Shown piece after piece: positions 1-64,000 of a stretch of 64,000 bases of DNA. Origin of the DNA: Aureococcus anophagefferens. Taxonomy: Eukaryota; Sar; Pelagophyceae; Pelagomonadales; Pelagomonadaceae. The stretch covers positions 223,947-287,946 of the forward strand of contig NW_008705577.1 of assembly GCF_000186865.1 (NCBI RefSeq), read 5' to 3'. Under the pieces are notes generated by a model. The model saw only the letters and a program-made list of their open reading frames with translations. It did not search any database and had not been told where the DNA came from. The number at the start of each line of letters is the position of its first letter. Within the stretch, counting starts at the first letter, position 1. The translations under genes were made by a program, and so were the position numbers.

Positions 1-591
1 CCGCCGCCGCCCGCCGCCGAGCTGCCGAGCTTGAAGGCGGCGGCGCGGGACGCGCTCCGCGCCGCGCAGGGGCGCGAGGACGCGGATACCGGGCCCCTCG
101 CCCTCGAGAACGCGGCGCTCCGCGAGATGCTCCGCGAGAGACTGGCGCGGCAGCAGCGCGGCATCGCGGCTCCCGCGCCGGCGCCGCCGCCCGCGCCCTA
201 CGGCGTCCACCCCTACGGCAGCCACTACGCCGCGCCCTACGGCGGCTTCGCGCTCGACCCCTACGGCAACCCCATGCTCCCCTACGGCTTCACGCCGCCG
301 CCCCAGTTCATGGCGCCGCCCCGCGGCGCGCCCATGCACGGCTACCCGGCGCCCTACGGCGGCCCGCCGGCGCCGCCGTCGGAGCCGACGGGCGAGGTCG
401 CGCCGGAGCTCGGGTGGTCCGAGCTCCCGCTCGGCCGGTGGAAACGGACCCAGCTCAAGAAGCTCTGGGCCGACGGCGCCGGCATCGAGGACTGGGGGCG
501 GTTCCGCGCGGACAACTTCGTCTTGTTCCACGCGTTCTCGCCCGAGGACCTGAAGCGGAAGTACGAGGAGATGGAGGGGCTCTCAGGCTAG
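1..591 (+). CDS. PYG-rich protein, 5' end outside the window
   Basis: The frame is open from the first base and ends at TAG 589-591, so the start lies to the left; about 196 codons are visible. The first 50 visible residues are Ala/Arg/Glu-rich with a leucine-spaced stretch (ENAALREMLRERLARQ) that could form a coiled coil. The next 80 are Pro/Tyr/Gly-rich with repeated PYG triplets, as in disordered proteins. The last 60 are better structured, with tryptophans (SELPLGRWKRTQLKKLW) and a charged end. I do not recognise a family. Codon use is strongly GC-ending, like the other genes here, which supports real coding. Confidence 0.7.
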   Translation, partial: PPPPAAELPSLKAAARDALRAAQGREDADTGPLALENAALREMLRERLARQQRGIAAPAPAPPPAPYGVHPYGSHYAAPYGGFALDPYGNPMLPYGFTPPPQFMAPPRGAPMHGYPAPYGGPPAPPSEPTGEVAPELGWSELPLGRWKRTQLKKLWADGAGIEDWGRFRADNFVLFHAFSPEDLKRKYEEMEGLSG

Positions 592-746
592 GAGGCCTTC
601 TAGGCAGCCAATTAATCCTAGCGGCCAGCTTCTTCAATAAGAAGCGGCGCGTCCAAAAACTAGGAGTCCGCCGGCGACTACTACTTCCCGGGGTCACGGT
701 GGTTTCCCGGTTAATCGCTCATCCTCCGCGCCTACCGCCTAGAATG

Positions 747-1295
747 TTACAACTGCAGAAGGTCAAAGTCGTCCAGCTTGTTGTTGTACTTGGCGATGTG
801 TCGTCGCTGGGACGCGTCGCCGGCCCAGGTGACGAAGTCCTCCATGGACCGCGTGACGAGGAACGCGGAGTCTGTGATGACCGTGGGCCCGACGCGGACG
901 TCGCCGCGCTCGACGAAGGAAACGGCCTCCTTGACGGACTGGGCCATCTTGAGGCGGACGAGGATGACTGGCAGCCGGCGGCGGCAGAACGCCGAGACGG
1001 AGACCTTCTCGGCCTTCGCGAGGCCCGCGTCCGAGTCGACGAGGCCCATGGCGAAGAGCTTGCGGAGCAGGAGCTCGCTGAGCTCCTCGCGCTGCGCGTC
1101 GTCGGGCTTGAGGGCCTTGAGCTTGGCGACCATGGACGTCACCTGCCCGACCAAACGCGAGTACTTCACGTAGTCCTCGCGCTTCGTGACGTGGTACCGC
1201 CGCAGCACCTGGGCCTCGCGCAGCGTGTTGTCCGACTTCCACTGGAGAAAATCGACCTTCCGCAGCAGCTTCGACTCGTGGTGCTTGAGCTTCAT
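747..1295 (-). CDS. IMP3: U3 snoRNP protein IMP3
   Basis: IMP3 belongs to the Imp3-Imp4-Mpp10 module of the U3 small nucleolar RNP, which cleaves pre-18S rRNA in the nucleolus. The single-exon protein is 182 residues, about the family's usual size. It carries family blocks almost end to end: an N-terminal LLRKVDFLQW, then RRYHVTKREDY, the S4-type RNA-binding region from about residue 108 (RRLPVILVRLKMAQ, then FVERGDVRVGP), and FLVTRSMEDFVTW before an acidic KLDDFDLLQL end. The start is the only ATG giving the conserved MKLKHHESKLL beginning. The ribosomal protein S9 family also has an S4 domain, but the flanking blocks are specific to IMP3. Confidence 0.95.
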   Translation of the reverse strand: MKLKHHESKLLRKVDFLQWKSDNTLREAQVLRRYHVTKREDYVKYSRLVGQVTSMVAKLKALKPDDAQREELSELLLRKLFAMGLVDSDAGLAKAEKVSVSAFCRRRLPVILVRLKMAQSVKEAVSFVERGDVRVGPTVITDSAFLVTRSMEDFVTWAGDASQRRHIAKYNNKLDDFDLLQL

Positions 1296-1826
1296 CGTGT
1301 TGTTGCTCTCCGGGCGCGCGGCGACGGCGGCCTATCGCCGGTTCACACGGAGCGCGACGTGTAGCACGCGCTGCAGCGATGCGCGCGGGCACTTCCGGCG
1401 GCCGTTCGTGAACGATTGCAAGCGGTGCGGGCTCGCGGCGGGCAGCTCGCGGCGGTCGCTGTGCTCGTATATCGCTCAGCACATCGGGACGCTCGGACTG
1501 CTCGAGATGCCGCGGCCGGGGCTCTTGGCCTGCGCTGCGACTCGGGCGGCGCGTGCGCAGCGGCGCATTTTCCGACAGGGTCCACATCGTCGTCGCCACC
1601 GTTGCAGTCGCCAGTGCATTCGTCGCCGCCGCAGCGCGCCCGGGCAGCGACGCCCTGGCGGCGACGCGCCGCGCGCGCGGCAGCATTCGCGGGGGAAGCT
1701 CAGCCACATGCGTCACTTCGCTCCACCGAGCAGCGGTTAGTGACAGACGCTTACCGCTACCCTACGCCTTCGGTTGCACGCGGTACTCCTCCGGGACCTA
1801 TGGACCAAAAAGTCGGCGCGCGGTGC
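1296..1826. other. Spacer without a recognisable gene
   Basis: This stretch lies between the IMP3 start and the 3' end of the twin-CX9C gene. Several frames are open on both strands, but all are Arg/Ala/Ser-rich shadows with no domain and poor codon use. It probably holds the IMP3 promoter and the 3' UTR of the neighbour. Confidence 0.5.
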
Positions 1827-2187
1827 TCAAAAGCGCGAACAACCCACCCGGTAGATCTCGGGCATCGAATTCCGCTTCACCCACCACGACATGCACTGCG
1901 AGCGGGCGTAGGAGTCGACGGACGCCGCGCGCCGGGAGCGCGCACCTTTTTGTAGGTGCCGAGCGTCTTCGCGCACTCGACGAGACCGCGGCGGCCCGCG
2001 TCCGCGTCCTGCGAGCGGATTTCTTCGCATCGCGCGCCGGCAGTCTGAAGCGCGCGCGCACCGCGGTGTCGGGCGCCTGCGCGCCGGCGGCGGCGAAGCA
2101 CTCGAAGAACGCGTTCGCCTGCTTCGCGCAGCCCTTGGGCGCCAGCGGGAAGTAGTCCGGCAGGCGCGGCTGCTCCTCGTCGGACAT
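1827..2187 (-). CDS. Twin-CX9C (CHCH) small protein, three exons
   Basis: Three exons read leftwards: 2187-2062, 2008-1946 and 1895-1827, joined across introns of 53 nt (2009-2061) and 50 nt (1896-1945). Both introns begin GTGCGCG and end CTCGCAG. The spliced product is 85 residues. It has two exact C-x9-C motifs: Cys20/Cys30 (CAKQANAFFEC) and a second pair whose last Cys is the first codon of exon 3 (CAKTLGTYKKC). Restoration of the second CX9C by splicing is the main support for the model. Proteins of this class are usually imported into the mitochondrial intermembrane space by the Mia40 disulfide relay and act as respiratory-complex assembly factors or scaffolds. I cannot name the subfamily. 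A third Cys lies near the C-terminus. Confidence 0.75.
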
Positions 2188-2453
2188 TTGTAGCGCGCAG
2201 CGCAGCGCGTCGCAAGCGAGCGCGTCGCGTGCACGCTAGCGTTGCAACGAGCTCTGGCGGCGCGCCCACGCAGCGAGCAAGCACGCGGCTGAGTCGACGC
2301 GCAGAGAAGATGCAACGAGTGCATGGCCGGCTTGTTGAACCAGCAGGCCGTCTCGCGTCCGCGGACGAGATCAGATCTGCCGCGCGCGCGCGAGCGCGAC
2401 GCGCTCGCACCCGCGTCGACGACTGCAAGCAGCGGTCTTAGTAAGACGGAGCA

Positions 2454-2563
2454 GGGAAGCGACACAGTGGGGACCCATCACAAAGCGACACAGAGCGACA
2501 CAGTGGGGAAGCGACACAGTGGGGAAGCGACACGGTGGGGAAGCGACACAGTGGGGAAGTACA
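2454..2563. repeat. Short tandem repeat, unit about 16-17 bp
   Basis: The unit AAGCGACACAGTGGGG recurs about five to six times with small changes (CACGGTGGGG, ACACAGAGCG). It lies upstream of the twin-CX9C gene in a gene-free stretch. Both strands give open but repetitive frames, which I do not take as coding. Confidence 0.85.
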
Positions 2564-2914
2564 GGACAGAGCGGTGGACCGTGAGCCCCAATCCGAGCCC
2601 AAGGAGCGCATGAAATGATGAAGCGGCCAGTCCCAGAACTCGAAGACCGACACGACGACGGCGTGGGGCGCCGCGCGTCCGACGCCGACGAACTTGGAGA
2701 ACAGCAGCACAGGGCGGGGAGCGCGTCGCCGCGTCGGCTCGAGCCGACGCGCGCGCGCGGAGAGAACATGGTGGCGGCGGCGAGGACGCGGTCGCGGGAA
2801 GGGGGGGAGTATGTACAGGTAGACAGCGCGGCAAGGCGCGACGAGCCTGCCGACGAGGCCAGCGCGCCCGGCGGAGCGCGGTCGCGAAGCCGCCGCTCAG
2901 CGGCCCGGGCGCAG

Positions 2915-2976
2915 CTTCGGGACGCCGCGCAGCTTGGCGGCCGGCGGCACCGCCGCGACGTCGCGGCGCTTCAGCC
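2915..2976. repeat. 62-bp direct repeat, copy 1
   Basis: This is identical to 3079-3140. Copy 1 covers the last codons and the stop of the Tudor-like gene; copy 2 lies inside the same gene 164 bp away. It looks like a recent local duplication that may have changed the C-terminus. Confidence 0.85.
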
Positions 2977-5419
2977 AAAGCGGACGTAGCACCCCGTGTC
3001 AACGTCCCAGATGTGCACCTCGCCGTCGTCGCCCGGCGGCGGCGGGTCCTCGTCGTCGTCGTCCGCGGGCAGGCGCGGCTTCGGGACGCCGCGCAGCTTG
3101 GCGGCCGGCGGCACCGCCGCGACGTCGCGGCGCTTCAGCCGCGCTTCGTCCGCCTCGTCGCGGTCGTGCTTCGCGTGGACGTGGCGACCCTCGTCCTCGT
3201 CGATGACCTCGCCGGGGGTCTCGGGCATCGCGGGGCGCGCGTCGGCCGCCTCCGTCGCGGCGGGCCAGGGGTCGAAGGCCGCCGTCTCGTCGGCGTCGGC
3301 CGCCTTCTCGTGCGTGTCGCGCGCCGCGGCGACGGCGTCCGATGGGAGGCGCGCCGCGGCGATGGCGTCCGCCGCGAACTGCTTGGCTTTGTTCGAGATG
3401 TCCGAGGATTGCTGCTGGCGCGGGCCCGCGACGGGCAGCCGCGGCCGGCCCGCCTGAATCACGTGGTTGCGCACGTCGGCGGCGTAGGTCGGCTCCGCGA
3501 GCGACTCCGCGACGGCCGTTACCTTGACCTCCATGTCCGGGAAGGCGACGGTATCCTCGTCGCCGTCGTCGTACTTGACGCGCGCCAAGTCCGGGCCGAG
3601 GCGCTCCACGATCTTGCCCGGGTACCACGTGTCGCCGTCGAAGAGCGTCTCGACGCGCGAGCCCGGCGGCGGCGCCGCGGGCGACTCCGCCGGCGACGCG
3701 AGCGCCCACCGCCACTGGCGCCCCGCGACGACGAACGACGGCGGCGACGACGCGAGCTCGAGCTTGACGCACCGCGTCTCGCCGGCGAGGAGCATCATCC
3801 AGGGCTCCGCCGACGTCCCGCACAGCAGGACGTCGAAGGGCACCTCGCCGCCCTCGAGCAGCTTGGCCCCCTCCGCCCCGTCGAGCACGCGCGTCGCCCC
3901 GAGCGCCTCGAGCTGCTCGAGCAAAGGGCCGCGCTCGCCCAAATCGCCGGTGATCCACACGCGTGGATAGCGGCGGGGGTCGAGCCTGTCGCCGACGGCG
4001 ACGACGCAGCCGTCGGCGTGCTTCAGCGGCGCGATCTTGTCCGGCGGGACGATCTCGTAGTCGCCGTGCTCGCCGCGGCCCTTGGCGTCGAACTCGATGA
4101 ACAAGGCGGCGCCGGCGTAGCAGACCTCGAACCGCTTCACGAAGCCGTTGCCCGGCCGCTCGTTGAAGATCTCGACGACCTCGCCCGCCGTGTACGTCGT
4201 GTCGGACACGAGGCAGACGACGACGAACTGGCCGACCTCGAGCTCGAGGTCCGGGACGATAACGGCGGGCGCGGCGGCCAGGTTGCCGGCCGCGGGCGAC
4301 GTCGGCGCGACGTCGTCCTCGGACAGCATCCGGAAGTAGAGGCGGTACGCGGCCTGGCTGCTGTCGGAAAAGGTCGCTTTCGCCGGGCTCAGCGCTTCGA
4401 ACTCGCCGGAGATCGTCTTTTGGCCCAGCTCGAGGCCGGGAATGAGCTTTCCGGCGACCTCCGGGGGTTCAAGCTTGCGGAGCCTGCTCTCAACGTCAAA
4501 GAAAGTCTTTTGGACTTTCGACGCCGCAGCATAGGTGACAATTGGCTCGCCGTTGTTGTGGCAGAGGCACAGCGGGTTGCTCCGTATCTGCGACGCCGAG
4601 TTTCCGGGACACGATGTTGTTGGTTTTGGACTTGTGGATTCTATGGGTCGCTTTCTTGTTCGCCGAACCCCAGGCGTTCCACAGGGCCTCGTCGTCGTCG
4701 GACGATCCGGCGTAGCGGTCGTCGCGATCGTCCCGCTTGATCTTCCGGTTGAGGCTTTTCTCCGCGCGCCGCTTGTCGGCGTCCTTCTCGATCTTCGCGA
4801 GGCGCGCGGCGTGGTCCGAGTCGGAGCCCGTGGAGCGCGACTCGCCCGTGGACGAGTTGTCGATGGTGATCTCGGTCTTGTTCTGCGTGGCCTGGAGCTG
4901 GGCCTGGAGCTGGGCCTGGGCCTGGGCCTGGGCGAGCTGCGCCTTGAGCGCCTCGATCTCCGCGTTCGGCCCCGGGGGCGTCTCCGTGGGCGGCTTGGGC
5001 ACGGTCGTGGGCAGGGGCGGCGACGGGACCTGGGGCGTCGGCGGCGGCGTGCCGCTCGAGGGCGTCGTCTTGGGGGGCGCGCGCGGCGCGCCCTCGGGCG
5101 GCGGCGGCGCCGCGGCGCCCGCGGCGCCGAGGAGCCCGCCGAGCCCGGGCAGGTTCTGCACCTGGTTCTCGTCACCGACGATGTTCACGCCCATGCCGGA
5201 CTGCGCCACCTTGACCTCGCCCATGATGTACGTCTTGCACTGATTGAACTTCCAAGCGTCGTCGTGCTTGGAGTTCAGGATCTTCATGATGTACCACTGG
5301 TGTTCGTCGGCGCGGTCGCCCGACACGAACGCGAGGCCTTCGAGCGACATGGAGATGTTGTCCGGGTTCGCGACGTAGCGGAGCATCAGCGACACGGAGG
5401 CGTGGACTTTGACGGCCAT
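2971..5419 (-). CDS. Tudor-like multi-domain protein (needs one splice or frameshift)
   Basis: Two frames join to make this gene. The start ATG at 5419 opens an N-terminal part (MAVKVHASVSLMLRYVANP) of about 80 structured residues. A long Pro-rich linker, a Gln/Ala helix and a charged segment follow down to about 4640. From about 4600 a second frame runs to the stop at 2971. The change of frame at about 4500-4640 requires an intron of length 1 modulo 3 or a one-base error; GTGTCC at 4630 with an AG 67 nt on is one workable pair. The second part has a chromatin-reader-like barrel (LEVGQFVVVCLVSDTTYTAG) and a clear Tudor-type barrel (WYPGKIVERLGPDLARVKYD, then DGDEDTVAF). An acidic tail ends VHIWDVDTGCYVRFG. 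Tudor folds usually bind methylated Lys or Arg; the ligand here is unknown. Confidence 0.6.
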
Positions 5420-5907
5420 AATGATGTGTTTGGGTTTCAGAAAGCCTGTTTGAATGGCGCGATGCCTGAAATTTTGGCTGAAATTTTGACCGCTTCATTG
5501 TTTGATGTTGCCGTTTTCCCTTCGCTTGAAGTCCCAGAGGAGGACCACCTCGACGAAGCTTCCGGGCAGCAGGGAGGCCTCGGCCATCTGCGCGTCTCAG
5601 CAGGAGTGGCGGATTCACGCGGGCTCCGTCGATGTCCACCACCTCGTGAGATGCCACCTTTAGTGGTTCACTGTTTCCCTTCAGCATCACTGGCAGCTCC
5701 AACTCAGTCTCGACGCGTACGACGTCACCGGACGTCGTCCCGGAGCCGCGAGTCGGACGGCGCGCGGCTACCAGCGCGTACCCCCGAGCGTACAGCCGCG
5801 CGTCGTGCTCGCGTTTTTATACAACATCGGGCTGCGCGCGTTTTTGGGCCGACGGGCCGACGACGCGTCCGCGCCGCCGCGCGGTTCGAGCTTCGCGCGC
5901 GCAGCGC
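5420..5907. other. Spacer with an AT-rich patch, no clear gene
   Basis: Between the Tudor-like start and the PDZ gene's 3' end there is an AT-richer patch at 5450-5530 that may be promoter or 5' UTR. A minus-strand frame from 5702 (MELPVMLKGNSEPLKVASHE) could be an upstream exon of the Tudor-like gene, but I see no convincing splice to join it. Confidence 0.4.
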
Positions 5908-6640
5908 TCAGAACAGGCCGAACCAGCCCTTGGCGGCCTCCTTGCGCTCGTTCTTGATCTCGTCCTCGAGCGTATTGCGCTTCTGCTCGGCCGCGACGAT
6001 GCGTTCGCGGTCGATCTTGTCTTGTTGACCTGGGCGCGGGGCGCGACGCGTCGCGAAGGAGCGAACGCGTCGCGAAGGAGCGAAGCGCGGACGAGGCGCG
6101 GGCGAGGCGCGCGGGCGCGAACGCGCGGAGGCGCGGGGGGCCGCGCGGCGGACGCGGGCGCGCGCCGAAGAGGTTCGAGAGCACGTTTTTCTTCTCCTCC
6201 TTGGACTGGACGACGAGGCTCACGTCGCCGGCGCGGACCTCGACGGCGCGCATGACGCGCTGCAGGCCGACGCCGCGCGTGGACCACATCTGGCCGCCGA
6301 ACGTCGCGGAGGCCATCGCGATCGTGTCGCCGACCTTGACGCCGCCGATGGCCTCGGCGTTGCCGCCCTTGACGATCTCCTTGACGAAGACGTCGCCATT
6401 CGCGTCGTCGTCGAGGATGAGGCCGAGGGGCTTGGGGATCGTCACGGTGCGGTCCCCGCCGCCCGCCGCGCGGGCGGAGCGCTCGAAGTCCGTCAACCGG
6501 CCGGAGCTCTCACCGTTGAAGTTCTTGTTCGGCTGCCACGAGTGGACCGCGCTCGACGACGCGCGCACGGTCGTGCTCACTTTCGTGCTCACGAGGGCGC
6601 ACCCCGTGGACAGGAAACCGACGAGCAGCGCGAGCTTCAT
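5908..6640 (-). CDS. PDZ-domain protein with signal peptide, two exons
   Basis: Exon 1 is 6640-6154 and exon 2 is 6029-5908, giving about 202 residues. Residues 1-17 are a signal peptide (MKLALLVGFLSTGCALV), so the product enters the ER or, in a stramenopile, possibly the plastid. Residues 70-145 form a PDZ domain (KPLGLILDDDANGDVFVKEI, then VKVGDTIAMA). Exon 2 encodes a helical, charged tail ending KEAAKGWFGLF. The 124-nt intron (6030-6153) begins GTCCGCC and ends GCCCAG; an alternative GC donor nine bases earlier (TTCG|GCGCGC) also keeps the frame. PDZ domains bind protein C-termini; the partner is unknown. The intron holds a short duplication of CGCGAAGGAGCGAACG. Confidence 0.7.
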
Positions 6641-6653
6641 TCTGACACGAGCT

Positions 6654-7600
6654 CTATAGCTTGAGCTGCCGTGGCGGCACCTTGGAGCCCGGCTCGATGT
6701 TGAGGCTCGTGGAGCCGTCGCCGCGCGGGCGCGGGCCGGACCTCATGGAAAATAGGATTACCCGGCGCTCAACGAACGCCGCCGAAGAATACCGCGTCCC
6801 GGAACAAGGAGGCGGCCGCTCCACGCCGCGCGGCGCTCCGCCGCGACGGACGGCGGCGATCGACGGCGCGGCGCTCCGCGCCGTCCGAGTCGGCCGGCGC
6901 GGCGCCGTCCGCGTCGTTCGGCGCGGCCGGCGCAGCGCTCCGCTGCGACGTCGCGCCGTCGATCGCCGCAGCGCGTCCTCGAGCGTGCCGACTCGTCCGC
7001 CTCCGACTCGTCCGCTGCTCGACTCGTCCTCGGCTTCGACGCGCTCGAGGCGCTCGAGGCGCTCGGCCTCGAGGCGCTCGGCCTCGCGGCGCTCGGCCCC
7101 GGCCGCGCGCGCGGCGGCCGTGAGGCGCTCGACCTCTGCGCGCCGCGCGTCCTCCTCCGCTGCGGCCGCCACGCGCGCCGCGCGGCCGCGCCGCGGCTCC
7201 AGGCGGTCCGCCGCGGCTGCGCCGCGCGCGTGCCTGCGTCGCGCCGGTGCTCGCGGAGCGTGCGCGGCGGCGGCGCACCGAGGCCGAGGCCGCGGACATC
7301 GAGCGCCGCTGCCGCGAGCGCGCCCGCGAGCAGAAGCGCGCCGCCGAGGAGCGCGCGGCGCGCGAGGCAGAAGCTGCCACCGAGCAGAAGCTGCCACGCG
7401 AGGCCGGCACGCAACATGTCGCCGCTCGACTCGTCCCGTGCGCCTTCGCGCCTCTTGCGCCTTCGCCTCCGGCCTTGGCCAGGCGGCAGCCAGCGAGTTT
7501 CGTGTCCATCGACGTGTCCATCGCGGCAGCTTCAGAGAGTGAAGGCAGTTTCGGCTTTGTTGTAGATACATGTTAACCCTTTTGGACGTCGTACGGTGTT
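6654..7600 (-). CDS. Possible coiled-coil gene, exon structure unresolved
   Basis: A minus-strand frame ends at TAG 6654 with a plausible C-terminus (STSLNIEPGSKVPPRQLKL). About 500 bp upstream it has an Ala/Glu/Arg helix (AERREAERLEAERLERLERV). Between them it is Arg-rich and unconvincing, so at least one intron would be needed. The plus strand of the same region also gives a coiled-coil-like frame (near 7247-7400). Both may result from GC-rich simple sequence. The stop lies only 14 bp from the PDZ gene's start on the same strand. Confidence 0.25.
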
Positions 7601-7887
7601 TTTGGCAGCCTCTGCACGTCGCCTCCGCTCGGCGTAGAAGCCCTCGCGTCGCGGACCGAGGGGGCACCGGTGGCCCAAGACAGCCTCGCGTGACCCCCGT
7701 TGCCTACCAGGACGCCGCGCGTCGCGGCGCCGTCAATTTTTTCTTCGAGGGGGCCGCGTGGCAACTTGCGGGCCGTGTCCATCGACGAGAGGCGGTGTGC
7801 GAAACCGGCGCGGGATCCGGGACAACGGGGGCGCGGCCGAGGCGTCCCGCGCGTCGTCCATGTCACCTTGGACCACGACGGCGGGCG

Positions 7888-8460
7888 CCCGGCCGCTCCT
7901 TCGGAGCCGATCGCGGCCGGACGGGACCGGATCCCCGGGAGCCGCCGGGGCCCGGACGTTCCCGGGCGTCCCCCCCGCACGAGGGCCCGCCGCGGCGGGG
8001 CGTCGTCCGTCGAGCCCGTCTCGATGGCGACGGCCGTCGTCCCGTCGCGGCGCGAGGCGGGCGACGGGCGTCCGCGGGACCTTCGGGATCCTCCGGAGCC
8101 GTCCTCGGGCTCGTCCGGACTCGTCCGGGTGCCCGGGGCCTCGTGCCCGCCGCGACGGGGCGTCGTCCGTCGAGTCCGCCTCGATGGCGACGGCCGTCGT
8201 CCCGTCGCGGCGCGAGGCGGGCGACGGGCGTCCGCGGGACCTTCGGGATCCTCCGGAGCCGTCCTCGGACTCGTCCGGACTCGTCCGGACTCGTCCGGGG
8301 CCGTGCCTCCCGGCCGAGCCTCGCGGCCGATTCCCCGGTCGGCCCGACACCATCGTCGGGCGCCTGGTCGCTCCTTCGGAGCCGATCGCGGCCGGACGGG
8401 ACCGGATCCCCGGGAGCCGTCGGAGCCCGGACGCTCCCGGGTGCACCCCCTGCACGAGGG
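7888..8460. repeat. Compound GC-rich direct repeats
   Basis: Two nested repeats occur. A unit of about 120 bp (starting CGTCGTCCGTCGAG) is present near 8001 and 8161 with few changes. A unit of about 80 bp (CTCCTTCGGAGCCGATCGCG) flanks them near 7896 and 8372. All six frames are open and repetitive, so no gene is called. The block ends about 150 bp before the start codon of the long surface-protein gene. Confidence 0.7.
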
Positions 8461-8607
8461 CCCGCCTCGGCCTCGTCCGGCGGACTCGCGGGGAGCGACA
8501 CTCTCCCCCCCGTCTCCTCCCTTCTCCACCATCGCTCGTTGGAAACACCCCACACAAAAACACATTCGCCCCGACATCAAACCCCACTCACGTAGGTAAA
8601 AGAGGCG

Positions 8608-8970
8608 ATGCCGCGGATGGAGGACGAGGCGTCCCCCTTCCTCCGGGCCGAGGACCTCGAGGCGTCGCCGGCCCCGCCCGCCGCGAAGAAGAGCGCCTCC
8701 AAGGCGCCGCGCGTGCTCGTCGCCGGCGCGCTCGTGCTCGCGACCCTGGCGCTCGCGGGCTCGCGGTACCAGGACTCGCGGTCCACGTCCTCGAGCCTCC
8801 GCACCGTCGGCGCCGCGGCGCCCGCCGAGGAGAAGCAGATGGCCGCGGCGTCGTCGTCCGAGGAGGACGAGGACCCGCTCACGCTGTCGAAGCTGTCGTT
8901 CGGCTCGCCGCACGCCAAGAAGAACAAGGGCGGCGTCGTCGTCGCGGACGACAAGGGCGACGACGGCGAC

Positions 8971-9004
<34 letters not shown>

Positions 9005-12000
9005 ACGCCGACGACGAGACCGCCCCCCACTACTGCGACTACGACGACTTCCTCGTCAACCCGCCGACGAACTGCATCCCGCACGCGGGCGACGTCGGCG
9101 CGTGCGCCTCCCGGGTCCGCGAAAGCCCCGTCCCGCGGCGCCGACTTCACCCTGGGAACGATTCGAGAGGCAGGGACGGCGCGCGCGCGAACGTGAACGC
9201 CCTGTTGTCGTCGTCGTCGCTCACGAGGTCGACGACGCCCTCCATGGGCTGCCGACGCCGCTCCGGGCAGCCCTCGGCGCTCCGGGGAAGCGGTCTGCCC
9301 GGGATCGGGAGATCTCGGGGAGAGCTCACAAATCGCTCGAGGATTTGCTCAGAAATAACCCTTCGTCCTGGCAGGTGCGAGTGGTGCTCCATCAACTGCC
9401 TCGACGACGGCGACGACGACGGCAGCGACATGAAGGGCATCAAGCTCAAGACCTGCAAGTACTGCAAGCGCCACTGCGAGACGCCGGACAACACGGACGC
9501 GCCGACGTCCGCGCCGTCGGACCCGCCGACGACGTACGCGCCGACGACCGCGGCGCCGACGACGGCGGCGCCCTCGGGCAGCCACCCGCCGACGGAGGCG
9601 CCGACGTCGTCGCCGTCCTACACGCCGACCATGTCGCCGACGGTGCACCCGTCCCTGGCCCCCACGGCCGGGCCCACGGTCGTGCCGTCGCTCGCGCCGA
9701 CGTCGACGCCGTCGTACCTGCCGACGGTCAACCCGACCTTCCCGCCGACGCCCCTGCCGACGACGACGCCGTCCTACGTGCCGTCGTCCGGGCCGACGCC
9801 CGTGCCGACGCCGAACCCCACGATCGTGCCCACGCCGATGCCCTCGCCCGAGTGCCCGGCGATGGAGTACGTCTACCGGCTCTGGCTCCTCGACGACGGC
9901 GGCGACGGCTGGGGCAACTGCGAGTACAGCGTCTACGCCGACAACGACGACGACTACGTCCTCGCCTCGGGCACGCTCGAGTCCGGCGAGTACGAGGTCA
10001 TCTGGCTCTGCTTCACGGACGGCTGCTACACGGCCGAGGTCACGGACGACTGCAAGCACTCCTCGGAGATCTCGCTCCAGCTCGACGACGAGGAGGGCGG
10101 CAAGATGACCGTCGGCGCCGGCGTCACCTCCGACTTCTGCGTCTACGAGGGCACGTGGTACGACGCGCCCACGGCGTCGCCGTCGCGGCCCCCGACCTTC
10201 TACCCGACGGAGGAGCCCACGGCGCTGCCGTCGCCCAAGCCCACGCGCCGGCCGACCAAAATGCCCACCTCCGCGCCCTCGGAGATGCCCTCGAGCTACC
10301 CCACGGAGATGCCGACGCCGCGGCCGACGCGCCGGCCGACGAAGGTGCCGACCTCCGTGCCCTCCGAGGTCCCCTCGCCGCGCCCGACGTTCCGCCCGAC
10401 CAAGGTGCCGAGCCCGGCGCGCACCGGCGCCCTTGGAAGACCTTCACACTTCGACTTTTACGGTGCCGGCGAGAGACGCGGACTTCGACGGAGAGAGACG
10501 CGGACTTCGCGAGACACTGGAACACTTGGAGAGAGGCAAGATCTTCACACTTTGACTCTACGGCGCGACTGAGAGAGACGGAGTTCGAGAGAGACGGAAG
10601 ACTCACAGACCAGAGAGAGACGAAAAACTTAAAACTCCGAGAAAACTCACAACCACCCGCATAGGCTCCGACGCTCTACCCGTCGGAGGCGCCGACGGCC
10701 GTGCCGTCGACGGTGCCCTCGGGCATGCCCGTGCCGGCGCCGTCCGGCCTGCCGAGCCCCGTGCCCACGACGTACACGCCGACGTCCGCGCCGTCGGGCG
10801 CGCCCGAGCCGGCGCCGACGGCCGTCCCGAGCCCGCTCCCGACGCGCCGGCCCACGAAGATTCCCACGTCCTACCCGACGACCTATCCGTCGGAGCTACC
10901 GACCGCGGCGCCGTCCATCTACCCGACGCCGGAGCCCACGTACGCGCCGACGTCGCTGCCGTCCGAGGTCCCGACGCTCCTGCCGTCGCAGACGCCCTCG
11001 ACGCTGCCGTCCATCGTGCCCAGCGTGCTCCCCTCGTCCATCCCGAGCCACGGGCCGACGGTGCTGCCGTCGTCGATCCCGTCGCTCGTCCCGTCGACGT
11101 CGCCGTCCAGCGAGCCGACGGCGACGCCGACCATGTACCCCACCTTCCTGCCGACGACGGAGCCCAGCGCCATGCCGACGCCGCTGCCGTCGCTGGACTG
11201 CCCCGGCGACGGCTACGTCTACAAGTTCCAGCTCTGGGACGCGGGCGGCGACGGCTGGGGCGACTGCGTCTTCTCCATCACGAACTCGTCGAGCCGCTTC
11301 TCCGAGAAGCAGACCGTCATCGAGGGCGGCATGGAGTCCGGCGCCTACGCCCAGTACTGGCAGTGCATGCAGGACGGCTGCTACGAGCTCGAGGTCACGT
11401 CGTCGTGCAAGCACGCGGGCGAGATCTCCATGGACATCTCGGACCGCTACAAGGAGAACCTCGAGTGCGAGGAGGCGCCCTGCGCGGACACGTTCTGCGT
11501 CTACGGCGGCCACTACTACGACGCGCCGACGCTGTCGCCGACGCTGCCGCCGACGTTCTACCCGACGGCGACGCCGAGCGAGCTGCCCACGTCCAAGCCC
11601 ACGGAGATTCCCACGCCGCGGCCGACGCGCCGCCCGACGAAGATCCCGACGCCCGTGCCGTCCGTGCCGCCGACGTCCGCGCCGACCTACGAGCCGTCCG
11701 CGCTGCCGACGTCGAAGCCGACGCGCCGCCCGACGAAGATCCCCACCGCGGCGCCCTCCGCGGCGCCGAGCCCCAAGCCGACGCGCCGCCCGACGAACCT
11801 GCCGTCGCCCGCGCCCACGTCGAGCGTGCCCAGCGAGTACCCGAGCGCGTACCCGACGTCGCCGCCGAGCTACGCGCCCTCGAGCTACCCCTCGGAGGTC
11901 CCCAGCGCGCTCCCCGTGCCGGCGCCGACCGAGGAGCCCTCCGTGCAGCCCACGCCGGAGCCCAGCGGCATGCCCACGGCGGCGCCGAGCTACCCGCCGA

Positions 12001-15000
12001 CGTTCTTGCCCACCGCGCACCCGTCGTTCCCGCCGTCGGCGACGCCGTCGACGCTGCCGTCGAATTGCCCCACGTCCTACCCCACGGAGGGCCCGTCGAT
12101 CATTCCGTCGACCTACCCGTCGGAGGCGCCGACCTCCTACCCGTCGACCTACCCGACGTCGCTGCCCAGCGACCCGCCGAGCCTCGCGCCGACGGAGGTG
12201 CCGACCATGGCGCCGACGCCGCTGCCCTCGACGCTCCCGTCGCTCGTGCCGTCGCCGAGCCCGTCGTTCCCGCCGTCCGCGGCGCCGACGAACACGCCGA
12301 CGAACCCGCCGTCGCCCGGGCCGACCTTCCCGCCGTCGACGGCGCCGACGGGCTCGCCGACGGCGCCGCCGTCCGCGGACCCCAGCGCGCTGCCGACGAT
12401 CATGCCGAGCCCGAGCCCGTCCATCACCTGCCCCGACGGCAAGAGCCTGTACCGCCTCTGGATGTACGACGCCGGCGGCGACGGCTGGGGCGCGTGCCAG
12501 TACTCGATCACGAACAGCACCTACGACTTCACCGAGGCGACCGTCGTCATGTCGGGCACAGTGAAGACAAAAGAGCGAAATTCCAAACTTCAAAGCCTCA
12601 TATCTCGGCCGTTTTCCACTCGTTTCGGCTGATTTTTGGACGAGCGATCATCTCTCGGAACGGTCTCGAAGCGTGGATGCTTGGTTTGGGACGCGCGCGC
12701 GCGAAACACTGACGTTGAATCACCCTTGTCCTGCCCAGGTCGGGCAAGCTCGACTCGGGCTACGTCTCGGACCAGTACTTCTGCATGGAGAACGGCTGCT
12801 ACCAGATCGAGGTCACGGACTCGTGCACGCTGCCCGGCGAGATCTCGCTCCAGGTCGAGGACAGCGAGGGCGAGTACCTCGAGTGCATCGAGGCGCCGTG
12901 CTCCGACCACTTCTGCATGTATGACGGCCACTACTACGACGCGCCGACGCTGTCGCCGACGCTGCCGCCGACCTTCTACCCCACGGAGACGCCCTCGGAG
13001 CTGCCGACGCCCATCCCGGCGCCGGACCCGACGCCCGAGCCCAGCGTGACGCCCACGGGCTTCCCGTCCGCGGCGCCCGAGCCCGTGCCGACGGCGCTGC
13101 CGACGACGATCCCCACCGGGTACCCCACGGGCGCCCCCGTGCCGCACCCGACGCAGATCCCGACGACCATGCCGTCCGCGGCGCCCACGAAGATCCCCGA
13201 GCCCCAGCCGACGGACGCGCCTTTCCCGGCGCCGACGCTCCGGCCGACGGCCGAGCCCTCCAAGGCGCCCGTGCCCATCCCGACGTCCGGCCCGACCCTC
13301 GAGCCGTCGCCGGAGCCGTCCTTCGTGCCCACGGAGTCGCCGAGCTTCCTGCCCAGCATCGCTCCGACATCGCAGCCGTCCTACGTCCCGTCGTCGGGGC
13401 CGACGATCAACCCGACGCTCATGCCGACGCCCGACCCGACGGTCATGCCGTCCAAGATCCCGACGACGTACCCGTCCAAGGTCCCCACGGACGCGCCCAC
13501 GGTCCACCCGTCCAAGGTGCCGACCATGACGCCCTCGTCGAAGCCCTCCGTGGCGCCGACGGACGGGCCGACGGCGCAGCCGTCGCCCGCGCCGTCCGGC
13601 CTCCCGTCGTCGCTGCCGTCCATGGCGCCGACGATGGTGCCCACGGACCACCCGTCGGCGCGCCCGTCCATCTCCTGCGCCGACGGCATGTCGCTCTACC
13701 GCCTCTGGATGTACGACGCGGGCGGCGACGGCTGGGGCGCGTGCCAGTACTCGATCACGAACTCGACGACGACGTTCGACGAGGAGGAGGTCGTCCTCTC
13801 CGGCTCCCTGGACACGGGCTACGTCTTCGACGAGTGGATCTGCATGCAGGACGGCTGCTACGAGCTCCAGGTCACCGACGACTGCTCCCACTCCGGCGAG
13901 ATCTCCATGGAGATCTCCGACAAGCGCGGCGAGAAGCTCTACTGCGAGGACGCGCCCTGCGAGGAGAACTTCTGCATGTACAACGGCAAATACTACGACG
14001 CGCCGACGCTGTCGCCGTCCCTGCCGCCCACGCTCTACCCCACCGAGGCGCCGTCCTACACGCCGACGTCGACGCCGTCGGGCCTGCCCGTGCCGCTCCC
14101 GACGTCCGCGCCGACGGCCGTGCCCGTGCCGGAGCCCACGTACCGGCCCACGGCCCAGCCCTACCCGGCGCCCTCGGGCCTGCCCACGAGCCTGCCCACG
14201 GGCGTGCCGGCCCCGCTGCCCACCTACAGCCCCACGGAGGTCCCGAGCCCGCGGCCGACCCGTCGGAGACCGGAGTCGCGACTTTTTTCTTTTGCGCGCG
14301 GAGAGAACGCAGAGAGCCCTTGAGAGCAATTCGGAGAGCCTTTCAATTCGGAGAGCCTTTCGAGCAATTCAGAGAGCCTTTCTGAGCAACTCAGAGAGCG
14401 CTTTCTGAGCAACTCCGAGCGCTTTCTGAGCAACTCCGAGAGCCTTGTGTGCCTCTGCCGCGACTCGAGCGCCGCGCGCGCCGATCTCGCCGCCCGGAAA
14501 CCCGGAGAACGCGGCAGCCGTAACACCGCGTCCCATCGCAGGCCGGCCCACGAAGCTTCCCACCTCGACGCCGACGACGATGCCCTACCCGGCGCCGACG
14601 ATCGCGCCGAGCGAGATCCCGACGTCCAAGCCCACGTACGTGCCCACGCCGTACCCGAGCGCGCCGCCGACGGCGTACCCGTCGCCCAAGCCCACCGTGT
14701 TCCCGACGTCGAGCCCCACGTACATGCCGTCCGTGCCGCCGACGTCCGGCCCGTCCGAGTCGCCGACGTCCGCGCCGACGGCGGAGCCGACCAAGGAGCC
14801 CACGATGATCCCGACGTCGGAACCTACGATCTACCCGTCGACGCTGCCGTCCGCGGCGCCGTCGAGCCAGCCGACGCCGCTGCCCAGCGGCATGCCCACG
14901 AACCCGCCGTCCGCGGCGCCGACGGCGCTGCCGAGCGAGCCGCCGACGGGCATGCCGTCGCCCTATCCGACGTTCCTCCCGTCGTCCGAGCCCAGCGTGC

Positions 15001-16963
15001 CGCCGACGAGCAAGCCGTCGATCCCGCCGTCCGACGCGCCGACGCGCGTGCCGACGACGCTGCCGTCGCCCGAGCCCACGGAGAAGCCGAGCGCCCTGCC
15101 GACGTCGCGGCCGTCGCTCGTGCCCGTGCCCGAGCCGTCCGCGGCGCCGACGTTCGCGCCGTCGATCTCGTGCCCCGACGGCGAGTCCGTCTACCGCCTC
15201 TGGTTCATGGACTCGGGCGGCGACGGCTGGGGCACCTGCGACATGGTGCTCTACAACACGACGGGCTCCGTCATCCTCTCCGGCACGCTGTCGAGCGGCT
15301 ACTCCTACGACGAGTGGGTCTGCATCGAGGACGGCACGTACGAGCTCGACGTCGCGTCGTCGTGCGAGGACGACAGCGTCTCGGAGATCTCCTTCAAGAT
15401 GGTGGGCAAGGACGACTCGACGCTCTCGTGCGAGGAGGCGCCCTGCGAGGAGAGCCTCGCGCTCTACGAGGGCACGTACTACGACGCGCCCACGGTGTCG
15501 CCCTCGAGGCCGCCGACGCTCTACCCGACGCCGCGGCCGTCCGACGCGCCGAGCCCCGCGCCGACGGGCGTGCCCGTGCCCGCGCCGACGACCGTCCCCA
15601 CGGAGCCGCCGACGCCCGAGCCCACGGAGGAGCCCTCCGCGCTGCCCATCTCCGCGCCGTCGGCGCTGCCGACGCCGAAGCCCTCGGAGAAGCCCAGCGC
15701 CGCTCCCACGAGCTTCCCGTCCGTGCCGCCGACGAGCCTGCCGTCGACGGTGCCCATGCCGCTGCCGACGACAAGACCGACGGCGGCGCCCATCCCGCTG
15801 CCGACGCAGGAGCCCTCGTCGGCGAAGCCGTCGAGCGCGCCTTCGGACAAGCCGACGCTCTCGCCGAGCCAGTGCCCCACGTCCAAGCCCACGGCCATGC
15901 CCCAGGCCGAGGCGCTGCAGATCTCGCCCACGTCCATGCCCCAGGCGTCCATCGTGCTCTCCGCGCCGACGTACACGCCGACGGCCGCCGCGGGCGACCC
16001 CACGCGGGCGCCCAGCGCGCTCCCCGGAGAGACGCGCAAACCCACCAGCGAAGGCCACGGCAGCATGCGCGTCGCGGCGTCCGACGTCGGTCGGTACTTC
16101 GGTCGGAACTTCAACCAAAAACGGCACCTTCATGTTGAATTTCAGCATCTTCATGTTGAAAGTCACATCTTGATATTGAAGTTCACATTGATGTTGACGT
16201 CCAACGCGCGCGCGCGGAACGCGCTGGATCTGACCCCGTCGCGCTTCGCAGGCCGGGACCTCCTCCGCCCCCCTGGGACGGCAACGGTGCTCCGACGTCG
16301 GAGCCCATCGCGTCGCCCACGGTCCGCGGCCGCGCGGGATCCAAAACTTCAAACCGAGGTGTTCGCGCGCGGTGACGATTTTGGTTTTTGGACGAGCCGT
16401 CGTCGCGCTGCGGTCCCCGGCGAGCGAGCGCGTCGCGCCAGCGAGCGCGTCGCGTCGCGCCGGCGAGCGAGCGCGTCGCCGCGGCGACCCGGGCGACCCG
16501 GAACGGAGACCGCGGCGCGATACGAGGCTTTGCCTCGCGCGCGGCGGCTCCGGCGGCTACCGTGCGCGCTCCTTCGGGATGTCGGCGCGGGATGCCTCGT
16601 CCGGGACGTCCGGCGAGCGAGCGCGTCGCGCTTGCTCGTCCGCGGGCGGATCCGAAGATCGCGATTCGCCTCGGAAATCTTCGTCGCGCGCGTTCTCTCA
16701 CCTCGCGTTTCTTTCGCAGGTTTCGCCGACTGCGTCCTCGAAGACGCGAAAGCCGACGTCCGAGGGCCATGGATCCATGCCTGGACCTCCCCCGCCACCG
16801 CCCCCGGAGGACGATGACGTTTCCGCTACGACGGCCGCGCAGGACGACGACGTGTTCCTGGCTACGGAGACGCCCAAGCCGACGAGCCAAGGGACACGGA
16901 ACGCTCCGGGACCGCCTCCCACCGCCGCCCCCGCCGACCGGCCAGCCGACGGAGGCGCCCTAG
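8608..16963 (+). CDS. Giant Pro-Thr-rich surface protein with five GGDGWG cassettes
   Basis: Modelled exons: 8608-9101, 9375-10404, 10665-12550, 12739-14261, 14542-16066, 16252-16321 and 16720 to about 16963, giving about 2,250 residues. Residues 33-52 form one hydrophobic segment (RVLVAGALVLATLALAG) after a charged start, so this is a signal anchor with the rest outside the cell. A short acidic run and a small Cys cluster follow. Five cassettes of about 105 residues begin near residues 325, 687, 1097, 1450 and 1855. Each has C-P/A, Y-R-L-W, GGDGWG, a DGCY/DGTY turn and ends YYDAP (WYDAP in the first). Linkers of 250-300 residues are made of PT/PS triplets, as in mucin-like O-glycosylated stalks. 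The fourth intron-exon border lies inside cassette 3 and is an introner. The last exon is uncertain: its frame runs on, and a stop at 16961-16963 (ending TGQPTEAP) needs one more small splice. A wall or adhesion role is inferred. Confidence 0.75.
10405..10664 (+). other. Intron with GAGAGACG-type minisatellite
   Basis: This intron of the giant gene starts GTGCCGAG and ends ATAG and is phase 0. It is filled with degenerate repeats of GAGAGACGCGGACTTC and CTTCACACTT units. Codon-like PT coding resumes directly after it. Confidence 0.65.
12559..12738 (+). mobile_element. Introner element (copy 1), same orientation as host
   Basis: A 180-bp element is flanked by an exact 8-bp target duplication GTCGGGCA at 12551-12558 and 12739-12746. 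Its ends are imperfect inverted repeats (CAGTGAAGACAAAAG against CTGGGCAGGACAAGG). Splicing from GT, the first two bases of the left duplication, to AG, the last two of the element, removes 188 nt. It rebuilds the cassette reading frame (MSGKLDSGY), which matches the other four cassettes at this place (SGSLDTGY, SGTLSSGY). The core TCGGCTGATTTTTGGACGA is shared with the three other copies. No coding capacity, so non-autonomous. Confidence 0.9.
14262..14541 (+). other. Intron with tandem GAGAGCCTTT / GAGCAACTC repeats
   Basis: This intron of the giant gene restores a THR-type motif: ACC C joined to GC CGG CCC gives TRRPTKLP, as at other linkers. Its first half is a degenerate minisatellite of units such as GAGCAACTCNGAGAGCC from about 14310 to 14450. 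Confidence 0.7.
16067..16251 (+). other. Probable GC-AG intron, TTGAA-rich
   Basis: The flanking coding motif KPTSEGHGSM-PGPPPPP recurs intact in the next exon near 16750, which fixes the junction at AT|G. The intron therefore begins GCGCGTCG and ends TTCGCAG, a GC-AG boundary. Inside, a short unit like CATGTTGAA recurs several times. Confidence 0.6.
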
Positions 16964-17682
16964 AGCACGCCGACCGAAAAAACCCCACCCCCACGGTCGA
17001 CGCCCCCCAAAACTTACGCCGCGCTCGCGGTCCGCGCCCCGGACACCGAGCGCGCACGCCTTCTCCCCGGCGCTTTCTAATCACACCCTTTTGCACTCGT
17101 AATATACATCCTTTTTCGTCCTTTTGGCAGCCTTTTTGGCAGCCTTTTTGGCAGCCTTTTTGGCGTCCGCGGTGCCGCCTACGCGCGCTGGCGCTGTTGT
17201 TCGCAGCCGCGGCGTCGCGGCTGCGTCGGCGCGAGGCGGCGCTGCGGCGTCGACGCGACGGCGGCGGCGCGAAGCGGTGCGACGCGCGCGCGCGGACGAC
17301 GCGGCGCCGCGAGCTCGCGCGCGCCGCGACGGACAGCGACGTGCCCGCAGCTCGCGGCGTAGCACGACCGCGACGCGCAGCTCGCGCGGGACGCGGACCT
17401 CGAGGCGGCGCGGCGCGACCGCGAAGCGCAGCTCGCGGCGTGACCGTCGCGGGCCTCGCATCGAGGCGGAGCGGCGCCACCCAAACCCGAGGGGAGCTCG
17501 AGCTCGCCGCAGAGCAAGCACCGACAGCTCCGCGCCCGCACGACCGCCCGCGCCGTGCGCCGCGCGCCGCGCCGACAGCTCGACCGGCGCCGACTGCTCC
17601 GCGCGGCGCGACCGCTTCGAGCGGTCCGACAGCACCGCACTTCGCGCCGCATCGCGTCGCGCGCCGCCGGACAACAGGCGCG
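16964..17682. other. Spacer with a 12-bp tandem repeat
   Basis: CCTTTTTGGCAG is repeated about three to four times at 17120-17165. Reverse frames read this as a Lys-Ala tail (KKAAKKAAKKAAK) and the plus strand has one short Glu/Arg/Leu helix-like frame near 17370-17440. Neither has a start or a recognised domain. The end of this stretch must hold the promoter of the CCCH zinc-finger gene. Confidence 0.5.
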
Positions 17683-18347
17683 ATGGCCTGGGGCTCCGGC
17701 GCGGGCGACGAGAACTTGGCGGACGTCGTCTTCGACTTCGAGCCCTTCATCGCCGACATCCTGCCGGCCCTCAACGCGACGGGCCACCACCAGTCCGCGG
17801 CCGCGCGCAAGGCCGCCATCGACAAGGCCTCGGTGTCCGCGCCGGAGGGCATGTCGCGCCAGAAGCTCGACGAGAAGCGCGGCGCCGGCGTCCCGACAGG
17901 TCGCCCGCGCCGTCGATGTCGTCCGTGATAGGTACCGCACGATCGTCTGCCGCCACTGGCTCCGCGGCCTCTGCATGAAGGGCGAGACCTGCGAGTTCTT
18001 GCACCAATACGACATGTCGCGCATGCCCGTGTGCCGCTGGGGCGACCAGTGCAAGGTCAAGGACTGCCCCTACAAGCACGTCAACGAGGCGGACCAGCCC
18101 CAGTGCGTCTTCTACCAGCAGGGCTTCTGCGAGTTCCGGCGCGCGTCACTCTTTCGCCGTCGCGCGAGTCGTTGCCGTAGGCATCCACGGCACGCAGTGC
18201 AAGTACCGCCACTACAAGCAGGCGCCCGACAAGCGCCCGCTCATCGCGGACTTCTCCCTCGGCATCCGCCAGGACGGCCGCGGCTTCGCGGAGGCCACCG
18301 CGGCGCGCCGGAGGCCCGACAAACCCGGGCCCCGGCCGGCGTACTAA
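17683..18347 (+). CDS. CPSF4: CPSF30/Yth1-like CCCH zinc-finger protein
   Basis: Exons 17683-17876, 17932-18140 and 18181-18347 give 189 residues. The family is the RNA-binding zinc-finger subunit of the cleavage and polyadenylation factor, which helps read the AAUAAA signal in the nucleus. The central block CRHWLRGLCMKGETCEFLHQ followed by YDMSRMP is close to the second finger of CPSF30. Two more fingers follow: CRWGDQCKVKDCPYKH, and a third split by intron 2 (C-x7-C-x9-C-x3-H in my model, longer than usual). The protein lacks the first and last fingers of animal CPSF30. Both introns (55 and 40 nt) need GC donors, GCGCGGCG and GCGCGTCA, with ordinary AG acceptors. With exon 1 spliced this way DEK-YRTIVCRHW parallels the animal EK-TVVCKHW. 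Confidence 0.75.
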
Positions 18348-18582
18348 GTCCGCTTAGAAGCCCTGGCCTTCGATAGGCGAGAGTCGCTTGTACACAGCGC
18401 CAAACTGCGGAGATTACCCGGCTTGCGGGGTCAGCACGCGGCTAGAGGTGATCGCACGGCGCCGTCGGCGCGCCGGTCGCGCTCCGCTACGCGCGGCGGC
18501 GCCACCTTTCCAGGGCGTCCTCGAGGTCGCCGCCGGGCTCGAGGTAGCCCGTGGCCGCGAGCTGCTCGCGCGCGAGCGACTC

Positions 18583-19581
18583 CTATTTCACGCGCATCCG
18601 GTGCCTGGCGCCCTTGAACCAGTAGTTGACCTGCGTCGCGTCGAGGCCCGTCTTCACCATGAGCTGCTCCTTCTCCTGCCGCGTCGGGTACGGGTTGTCG
18701 AAGTGCGTGCTGAGCCACTCCTTGAGGATCGACACCGCGTCCGGGGTGTGCTGGTGGCTCGGCTTTAGATTGGGGCCGGCTCGGACGCGGCACTCTTTCC
18801 CCCTTCTCCTCTCGTTCTTGAACCAGTGGTTGACCTGCGCCGCGTCGAGGCCCGTCTTCGCCATGAGTTGCTCCTTCTCCTGCCGCGTCGGGTACGGGTT
18901 GTCGAAGTGCGTGCTGAGCCACTCCTTGAGGATCGACACCACGTCCGGGGGAAACGGGTGATGGCTCGGTTTTAGATCGGGGCGTCGCAGATCCTGATCC
19001 AGAGCTGCGATGTCTTTCGCGAGCTGTCTGCACTCGGCGAGATGCTCAGCCCTCTTCTTGTTGTTTCGCTCGCGAAGCGCCTCGACCGACGTCAGGAGGT
19101 CCGTCACGCTGTCCTCGCAGCTGCTAATGTGTGCTTGGATGAGTTCGAGCTTGCCCTTGAACGAGTTGAGCTCATCGAAGGCAACCGTTCCGTCGGCCTC
19201 GTATTTCACGCACACGAGGAGCCCGGCGACGCCCGGCGACCGCCTCGGCGTCGCCTGCGCGCGGCAGTCCGGGCAGAGCCACGCGGCGCCCGGCGCCGGG
19301 AACTCGCGGAGGCCGACGCACTCGAGGTGGAACCAGCTCCGCCCGGAGCCGCACGCGTCCCGCCGGTCGCACTGGACCATGCGCCCGCCGCCGTCGCCGC
19401 CGCAGACGCAGTAGCCCCCCGAGTCCTCGGAGACCTCGTCGCCGTCGCCCGGGAGGCCCGCCTCGCCGTAGTCGCGGCGGCCGGGCCGAGTGGGTCCCCA
19501 CAAGAGGCGCACGTTCTTCTGGACGCGCGCGCGGCCCGCGTCGTCGAGCGCGGCGCCGTAGAGCGCGCGGCCGGCGCGCAC
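18583..19581 (-). CDS. PHD finger plus two TALE-type homeodomains
   Basis: A continuous frame of 332 codons. About residues 57-110 form a C4HC3 PHD finger (YCVCGGDGGG, then CDRRDAC, WFHLECVGL and WLCPDC), a histone H3 tail reader. A coiled-coil segment follows (about 140-190). Then come two homeodomains with the PYP of the TALE three-residue loop extension: the first ends QVNHWFKNERRR, the second QVNYWFKGARHRMR. The second has Gly where nearly all homeodomains have Asn51, which contacts DNA. At DNA level the two are a 204-bp in-frame tandem duplication. The first codon given is GTG, so the true ATG and an upstream exon are missing; a frame near 19651 (SSAGAPPLAALKAAL) is a candidate. Probably a nuclear transcription regulator. 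Confidence 0.8.
   Translation of the reverse strand: MRAGRALYGAALDDAGRARVQKNVRLLWGPTRPGRRDYGEAGLPGDGDEVSEDSGGYCVCGGDGGGRMVQCDRRDACGSGRSWFHLECVGLREFPAPGAAWLCPDCRAQATPRRSPGVAGLLVCVKYEADGTVAFDELNSFKGKLELIQAHISSCEDSVTDLLTSVEALRERNNKKRAEHLAECRQLAKDIAALDQDLRRPDLKPSHHPFPPDVVSILKEWLSTHFDNPYPTRQEKEQLMAKTGLDAAQVNHWFKNERRRGKECRVRAGPNLKPSHQHTPDAVSILKEWLSTHFDNPYPTRQEKEQLMVKTGLDATQVNYWFKGARHRMRVK
18617..18979. repeat. Tandem duplication, period 204 bp, of the homeobox
   Basis: Copy near 18617-18775 and copy near 18821-18979. Runs of more than 80 bp are identical (around GGGTACGGGTTGTCGAAGTG), which implies a recent duplication or gene conversion. Confidence 0.85.
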
Positions 19582-19940
19582 CGTCGCGCGACGATGCGCC
19601 GCGCAGCGCCGCCTTGAGCGCCGCGAGCGGCGGCGCGCCCGCCGACGACAACCGCGCGTTATAAGCTTGCCGCGCGACGCGCGTCGCGGCGAGATTTGAT
19701 GCGCTGATCCGAGGGCGTCACCAGCGGCCGTGGCGCATGTTCGGTCTCAGCAGGCCCCCAGACTCCATGCTCCGGGCTGCTGCCCTGGTTAACGTTGACC
19801 TTCAATGCCGCATAAACGCGGCATCACTGAAGCCGCAAGCTTGCAGAGCGCGGCCACGATCGCAAGTTGATCCTCGATAAAGCGACGCGCACGACGTGCA
19901 AGCTGCTGCGCGCGCCCCCCAAAACACCCCCCGTGCATCG
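19582..19940. other. Spacer, no gene seen
   Basis: A short AT-richer stretch with no frame of interest. It should hold the missing 5' exon or promoter of the homeobox gene and the promoter of the signal-peptide gene on the plus strand. Confidence 0.4.
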
Positions 19941-20462
19941 ATGACGTCGCCACACATCCTAAGCAAAGTCCTGCTGCTTTTGGCGCTGTCCGCGCCGGCG
20001 TTTATCGACGCGTTCAGCGCTTCCGCGATGTCGCACCGCCGACGAGCCGCCGGCGCGCGGTCCATGTACCCCCAGACGTCCGGGGCCTACCCCGGAGACA
20101 CGCCGCGGGCTGCCGGTGCCCTGAGCGCCTGGGACGCCGTCGGCCGGCTCCACCGGCGACGAGCCGCCGGCGCGCTGTCGATGTACCCGCAGTCGGCCTC
20201 CGCGGCCTACCCCGGGGACACGGCGCGGGGCGCCGGGGCCGCCATGAGCGCCTGGGACGCCGCGGCGCCCGTCGGTCTCCTGCATCCGGAGACCATCGCC
20301 CATTTGGTCGACTCGTTCGGCAAGGAGGTCTTCGAGAGCGACCCCGTCATGCGCGACTTCCTCGCGGACTTCGACCTGGGCGGGCCCATGTTCGCCATGA
20401 AACACCTCTCCAACTCGCACGTCACGAGCCGCCTCGTCGCCATGACGGCCTCGCTGAGATGA
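19941..20462 (+). CDS. Signal-peptide protein with a plastid-type N-terminus and internal repeat
   Basis: The chosen ATG at 19941 gives 173 residues starting MTSPHILSKVLLLLALSAP, a clear signal peptide. It is followed by AF in DAFSASAM, which resembles the ASAFAP-type plastid targeting motif of stramenopile algae; an in-frame ATG 45 bp upstream would only add polar residues. After that come two copies of a segment of about 40 residues (RRRAAGA, then SMYPQ, AYPGDT, AGA, SAWDA). The last 65 residues look like a folded helical region (LLHPETIAHLVDSFGKEVF). The stop is TGA at 20460. No family recognised. A further 3' exon cannot be ruled out. Confidence 0.55.
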   Translation: MTSPHILSKVLLLLALSAPAFIDAFSASAMSHRRRAAGARSMYPQTSGAYPGDTPRAAGALSAWDAVGRLHRRRAAGALSMYPQSASAAYPGDTARGAGAAMSAWDAAAPVGLLHPETIAHLVDSFGKEVFESDPVMRDFLADFDLGGPMFAMKHLSNSHVTSRLVAMTASLR

Positions 20463-22590
20463 GGCGCCGCGACCTCGAAAACCGCCCGCCCTGTGCCCCC
20501 CGGGCGCCGCCGCCGCCTCGCGCGCGGAGCCCTTCGCCCCTGTGTGTCCCTCGTCGTCGATGTGCCCACAGCCACCACAGGTCCTTCGCAGTAAGGATTT
20601 TGTTCGCTTATTTGTCGATCGCAACGTCCCCGCGGGAGCGACTCGGATCGTTATCTGTGGTCGGCTGTCGGCGCGCGCGTGCCACTCGCGGACGCTCTCC
20701 CGCAGCTCGCGTACCTCGGGCAGGGCGGCTCCCGGCGGCGTTCGTCCCGCCGGCCCGCGCCCGGATCTGGAAGTCCGGCCGCGGCGGCCGGGCGCGCACC
20801 GCGCGGTGGCCAGGGCGCGACTAGTACGGGACGACGTCGCTGCGTCTGCACAAGCCAGCCGCGGGACTGCTGGAGGCGCCGTCCGGGACGGCTCCATCCC
20901 GAGGCTTCCGCTAGGCTTCACTGGGCGAATCGCAACATCGATGTTGCTGTCTCCAAAACTTCCTGGCAAGTCCGCCTGGGGGCGCCACAGCTTTAGCAGG
21001 TCGGCCGCAGACTTTAGCGTCTCGCAGCACTAAGTGAGCACTCAGAGTCATATCACTCAGTCAGGTTGTGGCACCGCTTGTTCGAATGCCTTCAGCATGT
21101 CGTGGGACGGCTGTGCGCGCGAGGAATTCGCGCGCGACATTGTCTGCGCGTCGTCCTAAGCCTTCAAAGACGCGCATGATATGATCCCCGAAACTGAGCG
21201 TGTATGAGGGGGTTGCGGGTGGGGCGAAGGTGTGCGCGCGCCCTCCCAAGGGTATGCAACGCGCTCGTCGGCCACGTGCGCTCGTGCGCCTCTCGAGATT
21301 TGAACGCGCGCGCGTCCGTCGAAAACGCAGCGGTGCACGCGTCTGCGGTTCCAGCATCGTTTGTAGACTATATTAGGCCGTGCGGAGCGCTTCTACTCTC
21401 TCTGGGAGCGCTCATAGACCGCAAGCAAGTCCTTGCCTCGGCCTACAAGCGAGATTCAGCATGAAAGTACCCGCGCTGCCGCGCTGTCCGCCGCGTCGGG
21501 CGTGCCCCGGGGCCACGGGGGGGTGGTTCTGAGGGCCGAGGGGGGTCCTTGGGGGCTCCCCGAAGATCCAAACTATGTCAAACGGAGTCGATGGCCGCGT
21601 GTAAAGGTCGTTTTACGGGGACGGCTATGGTGGGCTCGGCTTCGAAACACCAAAATCTCTCCTTCGTGCGGGTTCTGGACGCGACCGAGCTAGTCCTGGT
21701 GGTCGTAGAGGTCCGTGTGGACGCTCGAGGCCTCGGCGAGGTCGCTCACGTCGTGGGAGCTCCTCGCGGGCCGTCCGAACGTCTGCGCCGACCGAGTCGT
21801 CCGCGGGTCCCGTGGGCAAGTAGGTGGCTGGACAGCGCCTCTCGGTCAGAAGCTGCGCGGCGTGCCACGCGCTCGGCGGCACGCCCGCGTGCGATCGTGT
21901 ACCGCGCGCTGGTCGAGAGCTTCTTCGCGTCAGTCGCCGGGAAATCGTCTCGCGCGCTGAGAAAGTCGGGCGCGCGCGCGCGTAGAGTTGACAGAGCGCT
22001 GGAGCGTCGGGAGGCGCCCCTCCAGGGCCGCGGCGGCCGCGTGTCGCCGTATTTCAGCACGCTGCCGCGATTACTCGTAGGACTTGCAGTACCGACGGCG
22101 GAGCTGTCGACGCCTGAGCTGTCTACGGCGCTTTCGGGTGCGCTCGAAGGCTAAGATACGTGGTTTTGGCCAGGGATGACCACTCGCGTCGTCGCGCGCG
22201 GCGGGCCGCCGTGCGAATTTCAATCGACGCGCCCTGGCGCCGGCCCGGGTGTCGCTTTATGCCCCCGGGTCGACGCAGCGACGTTGGGTCTATGTTTCAA
22301 AAACAGCGACGATCTTCGTTCGCGCCGCGCGCGCGCGGGGTCGTCGAGCCACATTTCGAGAGGAAGCCGCGCTCCGTTCGCGGTTCTTAGACCACTCGAC
22401 GACGCGTCTCGTCGCGCTTCGAGTTCGTTCCTATGGCAGCTCGCCCCCCGGCGGCGACTGAAATTCGCCCGTAACGACGTCGGTGCATGCTGAATCTCGC
22501 TTGTACCAAGGACGGCCTGAGCGCGGCGCGCGGCGCGCAGGGCGCGCTCAACGACGAGTCCATCGAGTGCTTCGGCGGCCAGGAGACGCT
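20463..22590. other. 2.1-kb gene-poor stretch
   Basis: Composition is less GC-extreme than in the genes and frames are short or Arg-rich on both strands. Possible relics are a minus-strand terminal exon ending at 21690 and a weak plus frame at 20542-21033 (SKDFVRLFVDRNVPAGATRI). I see no RNA gene, mobile-element end or long repeat. It could be the end of the upstream gene, a non-coding RNA, or decayed sequence. Confidence 0.4.
21690..22060 (-). CDS. Possible gene fragment with a good terminal exon
   Basis: Read leftwards, a frame with coding-like third positions ends at TAG 21692-21690 (RSSHDVSDLAEASSVHTDLY then DHQD). A frame that opens with ATG near 22060 (MLKYGDTRPP) and contains ARDDFPATDAKKLSTSARYT could be an earlier exon. 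The link between them is unclear and no domain is visible. Confidence 0.2.
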
Positions 22591-22596
22591 CGTCGA

Positions 22597-22823
22597 GCTA
22601 CGCGAGGAGCGGTCCCGCGGTCCGGCGCGCGTCCGCGGCCGCGCGGCCGCCCCAGGCAACGATGACGTCCTCGTCGAGGTCGCGCAAGCGGGCGCTCTCG
22701 GAGTCGGAGCCGGCCTCCGCGAGCTACGCGAGGAGCGGTCCCGCGGTCCGGCGCGCGTCCGCGGCCGCGCGGCCGCCCCAGGCAACGATGACGTCCTCGT
22801 CGAGGTCGCGCAAGCGGGCGCTC
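22597..22823. repeat. Tandem duplication, period 126 bp, containing the start codon
   Basis: A segment of about 105 bp (GAGCTACGCGAGGAGCGGTC to AAGCGGGCGCTC) occurs twice, 126 bp apart. Each copy carries the same ATGACGTCCTCGTCGAGGTC, so the receptor-kinase gene has two identical in-frame start contexts at 22662 and 22788. Confidence 0.9.
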
Positions 22824-25655
22824 GTCGCGCTCGTCGCGCTGGCGGTCCTCGGGAGGACCGCGCACGCGGACTCCTTGCCGACGGCGGCGCCGTCGACGGC
22901 GGCGCCTTCGACGGCGGCGCCTTCGACGGCGGCGCCGTCGACGCTCCTGCCGACGCCACTGCCGTCGCCTTTTCCGACGACGGCCACTCCGTCGCCGCGG
23001 CCTAGCGTGCCACCGACGACCTCGACCGCTCCGTCCTCGGCGCCGAGCGCGAGCCCGTCGCCCGCACCGAGCAGCGCGCCGTACGAATCGAACCATCGAA
23101 GCCTGGCCTCCGGGTCTGGGCCGACGGCGTCCCCCGTTCCTTCGCCGCGGCGCGCGCCTTACATCCTTCACCGCAGGTCCGTCGTCCCGACCGCGGCGCC
23201 TATGCCCGCGCCGACGCGCGGCCCGACGCCGCTCCCGACGGCGCTCCCGAGCGGCCGGCCGTCGCCGGCGCCGACGCCCGTGCCCGAGCCCGTGCCGAGC
23301 TGTGTGGAAATCAACCAGTGAGCTGGGACGTCGGGGCCAAACTTCAGAAATCTCTAGCTCGGTCAAATCGAAGTCGATTCGGCTGATTTTTTGGACGAAT
23401 CGATTGCTCTCGTCGAGTTCTCGAAGCACAGCGAAATAGTCTGGTCCAAACCGTTCGATTACGCGCACATTGAAGTCGGATTCAAGATTTGATTTCCACA
23501 CAGGTGCCGAGCGCGGCGCCGACGTTGCCGCCGACCTTCCATCCGACGGCGGTCTGCGGCGAGGACGTGCTCGACGCGTGGGCCCTCGCGACGTCCTTCG
23601 AGGACGGCTGGGGCGAGTGGTCCGGCGGCGAGACGTACGACTCGTCCGACGGCTGGTCCTGCGACGGCTTCGACCGCTGCTGGAGCCGGGCCCGCGAGTC
23701 CAACGCCGACGGCGACGCGACGGGCGCGACGGCGCCGTCCGACGGCTCCTGGTGGGCCTTCGTGGAGAGCAGCAACGACGGCTGGCAGTCGGCGGACCCG
23801 GACGACTCGCACCCGAGCAAGCGCTTCATCCTGCGGTCGCCGCCCTTCCCCGCGAGCCTCGGCGACGGCTCGGGCCTGCTCTGGCCGCCGAGCTGCGAGC
23901 TCGCGCTCGCCTTCGACTACGCCATGTACGGCGCGGACGTCGGCGAATTGAGCCTCGTCGCCACGGGCTGCTTCGACGACGACGCCGCGGACTGCAGCGA
24001 CTGCTTCGACGCGGCGGCCTGCGCGCTGACCTGCGGCGCCTGCGGCGACGCCGACGCGGAGACGACGCTCTGGTCCGCGTCGGGCGACCAGGGCGACGCG
24101 TGGTTCTCGACGCTCGTGGAGGTGCCGACCTGTGCCGGAAACAGCCAGTGGTTTGGGACGTCCCGACCAAACTTCAAACCTCTCTCTAGCTCGGTCAAAT
24201 CGAAGTCGATTCGGCTGATTTTTGGACGAATCGATTGCTCTCGTCGAGTTCTCGAAGCAGAGCGAAAGAGTCTGAAACCGTTCGATTACGTTGAAGTCGG
24301 CTTGAAGATTTGATTTCCACGCAGGTCCCGACGGGCACGGCGACGCTCGAGTTCGTCGCGGTGACGGGCGCGGGCGCGCTGAGCGACTTCGCCCTCGACT
24401 TCGTGCGCCTCGCGCCGTCGCCGTCGCCCGCGCCGACGGCGACGGCCTACCCGACCGCGGGGCCGTCGCCGACGCCGACGCCGGCGCCGTCGGCGTCGCC
24501 GACGGCGCCGCCGTCCGCCGCGCCGACGCCCCTGCCCGAGCCCGCGCCGTCGCCGGCGCCGTCCTTCAACCCGTCGCCGGCGCCGTCGCTGCGGCCCTCG
24601 CCGGCGCCGTCCGCGTCGCCGTCGCCCGCGCCGTCGGCCGCGCCGATCCCCGCGCCGTCGCCGTCGCCGACCCACGCGCCGACGCCCGCGCCGACGATGT
24701 TCCTCGAGCCGACGCCCGCGCCGTCGGCGACGCCGTCGCTCATGCCGACGTCGTCCCCGGGCTCCGGCGGCGGCTCCGGCGGCGGCCCGGGCGCGGGCTT
24801 CGCCGTCGGCATCGCGCTCGGCGTCATCGGGTTCCTGGCCTGCTGCGGAGCCGAGAAACGGTGATTCACGCTTCGCGAGTATGACTTCCCCGAGAGACCG
24901 CTCTGAGAGACCACTCCGAGAGACCACTGCTCGAGAGACCGCTCCGAGAGACCGCTCCGAGAGACCGCTCCGAGAGACCGCTCCGAGAGACCGCTCCGAG
25001 AGACCGCTCCGAGAGACCGCTCCGAGAGACCGCTTCGAGAGACCGCTTCGAGAGACCGCTCCGAGAGACGATCTAACATCGCACGAATCGAAATTCCCGC
25101 CTTTCCTAGGCCTGCTGCGTCGCCGGCTGCGTCGGCTACCGCGTCTACACGGACAAGACCGACGCGCCGCCGTCCAAGTACGCGGCCCAGGAGTCCAAGG
25201 ACGAGGAGCGCGGGTCCTTCGACAACGGGCGGCCGCCCGAGTACGAGCTGCGCCAGTTCGTGCGCGACGCGCCGGACGGGCCGCGGCCGCCGGCGGGCCG
25301 CTGGTCCGAGGAGGACGCGCTCCTGCGCGGCTGCGTCGACGCCGACGCCGAATTGCTGATGGACGACCCCACGGACAGCGTGTCCGTGGACCTCGTCGAC
25401 GGCGAGCGGCCCGCGGGGCTCCTCGACTCGACGGAGGGCTGGCCCCTCGAGGTCCTCGCCTTCGCGCGGCGCGCCGAGGACGGCGGCTCGCCGCCGCCGC
25501 GGTCGAGCGTCGAGGCGATCCGCGCGGACGCGCGGTCCCAGAGCGACCGGGGCCGGACGTCGCGGACGTCGTCGGCGTCCCAGGACGACGGGGCGACCTA
25601 CGACCGCCTCGTGCAGCCCCGGCCCCGCGCGCCGACGCGCGAGTCGGACCCGCCG

Positions 25656-25689
<34 letters not shown>

Positions 25690-27146
25690 TGCGGACGTCG
25701 TCGCCGCGGTCGGCGGCGCCGCGGTCGCCGCGGTCGCCGCGGTCGCCGCGGCGCCGCGCGGCGACGGCCGTCGGCGACTTCGACGTGACGCACATGATCG
25801 GCAAGGGCGCCTTCGGGCGCGTGCTCCTGGCGTCGAAGCGGTCCGGGAGCGAGCGCGGCCGCGCGTTCGCCGTCAAGGTGCTCGACAAGGAGGTCGTCCG
25901 CGCGACGGGCCAGGCGGCGCACACGCGCGCGGAGCGCGAGACCCTGGCGTCGCTGCGCCACCCCTTCGTCGTGCGCCTGCGCTACGCGTTCCAGTCCAAG
26001 GAGCGGCTCTACCTCGTCACGGACTTCTACGCGGGCGGCAGCCTCGAGCGCCACATGGACGACGCGCACCCGACGGGCCTGGGCGACGCGCGGACGGAGT
26101 TCTACGCGGCGCAGCTCGTGTCGGCGCTGCGCCACTGCCACGCCGCGGGCGTCGTGCACCGCGACATCAAGCCGGGCAACGTCCTCGTCGACAGCCGGGG
26201 CTACTGCGCGCTGACGGATTTCGGGCTCTGCGCGCTGGGCGTCCTCGAGGACGGCGCGCCGCTGCGGTCCTTCTGCGGCACCGTGACCTACATGGGGCCC
26301 GAGCTCCTCGTGGGCCAGGCCTACGGCACGTCCGTCGACTTCTGGGCCCTCGGCGCGCTCGTCTTCGAGATGGCGTCGGGCCGGCCGCCGTTCGAGGACG
26401 CGAACCGGCGGCGCATGTTCTACGCGATCCTGCACCTGCCGCCGCCCTTTCCTTTGGACTTCTCCAACGAGTTGATCGATTTGCTGAGCGGGCTGTTGGA
26501 GAAGCGGCCGGAGCGGCGCCTCGGCGTGAAGCGGCCCACCCCAAAACCGAAGCCCGACGAGGCGAAGACGCCGTCGAAGAAGAAGCGCAAGCCGTCCGTG
26601 CTCGGCGCGTTGCTCTCGCGGTCGTCGTCGCGGGGCGCCGGCGACGACGGCCCCGACGAGGCCGCGGCGCCGGGCGACGGCGACGACGGCGACGACCGCT
26701 TCTCCCGGGGCGACGACGAGCTCAAGCGGTCCGCGTATTTCGCGAACGTCGACTGGGCGGCGCTCGTCGCGCGCCAGCTCGCGCCGCCCTGGGTGCCGAA
26801 CCTCGTCGACGACCACGACATCGCCTACGTGCCCAAGAAGGTCGCGGACCGGCGCTCCGCGAGCCTACAGGACGAGTTCCGCGACGACGGCCTCCCGGCG
26901 TCGCGCGGCGGCGAGGCGCGCATCTCGCGCCAGACGGCGTCCTTCCAGATCGACGACGACAACGCCGACGCGTCGGCCGTGCGCCGCCTGCGCCAGCAGA
27001 ACCCCTGGGCCGACTTCAGCTTCGCGGCGCCGCCGCGCGGCGAGACCGTCGCCGCGCGCGCGCCCGTGGACATGATCCGGCCGCCGCCCGCGCCGCCGCG
27101 CGAGCGGAAGAAGGACCGCGCGCGGTCGCCCGCGAACGCGTCGTAA
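22788..27146 (+). CDS. Predicted MAM-domain receptor with a cytosolic AGC kinase
   Basis: Exons 22788-23291, 23504-24121, 24325-24837 and 25110-27146, all phase 0, give 1,223 residues. Order: signal peptide (RALVALVALAVLGRTAHADS); Pro-Thr stalk to about 185; a MAM-like domain at about 190-405 (ATSFEDGW, LALAFDYAMYGADVGELSLV, LWSASGDQGDAWF, DFALDFVRL) with an inserted Cys-rich loop; a second PT/PS stalk; a transmembrane helix at about 530-556 (GFAVGIALGVIGFL joined to ACCVAGCVGYRVY); an acidic juxtamembrane region with poly-Pro; and a kinase from about 768. Kinase features: GKGAFG loop, AVKV lysine, HRDIKPGN, TDFGLC, SFCGTVTYMGPE. The AGC-specific C-tail FANVDWAALVARQLAPPWVP and a hydrophobic motif WADFSF follow. 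Introns 1 and 2 are introners; intron 3 (24838-25109) needs a GC donor. The start at 22788 puts the signal peptide first; 22662 would add 42 residues. Ligand and pathway are unknown. Confidence 0.8.
23300..23503 (+). mobile_element. Introner element (copy 2)
   Basis: A 204-bp element between exact 8-bp duplications GTGCCGAG (23292-23299 and 23504-23511). The terminal inverted repeats are perfect over 15 bp (CTGTGTGGAAATCAA). The 212-nt intron runs from the GT of the left duplication to the element's final AG and rejoins EP-VPSAAPT in phase 0. It shares the core TCGGCTGATTTTTTGGACGA with the other copies but has different ends from copies 1 and 4. Confidence 0.92.
24130..24324 (+). mobile_element. 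Introner element (copy 3)
   Basis: A 195-bp element between GTGCCGAC (24122-24129) and GTCCCGAC (24325-24332), a 7 of 8 match, so slightly older or mutated. Its right end TTTGATTTCCACGCAG matches copy 2; the left end CTGTGCCGGAAACAGC has drifted. It is inserted within the MAM-coding part of the same gene as copy 2. The intron of 203 nt rejoins TLVE-VPTGTATLEF in phase 0. Confidence 0.9.
24838..25109 (+). other. GC-AG intron with CGAGAGACCGCTC minisatellite
   Basis: The intron begins GCCTGCTGCG and the downstream exon begins with the same ten bases, so the two ends look like a target duplication. Only a GC donor here joins the transmembrane frame to the kinase frame. Inside, CGAGAGACCGCTC is repeated about ten times (24893-25075). 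If the intron is kept, the protein stops at 24862 just after the membrane helix. Confidence 0.7.
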
Positions 27147-27318
27147 AGCAATTCGGGAGCCATGACGCGGCGGGCGTGTCTCTGGCAATTTTAAGCGATC
27201 TCGAAAAGCGACCCCCGGCAAAACGAGCTGCTTCTTGACCTCAATTAAAATACCATCCGCATTGTCAAGGCACGACCGCAGCCTCGTCGCGCCGCGCGCC
27301 CCCCCCACGTCGCTCGCC

Positions 27319-27672
27319 ATGTCCTCCGCTGACTGTCTCGCGATGCTCAAGGGGCGCGAGGACCTGCTCGTGAACCGGCGCGAGTCTCCGGCCAAGGTCG
27401 AGAAGCTCAAGAAAGTCCGCTTGGCCATCGCCGCGCTCGAGGGCCGCCTCCCGACGCGCTCCCCGTCGCGCTCCCGGTCGCGCTCCCGCGGCCGCCGCCG
27501 CCGCCGCCGCTCCCGCTCCCGCTCCTCGAACGCGCCCCCGTGGGAGACGGAGGACGACCGCTGGCTCCGCAAGCAGAACGAAAAGATGGTCCGCGAAATG
27601 GAGGCGATCCACAAGCAACAGCAGCAGATCGACCGCGACGACCTCGATCGTTTGCGCCAGAGGTTCCGCTAG
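27319..27672 (+). CDS. Small Arg-Ser-rich protein
   Basis: 117 residues from ATG 27319; an in-frame ATG is not required upstream. Residues 1-45 are helical (MSSADCLAMLKGREDLLVNR). Residues 48-75 are an RS-type tract (SPSRSRSRSRGRRRRRR). The end is a charged helix (WLRKQNEKMVREMEAIHKQQ). RS tracts in such proteins usually mark spliceosome-associated nuclear factors and are phosphorylated by SR kinases. There is no RRM, so it is not a classical SR protein, and I cannot name it. Confidence 0.65.
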   Translation: MSSADCLAMLKGREDLLVNRRESPAKVEKLKKVRLAIAALEGRLPTRSPSRSRSRSRGRRRRRRSRSRSSNAPPWETEDDRWLRKQNEKMVREMEAIHKQQQQIDRDDLDRLRQRFR

Positions 27673-27827
27673 GCGAAGGGCCGCATCGTCATGGTCTACG
27701 GCGCGCGCCGCTAGAGCGCGCGCTACGACCGCCGGCCGCCTTCGCGCGTGGCGTATCCAGCCGGAATCCCGCGCGCTCTCCCCCACGACCCCCGACTACG
27801 ACTCCACTAAGCACAAGCCTCACACAA

Positions 27828-28772
27828 TCAGGGAGCCTCGGCCGCGACGACGCGCGACACGCAGCCGAGGCGCTCGCCGAGGGACGTGAGCTTCCCGGCG
27901 AGCGCGGCGAGGTCGCCCTCAAGGTCGACGATCTCGTCCCGGAACATGCGCCCGACGGGGCTGCCATCGTTTCGGTCGGGGTGGCTGCGTCGCGCGTCGC
28001 TCTCCGAGCCGCTGCGCCGGCTCTCCGAGCCGCTGCGTCGGCTTTCCGACCGTTCGAAGAAGGACGAGGCGTAGCCCGCGGACGGCGGCGCGCTCCCGGC
28101 GGACGGCGGCGCGCTCGCGGCGTCGCTCGGGCTCGCGGCGTCGCTCGAGCCATAGCTCCCCGCGGCCCAGTCGTCGACGCGGACGCCGCTCGACGGCGTC
28201 CGCGCGCGCCGCGACTTCGGGCTCCCGAAGTGCATGCCGGACACGGGCTTCCGCCGCCGCTCCGGCGACGCGGGCCTCGGCCGCTCGGGCGACTCCCAGG
28301 GCGCCGGGCTCCGCGGCGACCGCGCGCCGCCCCAGGGCGGCCGCGCCTTGCGCGGCCGCGGCGACGACCGCGGCGACGTCGGCGACGACGTCATGGAAAT
28401 CATGCGGCCCGGCGAGCAGGGCTTGAGGGACACGGGCGACGCGTAGGCCCGGGGCACGAAGCCGCTGCGGTCCGCGTCGTCGGCGACGGTGACGAGCATC
28501 CAGCCGTCGGCGCCTCGGGCCTCGAGCTCCGGCGTGGATTCGACGATCTCGCCCTTGCGCACCGTGAGCTCCGTCTTCGGGTCCTCGGCGAAGAAGTCGT
28601 AGACGACGACGAAGGTGCGGCTCAGGCGCTTGCGCGCCGCCTTCGCCAGCGCCTCGGCGGCGGCGCGGGCTGCGGCCTCGGCCTCGGCGCGCTCCTTGGC
28701 CAGCGCCGCGGCCTCGGCCTCGCGCCGCTTCGCGATTCGCTCGGCGGCCACGAGGGCCGCGCGCATGCTCAT
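27828..28772 (-). CDS. SH3-domain protein with coiled-coil N-terminus
   Basis: 314 residues in one exon. Residues 1-50 form an Ala/Glu/Lys helix. Residues 53-113 form an SH3 domain: VVVYDFFAEDPKTELTVRKG (ALYDF-type start and ELxxxKGE), then DGWMLV and GFVPRAY. The middle is rich in Ser-Pro and Arg with a repeated RRSGSES, likely disordered and phosphorylated. The end (EIVDLEGDLAALAGKLTSLG) is a helix that could pair with the first. SH3 domains bind proline-rich ligands; an adaptor role is inferred. It is convergent with the RS protein, about 155 bp apart. Confidence 0.8.
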   Translation of the reverse strand: MSMRAALVAAERIAKRREAEAAALAKERAEAEAAARAAAEALAKAARKRLSRTFVVVYDFFAEDPKTELTVRKGEIVESTPELEARGADGWMLVTVADDADRSGFVPRAYASPVSLKPCSPGRMISMTSSPTSPRSSPRPRKARPPWGGARSPRSPAPWESPERPRPASPERRRKPVSGMHFGSPKSRRARTPSSGVRVDDWAAGSYGSSDAASPSDAASAPPSAGSAPPSAGYASSFFERSESRRSGSESRRSGSESDARRSHPDRNDGSPVGRMFRDEIVDLEGDLAALAGKLTSLGERLGCVSRVVAAEAP

Positions 28773-28892
28773 GGCGTGCTAGCGATGAGGCGACGCTGGG
28801 ACGGAGCGGCCGGGCAGCCCGCTCTCACGACGCGGCCATGCTGATAACAGCTCGCACGGCACCATCGACATCTTGACTTTGGAGATCGTGCG

Positions 28893-29873
28893 ATGGCGGA
28901 GCCATCCGCAGCTACGAGTACCCCAGCCATCCGCATCTTGCACGAAGACGACCACATCGTCGTCGTCGACAAACCCACAAACTTGTTGAGCGTGCCCGGG
29001 CGCCACCCGGACGCGCCGCCGCCGACAAAGAAGCGGCGGCGCGTCGCCGAGTTCTGGGTCGAGGCGCTCGAGGCGTCGCGCGCGTCGTCGCCGCCGGAGT
29101 CGCTGGCGGCGAAGCTGCTCGGCGTCGGCGACCCGTCGTCCGTGCCGCGGCGCCGCGACAAGTTCGGCCGCGCCGTCGCGCGCGCGAAGGGCCGCTGCGG
29201 CGAAACCTCCGAGGCGGACGTCGACGCGCTGTGGGCGGCGCTCGACGGCGACGCGCGGGCCCGCGAGCGCGCGGAGCACGGCGACGACGCGCCGAGCGCG
29301 CTGTCGCTGGCGCGCGCGGCCGTTGGCCTGCCGGACCTGCGCGTCGTCCACCGCCTCGACTTCGAGACGAGCGGCGTGCTCGTGTTCGCGAAGACGTCCG
29401 CCGCGGCCGCGGCGCTCTGCGCGTCCTTCCGCGCCGACGCCGCGGAGGCGAGCGGCGCCGCGGCGACCGCCGCGGCGCCGAAGATGCGCAAGGTCTACGT
29501 CGCCGCGGTCCGCGGGGAATTGGCCGGCTCCGGCGAGTGGGCCTGGCCGCTCGCGCCCGACGACGCCGCGCGCGCGGCGGACGGCAAGCCGCGCTACGCC
29601 GCCTGCGACGCCGGCGCGCCGGGCGCCAAGGCCGCGACGACGCTCTGGGAGGCCGCGGGCGCCTCGCGGCTCCGCCTCCGGCCGCAGACGGGGCGGTCGC
29701 ACCAGCTCCGCGTCCACTGCCTCGCCGCGGGCCACCCCATCGTCGGCGACCCGCTCTACGGCCCGCCGCCGGCGGACCACGAGCCGCGCCTCTGCCTCCA
29801 CGCCGCGGAGCTCGACCTCACGCACCCGGGCACGGGAGACCGCGTCACCTTCGCCTCGCCCGCGCCGTTTTAG
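28893..29873 (+). CDS. RluA-family RNA pseudouridine synthase
   Basis: 326 residues. The enzyme turns uridine into pseudouridine in rRNA, tRNA or mRNA. Family motifs: ILHEDDHIVVVDKP and GxxxxPG near the start, the catalytic block VHRLDFETSGVLVFAKT (Asp of HRLD), KVYVAAVRGE, the RPQTGRSHQLRVH motif and GHPIVGDPLYG. About 100 extra residues lie between the first motif and HRLD, rich in Ala/Arg, an insertion not seen in bacterial RluA. No organelle signal is obvious; a basic patch TKKRRR could be nuclear. The start ATG follows a short 5' gap from the SH3 gene on the other strand, so the two share a divergent promoter. Confidence 0.9.
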   Translation: MAEPSAATSTPAIRILHEDDHIVVVDKPTNLLSVPGRHPDAPPPTKKRRRVAEFWVEALEASRASSPPESLAAKLLGVGDPSSVPRRRDKFGRAVARAKGRCGETSEADVDALWAALDGDARARERAEHGDDAPSALSLARAAVGLPDLRVVHRLDFETSGVLVFAKTSAAAAALCASFRADAAEASGAAATAAAPKMRKVYVAAVRGELAGSGEWAWPLAPDDAARAADGKPRYAACDAGAPGAKAATTLWEAAGASRLRLRPQTGRSHQLRVHCLAAGHPIVGDPLYGPPPADHEPRLCLHAAELDLTHPGTGDRVTFASPAPF

Positions 29874-30731
29874 TTAACCGTGGCAGTCCGCCCGCGCCTT
29901 CGCGAGGCGCGCGTCGAAGAGTTTCTCGGCGGCGCGGTAGAGCCGCGTGTCCGCGTCGCTGTAGTCGTCCAATCGCGAGACCGCGGCCGCGTTGTAGGTG
30001 CCGACGTTCGTCCGCAGGCCCGCGCCGCGCACGGCCGCGCCGCGGAACGTCCGGTTGAAGAGTTCGAGCGACTCCGCCCAGCGGTCCGTAAGCCCGACGA
30101 ACGCGAAGCAGTCGCGGAGCCGCCGCCTCGCCTCGGACGCGTTGAGCCGCTTCTCCGCGACGTCGTCGTAGCGGCCGAAGCCCAGGATCATCTTCGTCTG
30201 GACGTTCTGGACGCTCCGAATCCGCGCGTAGTCGACGAGCCCGTCGCCCTCGGGCAGCCCTCGGATCCGCGCGCAGTCGTGGTGGTGCGGCACGCCCATG
30301 AGGTAGCACGGTTTCGGACCTTCCGGGAGCCTTCCACCTCCCACGAGCGATCCTCGCGCCGGCCGGTTCACGCCGCCGCCGGGCCGGAAGTGGAACGCCG
30401 AGAGCAGGCGGCGCCGCGGTTCCCGCAGGAACGCGAGCGCGGTACCGCAGAACTCGGGCCGGTAGCTCACGTGCTCCCTGAACGACGTTTCGTCGAACGC
30501 GCGCTCGCACTTGCCCTCCTCGACCTTGAGCCGGACCTGGCGCGACGAGAAGACGAGCTCGTTGGCGCCCGGCTGGCGGCTCCGCGGGCAGGCGTAGTCG
30601 CTGAGGTGCAGCCGGAAGGTCGTGCCGGTCTTCGGCGCATGCATCCAAAACAAAGGCCGGCCGCGCGGCTCCCACTGGTCGCAGCCGGCGTCGCAGGCGC
30701 CGACGAGCGCGGCGAAGGCAGCGCGGCGCAT
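29874..30731 (-). CDS. Sulfotransferase-like protein
   Basis: 285 residues. The N-terminal part has MHAPKTGTTFRLHL, which fits the 5'-phosphosulfate loop (PKTGTT) of PAPS-dependent sulfotransferases. FLREPRRRLLSAFHF fits the 3'-phosphate site (R...S). Such enzymes move sulfate from PAPS to carbohydrates or other acceptors, generally in the Golgi in this subgroup. The first 15 residues (MRRAAFAALVGACDAG) are weakly hydrophobic and could be a poor signal sequence. It is tail to tail with the pseudouridine synthase and the two stop codons are adjacent. Confidence 0.8.
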   Translation of the reverse strand: MRRAAFAALVGACDAGCDQWEPRGRPLFWMHAPKTGTTFRLHLSDYACPRSRQPGANELVFSSRQVRLKVEEGKCERAFDETSFREHVSYRPEFCGTALAFLREPRRRLLSAFHFRPGGGVNRPARGSLVGGGRLPEGPKPCYLMGVPHHHDCARIRGLPEGDGLVDYARIRSVQNVQTKMILGFGRYDDVAEKRLNASEARRRLRDCFAFVGLTDRWAESLELFNRTFRGAAVRGAGLRTNVGTYNAAAVSRLDDYSDADTRLYRAAEKLFDARLAKARADCHG

Positions 30732-30887
30732 GGACTTTTTAGCTATATGCTACAGATGCTGCCAAGATGGGCTGCCATTGGCACGTGATTGCGTCGTTGC
30801 AGTGAACTTACACAGATCTTGCCGGTCGCCGAATTGCCCACTGCTCGTCCGGCCGGACCACACCGAGCGCGCGTCGACACAAAAAAG

Positions 30888-30986
30888 TCACTCCGCAAGC
30901 GCGCGCGCGCGCAATCAAGTCCACTCCGAGTAGCGGCACTCCTGTGCTAACGTACAGTCCATTCCGCAAGCGCGCGCGCGCGCAAT
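30888..30986. promoter_or_regulatory. Direct repeat upstream of the bestrophin gene
   Basis: A segment of about 26 bp, ATTCCGCAAGCGCGCGCGCG and CAAT (first copy ACTCCGC), occurs at 30889-30914 and 30961-30986, the second ending 34 bp before the start codon. Alternating GC purine-pyrimidine runs could adopt Z-DNA. A regulatory role is a guess from position. Confidence 0.45.
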
Positions 30987-31019
30987 ACAGTCACTGCGAC
31001 GACCGGCAACCTCGACAGC

Positions 31020-32285
31020 ATGGGCAGCGCTCAAAAAGCCGGCGACGCGAAGTCGCGCCGGCCGTCGTGGAACTTCCTCCTCGTGGAGAGCAGCGGCGAC
31101 CTGCGCAACGACGTCGTCGCGCTCCGCGAGCAGTGCCCGAAGGACACGAGCCTCACCGCGTCGAAGATCTCGGCGCGCTGCTCCATCTCGTCAGTGTGGG
31201 ACGGCGCCATGTGGGAGGACCACCACTCGACGTGGCGCTACTATCGCAACCTCGCGCGCATCCACAAGTCCACGGTCTTCCGGAGCGTCTGGCCCTTCGT
31301 CGCCGCCATGGTCGTCTACTCGCTGCTCGTGCAGTACTTCTGCACGGCGCAGCTGTCGCTCGGGACGCGGTCGTCGCAGGCGTCGTCGATCGGGCTCCTC
31401 CTCGTCTTCCGCACGAACCAGGCCGCCGCGCGCGCGCTCGAGGGCCGCCGCGTGCTGGGCACGATCAAGCGCCAGGCGACGTCCATCGCGGCGCTGCTCC
31501 GGACCTGCGGCGCGGACGCGGCGGTCGTCGACGTAGCGTCGCGCTACTGCGCGCTCGCGGTCTGGGCCGTCAAGGGCGCGGTCCGCCGCGGCGGCGACGA
31601 GGCGAGCCGCTTCGCCTACGAGAGCCTGCTCCCGGCGAGGGAGAAGCGCTGGGTGGCCAAGCACCAGGGCTTCGACGACCGCGTGAGCCCGTCGACGGTC
31701 GCGCTGCGGCTCCGCTACGCGGTCCGCGAGGCGACGTCCTGCGCCGTGACGCGCGATCGCCTCGAGGCGGCCGTCGAGGAGCTCCAGTCGGCCTACGGCG
31801 GCTGCGACCGGTTGTACACGACGCCCATCCCGCCGGGCTACCTCCGCCACATCAGCCGGTCGCTAGTGATCTGGCTCGCGCTGCTCCCGTTCTCGATCGC
31901 GTCGTCCCACTCGCCGGCGACGCTGTCGGTGACCGTGTCCGTGACGTCCTACCTCCTCCTGGGCATCGACAACATCGCGACGCAGATCGAGGAGGTCTTC
32001 TCCGTGCTGCCCATCCACGAGCTCGCGCTGTCCACGTCCGCGCACGTCGCCGCCATCGCGGACGGGCCCGCGCCGCCGGCGCTCGTCGAGCCCGCCGCGC
32101 CGCCGGTCCTCCGCGTTGCCGGCGACGCGGAGCGCGCGCGCCTCGAGGCCCTGCGGCGCGAGGCGGCGGCCGCCGAGGCGCCGGCCAGGTCCGCGCCGCC
32201 GGGCCTCCCGAAGGCCTTCCCGAGCCCGGGCCGCGGCGTCGCCGAGCGCGTGGCCGAGCAGGTCCTCGAGCCGGAGTCGGACTGA
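31020..32285 (+). CDS. Bestrophin-family anion channel
   Basis: 421 residues. Bestrophins form pentameric anion channels; algal members carry chloride or bicarbonate, some in thylakoids for the carbon-concentrating mechanism. Family hallmarks: RRPSWNFLLVES near the start, a first hydrophobic pair around 85-130, TTPIPPGYLRHISRSLVIWL, and the highly conserved GIDNIATQIEEVFSVLPI. The last 80 residues are Ala/Pro-rich and cytosolic or stromal. There is no clear plastid signal peptide, so plasma membrane and plastid are both open. Start ATG at 31020 follows the repeat-bearing promoter. Confidence 0.88.
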   Translation: MGSAQKAGDAKSRRPSWNFLLVESSGDLRNDVVALREQCPKDTSLTASKISARCSISSVWDGAMWEDHHSTWRYYRNLARIHKSTVFRSVWPFVAAMVVYSLLVQYFCTAQLSLGTRSSQASSIGLLLVFRTNQAAARALEGRRVLGTIKRQATSIAALLRTCGADAAVVDVASRYCALAVWAVKGAVRRGGDEASRFAYESLLPAREKRWVAKHQGFDDRVSPSTVALRLRYAVREATSCAVTRDRLEAAVEELQSAYGGCDRLYTTPIPPGYLRHISRSLVIWLALLPFSIASSHSPATLSVTVSVTSYLLLGIDNIATQIEEVFSVLPIHELALSTSAHVAAIADGPAPPALVEPAAPPVLRVAGDAERARLEALRREAAAAEAPARSAPPGLPKAFPSPGRGVAERVAEQVLEPESD

Positions 32286-32319
32286 GCATCTACTAGTAAG
32301 ATCCGGGTCAAGGCGCACG

Positions 32320-33459
32320 TTAGTCGCGCCGGCGGTTGCGGAAGAAGCCGCCGATGAAGGGCCGCGCGGCCGCGGCGCAGGTCGCGAGGGCCGCCGGCGC
32401 GGCGCACTTGCGGAGCAAGTTTCCCGCCGGCGAGTGGCCCGCGTCGCCCTTGGCGAAGTAGGGCGCGACGTCGAGGCCCCGGTGCCGCGTGACGGCGAGC
32501 GCGCGGTGCGCGGCGCGGCGCGCCGAGTCCGCGAAGAGCGCGTCCGCGGACTCGTCGTCGGCGCCGTCGTCGAGGGCCGCCTCCTTGGCGTCCATGGGGT
32601 CGCACTCGAAGAGGAGGAGGAAGTGGTTGCCCTGGTCGAGCTGGTGCTCGACGGACAGGTTCGGGAACCGCGAGTCGCAGCTGAGGATGTGGACCGGCGG
32701 GTAGCGCCGGTCGAACTTGGGCGAGCCGAACTCGGCGATGCACTGGAGGCACCAGCGCGGGCTCGGCGCGCCCTCGTCGCCGCCGTCGTCCGGCGGCGGC
32801 GGCGCGCACGACGGCGGGTCCGCGCGCGCCCAGAGGAGCTCGTAGACGTGGATGGGCCGGCGCAGCGCGTTGGACAGGGCCACGATCTCCGGCCCGCCGC
32901 CCCAGGCGTGGGGCTCGCGGAGCTTCGCGCAGTACTGGGCCGGCGTGAGCTCGGACTGTTCAGCCGCGAGGCTCAGCAGCTTCGACGCGCGGAGCCGCTC
33001 GCGGTCGCCCATGTAGAGCCGCGGGTCCCGCGCGTCCTCGAGGACGTCGATGGCCGTGGCGCGCAGCTTCAGCGACTGGCCGCGCAGCGTGCGCCGCTCC
33101 ATGGGGTGGTGGCTCCCGTTGACCGCGCGCCAGAGGCCCGCGCTGAGCGCGTGGAAGAGGCACGCGCCGTCGCCCGGCACCTGGCGCGCGCGCATGTAGC
33201 AGCGCGTGCGCGCGCGCACGATGGGCCGGGCCGCCGGCGGCTCCGGCGCCGGGGGCGGCGCCGCGGCGTCGTCGGCGGCGTCGTCCTCCGCCTCGTCGGG
33301 CTCGTCGGGCGCGTAGTCGAGCACGGGCAGCAGGTCGCGCAGGAAGCCGCGCGAGTCGATGAGCGGGGCGCTGAGGGGTTGCCAGCTGCTCTTGGGTGAG
33401 GCGTGAGTGTAGGTGGTGGCGAGTGCCAGCATGCACGCGCAAAGCCGAGGCGCCATCAT
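32320..33459 (-). CDS. OTU-family cysteine protease with signal peptide
   Basis: 379 residues. OTU enzymes cut ubiquitin or ubiquitin-like chains. The catalytic Cys lies in VPGDGACLFHALSAGL (DGxC), a family-typical AWGGGPEIVALSNALRRPIH block follows, and the catalytic His is in DQGNHFLLLFE. Residues 1-20 (MMAPRLCACMLALATTYTHA) look like a signal peptide, which is odd for a deubiquitinase and suggests ER, secretory or complex-plastid location. In algae with secondary plastids, a ubiquitin-based import machinery lies in the periplastid space, so this would be a candidate. The end has a small basic tail. Confidence 0.85.
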   Translation of the reverse strand: MMAPRLCACMLALATTYTHASPKSSWQPLSAPLIDSRGFLRDLLPVLDYAPDEPDEAEDDAADDAAAPPPAPEPPAARPIVRARTRCYMRARQVPGDGACLFHALSAGLWRAVNGSHHPMERRTLRGQSLKLRATAIDVLEDARDPRLYMGDRERLRASKLLSLAAEQSELTPAQYCAKLREPHAWGGGPEIVALSNALRRPIHVYELLWARADPPSCAPPPPDDGGDEGAPSPRWCLQCIAEFGSPKFDRRYPPVHILSCDSRFPNLSVEHQLDQGNHFLLLFECDPMDAKEAALDDGADDESADALFADSARRAAHRALAVTRHRGLDVAPYFAKGDAGHSPAGNLLRKCAAPAALATCAAAARPFIGGFFRNRRRD

Positions 33460-33820
33460 CGTGCTGCAACCGGCTCGGCTCAGCGACTTTTGGTCGCTTG
33501 AAGCTGTTTCTGTTCGGCGCGCGCGCGCGCGGTCGTCTCCAAGGCGCCAACTTCTTGAGCGCCGGCAGCTACGCGTCGGGGTGCTCCCTGCGAAGTTTCG
33601 GGCGCAGCAGCTGCGATTCCGGAGCGATGCGATGCCGTGTTTTTCTGGCCGTCGACGACGCTTCTAGCCGGCTTCTCGCGCGTCCGCTTGGCCCGGCGAG
33701 CCACGCGTCCGAGCCTCGCGCCCTTTCGCATCGGAGTACGCGATTGCGTCTGGCGCGGGCGGTCTCGGAGCCTAGTTGAAGTTCCGTACTTCTGAAGGTG
33801 AACTAGTTCCCGTGGAAGCG
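33460..33820. other. Divergent promoter region, no gene
   Basis: 361 bp lie between two starts on opposite strands (OTU protease leftwards, S1 protein rightwards). Only short non-conserved frames are present. Confidence 0.5.
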
Positions 33821-34813
33821 ATGAAGGCAGTCCTCGGCGTGAACAGCCGCCCGGCCATGACGCTGTTCGGCGCCGCCGCGGCGCTCTTGTCAGTCACCAC
33901 CTCCGCCTACGCCCCCGGCTCCCTGCGGCTGCGGCCCCGGCGCCTCGCGGCGCCCCGCGTCCTCGCGGAGGACCAGGACGTCTACGCCGACGCGAACTAC
34001 GACGAGTCCCGGGACGGCACGTGGGAGCCGCCGGAGTTCGAGGAGAACCGGCAGGCGGCGCGGAAGCGGCGGGAGCGGTTCTCGCCCATGGACAAGAAGG
34101 GCGACGCGCGCCGCAAGCTCCTCGACGCGCAGCGCGCGTTCAAGCGGAGCCAGGCCAAGCCCGCGTACCTGCCGCCCGTCGCCGAGGCGGCGCTCGAGAA
34201 CGCGACGACGGGCGCGTGGTTCCCCGGCGTCGTGCGGTCCCTCAAGCCCCACGGCGCCTGGGTGAGCATCGGGTCCGAGGTCGACGGCTTCGTCCACTGC
34301 CGCGACATGTCCGACTCGTCGTTCGTCGGCGACGCGCGCGACGCGCTGCGCGTCGGCGACGAGGTCGACTGCTGCGTCAAGGGCGCCGACGCGGCGAAGC
34401 GCGTCCTGTCGCTGAGCCTGTTGCAGGTGGAGGCGCCCGAGGACGCCGCGGGCCGCGCGCCCGTCAAGGCCTTCGCGGTGGACCAGCTCCTCGAGAACGT
34501 CGAGGTCGCGCGCGTCACGGAGCACGCGGCGTTCGTGGACGTCGGCGCGGCCGTGCCCGCCTACCTGCACGTCGCCGACATCGGCCTGCTGCCGCGGACC
34601 AAGGTCGGCGCCGCGCGCGTGCCGCGCCTGCGCCTGGAGAAGGCGGGCCAGGTCATCGACAAGTGCTGGGTCAAGTCCGTCGACATCGCCCGGGACCGCC
34701 TCCGCCTGAGCCTCGTGCCCCCGGAGGAGCGCGACGACTGGACCCTCTACGGCGCGCGCTCGAAGCGCGACGAGCCGCGCGTCGTCGACGACCGCGACGA
34801 CTTCGAAGCCTAG
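33821..34813 (+). CDS. Plastid-targeted protein with two S1 RNA-binding domains
   Basis: 330 residues from ATG 33821. The N-terminus MKAVLGVNSRPAMTLFGAAA is a signal peptide ending SA, followed by YAPGSLRLRPRR, an ASAFAP-like motif and basic transit peptide. That is the bipartite plastid signal of red-algal-derived plastids. Two S1 barrels follow: one at about 125-200 (GAWFPGVVRSLKPHGAWVSI, GFVHCRDMS, LRVGDEV) and a more divergent one at about 220-305 (AAFVDVGAAVPAYLHVADIG). S1 proteins bind RNA in translation or decay; a role in plastid ribosomes or RNA processing is likely. An alternative start at 33857 gives the same targeting. Confidence 0.85.
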   Translation: MKAVLGVNSRPAMTLFGAAAALLSVTTSAYAPGSLRLRPRRLAAPRVLAEDQDVYADANYDESRDGTWEPPEFEENRQAARKRRERFSPMDKKGDARRKLLDAQRAFKRSQAKPAYLPPVAEAALENATTGAWFPGVVRSLKPHGAWVSIGSEVDGFVHCRDMSDSSFVGDARDALRVGDEVDCCVKGADAAKRVLSLSLLQVEAPEDAAGRAPVKAFAVDQLLENVEVARVTEHAAFVDVGAAVPAYLHVADIGLLPRTKVGAARVPRLRLEKAGQVIDKCWVKSVDIARDRLRLSLVPPEERDDWTLYGARSKRDEPRVVDDRDDFEA

Positions 34814-34893
34814 GCCGCCGTCCCTCCTAACCCCTCGTTCTTCGACTCCGTCATTAGCGTCGCGCGTCGGGAGTCGGGCGCGTGGGGGCGCGC

Positions 34894-35601
34894 TCAGAGG
34901 CGGGGGCGGCGGAGCGGGGCGCCGCGGCGGAGGCGGCGGTGCGCGTGGGCGTAGCGCGCGAGGTGGTCCGCGGGGAACTGGCCGCGGTCGCCCGAGTAGC
35001 GGCCGATCTGCGTCTCGAGGCCGTCGACGAGGGACGGGCGCGGCGCGCTCGGCGACCGCGAGCGGCTGCGGCTGCGGCTGCGGCGGACGTGCTTCGGGAG
35101 GCCGTCGGTGTCGTAGCCGTCGCTCGCGTACTCCGCGGCGTCGGACGCGTAGTCCGAGTCGAAGGAGTCGACGCGGCGCATGGACGCGAGGCCCCCGGGG
35201 ACGCGCATGGTCACGCCGCGGCCGGGCGCGGGCGTCGGCGCGCGCGGCGGCGGCGCGGCCTCGCGCGTCGGCGCGGCCTCGCGCGTCGGCGCGGCCTCGC
35301 GCGTCGGCCCCGTCGGCGTGACGATGGCCGCGGCGCCGAAGGCCGACGCCGCGCCGCCGAAGGCCGACGCCGCGCCGCCGAAGGCCGACGCCGCGCCGCC
35401 GAAGGCCACGGCCGCGCCGGCCGACGCGGCGGCGCCCGGCCCCACGGCCACGGCGCCGGCGGCGATGCGCATGCCGCCGCGCTCGCGCACCTCGACCGTG
35501 ACGCCGTCGCCGGCGGAGATGCTCACGCTGCCGTAGGTGCGGCGCACGGTGCCGACGCGCGCGCCGTTGGAGTCGGTGAGGATGTAGGAGCGCTGGGACA
35601 T
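34894..35601 (-). CDS. Unrecognised protein with short internal repeats
   Basis: 235 residues beginning MSQRSYILTDSNGARVGTVR, a beta-rich start of about 45 residues. Two tandem tracts follow: AFGGAAS four times (21-bp unit) and PTREAA three times (18-bp unit). The second half is polar with Asp/Ser/Tyr (DSFDSDYASDAAEY) and an SRSRSRSRS run. I see no enzyme motif. It is convergent with the S1 gene, with an 80-bp gap, and divergent from the DRG GTPase. Confidence 0.65.
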   Translation of the reverse strand: MSQRSYILTDSNGARVGTVRRTYGSVSISAGDGVTVEVRERGGMRIAAGAVAVGPGAAASAGAAVAFGGAASAFGGAASAFGGAASAFGAAAIVTPTGPTREAAPTREAAPTREAAPPPRAPTPAPGRGVTMRVPGGLASMRRVDSFDSDYASDAAEYASDGYDTDGLPKHVRRSRSRSRSRSPSAPRPSLVDGLETQIGRYSGDRGQFPADHLARYAHAHRRLRRGAPLRRPRL

Positions 35602-35808
35602 GGCGAGGGGCGCAGGAGAACGGCGGGGGCTGTGACAAGGGTGGAGCTCGATCCGAGGGCAGCCCCCCGGTAAATAAAGCGGTGTTGGCCTGCATCCGGC
35701 GTCAACTTCGAGCTCTTCAGGCGGCGAGCTGGGCTCGCAGCTCCCACCTGCGCCTCCGCGGCGACCAGCGCAACACTGCTTGTTTGTGGTTGGCTTTCAA
35801 TCGCAACC

Positions 35809-36918
35809 ATGTCGACGACGGAGGACAAGATCAAGGAGCTCGAGGCGGAGTACGCGCGCACGCAGAAGAACAAAGCGACGGAGACGCACCTCGGCCTCAT
35901 CAAGGCCAAGCTCGCGAAGCTGCGGCGAGAGCTCGAGACGCAGGGCGGCAAGGGCGGCGGCGGCGGCGGCGAGGGCTTCGACGTCAAGAAGGTCGGCGAC
36001 ACGCGCGTGGGCCTCGTGGGCTTCCCCTCCGTGGGCAAGTCGACGCTGCTGACGACGCTCACGGGCACCAAGTCCGAGGCCGCGGCGTACGAGTTCACGA
36101 CGCTCACCGCGATCCCGGGTACGATGAAGTACCGCGGCGCGCGGATCCAGGTGCTGGACCTGCCGGGCATCATCGAGGGCGCGGCGACGGGCAAGGGCCG
36201 CGGCCGCCAGGTCATCTCCGCCGCGCGGACCTGCGACCTCATCATGATCGTGCTCGACGCCGGCAAGCCCGTCACGCACAAGTTCCTCATCGAGCGCGAG
36301 CTGCACAACTTCGGCATCCGCCTCAACGAGGAGCCGCCGCGCGTGACGATCCGCAAGAAGGACAACGGCGGCGTCGAGTTCCAGTGGCTCTGCCCGCAGA
36401 CCCAGGGCATGAACACGGAGGTCGCGACGCGGATCATGAAGGAGTACCGCATCATGTGCGCGTCCGTGACGGTCCGCGAGGACATCAGCATGGACCAGTT
36501 CATCGACGCCTGCGACGGCAAGCGCACCTACATCCCCTGCCTCTACGTCATGAACAAGATCGACTCGATCACCATCGAGGAGCTCGACATCATCGACGAG
36601 CTGCCCAACTACGTGCCCATCTCGTCGCGCGACAACTGGAACATCGACGACCTCATGGAGAACATCTGGCAGCAGTGCAACATGATGCGCGTCTACACCA
36701 AGCCCAAGGGCCAGGTGCCCGACTACGACGAGCCCGTCGTGCTCCACGCGTCGAACCCGACGGTGGAGCAGTTCTGCAACCGCATCCACAAGGCCATCAT
36801 GCCCCTCTTCAAATACGCCTGGGTCTGGGGCTCCTCCGTGAGGCACCAGCCCCAGAAGGTCGGCAAGGACCACGTCCTCGCCGACGAGGACGTCATCCAG
36901 GTCATCAAGGGCGTCTAG
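35809..36918 (+). CDS. DRG1: Developmentally regulated GTP-binding protein, DRG1 type
   Basis: 369 residues, the usual length for DRG1. DRG GTPases of the Obg superfamily bind ribosomes with a DFRP partner and help translation. All signatures are present: the N-terminal helix with [21 protein letters not shown]-loop [11 protein letters not shown], the G2 region YEFTTLT, G3 [13 protein letters not shown] (G4), and a C-terminal TGS domain ([19 protein letters not shown]). The end [14 protein letters not shown] is also typical. DRG2 is the alternative paralogue; the TQKNKAT start favours DRG1. Single exon. The start ATG is 42 bp downstream of the end of a possible 5' frame and has no competitor. 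Confidence 0.93.
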
Positions 36919-36929
36919 CGGGTAAAACG

Positions 36930-37574
36930 TTACTTGGTCCACGCGACGACGGCCGTCCCGGGCCCGCCGAGCGACGCGCCGCCGGCCGTGTGCTTGTCGC
37001 CGGGCCCGCAGTCGCGCTCGCGCACCTTGGCGAAGCCCGCGGGCTCGAGGAGGCCCGCGACGAGCGGCTTGGACATGGCGTAGGGCGGGCCGCCCGCTTT
37101 GTCGCAGATGGGGAACACGCAGGTGATCAGCGATCCGCCGGGCGCGAGCAGCGCGCGGTGCTTCGCCGCCCACTTCGCGCGCACGGACGGTGAAAGCGCG
37201 CACAGGAACGTCGCGTCCCACACCAAATCGTAGGGCGTTTTCTCGTCGAGCGCGAAGAAGTCGGCGCAGACGAGTTCGACCTTCGACGCGGCGGCGTCGC
37301 CCGTGGACGCGAGCTCGGCCTTCGCCGCGGCGACGGCGGACGGCGACAGGTCCACGGCGACGACGGCGTCGAAGCCGTGCCGCGCGAGCGCCAGAGCGTC
37401 GTACGCGCGGCCGCAGCCGGGCACGAGCGCGCGCGCGCCGGGCTTCGGCGCCGGCACGCTCCGGAGCTCGGAGACGAGGCTCGGGCTCGCCTCGCCGCAG
37501 TCGAAGGCCGCGCCTTTCGGCAGGCCGCCCTTCCACATGCGCTCCCAGTGCGGCGACGCGCCGGCGTGCGACAT
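36930..37574 (-). CDS. TPMT-family S-adenosylmethionine methyltransferase
   Basis: 214 residues. The thiopurine methyltransferase family includes thiol and halide methyltransferases (HOL-type), the latter known from marine algae as sources of methyl halides. Motif I of the SAM site is ARALVPGCGRAYDALALA, motif II region VVAVDLSPSAV, and DLVWDATFLCALSP follows. The N-terminal W-x3-W pattern appears as WERMWKGGLPKG. The substrate cannot be told from sequence. It is convergent with the DRG gene; only 11 bp separate the stops. Confidence 0.85.
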   Translation of the reverse strand: MSHAGASPHWERMWKGGLPKGAAFDCGEASPSLVSELRSVPAPKPGARALVPGCGRAYDALALARHGFDAVVAVDLSPSAVAAAKAELASTGDAAASKVELVCADFFALDEKTPYDLVWDATFLCALSPSVRAKWAAKHRALLAPGGSLITCVFPICDKAGGPPYAMSKPLVAGLLEPAGFAKVRERDCGPGDKHTAGGASLGGPGTAVVAWTK

Positions 37575-37804
37575 GGCCGCGGCGGCGCGCTGCGCGACGA
37601 TGAGGCGCAGGAGGAGCGCGATTTTTTCGGCAGCAGCGCTGGGTTTGCAGCGATGCGTATAACAGCGCGTCGCTTTCGGCAGCGATGGCAGCGACGCGAC
37701 GTCGCGACGCCTGACGCAGCAGCAGTCGGTGCAGGCGCCGAGAGAGGGTCAACAAAGGTTCACAAAACCAATGTTGCCGGCGCTGCCCGCCAATCGACGT
37801 CGAC

Positions 37805-38459
37805 ATGGCAGCCCTCGACGCCGCGCCGCGGCGCTTGGAGACCATGCTCGTGGAGGACGCGCTGCCCTGGCTCAAGGAGTTCAAGGACCCCGGCGAGGCG
37901 CGGTCCTCCTGGGCGACCTGGGACGGCGCCACGCCGGCGGAGCGCGCCGCGGCGGCCAAGTGGATCCGCGGCTGGGCCGAGGGCGACGAGGTCGCCTACG
38001 TGAAGGAGGCCATGGGCTGCCTCGACCCCATGATCGCGGCGTCGTTCGCGGCGGACGTCATCCCGCCGCTCCGGCGCTGGGCCGCGTCCGTGCTTCTGGA
38101 CGTCTTCGGGTCCAAAGAGGACCTCGCGGAGTGCGTCGAGACGGCGGACCGCCCCAAGTTCGCGGCCGCGTCGCCGACGCTGGCCCAGTTCTCCAAGTTC
38201 GAGGCCTTCGACGACCTCTGGAGCGGCGACGAGAGCCGCGCGGACGAGCTGCTCGAGTGGCTCGCGCCGGCCGCGACCGTCGCCGGGGCGGACGTCGCCG
38301 CCGTCCACGAGATCCTGTGCCGCTGGGTCGTGGCGACGGCCGTCGCCGAGGTCGTCCACGCCCACTGCGCCAAGGAGGCCGCGCCCAAGGAGGCCGCGGC
38401 CGCCGCGCGCAAGTCGCTCCTCGACAAGGCCGCGTCGATGCGCGGGGCCCTCGCGGGCC

Positions 38460-38496
<37 letters not shown>

Positions 38497-39811
38497 CGAG
38501 TGGAGCGACGACGACGCGCCCGACGCGGCGGCGGTCCCCGCGGCGGCGCCGGTCCCCGCGGCGGCGCCGGCGCGGGAGGCGGCGACGAGCGCGGAGGAGG
38601 CGCCGTCGCCGGCGAGCGCGGCGGCGCCGTCGCCGGCGTCGGAGGCCGCGACGCGCGAGCCGCCGGAGCCGGCGGCACCTCCGGACGACGCGCCGCCGTC
38701 GCGCGCGCCGCGGAAGGCTTTGCCCGCCGCCGACGCGCCGCGGCACGCGACGGCCGTGGGCGCGTTCTACGAGACGGACACGAACGACGCGACGACGCGC
38801 CACAACCGGGGCTACGACGCGCTCGATCGGGAGACGTTTCGCCTTTTACAGAGCCTGCGGCCCGACACGGACGCGAAGGCGCGGCGCGCGGCGCTCCGCC
38901 AGGCGCTCGTCGAGCACGTCGCGTCCATGCGGGCGCGGGCCCTCGTCGCGGAGGCGACGTTCCGCGAGGCGTCGCTCGGCGTGAACATCGCGCTCGCGCG
39001 CTACGGCGACGTCGGCCGCCGCTTCGTCGTCGTCGACGAGACGAAGCGCGACTCCGAGGCCTTTGATGTGGTCAAACCCGGCGACGAGCTCGTGGCCGTC
39101 AACGGCGCCATGGTCGTCGACCCGGACGCGTCGACCATCGCCGAGCTCATCGAGCTCATCGCGAACGCGCCGCGGCCGCTCGTGGCGACGTTCGTCGAGG
39201 GCGAGGACCGCGAGGCGCTCTTCGCCAGCCAGGAGGCGACGCGCGGGCCGGCCCGGGCGCCCAAGAAGACGACGAAAAAATTCAAGCTCGCGGCGAAGAA
39301 CATCTACGCGCCGCCCGACGACGCGTTTCTCGTCGTCGTCGACCGCGACGGCGTCTATCGGGGCTACGTCGCCGCCGACGGGTCCACGGTCAAGGACGCC
39401 AAGGGGGCGCTGCTGGGCAGCATCGACGCGGCCCTCGGCGTCGCGACGGACGCCAAGGGCGTGCTCCTGGGCAAGGTCGCGGTGACCGCGGGCGACGATT
39501 CGACGGTCGCGCTCGACTCGGCGAAGGGGACGAGGCTCGGCTACGCGGACATGGGCCGGTCGGCCGTGCTCGACGCGGACCGGAACACGGTGCTCGAGAT
39601 CGACGGCGCCGGCGAGGCGCGGGGGCACGACGGCCTCTTCGTGGGCGCGTTCCTCGACTTCGACTACTCGAAGACGCGGCTCGTCGCGTTCCTCTTCCTC
39701 CTCGTCGCGCCGAAGCTCCTCCAGGAGAAGCGCAAGTCCGTCTTCCGCGCCATCCGCAAGTCCGCGGCCAAGGCCACGGGCGCCCACGGCATGTTCGCCA
39801 AGGGGGCGTAA
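37805..39811 (+). CDS. PDZ-domain protein with Gly-Leu repeats and a terminal membrane segment
   Basis: 668 residues in one exon. The first 210 are helical (EDALPWLKEFKDPGEARSSW) with no match I recognise. An acidic run of about ten Asp and an Ala/Pro linker follow. Residues about 395-480 resemble a PDZ domain (GRRFVVVDETKRD, FDVVKPGDELVAVNG). The C-terminal part has short repeats of the form DAKGALLGSIDA, DAKGVLLGKVAV, SAKGTRLGYADM. The hydrophobic RLVAFLFLLVAPKLL near the end may anchor it in a membrane. Function unknown; a scaffold is the simplest guess. Confidence 0.75.
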
Positions 39812-39893
39812 AGCGTATCTTCAAGTTGCTTTGCAACAATGAAGTGTTGCATGCTCTCAGCTGCTGGGAGCGCGATCGGCGTCGACGCGCATC

Positions 39894-41579
39894 ATGCCGC
39901 GGCAGAGCGGCAAGAAGAAGCAGAAGAAGAAGGCGGAGGCGCCGCCGGCGCCGCCGGGCGCGCCGCTGGACCCGCACGCGCCGCCGCCGCCGGGCGCCGT
40001 GACCGACGAGGGCGTGAGCGTCGAGTTCCTCGAGAACTTCGGCCTCGAGGTCAAGGGCAAGCTCAAGCGGCGCGGCGACACCGTCAAGTTCGCGCAGATG
40101 CACAAGGGCGGCGTCCGGCACCACGTCGGCTGCGTCGTCTGCGGGCTCAACGAGGACGCGCTGGTCTACAAGGCCTGCGCGCGGTGCAACTCGCGCCAGT
40201 ACTGCTCCGTGCGCTGCCAGACGGCGGACTGGAAGTGCCTCGGCCATCGCGCCGCGTGCAAGGACCGGGCGGAGCACGTCGCGGCTGGCGCGCGCGAGAC
40301 GCTCACGTCGCTGGTCACGGGGGAAAAGGGTCCCGCGACGCGCGTGCTCTCCGACGACGCGGAGCACCGCCGGACCGAGGGGACGGCGGCGCTGGGCGAG
40401 GGCCGCCACGAGGACGCGCTCAATCACTATTTGTTCGCCGTGAGCGCGGCCCACGGCGCCGTCGAGCGCGCGCGGAGCGACGGCGACGAGGAGTGCGAGT
40501 GGCGCGCGCGGCGCATCGCCGCCATCGCGGCGACGAACATCTCCATCGTGCTGCGGCGCGAGGCCGAGGCGGCCCTGGGCGTCGCCCCCGCGGCGAAGCA
40601 GCCCTGCTCGTTGTGTCCGTCGTCCAAGGACATGGCGGACATGACCGTCGCCGTCGCGCTGTCCTACGCGCGCGAGGCGCGGCGCTTCGACGACACCTAC
40701 GCGCTCAAGGCCATCCAGTCCGAGCACCGCCTCCTGAAGCGCCAGCTGGCGTCCTTCCCGGACTACAAGGGCGCCTTTTTATACCCGGACAAGGCCGCCG
40801 ACACCTGCGAGTACCTCGGCCACGTCGTCGACCACGTCCAATCGGGCGTGAAGTTCCGCGGCCCCGGCAGCGAGAACGTCGCGCTGCTGCAGGCCGAGTA
40901 CCTGTCCCTCAAGTCCTACGCGCGCCTCGAGGAGCAGCGCTTCGAGGACACGATGGCCAAGTCCGAGGCGTCCCTGTTCTGGGCCCCGAGGCGGCCGTTC
41001 CGCCGCCCGCCGCGCCGCGACTCGTCGCGGCCGCCGGCCGAGTGGCTGTCGCTGCCGGGCTGGGGCGTCGCGAGCGTGGAGATCTCCCTCGTGCCCATGC
41101 GCGAGCAGATATGGATCGCGCTGTCGCTCAAGACGGTGACGCACGACGACGTCGCCATGTCCGTGCGCCTCCGCTGCGCGGACCGCCACGCCGATTGCGA
41201 CTGCGTCACCATCGACGACGACCGCCACCTCAGCAGGGGCGACCAGGCCCTCGGCATGGCCAACACCAAGTCCCGGTCCCGCGTCGGCACGCGGCTCGCG
41301 CACAGGAACGCCGAGCGCCACCTCCTCGAATTCGTCGGCGACTGCGCCGCGCGGGGCGTCGACGTCGTCTCCGTCGTGCTCGGCTGCGGCTGCTTCGGAC
41401 TCCACCCCGTCGAGAACGCGAACGTCGACGCGGCGCTTCCCGACGTCACGTTCATCTACGCGAACAACCACGTCATGACGGACATGCGCCTCGGCCTCGG
41501 CGACGAGTCCGGGGAGATGACTCGGGCGATCGCGGCCGCGGAGCACGCCATGATGGACCTGAGGATAGCGAACTTGTAG
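39894..41579 (+). CDS. MYND zinc-finger protein
   Basis: 561 residues. After a basic Lys-rich start, residues about 82-125 form a MYND finger: CVVCGLNEDALVYKACARC, YCSVRCQ, DWKCLGHRAAC. MYND fingers bind proline-rich peptides in partner proteins. The remaining 430 residues look helical and TPR-like at first (EDALNHYLFAVSAAH) and then globular (VSVVLGCGCFGLHP). There is no SET domain, so it is not a SMYD methyltransferase. The ATG at 39894 begins MPRQSGKKKQ; a short frame upstream is not needed. Confidence 0.8.
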   Translation: MPRQSGKKKQKKKAEAPPAPPGAPLDPHAPPPPGAVTDEGVSVEFLENFGLEVKGKLKRRGDTVKFAQMHKGGVRHHVGCVVCGLNEDALVYKACARCNSRQYCSVRCQTADWKCLGHRAACKDRAEHVAAGARETLTSLVTGEKGPATRVLSDDAEHRRTEGTAALGEGRHEDALNHYLFAVSAAHGAVERARSDGDEECEWRARRIAAIAATNISIVLRREAEAALGVAPAAKQPCSLCPSSKDMADMTVAVALSYAREARRFDDTYALKAIQSEHRLLKRQLASFPDYKGAFLYPDKAADTCEYLGHVVDHVQSGVKFRGPGSENVALLQAEYLSLKSYARLEEQRFEDTMAKSEASLFWAPRRPFRRPPRRDSSRPPAEWLSLPGWGVASVEISLVPMREQIWIALSLKTVTHDDVAMSVRLRCADRHADCDCVTIDDDRHLSRGDQALGMANTKSRSRVGTRLAHRNAERHLLEFVGDCAARGVDVVSVVLGCGCFGLHPVENANVDAALPDVTFIYANNHVMTDMRLGLGDESGEMTRAIAAAEHAMMDLRIANL

Positions 41580-42260
41580 CCTCGGCACGGGATGTGCTTT
41601 TAACTTCGAACGGGGATCTCAGGCTCAACAACGCCGCTATGGCGGCGCGGGCGGGTGGGTCACGGTGGCACAGGGCGACGGCGTCGGAGTCTTCGCCGGA
41701 CGTCGTCCGCTGCGCCGGCGAGTCCTCCGGCGAGCCTCCCGGGGTCCGGCGGCGGCCGGCGCACTGTGCGGCCGGGCGCCGCGCAGGGCGCCGCGCGGGC
41801 GCCGGCGCGCCGCGCGCGCCCGCGGGCGCGCCTCGGGGTGCGCACGCTGCCCGCGGCTACGCTGAACCCGAGTCGCGCGTCGCCATCGACGAACCCAGAC
41901 AGTAGTCGTGCGCGCACCGCGTCTGTAACCTCGCCCCGGGGCGGCGCGCGCCCCCCAGCCCCCGCGGGGCCCGACGCCCCGGGCCCCGCGCCCGCCCCGG
42001 CTTTTTTTCGCGCGCGCGGAACGTCGCCCGGGCGCCGAAGCGGAGCAGAACCTTCGTCGAAACCGCCCCGGCGCGCGCGCGCGCCCCAGCCCCCCGCGGG
42101 CTGGGGCGTGCGCCGCGTCCCCCCCGGGGGTCGCTTCCGCGCGCGCGGGACGCCGGCCCTCCCCGAAGCGGCGCGGAGCCCGCGTCGAACGCGCCGACCC
42201 GCGCAGGTGGCCCCCCGACTCTCGATTCGCCAGTTCATGGTGATCGGGGGCGTCTAATTT
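41580..42260. other. Very GC-rich spacer
   Basis: 681 bp, extreme C and G runs between 41930 and 42220. It holds an imperfect duplication of about 110 bp (around GCGGAACGTCGCCCGGGC and GCGGGACGCCGGCCCTCC). Long open frames on both strands are Arg/Pro/Ala shadows. The end must hold the CUE gene promoter. Confidence 0.5.
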
Positions 42261-42962
42261 ATGGCCGCTGTCTGCCCCACGCCGACCTCGAGTCGCAAGC
42301 GTTCCTACTACGAGTCGCCCGACCCGCTCTACGACCTCGGCTCGCCGTCGCACAAGCGGCTGAGGAACTCGCACGATTTTGACAACGCGCTCTTCAAGCT
42401 CCGGAGCCTCTTCCCCATGGTCGACGACGCGACGGTCCGCGACGTCCTCGACGCCTGCGCGCACGACGTCGACGCGGCGATCGCGCAGCTGAGCTCGCTC
42501 CAGCTCGCCGCGCACGTCTCGGCCGCGGCGAGCCCGCCGCCGCCGCCGCCGCCGGCGCCCGAGGCCGAGGCCGCCGCGTCGCCCCAGACGCCCGACGACT
42601 GGATCGGCGCCTTCGTGACGGAGATGGCCAAGTCGACGGGCGTCGACGACGCGCGCGCGCGGGCCGCGCGCGCGCTCCGGGCCTTCGAGGCCTTTGTCAT
42701 CGCGCGGTCCGCGCCCAAGGACGACGAGAAGGTCGGCCGCCTCGAGCGCGAGAACGCCGTGCTCAAGCGCGCCGTCGCCATCCAGGCGCAGCGCCTGAAG
42801 TCGCAGGCCGACGACATCGACCGCCTCTCGAAGAAGGCCGAGGACCAGGCCGACGCGCTCAAGCGCGCGGAGACGACGAACTACTCCCTGTCCTGCCACC
42901 TCCGCCACTCGAGCCCGGGCGCCCTCGGCGACTTCAACTTCCGCCGCCCGGACATCTGCTGA
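42261..42962 (+). CDS. CUE-domain (ubiquitin-binding-like) protein
   Basis: 233 residues. Residues about 43-82 match a CUE domain, a three-helix ubiquitin-binding fold: ALFKLRSLFPMVDDATVRDV, then LDACAHDVDAAIAQL with the MFP-type FPM. A Pro-rich linker and a long coiled coil (VGRLERENAVLKRAVAIQAQ) follow. The end NYSLSCHLRH ... FRRPDIC parallels plant CUE proteins that end NYALTMHL ... FHPDVF, from my memory of that family. Its exact role in plants is not well known. Confidence 0.82.
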   Translation: MAAVCPTPTSSRKRSYYESPDPLYDLGSPSHKRLRNSHDFDNALFKLRSLFPMVDDATVRDVLDACAHDVDAAIAQLSSLQLAAHVSAAASPPPPPPPAPEAEAAASPQTPDDWIGAFVTEMAKSTGVDDARARAARALRAFEAFVIARSAPKDDEKVGRLERENAVLKRAVAIQAQRLKSQADDIDRLSKKAEDQADALKRAETTNYSLSCHLRHSSPGALGDFNFRRPDIC

Positions 42963-43184
42963 GGCCCCGCGACTACGGTCGCGCCGCGCGCCCGCCGCCT
43001 TTGGCCTGTACATAAGCACGCCTTCGACGTAGATGACGCGTGTGCGCCGCGCGGGCTCGACGCGCGCGCGCCCAGCCGATGACGCGTCGCGCGTACGGGT
43101 CCGAGGCGCGCGTCGAGGCGAGGCGAGCTGTCCAGGCGCCGAGTGCCGATGGTTGTGCAGAGGTAGATGCAATTGGCGTGAGAG

Positions 43185-45197
43185 ATGGGCTCGTTGACGG
43201 CCGTCGAGCAGCCGTCGGTCGCGGAGCGCGAGCTCTTCGATCGCGCCTTCGAGGCGCCGCCGCCGCGCAAGGCCGCGCCGACGGATCCGCTCGCCGCGGC
43301 GACGCACGAGGTTCTGTGTGAAGCGAGTGATGACGCGCTCTGGGACGTCGTCGTCGACGCCATCTGCGACTGCGAAAAAGCGCAGCGCCCCCGGGCGCCG
43401 CGCGCGCCGCCGCCGCCACCGCTCGCGACGACCTTCGTCGACCCGCGCGCGGCGGCGGCGGCCGACGACGGCGACGGCGACGGCGACGGCTTCTCGGACG
43501 ACGGCGGCGACGAGGCCGAGTACGTGGACGTCGACGCCGAGCTCGCGACGGCGACGACGGCGTCGACGGCGACGGCCGACGACGACGCGACGGCGGAGTC
43601 GACGGCGTCGCGCGACGACGAGGACCCGCGGCGCGCCGCGCGGCGGCGGCGCCGCGCGCGCCGCGCGGCCGCGGCGGCCACGGTCGTCGCGCTCGAGCCC
43701 CCGCCGCCGCGGCCGCCGCCGCCCGAGGCGCCCGACGAGCCGCCCGCGGCGCAGGAGCCCGCGGCCGAGCGCTTCCGCGCGCCGGCGACGCCGCAGCGGA
43801 GCCGGTCGCTGCCACCGATGACGTCCAAGTTCGACGGCGCCTTCAGCGAGGACGAGGCGTCCGACGGCGCGGCGACGCCCGCCCGGCCCCGGCGCGCGCA
43901 CGCGGGCCCCGCGACGCCGCCGCCGGACGACGACCCGGCCGCGCTCGCCGCCATCGCGGAGCGCGCGCGGCGCGGCTCGCTCCGGGAGCGGCGCGCGGTC
44001 CTGCCCTGCGCCGTGCACCGGGCCCCGGCGGCGCCGAAGCCGACGCCGGCGCCGCCGCCGGCGAAGCGGCCGTCGCTCGTCGCCGCGCGCGCGGCGGACG
44101 CGCGGCGGCGGCGCGCGTCGGCGGCGCGGCCGCGGCGCGCGAGCGAGCCCGACCAGCCCTGGACGCTCTGGGACGACGGCGACGGCGACGACGGCGGCCG
44201 CCACGACGACGACGACGGGTACGTCGCCGAGGTGTTCGCCGTCGGGGCGGCGCGGCCGACGAGCGTCGAAGACGCTCTCGAGGCGCTCGCGGACGAGGCC
44301 GGCGACGGCGCGCGCGCCGCGGCGGCGCTCGCGGCCGCGGCGCTCCGCGCGGGGCCCGTCACGCGGGCCCTCGTCGACGGCCTCGAGCGCTGGCTCGACG
44401 CAGCCAGCGCGCCGCCGTCGCCGGAGCGCGCGGCCGTCGCGAGCCTCGTGCTCCAGGCCCGCGTCGCCGCATCGTGGGACGCCGTCGCGGACGAGGACGA
44501 GGCGTCGTCGTCGGACGACGACGCCGCGGCGCTGCCCGCCGCGGCCCACGCGACGAGCCCGGGCCTCTTCGGCGACGTGTCGTTCCCGAAGGGCGGGTCG
44601 GGGCCCCGGGACTGGACCGAGGCGCGCGCGCTCGCCTTCCTCGACGCGCAGGACGGCGCGCTGCGCTACGACGCCGCGCTCGCCGCCGCGGTCCACGCGG
44701 ACATGCGCGACGCGGCGGCGGCCGTGCTCGCCGCCGCCGCCGCCGACGCGGCGGTCGCGGGCGCGGCGCGCGCCGTCGAGGCGCTCTGCCGCCGCGACGA
44801 CGCCGCGGGCGCGCCGCGGCGCGCGCGCGCGCTGCGGCGCCTGCTCCGGCCGAGGACCCGCGGCGACCTCGACGCCGAGGAGGCCGGCGAGCAGCGCGCG
44901 CCGCTGGCCGTGCTCCTGCTGAGGCTCGGCGCGGTCCGGCGGGCCCAGCCCGACGTCTGCGCCGCCGCCGCGCGCGCGCTCGGCGTGCCCGACGCGCTCC
45001 GCGACGCCCGCGGCGGCGACGGCGACGGCCCCTGGGATGCGGCGTTCCGCGGCTGGCTCGAGGAGCGGGAGCCGCCAGAGCCGGCGCCGTCGCGGGAGGC
45101 GCCGCCGTCGCCGCCGCCGTCGCGGGAGGCGCCGCCGTCGCCGTCGCCGTCGCGGGAGGCGCCGCCGGTCTTTCCCCGGCGGCGCAAGATCTTTTAA
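43185..45197 (+). CDS. Large acidic low-complexity protein
   Basis: 670 residues. The first 65 look folded (VAERELFDRAFEAP, then DALWDVVVDAICDCEKAQ), followed by Asp/Ala-rich and Pro-rich disorder. A helical Ala-rich region at about 350-600 (VEDALEALADEAGDGARAAA; RAALAVLLLRLGAVRRAQ-type) may be an armadillo-like repeat. The end has a threefold SREAPPSP repeat. No enzyme motif. The stop TAA shares bases with the stop of the histidine phosphatase on the other strand (TTAA at 45194-45197). Confidence 0.65.
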   Translation: MGSLTAVEQPSVAERELFDRAFEAPPPRKAAPTDPLAAATHEVLCEASDDALWDVVVDAICDCEKAQRPRAPRAPPPPPLATTFVDPRAAAAADDGDGDGDGFSDDGGDEAEYVDVDAELATATTASTATADDDATAESTASRDDEDPRRAARRRRRARRAAAAATVVALEPPPPRPPPPEAPDEPPAAQEPAAERFRAPATPQRSRSLPPMTSKFDGAFSEDEASDGAATPARPRRAHAGPATPPPDDDPAALAAIAERARRGSLRERRAVLPCAVHRAPAAPKPTPAPPPAKRPSLVAARAADARRRRASAARPRRASEPDQPWTLWDDGDGDDGGRHDDDDGYVAEVFAVGAARPTSVEDALEALADEAGDGARAAAALAAAALRAGPVTRALVDGLERWLDAASAPPSPERAAVASLVLQARVAASWDAVADEDEASSSDDDAAALPAAAHATSPGLFGDVSFPKGGSGPRDWTEARALAFLDAQDGALRYDAALAAAVHADMRDAAAAVLAAAAADAAVAGAARAVEALCRRDDAAGAPRRARALRRLLRPRTRGDLDAEEAGEQRAPLAVLLLRLGAVRRAQPDVCAAAARALGVPDALRDARGGDGDGPWDAAFRGWLEEREPPEPAPSREAPPSPPPSREAPPSPSPSREAPPVFPRRRKIF

Positions 45198-45922
45198 GGC
45201 CTTTCGCGCGTGAGGAGGGAGACGTCGCCCGCGTGGGTGATGAGGTAGCCCTCGGCCTCCTGCGTGTTGCAGTCGAGGATGGCGCCGACGCCGGCTCGCG
45301 ACGCGCCGAGGGCCTCCGCGACGAACAACGCGGCGGACGGGATGTAGACCGCGTGCGCGCAGACGAGGAGCGTGTCGTCGCGGCTTTCGCGGACGGCCGC
45401 TTCGATCGCCTCCGCCGCGGAGGCCGCGTACGCTTCGAACGTCTCGCGATGGCCCGCGGCGTGGTATTCTCGCAGGGGCGCGTAGCCGAGCTCGGCGAAC
45501 GCCGCGGAGCCGCCCGGCTGGATCGTGCCGTCGTAGAGCTCCGCGACGAACCTCACCTCGGGCGCCGCGCCGGCCGCGTCGAGGAACAGCCGGAGCGTCT
45601 CGTTGCAGCGCGGCGCGGGCGAGCTGAGCGCCGTCGGCGCGAGCGGCAGGAGCTCGCGTCCGAACGCCGCGCCGGACTCGCGCGCCTGCTCGCGGCCGAG
45701 CTGCGTCAGCTGTCGATCCATGTCGCTCGCAGCTTTGCCCGTGTTCGCGTGCCGCAGGAAGGCGACGTTGGTCCGCTGCTCTCGCAGCGCGCTGCCCAGG
45801 CGCTGGTGCAGCGGCGTCGACGCGCAGGAGCTTTGCAGGCGCGCACCGCTCGACGGTGTTGCTTGCCCGAGCGCGAGGAACGCCGCGAGGGCTCCTCGTC
45901 GAGGAATCATTGCGGAGATCAT
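45194..45922 (-). CDS. Histidine phosphatase (phosphoglycerate-mutase-like) protein
   Basis: 242 residues. The superfamily uses a phospho-His intermediate. The catalytic RHG-type motif is FLRHANTGKAASDMDRQLTQ, closest to SixA-like members (RHAx...D), with the second Arg in SSPAPRCNET and the second His in LLVCAHAVYIP. The N-terminus (MIPRRGALAAFLALGQATP) is a signal or transit peptide, so it may be secreted or organellar. Two Mets (45922 and 45910) are possible starts. The substrate is unknown. Confidence 0.85.
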   Translation of the reverse strand: MISAMIPRRGALAAFLALGQATPSSGARLQSSCASTPLHQRLGSALREQRTNVAFLRHANTGKAASDMDRQLTQLGREQARESGAAFGRELLPLAPTALSSPAPRCNETLRLFLDAAGAAPEVRFVAELYDGTIQPGGSAAFAELGYAPLREYHAAGHRETFEAYAASAAEAIEAAVRESRDDTLLVCAHAVYIPSAALFVAEALGASRAGVGAILDCNTQEAEGYLITHAGDVSLLTRERP

Positions 45923-46079
45923 GGCTGCGGAGGATCAGTCATGGCTGCCATCTTTTAGCGCGCCCCAACTTGCCTCTTTCGTTGAACCCACAGCGCGTCT
46001 TGCTCAGGGAGGTGGCCGCCGGAGAGTGCCGGCAGCGTCGTCGCGGGGCGTCCGGCGTCGCTGGGGGCACGCTGGCACC

Positions 46080-46358
46080 ATGGGCGCGGCCAAGGGGCAG
46101 ACGAACCACGACACGCGGGCTGCGGACCACACGCTCTGCTTTTACTGTCACCAGCAGCTCCTCCTTTCCTCCGCGCGGTCCCGCGTCTGTCTCCGCGCGT
46201 CGGTCAGTTGGGCGGCGCCGCGCGCCCGCGACAGTCACACGCCCGCGTCGCAGGCGAAGATCATCTGCGTCAAGGACGCCCACGGCTGCGCGATCCGAAT
46301 CTGCGAAACGTGCGTCAAACGGAAGAAGAAGGTCGCCGTCAAGAAGGACCCAGCCTAA
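46080..46358 (+). CDS. Small Cys-pair protein, optional 81-nt intron
   Basis: From ATG 46080 the direct reading gives 92 residues. It has CFYC near residue 22 and C-x6-C-x5-C-x2-C near the end (CVKDAHGC, CETC), a plausible zinc site, then a Lys-rich tail. Positions 46173-46253 form a possible GC-AG intron (GCGCGGTC to CGTCGCAG) of 81 nt. Removing it keeps the frame and takes away a segment with weak sequence (SRVCLRASVSWAAPRA), leaving 65 residues. The conserved-looking halves HTLCFYCHQQ and IRICETCVKRKKK support a spliced product. Family unknown. Confidence 0.5.
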   Translation: MGAAKGQTNHDTRAADHTLCFYCHQQLLLSSARSRVCLRASVSWAAPRARDSHTPASQAKIICVKDAHGCAIRICETCVKRKKKVAVKKDPA

Positions 46359-46513
46359 GAGACGCGAGGAGGCGCGCGCTTTCGACGGGAGCGACGACGG
46401 CGCGCGGCGCGCACGACGGAGGCGACGCGAGCGCGGCGCCGCCCGTCGACGCGAGCGCCGCGGCCGCCGGCGCTCGCGCTCGAGGACGCTAGCTTAAGTG
46501 GGCCGGAATCAAG

Positions 46514-47170
46514 TTAGCTGAAGCCCTTGCGCCAGAGCACGGTGCGCGTCTCGTCGTCCGCGCTGTGGAGCCGCGACTCGAGCGCGCGGACGCGCTCCTC
46601 CAGCGCGCGCGTGTCCCGGCGCCGCTCCGCCGCGGACCGCGGGCGCCGGGAGCGGCTCCGCGGCCGCGCGACGAGCTGCTCCGTGACGTGCCGCCGCATG
46701 TAGCGGGCGCGCCGCTCCGCCATCTCGGACCGCTCCGTCGCGGACATGGCGACCTGGCGCAGCGAGTCGTTGCTCTTGATGATCTCCTCGCGCTCGGGCC
46801 GCGCGGCGTCGCGCTCGTCGCGCAGCGTCTTCTCCACGGCGGCGAGGCGCGCGGCGAGCAGCTTGTTCTGCGCCTGCAGCCGGCCGTTCTCGCGCCGGCT
46901 CTCGGCGAGCGCGGCGCGCAGGTCCTCCGCCTCGCGCTCCGAGGCCGTCTCGTCGGCGCCGTCGCCGTCGCCGCCGCCGCCGCCGCCGCGCGACGCGGCC
47001 TCGGCGCGGCGGAAGCGGGACAGCAGGCGGCCCAGGCCCGCCGTCCACGACGCGGTGAGCGTGCTGCACTCCTCGCCGTCGCCGTCGGCCAGGGTGATGA
47101 CCGACGACGACTCGTCGCCGTCGCCGTCGCCGTCGGCGTGCGGCTTGTCCTCGTCGTGCGCGGTGGTCAT
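46514..47170 (-). CDS. Coiled-coil protein
   Basis: 218 residues. The first 45 are acidic, then a short helix (WTAGLGRLLSRFRRAEA) and a poly-Gly/Asp break. Two coiled coils follow: about 80-125 (EDLRAALAESRRENGRLQAQ) and about 190-215 (RALEERVRALESRLHSADDE). Between them is an Arg/Ser-rich patch. No domain is recognised; a structural or scaffold role is likely. Confidence 0.65.
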   Translation of the reverse strand: MTTAHDEDKPHADGDGDGDESSSVITLADGDGEECSTLTASWTAGLGRLLSRFRRAEAASRGGGGGGDGDGADETASEREAEDLRAALAESRRENGRLQAQNKLLAARLAAVEKTLRDERDAARPEREEIIKSNDSLRQVAMSATERSEMAERRARYMRRHVTEQLVARPRSRSRRPRSAAERRRDTRALEERVRALESRLHSADDETRTVLWRKGFS

Positions 47171-47464
47171 GCTTCCCGCGCGAGCGGCGGCGCGAATGTT
47201 TCTAGGGGAAGTGCTCTCCGCGTTGCACAGTTACGCTTCGGCTCTTAAGTTTTACGGGCAGCCCATTCTGCGCCTTCCTGGAATCGCTTCAACGTGAGCT
47301 CAGGCTCACGTTGAAGTACACCTGCGCTTTTAGACATCCGGAGAGCTCCCGGGCCACTGCGAAGCTGCAGGCAGACACCGCGCCTCGAGCGATACCAGTC
47401 CGATTATCCGACCGCGTCGCGCCGCGAGGGCGCGGCGCCGCGCGGCCGTCCGCGCCGCGGGCTC
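47171..47464. other. Spacer, no gene seen
   Basis: 294 bp between the coiled-coil gene start and the TPI stop. It includes an inverted repeat around 47290-47310 (ACGTGAGC then GCTCACGT), a possible hairpin. Otherwise nothing. Confidence 0.4.
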
Positions 47465-48414
47465 CTAAGCGCGGACGTAGTTGCAGATGCGGGCGAACTT
47501 CTCGGCGACGAGGGACGCGCCGCCGACGAGGCAGCCGTCGATGTCGGGCATGGACATGAGCTCGTCGACGGACTCGGGCGTCACGGAGCCGCCGTACTGG
47601 ATGCGGACGGCGTCCGCCACGGCCTGGTCGTAGAGCTCGGCGAGGAACGCGCGGACCGTCTTGTGGACGCTCTGGGCGACGTCCGACGGGCACACCAAGC
47701 CCGTGCCGATGGCCCAGACGGGCTCGTAGGCGATGACGAGGTCCATGGCCTGCTCCTTGGACACGCCGGCCAGATCCTTGGCGAGCTGGACCTTGCACAC
47801 GTCCTCGCAGAGGCCCGCCTCGTACTCCTCCTTGGTCTCGCCGATGCAGAGCACGGGCTTGAGGCCGTCCTCGTAGACCCGGAGCACCTTCTTGTTCACC
47901 GCCGCGTCGTCGTCCTTGAAGACCGTGCGGCGCTCGCTGTGGCCGCAGAGCACGTACTCGCAGCCCATGGACTCGACCATGGCCGTGGACACGGCGCCCG
48001 TGAAGGCGCCGGACTCGGCCTCGGCGAAGACGGACTGGGCGCCGACGCCGATGCCCACGTCCGCCAGGTCCTCGACGACGGACCCGAGGAACGGGTAGGG
48101 CGGGAAGACGACGACCTCGGTGCACATGTCGCCGTCGCCGTCGACGGCGCAGGTCTCGTCGCCCATGAGCTCCGCGACGGCCTTGGCGAGCGCGTTGGCG
48201 TCCTCGACGGTCGGCGGGTTCAGCTTCCTGCGGGGGGGCGTGCATGGGTGGGGGGCGCGCGCGGCGCTCGCTGACGCGGCGGCGGCTACCAGTTGCCGGC
48301 GATGATGGGCTGGCGCGCGGCGAGCGCCGTCGACGCGCGCGCCGACGACGACGGGGCGAAGGCCGCCGTCGACGCGACGGCGGAGGCGAGGACGAGCTTG
48401 GACATGAGGGCCAT
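47465..48414 (-). CDS. TPI1: Plastid-targeted triosephosphate isomerase, two exons
   Basis: Exons 48414-48290 and 48227-47465 give 295 residues. The enzyme interconverts glyceraldehyde 3-phosphate and dihydroxyacetone phosphate in glycolysis and the Calvin cycle. The spliced start of the enzyme is IIAGNW-KLNPPTVEDANA; the 62-nt intron (GTAGCC to CCGCAG) splits the Trp codon. Catalytic sites: Lys of GNWK, His in YVLCGHSERR, Glu in VIAYEPVWAIGTG, and the phosphate loop GGSVTPE and LVGGASL. Residues 1-34 are MALMSKLVLASAVASTAAF followed by APSSSARAS, a textbook ASAFAP-type bipartite plastid signal. It is divergent from beta-tubulin with 211 bp between starts. Confidence 0.95.
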
Positions 48415-48625
48415 GGCTGCTGCTGTGACGACGCGGGTGGCAGCGTGCAAGCGGCTCGATCCTTCAGCGACGCGATGTTTGCCTCGACGCGAGCCGTCGT
48501 TATCGACTAGACGATGCAAACCCGCAGCCCCGCGCGTATCCGCAGCCCGGCGCAGCGGCCATTCATTCAGTTCAGCTAGCGCTCGATCCACTCGTCGTTA
48601 CTCGTAAACACACACCACTAGCACC
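48415..48625. promoter_or_regulatory. Bidirectional promoter region, TPI and beta-tubulin
   Basis: Two strongly expressed genes start 211 bp apart on opposite strands. No TATA box is clear; the stretch is mixed in composition with a short AT run before the tubulin ATG (ACTCGTAAACACACACCACT). Confidence 0.5.
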
Positions 48626-49969
48626 ATGCGCGAGATCGTCCACATCCAGGGAGGCCAGTGCGGCAACCAGATCGGCGCCAAGTTCTGGGAGGTCATCTCC
48701 GACGAGCACGGCGTCGACCCCACGGGCACGTACCACGGCGACTCGGACCTCCAGCTCGAGCGCATCAACGTGTACTACAACGAGGCCACGGGCGGCCGCT
48801 ACGTGCCCCGCGCGATCCTCATGGACCTCGAGCCCGGCACCATGGACTCCGTCCGCGCGGGCCCCTTCGGCCAGCTCTTCCGCCCCGACAACTTCGTCTT
48901 CGGCCAGACGGGCGCGGGCAACAACTGGGCCAAGGGCCACTACACGGAGGGCGCCGAGCTCATCGACTCCGTCCTCGACGTCGTCCGCAAGGAGGCCGAG
49001 TCCTGCGACTGCCTCCAGGGCTTCCAGCTCACGCACTCCATGGGCGGCGGCACGGGCGCGGGCATGGGCACGCTCCTCATCTCCAAGATCCGCGAGGAGT
49101 ACCCCGACCGCGTCATGTCGACCTACTCGGTGATCCCCTCGCCCAAGGTCTCCGACACGGTCGTCGAGCCCTACAACGCGACCCTCTCCGTGCACCAGCT
49201 CGTCGAGAACTCGGACCAGTGCTTCACGCTCGACAACGAGGCCCTCTACGACATCTGCTTCCGCACGCTCAAGCTCACGACGCCGACCTACGGCGACCTC
49301 AACCACCTCATCGCGGCGGCCCTCTGCGGCACGACGTGCTCCCTGCGCTTCCCCGGCCAGCTCAACTGCGACCTCCGCAAGCTCGCGGTCAACATGGTCC
49401 CGTTCCCCCGCCTCCACTTCTTCATGGTCGGCTTCGCGCCCCTCACGTCGCGCGGCTCCCAGCAGTACCGCGCCCTCACGGTGCCGGAGCTCACGCAGCA
49501 GCAGTTCGACGCGAAGAACATGATGTGCGCCGCGGACCCCCGCCACGGCCGCTACCTCACGTGCTCGTGCCTCTTCCGCGGCCGCATGTCGACCAAGGAG
49601 GTCGACGAGCAGATGCTCAACGTCATCAACAAGAACTCGTCCTACTTCGTCGAGTGGATCCCGAACAACGTCAAGTCCGCGATCTGCGACATCCCGCCCA
49701 AGGGCCTCAAGATGTCGACGACGTTCATCGGCAACTCCACGGCCATCCAGGAGACGTGGAAGCGCGTGGCCGAGCAGTTCACGGCCATGTTCCGCCGCAA
49801 GGCGTTCCTCCACTGGTACACGGGCGAGGGCATGGACGAGATGGAGTTCACGGAGGCCGAGTCCAACATGAACGACCTCGTCTCCGAGTACCAGCAGTAC
49901 CAGGACGCGACCGCCGAGGAGGAGGGCGAGTTCGACGAGGACGAGGAGGGCGACGACATGATGGGCTAG
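48626..49969 (+). CDS. TUBB: Beta-tubulin
   Basis: 447 residues, full length, no intron. Beta-tubulin pairs with alpha-tubulin in microtubules of spindle and flagella. It begins with the MREI tetrapeptide used in tubulin mRNA autoregulation. The GTP-binding loop is [12 protein letters not shown]; other blocks are [30 protein letters not shown] split across family-standard positions, and [20 protein letters not shown]. The tail is acidic ([17 protein letters not shown]) as needed for glutamylation. Codon use is strongly biased to C and G at third positions, as expected for a highly expressed gene. Confidence 0.98.
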
Positions 49970-50147
49970 AGCCCCGCCGCCGCGAAGCCGCGTTCCCCGC
50001 CGACGCGCGCAAGTCCCAAGTCCCCGTCCGCCCTCCGGGGCGGCCTTTTTGCACCCCAGGCTCCCCGCCCCAAGTTAACAGCCTAAACTACCGTGTCGGC
50101 CAGCGAACCCCCAGGTCTCCAGGGATACATGCTCCCAAAAACCGCAC

Positions 50148-51263
50148 TTACGACGACGAATTCGAAGACGCCCGCGAGCAGAGCGACGCGGCGCGCTTGC
50201 GCCAGGCGCCGTGGTCGTGCGCGCCCGGCCCGCCCGCGGCCGTCGCGACGTGGGCGAGGTAGGCCGCCAGCAGGGGCAGCTCGACGTCGCCCGCCGCGTC
50301 GGGCGCGGACCGGTGGTACGCGCGGCACTTGAGGCCGCTCTTGGGGTTGAGCGCGAAGTTGCGGCTGAGGTCGTCGACGTGGACCGTGTTCGCCGCGGAC
50401 CAGGCGGCTTCCTTCGCCCAGATGAGCTGGAGGGGCTTGACGGCGTGCTTGAACTCGGAGCCGTCGCGCTTCCGCGAGATGATGGAGAACATGGACGTCT
50501 TGTCTAACACGAAGCAGATCTTGAAGTGCGGCGACGCGAGGAGCCCGAGCTCCGTGAGCTTCACCTCGAGCCAGCGCCAGGACGTCTGGGACCAGATCAC
50601 GAGGTCGTAGTGCTCGTAGGACGACCGGAGGAAGGCGTCGAGGTGGGGCCGCTTCGCCGCCGCGAGCGGCGCCTCGTCGCGCCGCGAGAAGTCGAGGAGC
50701 GTGTGGTCGAGGTCGAGCACGAGGAGGTGCTTGCCCGGGCGCCGCGGCGCGATCCAGTTGATGGTCGTCGACGCCGTGAACTTGGCGAGCTGGGCCGCGT
50801 TGCGCCGGCTCCGGTGCCACCGCGCCGACAGGAGCTCGAAGTCCGCGTCGACGTCCAAATCGTCGACGACCTCGGGCAGGTCGTCGCGGTCGCACGGGTC
50901 GACGAAGAGCTTGTCGTCGGGCGTGCCCATGAGCGTGAAGCGGAAGGGCGGCCCGCCGCGCAGGCCCAGGGACGACAGGGGCTGCTCGTCGCTCGGCAAC
51001 CGCCCCTTGCAGAGGCCGATGAGCTTCTGGCGCTTCGCGGGCACGGCCGTCTCGTCCTCGAGCAGCGCCTTGAGGTCGCCGACGTTCGCGTCCGACTGGA
51101 GGCCGTCGAGCACGAGCTCCTGGCCCTGGAACCGCGTCGCGAAGACGATGGACGACGTTTTCTTTGGTTGCGTGCCGTCGTCGCCGGGCTCGCTTGCGGT
51201 GGCGGCGGTCGTCGCCGATTCGACGCTCTTGGCTGCGGCGCTTGCATTTTCCAGCTCGGCCAT
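50148..51263 (-). CDS. UBLCP1: UBLCP1-like proteasome phosphatase
   Basis: 371 residues from ATG 51263 (an upstream Met at 51323 adds 20). UBLCP1 is a nuclear phosphatase that binds the 19S proteasome through a ubiquitin-like domain. Residues about 40-115 form that domain (VGDLKALLEDETAVPAKRQK, LIGLCKGRLP). The FCP1/SCP-type phosphatase follows, with the nucleophile motif LLVLDLDHTLLDFSRR (DxDxT), then VIWSQTSWRWLEVKL, CFVLDKTSMF and VHVDDLSRNFALNPKSGLKC. Domain order and spacing fit UBLCP1 rather than FCP1, which has no UBL. It is tail to tail with beta-tubulin. Confidence 0.93.
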   Translation of the reverse strand: MAELENASAAAKSVESATTAATASEPGDDGTQPKKTSSIVFATRFQGQELVLDGLQSDANVGDLKALLEDETAVPAKRQKLIGLCKGRLPSDEQPLSSLGLRGGPPFRFTLMGTPDDKLFVDPCDRDDLPEVVDDLDVDADFELLSARWHRSRRNAAQLAKFTASTTINWIAPRRPGKHLLVLDLDHTLLDFSRRDEAPLAAAKRPHLDAFLRSSYEHYDLVIWSQTSWRWLEVKLTELGLLASPHFKICFVLDKTSMFSIISRKRDGSEFKHAVKPLQLIWAKEAAWSAANTVHVDDLSRNFALNPKSGLKCRAYHRSAPDAAGDVELPLLAAYLAHVATAAGGPGAHDHGAWRKRAASLCSRASSNSSS

Positions 51264-51612
51264 CGTGTCGTATGCAAGTGAGGACGTTGGTGGAGCAGGT
51301 GCGCGGTGTCTGCGATTGCTCAAGGCGACTTACGGCCAGGTGCCATCCTCCTTCAAGCGTGACCGAGAGCGAGGCAAGCTCAACCGAGCTGTGTTGCAAA
51401 CAAATTTTGTGGCAACACAGGCTCGCGATCGCGGCCGCGCCGGGCATCGAAAAGTGCGGCTTCGCGGAGCCAAGCATCTCCGCCGCGGCATTCTCTTAGC
51501 GTTCTCTTAGCGTTCCTCGTCGCCGTCCGACGCGCGTTCGCTCAAACTCCCGCCTCGCCGTCGCCCTCGACCGCCCCGAACCAGCGAAGGACCGCCCCCG
51601 AAAAACGAACAC

Positions 51613-54600
51613 ATGGCGCCCGTCGCCGACGCCCCGCAGATCATGGCCGACGAGGCGTCGCGCCTGGCGAACACGACCGTGGCCCGCATCGTCGAGGCCA
51701 AGGGCGAGCTCGACGACCCGGCGGTGCTCAAGGAGTGTTGCACGCGGCTCCAGAAGATCAACGCCATGCTCAAGACGCGCATCGCGGAGTCGGACGCGCT
51801 GAGCTCGTACGAGGCGATGAACCCGGGGCTCACGGGCATCGGCTGCGACGACCGCAAGCTCATCGCCGCGCTCTGCACGCGCACGAAGGCGTCCCTCGAG
51901 CGCACGAAGGTGGCCTACCGCGCCAAGTACGACAAGGACCTGGCCAAGGACGTCAAGGGCGAGACCAAGGGCTGGTTCACGGGGTCCGACTACGGCCGCA
52001 TGATGTCCTACGCGCTGTCGACGCCCGAGAACTACGTCGCCGACGTCATCCACGCGGCCTGCCACGGCATGGGCTGCGACGAGGAGGCGCTCATCGAGCT
52101 GTGCCTCACGAGGAGCCCGGAGCAGCTCGCGGCGGGCAAGAAGTGCTGGGAGGGCCGGCGCGACCGGGGCCTCTTCGACTACATCAACAAGGAGCTCGGC
52201 CACTCCTACCGCCACCTGCGCTACCTCATCCTCGAGATCTTGAAGGGCAAGCGCATCTGGGACGGCGTGCCCGACGAGGCGCGCGCGAACAAGCACGTCG
52301 AGCTGCTCCACAAGGAGTGCGCCAAGGGCATGATGCAGGACTTCAAGGAGGACAAGGTCGTCGACTACCTGCTCGCGGGCCCGCCGGCGGAGGCGGCCCT
52401 CTGCGCCGACCTCTACGAAAAAAAGTACGGCAAGTCGCTCAAGAAGGCGCTCGAGGCGAAGTGCGGCAAGAAGTTCCACCTCGCGCTCTGCGCGCTGTTG
52501 GTGACGCCCGAGGAGTTCCTGGCCATGCGCCTGGAGACGGCCATGAAGGGCTGGGGCACGGACGAGAAGGTGCTCGTGCGCCTCCTCGGCGGCCTCGACC
52601 ACGACTCGCGGCCGTCGATGCCGGCGGTGGTGGCCGCGTACCAGCCAGGGCAGGAAAAGGGTGATTCAACGTCGCTTCAACGTGAGTGTTCCGCGCGCGC
52701 GCGTTTCGGAAATAGCACCCACGCTTCGAGAGCACTCCGAGAGATGATCGCTCGTCCAAAAATCAGCCGAAACGAGCGGAAAACGACCGAGATAGGAGCC
52801 TTTGAAGTTGGGAATTTCGCACCCTTTTCCTGCCCAGGTACCAGCGCAAGTACACGCGGACGCTCCGCGACGCGCTCAAGTCGGAGATCAGCGGCAACTT
52901 CTTGAAGGCGTCCCTCGCCTGGATCCAGGCGCTCCAGGACCCGGCGCAGCCCCTCGAGGCCAAGTGCGCCGTCGACGTGGAGACGTGCGCGGACCTCGGC
53001 GAGCTGCTCGACGACCTCGTCGTGGAGAACGACTCCGTGAGCGCGATGATGGCGACCATCGACGCCCAGGAGGTCTACAACAGCTGCCACGGCTGGGGCA
53101 CGTCCGACGGGAAGCTCATCGCGCTTCTCGCGTCGCGGTCGAAGCCGCACCTCCAGGACGTCGCGGCCGCGTACTACGACCAGCGCGACAAGCCCATGCT
53201 CAACCGGCTCCGGTCCGAGACGTCGGGCTGGTACAAGCTCTTCCTCACCTACCTCATCTCGTCGCCCGAGGACGGCGACGTGCGCCAGCTCGACGCGGCC
53301 ATGGACGGCCTCGGCGCGGACGGCGTCGCGCTCATCGAGTTCCTCGTCGGCAACAGCCAGGCGCGCGTCCGCGCGGCCAAGGCCAAGTGGGAGGGCCGCC
53401 ACGACAAGTCGCTCGTGGACCGCATCCGCTCCGAGCTGCACGGCGCGAACGAGACGCTCGCGCTCGAGCTTTTGAAGGGCGAGCGCGACGAGTGCGGCAA
53501 GGCCGACGAGAAGCTCGCCGCGAACCAGGCGGACCAGCTCGCCGCGGGCGCCAAGGGCTGGGGCACGGACACGAACGCCTTCATCCAGGTCCTCGCGAAG
53601 AACTCGCCGAAGCAGAACCGCGCGGTCCGGTCCGCGTACGAGAAGAAGCACAACAAGTCGCTCGAGTCGCTCATCGAGCGCGAGATGAGCGGCAACCTCA
53701 AGAAGTGCATGCTCGCGCTGCTGCTGCCGCCGGCGGACTACTACGCGAAGCGGCTCAAGGAGGCCTTCAAGGGCCTGGGCACGTCGGACCGCGTCGTCTG
53801 CCGCGTGCTCGGCGGCCACGACAAGGCCGACGTGCTCGCCATCGCGAAGCGCTACCACGAGAAGTACGGCAAGCACCTCAAGGACTCGCTCAAGAGCGAG
53901 TGCAGCGGCAACTACAAGCGCGTCGCCATGGCCTGGGTGTCGCTGCCGGACGCGCTCGCGGACCCGGACGCGCCCATCGAGATCCCCGAGGACACGCCCG
54001 ACGAGGTCGAGATCGCGCCCATGGCCGCGGACGACGCCGAGAACGACGAGCTGCCGACGCCGCCGCCGAGCCCCGCGCACGTGCCCCAGTACGCGCAGCC
54101 CGCGGCCGCGGCCGTGCCCGTCGCGCGCCCGCAGATGATGGCCGTGACCGTGCCGGGGGGCGTCTACCCGGGCATGCAGATCGTCGTCCAGGCGCCCAGC
54201 GGCGCGCGCCTCAAGGTCATCGTGCCCCAGGGCGTCGGCCCGGGCATGCAGTTCCAGGTGCCGCTCCCCGCGGCGCGGCCCGCGATGCCCGCGCCGGTGC
54301 CCGTCGCGGCGCGGCCCGCGGCGCCCTCGGGCTGGGGCGGCGCGCCCCAGCAGGCCCAGCCGGCCTACCACCAGCCGCCCCAGCCGCCCCACTACGCGCA
54401 GTCGCCCCCGCAGCACTACCAGCAGCCGCCGCCCCCGCAGCACTACCAGCAGCCCCAGCAGCCCTACGGCGCGCCGCGGCCGCCGCCGCAGTACGGCCAG
54501 CCCCAGTACGGCGCGCCGCCGCCCCAGCAGTACGGCGCGCCGCCGCCCCAGTACGGCGCGCCCCAGTACGGCGCGCCGCCGCCCCAGCAGTACGGCGCGC

Positions 54601-54752
54601 CGCCGCCCCAATACGGCCAGCAGCCGCCGCCCCAATACGGCGCGCCGCCGCCCCAGTACGGCCAGCAGCCGCCGCCCCAGTACGGCCAGCAGCCGCCGCC
54701 CCAGTACGGCCAGCAGCCGCCGCCCTACGGCCAGCCGCCCCCCCGCTACTAG
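51613..54752 (+). CDS. Eight-repeat annexin with a PQYG-rich tail
   Basis: Exons 51613-52637 and 52838-54752 give 979 residues. Annexins bind acidic phospholipids in a calcium-dependent way. I count eight annexin-type repeats: weak ones at the start (MNPGLTGIGCDDRKLIAALC; CHGMGCDEEALIELC) and clear ones with the type II calcium loop (AMKGWGTDEKVLVRLL, SCHGWGTSDGKLIALL, AMDGLGADGVALIEFL, GAKGWGTDTNAFIQVL, AFKGLGTSDRVVCRVL). After residue 780 come a double valine-glycine motif (VPGGVYPGMQIVV, VPQGVGPGMQFQV) and a Pro-Gln-Tyr-Gly tail of about 130 residues, like the N-terminal arms of annexins A7 and A11 but at the other end. The single intron is an introner (copy 4). Confidence 0.92.
52646..52837 (-). 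mobile_element. Introner element (copy 4), reversed relative to host
   Basis: A 192-bp element between exact 8-bp duplications GTACCAGC (52638-52645 and 52838-52845). Terminal inverted repeats match at 17 of 18 bases (CAGGGCAGGAAAAGGGTG against CTGGGCAGGAAAAGGGTG). Its reverse complement aligns with copy 1 over nearly its whole length, including the core TCGGCTGATTTTTGGACGAG. The 200-nt intron uses GT of the left duplication and the element's terminal AG, and rejoins the annexin helix AAYQ-RKYTRTLRDALK. Confidence 0.95.
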
Positions 54753-54797
54753 GCGCCGCGTCAAGTTCCCCGCGCGCGCATGCTCTAAGTTACTCAG

Positions 54798-55938
54798 CTA
54801 CGACTGGAAGACGCGGACGACGGAGGACACGCCCGTGCGGCATATCGGACACCGCGCGGCACCGCGACCAACCAGGAGCTTCGCGCACGACAGGCACGCG
54901 CACATGTGCCCGCAGGGCACGAGGACGGTGTTCTTCGCGCTGTCCAAGCAGATCGTGCAGGCGTCGCCGGGACTCGCGGCGCCCTCGTCGGGCGGCGGCG
55001 GCGCGGCGGCCAGCGGCGGCGCGGCGACCGGCGGCGGCGGCGACGGGCCGCGGCGCGCGGGCGGCCGCGGAGCCTCGAGCCGCGGAGGCTCGGCGGCGGC
55101 GACGTCGTCGTCGCCGTCGAGGAGCTCGAAGATGCCCGCGCGCCGCGACTCGGCGGGGGGCGCGGGCCGCGCGAGCCGCTCCTCCTCGGCCTGGAGCCGC
55201 CGCGCGAGCGCGAGCGACGCCTCGTCGTCGTCGTCGATTGGGGCGCGCGGCGGCGGGATGTAGGGCGGCGTGGGGGGCCGCGGCGGTCGCGGGACCGCCG
55301 CCCGCGCGGGCGCCGGCGCCGGTGCCCGCGAGGGCCTCGTCGCGGCCGAAGAAGAGCGCTTTGAGGCGGCTGTTGCAGCGGATGGTGCAGCCGTCGCGCA
55401 GGTGCCGCGCGGCGGCGTAGCGGCCGACGGCGCGCAGGGCCGCCTTGCGCGTGACCCGCGTGGGCGCCGTGGCCTCGAGCGTCGCCAGGAGTTGCGCGAA
55501 CGCGGGCGACGGCTCGAGCGGCGGGCCGTCGGCGGCGGCGGGGGCCGCTGACGCGCCCGCCGACGACGACGCGCCCGCCGCCGACGACGCGCGCGCCGAC
55601 GACGACGCCGAGATGCTGCGCAGGTGGGGCGTCAAGAGGCGCGGCATGTCGGTCATGCCCGCGGAGCCCGCGGAGAGGACGGCGCCCATGGGGTCGCCGG
55701 TAAACAAAACGCGGCGGCCGTCGCTCGGGTCCTGGAGGTGCTTCGCCTTGATGTAGCGCCAGAGCACCTTCGTGACCTCGGAGCGCGGCAGGTGCAGCGG
55801 CCGGCTCGCGGCGACCGGCGGCTCGCAGTGCGGTCGCAAGAGCTGCGCCAGCGCGGCGCTGACGGCCAGCGGCGCCGCGAATTGCGCGGGTTGCTCGCGC
55901 TTCTTCGTCGAGCGCTTCTTCGCGCGCTTCTTCGCCAT
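54798..55938 (-). CDS. SWIB/MDM2-type domains plus C-terminal RING finger
   Basis: Start ATG 55938 (MAKKRAKKRSTKKREQ). A SWIB/MDM2-type domain follows at about 60-130: SEVTKVLWRYIKAKHLQDPS, LFTGDP, MPRLLTPHL. A second, weaker one lies at about 185-235: KAALRAVGRYAAARHLRDG, NSRLKALFFG. An acidic, Pro-rich linker leads to a RING finger at the very C-terminus: CTICLDSAKNTVLVPCGHMC, ACLSCAK, CPICRTGVSSVVRVFQS, stop at 54800-54798. The RING frame differs by one base from the SWIB frame; the shift falls in a GC-repeat at about 55290-55340 where no AG is available. A sequencing indel or an unusual intron is therefore implied. The order SWIB-linker-RING is that of MDM2; an E3 ubiquitin ligase is likely. 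Confidence 0.7.
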
Positions 55939-56170
55939 TGTGCTGCACGGGTGGGGCGCGCGCGACGGTGTGGTGCGCGCGCGCGACAGCGGAGCCGCGC
56001 GCCAGGTCGAGCACTCGGTCCGGCTGCAACGGATCGACAACATCGGCGCCACCTTGCGCGCGTCGCTAGCGCACTTGCTAGCGCGCATGCGCATCGCGTC
56101 ACGGTAGCCTCACAGTGCTCCTGCGCAACTCCGTGCAGGCGCGCCGCGTTGTAGAGGAAAACACGCAAGA

Positions 56171-56953
56171 TTACACCAGCCCCGCCTCCTCCTGCTCGTC
56201 GCCGCCGTCGCCGCGCCTCGGCAGCGCGGCGTCGAGGGGCGTCGGCGGGAACAGGTCCGCGAGCGCGTGGGTCGCGCCGGCGCCGCGGAGGGTCGGCGCG
56301 CGGGCGCGCGGCCAGCGGCGGTCGCAGGCGAGCGCGACCTCGCGCGCGACGCCGACGAACGCCGCGGAGAGGACCGCGAGGCCCGCGCCCGGCCGCCGGA
56401 GCGCCGCGTCGCCGAGCGCGAGCGCCGCGGCGTGGAGCGCGAGGAGCACGGCCGCGCCGCGCTCCGCGCCGTCGACGGCGAGGAGGCGCGCGGCCGCGTT
56501 CGAGGGGGCGACGATCGCGTGCGCGTGGGCGGTGAGCAGCGCCGCGCGCGCGACGGCCGCGTCGAGCGCGGGCGGCGCGAGCGCGAGGCCCGCGGCGATG
56601 AGCGCGCCCGCGCGCGCGCGGCGGCCGAAGAGTCGGGTGGTCGCGTCCTTGCAGGCCACGCGGCAGCAGCCGAGCAAACCGAACGCAGCCGCCACAGCAC
56701 ACCCGACCGCCGCGGCGCGGCCGCCGCAGGCGTGGGCGGCCAGGCCCATGACGAAGGCCGTCTCGAAGGTGTGGACCCACTCCAACAGGAGCGGGTGGAC
56801 GCTCGTGAAGTCGTAGCGGACGTTAAAGTACTTGAACACGCACTTCGACTGGTCGCTGTAGTGCTCCGTCGCCGCGACGTGCGCCAGGTAGACGACGTGC
56901 GTGATCAAGCTCCAGTAGGCGACGACGCAGAGGTTTTGCAGCTGCCAGGGCAT
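56171..56953 (-). CDS. Multi-pass membrane protein, family unknown
   Basis: 260 residues. Hydrophobic segments near 8-27 (NLCVVAYWSLITHVVYLAHV), 63-100 (AFVMGLAAHACGG, AVAAAFGLLGCC), 115-145 (AGALIAAGLALAPPALDAAV) and 165-205 suggest five or six helices. The tail is acidic (GDEQEEAGLV). The first half (HYSDQSKCVFKYFNVRYDF, HPLLLEWVHTFETAF) looks the most conserved. I cannot assign it. Confidence 0.7.
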   Translation of the reverse strand: MPWQLQNLCVVAYWSLITHVVYLAHVAATEHYSDQSKCVFKYFNVRYDFTSVHPLLLEWVHTFETAFVMGLAAHACGGRAAAVGCAVAAAFGLLGCCRVACKDATTRLFGRRARAGALIAAGLALAPPALDAAVARAALLTAHAHAIVAPSNAAARLLAVDGAERGAAVLLALHAAALALGDAALRRPGAGLAVLSAAFVGVAREVALACDRRWPRARAPTLRGAGATHALADLFPPTPLDAALPRRGDGGDEQEEAGLV

Positions 56954-57226
56954 AGCGTGTTAATTTACAGACGAGCTGCGACGAGAGTGCGGGTTCAGTG
57001 GCAATTATGCTCGCTGAGAGTGTTTTGCGGCTCTATGGCTGCGTTTTGTTTCAGCGGTTCAGCGGCATCTTCACGCCTGAGTTCTGAGAGTTGTGCACGC
57101 TGTACGCGCCGCTCCGAGTCGGCGGCGCAGGCGGCCTGTGGAGATTAGCGCATCTTTTGTCCGATCCCCCGACACGCTCGAGCTTGCGGCTATCGCAATC
57201 GCTGGTGGACGAGCGCCGTCGACAAC

Positions 57227-58854
<1,628 letters not shown>

Positions 58855-59301
58855 GAACGCCGAGTCACGCCGCGAACCGGCGCGGCTCGACTCGCCGGCC
58901 GCGCCCCACACCCCGCCCGCCACCAAGCCGGCGCGGCGCCGTCGAAACCGACGCACCAGCCCCCCCCCGCGGCGCTCCCCCCCCGCGGCCTTTCCCACAA
59001 TAATGACCTTGGACCCTACCTTGCTTGCTCCGGGAGTCTCCGGCTTTCGTGACACGTACATGCCGCGCGCGGTCCGCCACGCCGTCGCCCGCGGCGCCGC
59101 GACGACGACCGCAGAATCCACCGTGCGAAAGCGGCGCCTGTAGACGCGCGTGTGCTCTTTATTTTGACCGCCTCGTCTCGAGGCGCGCAACGGACCGCGC
59201 GGATCTTCAACCGCACTCGATCGCCATTTTTCCAGGCAAAACCCCAAGAGCCGGACCGGCAGCACTCGACGTTCGTCGACGCGCGCGCACCGTCGACAAC
59301 G
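58855..59301. other. Spacer, no gene seen
   Basis: 3' UTR of ATP synthase beta (C-rich to about 58990), then an AT-richer promoter stretch before the dipeptidase start. Nothing else recognised. Confidence 0.5.
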
Positions 59302-61192
59302 ATGAAGGCGGCGTCGCAAAAGGAGGGCTTCACGCCCCTGCAAAAGGCCAAGTCCATGGGCGCGCCGCCGCTGCCGCCGAGCGGGAGCGCGCCGACCATC
59401 GAGGAGATGCTCGAGTGGACGAACCTGCGCGAGCTGCCCAAGGCCGTGGACCTCCAGCCGCTCTACGACCTCGTGGACATGCGCGAGGAGATTTATATCA
59501 GCCGGCTCCGCGAGGCCGTAGGCATCAAGGGCGTGTCCGCGTGGGTCGACCACCGGCCGAAGATCGTCGAGATGATCGAGTGGACCAAGGCCTGGGCGGA
59601 GAAGCTCGGCTGCAGCGAGGCGCGCCTCGTCGAGAACCCGAAGAAGGGCGAGGACGACACGCTGCCGCCGATGCTGCTCGTGACCTTCGACTGCGAGACC
59701 CAAATCCCGAACGAGCAGGCGCGCGCCGGCGTCGAGCGCCGAAGGCGGGCGCCCTACTTATAACCCTCAAAGGCGGGCGCCCCACGCTCGCCGGCGTCGA
59801 GCGCATAAAAGGCGGTCGCCCCACGCGCCCCCCTCGCAGGTCCGCACGGTCTGCGCCTACGGCCATCTCGACGTGCAGCCCGCGAAGAAGGCCGACGGCT
59901 GGGACACGGAGCCCTTCGAGCTCACGGAGACGGACGACGGCCGGCTCTGCGGCCGCGGCGCGTCCGACGACAAGGGCCCGGCGCTGTCCTGGCTCTGGGC
60001 CGTCGAGGCGCACCGGAAGCTGGGCCTCAAGCTGCCCGTGCGCCTGAAGCTGCTCTACGAGGGCATGGAGGAGTACGGCTCCGTGGGCATCCCCGAGTTC
60101 ATCGCCTCCGAGGCGCGGCCGCCGGCGAAGCGCGTCGACGCCAAAAAGCAGGAGGTCACGCTCGACTTCAAGGACGCGGGCTGGCTCGCCGACGTGGACC
60201 ACTTCGTCGTGTCGGACAACCAGTGGCTGTCGAAGACGACGCCCTGTCTCACCTACGGGTTGCGTGGCATGGCCTACTTCGAGTGCGTCGTCGAGGGCGG
60301 CAAGTCCGACCTCCACTCGGGCGTCTACGGCGGCTCCGTGCACGAGCCGCTCAACGATCTGATCCACCTGCTGGGCACGCTGCGCGCGCCGCCCAAGGCC
60401 GGCGGCCTCCACCACGAGCGCATCCGCGTGCCCGGGCTGCTGGACGCCGTGCCGCCGGTGACGGACGAGGAGCGCGCGACGTACAAGGATTTGGACTTCG
60501 ACGTGGACACGTACCACCGCGAGGACGTGTCGCCGGGCTGCGCGCTCGAGGGGGCGACGAAGGAGCAGGTGCTCATGGCCCGCTGGCGCTTCCCGACGCT
60601 GTCGATCCACGGCGTCGAGGGCGCCTTCGCGGACCCCGGCGCGAAGACGGTGCTGCCGCGGCGCGTCGCGGGCAAGTTCTCCATCCGCCTGGTGCCCGAC
60701 ATGGACCCGGAGTCGACGGGCCGACTCGTCAAGGCCCACCTCGAGGACCAGTGGCAAAACGTCGTCGGGTCCAAGTACCCCCTGAAGGTCGAGATGATCC
60801 ACGGCGGGCCGGCCTGGGTCTCGAAGACGGAGAACCCGAACTACGTCGCCGCGGCGCGCGCGGTCGAGCGCGTCTTCGGCAAGAAGCCGGACCTGACGCG
60901 CGAGGGCGGCTCCATCCCCATCGCCAACTGGCTCGAGTCCGCGACGAAGATCAACGTCGTCTTGCTGCCGACGTCCGCGTCCAACGACGGCGCGCACGCG
61001 CAGAACGAGAAGTGGGACCGGACGAACCTGCGCAACGCGCCGAAGATCCTCGCGACCTACCTCCACGAGATCGCCAAGCTCGTCGGCCCGCGGCCCGCGC
61101 TCTGCAAGTGCGACCCGCCGACGGAGGAGGAGCTCAGGACGCCGGGCGCCTTCGCCTTCGCCAAGGGGTTCCGCTGCCGGTGCGAGATCTAG
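59302..61192 (+). CDS. M20-family cytosolic dipeptidase (CNDP2-like), two exons
   Basis: Exons 59302-59718 and 59840-61192 give 589 residues, longer than the usual 475 because of an N-terminal extension (about 50) and inserts. The enzyme cuts dipeptides using two metal ions. Metal and catalytic residues: His in CAYGHLDVQP, Asp in CGRGASDDKGP, Glu in LLYEGMEEYGS, and His near the end in SNDGAHAQNEKW. DLHSGVYGG lies in the lid region. The 121-nt intron begins GCGCGCGC and ends CTCGCAG; a GT (GTCGAG) twelve bases into it would also be in frame and adds ARAG. The intron holds two copies of GCCGGCGTCGAGCGC-type repeats. Confidence 0.9.
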
Positions 61193-61280
61193 GTCGGGAC
61201 CTGCGCGGCCTCTCCCCTCGGTAATCGCCCCCCTCGGTCGTCATCGCCGCCGTTACGCGTCACACCGAGCCGCGGGCCGG

Positions 61281-63137
61281 TCAGTCGACGTAGAGGTTCC
61301 AGACGAAGATGACGCCGTCCTCGCCGACGGTGACGAGCTGCTTGTCGTCCGGGGAGAACTTGAGGTCGCGGATGGCGCCGCTGTGGCCGACGACGCTCGC
61401 GAGGAGCTTGTGGCCCGGCGCGGTCTCGTACAACTTCAGGAGCTTCTTCGTGCCGCCCGTGGCGACGACGAGCCCGGAGTTGGAGACGGCGACGCAGGAC
61501 GCCTCGTCGGACTGGTCGTCGCTGAGGTCCACGGCCTCGAGGAAGTTCTGGTCGCGGAGGTCCCAGCGCGTGAGCCGCTTCTCCTGCCCGACCGTGAAGA
61601 CGTTCGTCTGGTCCTTCGATAGCGCGATGGAGTTGATGCCGCCCATGCGCTGCGTGTGGGACGTCATGCGCTTCTCGTTGCGCAGCTCCCAGCAGAGGAA
61701 GCTCCGGTCCCGCGAGCAGCTGAGCGCGTGGAGGTCGTCCTCGTACAAAGCCAAGCCCGTGACCATGGACCGGTGCTCCTTGAGGTGGGACACGAGCTCG
61801 CGGCTCCGCAGCTCCCAGACGCGCACGTCGCCCTCGCCGCCGCCCGTCATGATGAAGCGCTGGTTGTTCGCGAGGACTAAAGCGGAGACGCCGCCGCGGT
61901 GCGCGTGGTCGATGAGCCAGAGCGGCGTCGACGTGTCCGACTCGTGCGCGCGGATCTTGCCGTCGGACCAGCCCGAGATGAGGAAGTCGAGGGTGTAGAC
62001 GACGCAGGTCGGCTCGCCGGCGTCGCGGACGTGCACGTGGGCCGACGCCTTGTAGTCGTTCGCGTCCCAGATGCGGAGCGTGTCGTCGAGCGACGCCGTC
62101 GCGAACTTGTCGCTCGAGTCGGCGCTGTAGGCGACGGCGACGACGGGCCGCGCGTGGTTCTCGCAGACGAGCAGGGCCTTGCCCAGGTCGCCCCGGAGCC
62201 GGTAGATGGCGCCCGACGCGACGCCCGCGATGAGCTCGCCGCGGTCCGGCGAGAACGAGAGCGCGACGACGGCGCCGGGCAGCTGGACCTGGGCGACGTC
62301 GTGCAGCTTCGCGTCGAAGGCCGTCACCGTGCCGTCGCCGCCGCCCGTGACGAGGCCGCCGTCGGGCTTGGCCAGCAGCGACTCGACGCCGCTCCGGCTC
62401 GCGAAGACCGTCGTCCCGGACGCGGACCGCTTCCGCACGTTCACCAACGTAAAATCGCCGGACGTCGTGCCGCAGTAGATGGTCTCCCGGTCCTCGCTGA
62501 ACTCGACCCAGGTCATCTCGCGCACCGTGCAGCCCCGGCCGTCCGTGGACACGCGCTCCGACGACAGCTCGCCGCTGTAGGGGTTCAACGACCAGAGGCT
62601 GAGCTTCTTGCCGCCCGCCGTGCAGAAGAGGTAGTCCTGCGTGTCCCGCCGCTTCACGTCCTTGACGAAGCCGCCCCAGGCGACGCAGACCGTCGGCGAC
62701 GGCTCCGCGGACACCATCGTCACGATGCAGCCGTTCGCCATGTCCCAGACGAGGAGCTTGCCGTCGTCGACGTTGCCTACCGTGCAGAGCAGGAGCTCGT
62801 CGTGGGAGAACGCCAAAGCGCTCACGGCGTGGTCGTGCTCGCTCAGCCGGAACAGCAGGCTCTTGCGCTCGTAGTCCCATACGATCGCGTCCGCGTTCTC
62901 GCCGCGCTGCCCCGACGCGACGAGCGCGCCCTTGGCGCTCATGGCCACGCAGGTGATGCTGTCGTCGTGGCCCCGGAGGAAGGCCTGCGCGTGCGGGTCC
63001 TCGAAGTCGCAGACGACGATGGACGCCCCGGCGGCGTAGAGGTACTCGCGCCCATTCGGGTGGTAGTGGAGGCCGCCCCGCAGGGCGCTGAGCCCGATGG
63101 CGTGCTCCAACTCGATGGGCAGGTCCTCCGCCGGCAT
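61281..63137 (-). CDS. CFAP52: Cilia- and flagella-associated protein 52 (WDR16)
   Basis: 618 residues from ATG 63137; an upstream Met at 63221 would add a basic 28 residues. CFAP52 is a conserved WD40 double-propeller protein of motile cilia (inner junction of doublet microtubules). Landmarks: LRGGLHYHPNGREYLY start, FLRGHDDSITCVAMSAKG, KADIVWDYERK-type AIVWDYERKSLLFRLS, the signature ISGWSDGKIRAHESDTSTPL, HRGGVSALVLANNQRFIMTG, GGEGDVRVWEL, LKEHRSMVTGLALYE, and end GHSGAIRDLKFSPDDKQL. At least 12 WD repeats can be counted. Its presence indicates a species, or an ancestor, with a flagellated stage. Confidence 0.93.
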   Translation of the reverse strand: MPAEDLPIELEHAIGLSALRGGLHYHPNGREYLYAAGASIVVCDFEDPHAQAFLRGHDDSITCVAMSAKGALVASGQRGENADAIVWDYERKSLLFRLSEHDHAVSALAFSHDELLLCTVGNVDDGKLLVWDMANGCIVTMVSAEPSPTVCVAWGGFVKDVKRRDTQDYLFCTAGGKKLSLWSLNPYSGELSSERVSTDGRGCTVREMTWVEFSEDRETIYCGTTSGDFTLVNVRKRSASGTTVFASRSGVESLLAKPDGGLVTGGGDGTVTAFDAKLHDVAQVQLPGAVVALSFSPDRGELIAGVASGAIYRLRGDLGKALLVCENHARPVVAVAYSADSSDKFATASLDDTLRIWDANDYKASAHVHVRDAGEPTCVVYTLDFLISGWSDGKIRAHESDTSTPLWLIDHAHRGGVSALVLANNQRFIMTGGGEGDVRVWELRSRELVSHLKEHRSMVTGLALYEDDLHALSCSRDRSFLCWELRNEKRMTSHTQRMGGINSIALSKDQTNVFTVGQEKRLTRWDLRDQNFLEAVDLSDDQSDEASCVAVSNSGLVVATGGTKKLLKLYETAPGHKLLASVVGHSGAIRDLKFSPDDKQLVTVGEDGVIFVWNLYVD

Positions 63138-63421
63138 GGCGGCGGCGACGCGCACGCGACGCGAGCCGCGACCGTCGAGACCGCGGCGACGGCGCGCGCG
63201 GGCAGCGCCAAACTCGTCCAACCGACTGCGCGTGTGTTGATACTGAGGCCAAGGTGATTTTTCAGGTATCCATCTGAAGCAGCCCCGACACGAGGATAGT
63301 CGGTACTTCTCGAGGACGCCCCGCTCTGCGGGGCTGGGCTCGCGCTTCTTAGCTTAGGCCCGGGCGCCGGTCGCGCTGCGTCCGCGCCGGCGGGCCGCGT
63401 CCCCGACCCCGCCGTCGCGCC

Positions 63422-64000
63422 ATGTTCCGCAGCTCGGGCGTCTTCGACAGCCCCGAGCAGCTGTGCTACCAGAGCCGCATGCAGTACGTCAAGGGCCACG
63501 TCGAGACCTACGACCCGGAGTGGTCGCTGGCGGGCATGACGAAGCGCGAGAACGCCGCGCCGCGGAAGCACGTCTGGACGCTGGAGAAGCCCGAGCACAT
63601 GCGGCCCCGGAACCCGACGCTCCGGTCGCCGACGGTGAAGCGGCGGCCGAGCTCCGCGCCCGCGGCCCGGCGGAAGAACGGGGGCCAGGTGCCCATCCAG
63701 AGCTACAAATCGCTGCTCCAGCATTCCCGGGACCGGCGCGACGACGCCACCGGGAAGCTCGCCGGCGTGGGCGACGTCGTCGACGCCGCGCTCATCCGCG
63801 GCGTGCAGGAGCGGAAGCACATGCGCGCGGGCCGCGAGGGCCCGGGCCGCGACACGATCCAGCGCAACTTCGCGCAGGCGCTGCTCGGCAACGACCCCAA
63901 GGGCCGGCGCATGCCCGTGCGCGCGGACCGGCGGCTCGAGTTCATGCGGTCCGTCGGCGAACGGAAGCGGGACCTCGCCGCCAAGGTGCTGGCCAAGGAG
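63422..64000 (+). CDS. Basic protein, 3' end outside the window
   Basis: From ATG 63422 the frame is open for 193 codons to the last base. The start MFRSSGVFDSPEQLCYQSRM is followed by Arg/Lys-rich polar sequence (LRSPTVKRRPSSAPAARRKN), a stretch QSYKSLLQHSRDRRDD and VGDVVDAALIRGVQERKHMR. Codon use is strongly GC-ending and continuous, so it is real coding although no domain is recognised. It is divergent from CFAP52 (about 285 bp between starts), so a ciliary role is possible by shared promoter, as a guess only. Confidence 0.7.
   Translation, partial: MFRSSGVFDSPEQLCYQSRMQYVKGHVETYDPEWSLAGMTKRENAAPRKHVWTLEKPEHMRPRNPTLRSPTVKRRPSSAPAARRKNGGQVPIQSYKSLLQHSRDRRDDATGKLAGVGDVVDAALIRGVQERKHMRAGREGPGRDTIQRNFAQALLGNDPKGRRMPVRADRRLEFMRSVGERKRDLAAKVLAKE

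What the first reader, a model, noticed from the sequence alone, without database searches (positions are those of the whole stretch)
22788..27146. A receptor that joins a MAM-like ectodomain to an AGC-type protein kinase
Seen: signal peptide, Pro-Thr stalks, MAM-like blocks, one transmembrane helix completed across an exon junction, then all AGC kinase motifs including the C-tail FANVDWAALVARQLAPPWVP and hydrophobic motif WADFSF. All four exons are phase 0. Known: AGC kinases (PKA, AKT, S6K, PKC) are normally soluble; MAM receptors in animals carry tyrosine kinase (ALK) or phosphatase domains. Inference: this alga has built a single-pass Ser/Thr receptor from AGC parts, which I do not know from any described system.
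Basis: partly seen in the sequence, partly recalled or inferred. Interest (0 to 1): 0.9.

Follow-up and report, generated by a model that had tools for sequence, protein, structure and literature searches.

The report
Algal surface receptor with AKT-like kinase
A marine alga, very likely the brown-tide alga Aureococcus, and its relatives carry a one-pass membrane protein that joins an animal-like adhesion domain outside the cell to an AKT-like (AGC) kinase inside, a receptor design for which our searches found no description.

Summary
The four exons at 22788-27146 join in phase 0 to a 1223-aa protein: signal peptide, Pro/Thr stalk, one MAM domain, second stalk, one transmembrane helix, long juxtamembrane region, AGC kinase with C-tail and hydrophobic motif. 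MAM: 32.9 bits on the isolated domain, cut-off 26.4. The kinase is AGC, nearest AKT/S6K/SGK. Six homologues from other data are continuous frames with MAM-like domain, TM helix and kinase in the same order, so the join does not rest on guessed splicing. Two introns are introner transposons; the third splits the TM helix, is best read as GC-AG and has an 11-bp direct repeat. The source is very likely Aureococcus anophagefferens (one database name). No RNA of this species was available, one 97.6%-identical record ends at the unspliced stop, and ligand and activation are untested. A published P. infestans kinome reports TM helices only in TKL kinases, none of its 47 AGC kinases; seven text searches showed no AGC receptor. 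New variant of a known kind: an AGC-type receptor kinase class.

The parts
22788..23291 (+). exon 1: initiator Met, signal peptide (about 22788-22868, MTSSSRSRKRALVALVALAVLGRTAHA), first Pro/Thr/Ser-rich stalk
   Evidence: signal peptide by eye: basic n-region, ALVALVALAVLG core, AHA|D cleavage-like site
22594..22823 (.). 126-bp tandem duplication, 1.8 copies, that duplicates the initiator region (second in-frame ATG at 22662)
23292..23503 (+). intron 1 = introner element with 8-bp target-site duplication GTGCCGAG and inverted ends CTGTGTGG...CCACACAG; the 5' splice GT lies in the duplication
23504..24121 (+). exon 2: most of the MAM domain (from 23555)
23969..24043 (+). six-Cys insert inside the MAM domain (ShKT-like by eye; no Pfam match)
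   Evidence: 0 of 4 isolated inserts matched Pfam; alignment
24122..24324 (+). intron 2 = second copy of the introner (duplication GTGCCGAC / GTCCCGAC, 7 of 8 bases alike)
24325..24837 (+). exon 3: last strands of MAM (to 24417), second Pro/Thr/Ser stalk, Gly-rich linker, first half of TM helix
24838..25109 (+). intron 3, GC-AG, splits the TM helix; flanked by direct repeat GGCCTGCTGCG (24837-24847, 25109-25119); 13-bp minisatellite 24890-25069; if retained, stop at 24862-24864
24796..25145 (+). transmembrane helix GFAVGIALGVIGFL|ACCVAGCVGYRV, spliced across intron 3 (24796-24837 + 25110-25145)
25146..25769 (+). juxtamembrane region with family-conserved motifs (DAELLMDDP, LDSTEGWPLEVL, DD[G/W]ATYD) and a poly-Pro tract
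25770..26528 (+). AGC protein kinase domain: GKGAFGRV, FAVKVL, HTRAER, HRDIKPGN, DFG
26217..26303 (+). activation segment DFG...LRSFCGTVTYMGPE; Ser where AKT2 has the T-loop Thr
   Evidence: aligned with AKT2
26529..26705 (+). 59-aa insert between kinase core and AGC C-tail
26706..27143 (+). AGC C-tail: YFANVDWAALVARQLAPPWVP, RISRQTAS, hydrophobic motif WADFSF (27006-27023)

Best explanation
The locus encodes a type I, single-pass membrane receptor-like Ser/Thr kinase of the AGC group: a MAM adhesion/recognition domain on a mucin-like stalk outside, an AKT-related kinase inside. Shown here: the order of domains, its conservation in relatives and the intact catalytic motifs. Inferred: the MAM domain binds a surface or matrix partner (a glycan, or a like molecule on a neighbour); binding clusters the receptor; the kinase, held at the membrane by its own TM helix instead of by a lipid-binding PH domain as in AKT, is then phosphorylated on the T-loop Ser and on the Ser of the hydrophobic motif (by a PDK1-like kinase or in trans) and signals on basophilic substrates. 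The stated confidence is for the architecture and the receptor-like identity; the sensing steps alone I put near 0.5.
For: Spliced frame and domains. The ectodomain profile hits 10 solved chains at E<=10, 9 of them MAM proteins: MDGA1 5.5e-7, neuropilin-2 0.0032, enteropeptidase 0.017, neuropilin-1 0.09. The kinase best matches AKT2, AKT1, S6K1, SGK1 and groups with stramenopile AKT-type kinases (support 0.93) in a tree. Six continuous homologues with MAM-like domain + TM + kinase. P0003 comes from 4 contigs, the longest 83,945 bases, so there the join exists in genomic DNA without introns (inference from contig length). Catalytic motifs kept in 9 of 9 family sequences that span the activation loop (window included), hydrophobic motif W-x-D-F-S-[F/Y] in 8 of 8 that reach it.
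Against: No transcript of this species seen; the best junction needs a GC donor; P0122 ends at the retained-intron stop. The NCBI model of this gene (P0240, JL720_11237) joins the MAM to the exon-4 region but skips exon 3 and much of the kinase. MAM scores of 4 of 6 joined homologues lie below Pfam's cut-off on the whole protein, though E is 0.0011 or better. Of the six joined frames only P0004, P0005 and P0002 extend to the N-terminal end of the ectodomain; P0001, P0003 and P0007 start within or just before the MAM, P0005 and P0007 end early in the kinase. The window has GPE in place of APE. No ligand, localisation or kinase activity is tested.
Confidence: 0.78

Rival explanations
1. Two genes: a MAM-TM surface protein that ends at the stop at 24862, and a separate soluble AGC kinase starting inside exon 4.
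For: The frame is closed at 24864 in genomic DNA; P0122 (97.6% identical, 27 members) ends GFLACCGAEKR and a separate kinase frame P0237 (98.9% identical over 529 aa, 16 members) exists.
Against: Six homologues are continuous across this point. P0237 starts with 40 residues not alignable to the window protein, and P0122 and P0237 lie on contigs whose longest are 6208 and 6259 bases, longer than the 3672-base coding sequence, so both look like unspliced genomic DNA (inference). Exon 4 opens with the second half of a TM helix; its first Met is residue 84, inside the conserved block DAELLM/DDP.
Confidence: 0.1
2. Both forms are made: intron 3 retention gives a kinase-less membrane-anchored decoy (MAM-TM-GAEKR), splicing gives the receptor kinase. 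Not exclusive with the best explanation.
For: The retained frame still has a TM segment of 2.15; the donor is GC.
Against: No RNA data; a retained stop may simply feed mRNA decay.
Confidence: 0.15
3. A membrane-tethered kinase with a structural wall/matrix anchor: the ectodomain fixes the protein to extracellular material and does not transmit a signal.
For: MAM domains also occur in five other open frames of this genome, at least one (L001) with a Pro/Thr stalk; whether those genes carry kinases was not tested.
Against: The ectodomain keeps 48-56% identity and its Cys pattern among relatives, which suggests a specific partner; but the stalks keep 35-47% in aligned columns, and this does not separate anchor from sensor.
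Confidence: 0.3

Closest known systems
AKT/PKB, SGK, S6K (AGC kinases)
   Same: Kinase core, T-loop context SFCGT, C-tail, hydrophobic motif; best solved-structure matches; tree position beside stramenopile AKT-type kinases
   Different: Fixed to the membrane by a TM helix with a MAM ectodomain; Ser in the T-loop; Trp as first hydrophobic-motif residue; 59-aa insert before the C-tail; no PH domain match
ALK/LTK and receptor phosphatases PTPmu/kappa (MAM receptors of animals; recalled)
   Same: MAM ectodomain, single TM, intracellular signalling enzyme
   Different: AGC Ser/Thr kinase in place of tyrosine kinase or phosphatase
Receptor-like TKL kinases of oomycetes (PMC3019232, passages seen)
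   Same: Stramenopile receptor-like kinases with signal peptide and TM
   Different: Kinase group TKL; that paper says TKLs are the only P. infestans kinases with TM domains, and counts 47 AGC kinases
Introners (PMC9860276, passages seen)
   Same: TSD-flanked introns; a 5' splice site recruited from the duplication with the 3' site carried by the element is described there for Symbiodinium; GC donors at 0 to 50% by family
   Different: Its Aureococcus sp. example carries both splice sites and adds 12 bp, unlike introns 1 and 2 here; and this is only a feature of the gene, not of its function

Membership tests
MAM domain (PF00629) | Pfam profile above curated cut-off | tested here: met
   26.4 of 26.4 bits on the whole protein, 32.9 isolated; 7 of 7 family ectodomains match at E<=1, best 9.6e-9; on whole proteins over the cut-off in 2 of 6 joined homologues
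MAM domain (PF00629) | MAM beta-sandwich fold | tested here: inconclusive
AGC kinase group | Catalytic core with all motifs | tested here: met
   APE reads GPE in the window, APE in 8 of 8 other members with the site
AGC kinase group | Sequence placement among AGC | tested here: met
   (62 domains; family clade 1.0; sister to L007/L012 at 0.91; with AKT-type kinases at 0.93; with S6K2/sck1 only 0.44)
AGC kinase group | C-tail with hydrophobic motif F-x-x-F/Y-S/T-F/Y (recalled) | tested here: inconclusive
   Present as W-x-D-F-S-F/Y in 8 of 8, first position changed; Pfam Pkinase_C not among matches at E<=1
AGC kinase group | T-loop and hydrophobic-motif phosphorylation | not testable with these tools
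   needs biochemistry
Single-pass receptor kinase | Signal peptide, ectodomain, one TM, intracellular kinase | tested here: met
   one hydrophobic segment over threshold in the window protein and in 5 of 6 joined homologues; P0007 has a second one in its divergent C-terminal end. Signal peptide judged by eye only
Single-pass receptor kinase | Ligand-controlled kinase | not testable with these tools
   no ligand known
ShKT domain | PF01549 match | tested here: not met
   0 of 4 isolated inserts match any Pfam family at E<=10; not filed as ShKT

The most novel reading that the evidence does not exclude
Pelagophytes evolved their own class of receptor Ser/Thr kinases by giving an AKT-like AGC kinase a TM helix and a MAM ectodomain, replacing lipid-triggered recruitment by direct extracellular sensing (cell-cell or cell-matrix contact), a signalling logic we found described nowhere.
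Probability: 0.45. Interest if true: 0.85.

Novelty: new variant of a known kind. Interest (0 to 1): 0.74.

Why it matters
AGC kinases are, as far as I recall, soluble or lipid-recruited effectors downstream of receptors; here one is itself the membrane receptor. If confirmed it shows that receptor kinases were built from the AGC group as well as from the TK, TKL and STKR types, and gives a concrete surface sensor to test in a bloom-forming alga. In this genome the ectodomain occurs once and the nearest other kinase is 46% identical, so a knockout or knockdown would be interpretable.

Tried and rejected
Considered and rejected: misassembly or chance adjacency (six continuous homologues); several MAM domains (one only); a TM helix made by chance reading (homologues have the helix at the same place). 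P0008 and P0242 carry a different kinase N-lobe joined to this family's C-lobe and look like chimaeric assemblies (by eye); not counted. P0006, P0238, P0239, P0241 lack the ectodomain (they start in or after the TM) and were not counted as joined. P0121 has MAM and TM but a shortened MAM and an aberrant end; not counted. P0006 (4 columns) was left out of the ectodomain identity range; P0006 and the fragment P0007 are in the kinase range.

Led nowhere: AlphaFold of full-length P0004 (mean pLDDT 36) and its structure search (nearly only kinase N-lobe matches); scan of viral contigs (36 pattern matches, 0 relatives); search for intron 3 elsewhere in the genome (itself only; that search skips simple repeats). 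Whether other kinases of this genome have TM helices: 0 of 29 in the same open frame, 29 being those of the 94 other matches for which loci were returned; a helix in another exon would be missed, as it is for this gene itself.

One search read minus-strand loci in the wrong orientation and was replaced.

Full report
Gene and junctions. The window is a stretch of contig C17 of a 49.05-Mb genome in 86 contigs. A gene model deposited for Aureococcus anophagefferens (P0240, JL720_11237) matches the window protein at 94% over 220 ungapped residues of the ectodomain, 85% and 98% over two further pieces, so I take the source to be that pelagophyte (Pelagophyceae) or a very close relative; this is inference from one name. 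Exons 22788-23291, 23504-24121, 24325-24837 and 25110-27146 join in phase 0 to 1223 aa.

Introns 1 and 2. These are two copies of one element. The genome search listed 40 copies at 92-100% identity, the 40 scored of 1734 candidates. Of 8 copies read with flanks (the window's included; two of the 8, L040 and L043, have the same flanks and may be one insertion), 8 of 8 have perfect 8-bp target-site duplications and ends CTGTGTGG...CCACACAG, and 8 of 8 duplications start with GT or GC in one orientation. A 5' splice site taken from the duplication with the 3' site carried by the element is one of the introner mechanisms in PMC9860276 (passages seen; its example is Symbiodinium, while its Aureococcus sp. 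example carries both sites and adds 12 bp). The related record P0122 aligns to the spliced protein at 97.6% over 412 residues without a gap, across both junctions, an independent check of both.

Intron 3. It lies inside the TM helix. The repeat GGCCTGCTGCG occurs on both sides; a 10-base match at two given places has a chance of about 7e-6 at this base composition, not corrected for the choice among 7 junctions. Splicing at the start of the repeat gives a GC-AG intron and the helix GFAVGIALGVIGFLACCVAGCVGYRV. Of the 7 in-frame GC/GT-AG junctions found, this one gives the highest hydrophobicity, 2.5; another GC donor (24850) gives 2.41 and the better GT donor (24823) 2.01. Homologues P0003 and P0004 read AFLCCCAAFIYRR and ALLCCCVAFVYRR here. 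All 7 junctions keep the kinase in frame, so the joined protein does not hang on the exact donor. The intron has no other copy found in the genome.

Kinase. Best solved matches are AKT2 (2.1e-65), AKT1, S6K1, SGK1, then RSK and PKC. In a FastTree of 62 kinase domains (five sequences were dropped because the matched piece was under 200 residues) the family is one clade (support 1.0), sister to two kinases of this genome, L007 and L012 (0.91), within a group of pelagophyte AGC kinases (0.96) that joins the AKT-type kinases of oomycetes and ochrophytes (0.93); the link to S6K2 and sck1 has only 0.44. No close paralogue was found: the next kinase in the genome is 46% identical (95 matches at E<=1e-20, 150 of 300 candidates scored), and the ectodomain occurs once, in two exon pieces. 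The genome's five matches to Pfam MAM lie on other contigs.

The family. P0001, P0002, P0003, P0004, P0005 and P0007 each hold MAM-like domain, Pro/Thr stalk, TM helix and kinase in one frame. P0001 starts inside the MAM, P0007 near its middle, P0003 just before it; P0005 ends inside the kinase domain and P0007 diverges in the activation loop. Identity to the window is 48-56% in the ectodomain and 80-87% in the kinase. P0003 is in 4 JGI contigs, the longest 83,945 bases, so I take it as genomic; P0004 is from the source labelled merc with 45 members, which I take to be the Marine Eukaryotic Reference Catalogue, built from metatranscriptomes as I recall; the passages seen do not state this for the catalogue itself. 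The juxtamembrane motif LDS..GW is shared by the family and absent from the 29 other kinase frames tested.

Against. P0122 (27 members) ends exactly at the retained-intron stop, and P0237 (16 members) is a kinase-only frame. Their longest contigs (6208 and 6259 bases) exceed the 3672-base coding sequence, and P0237 begins with 40 residues that do not align to the window protein, so I take both as unspliced DNA of other strains that lack introners 1 and 2; this is not proven. No RNA of the species was available.

Known work. The P. infestans kinome (PMC3019232, passages seen) counts 47 AGC kinases and says TKLs are the only kinases there with TM domains. Searches for AGC kinase with MAM domain (0 papers), with pelagophyte and receptor (24: 0), stramenopile kinome (25: 32 papers, 20 listed), single-pass TM and extracellular domain (49: 1), MAM with kinase and alga (50: 9), Aureococcus receptor kinase (65: 8), AGC family transmembrane receptor kinome protist (66: 1) showed no such receptor in the titles and abstract starts listed; apart from PMC3019232 those papers were not opened, and only open-licence full texts are held.

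Noticed in passing
window 18586-19746, minus: 387-aa frame with a PHD finger and two tandem KN/TALE homeodomains, to my knowledge an unusual combination.
   Followed up: partly
window 22594-22823: 126-bp tandem duplication (1.8 copies, 100% matches) of the initiator region of the receptor gene.
   Followed up: partly
L036-L043: Introner copies with 8-bp duplications that start with GT or GC in one orientation in 8 of 8, suggesting both GT and GC donors are taken from the duplication.
   Followed up: partly
window about 25570-25600; P0237, P0240: Strain records differ just before ASQDD[W/G]ATYD, with apparent inserted or intronic sequence in two records; the window has G where the aligned family members have W.
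   Followed up: no
window 30951-32282, plus: Bestrophin-type channel, PF25539 1.6e-35.
   Followed up: no
P0128 (Aureoumbra transcript), P0013: Other receptor-like kinases: FG-GAP ectodomain with Pro/Thr stalk, TM-like segment and kinase; and Pro/Thr-rich ectodomain with TRP-like membrane region and AGC-like kinase.
   Followed up: no
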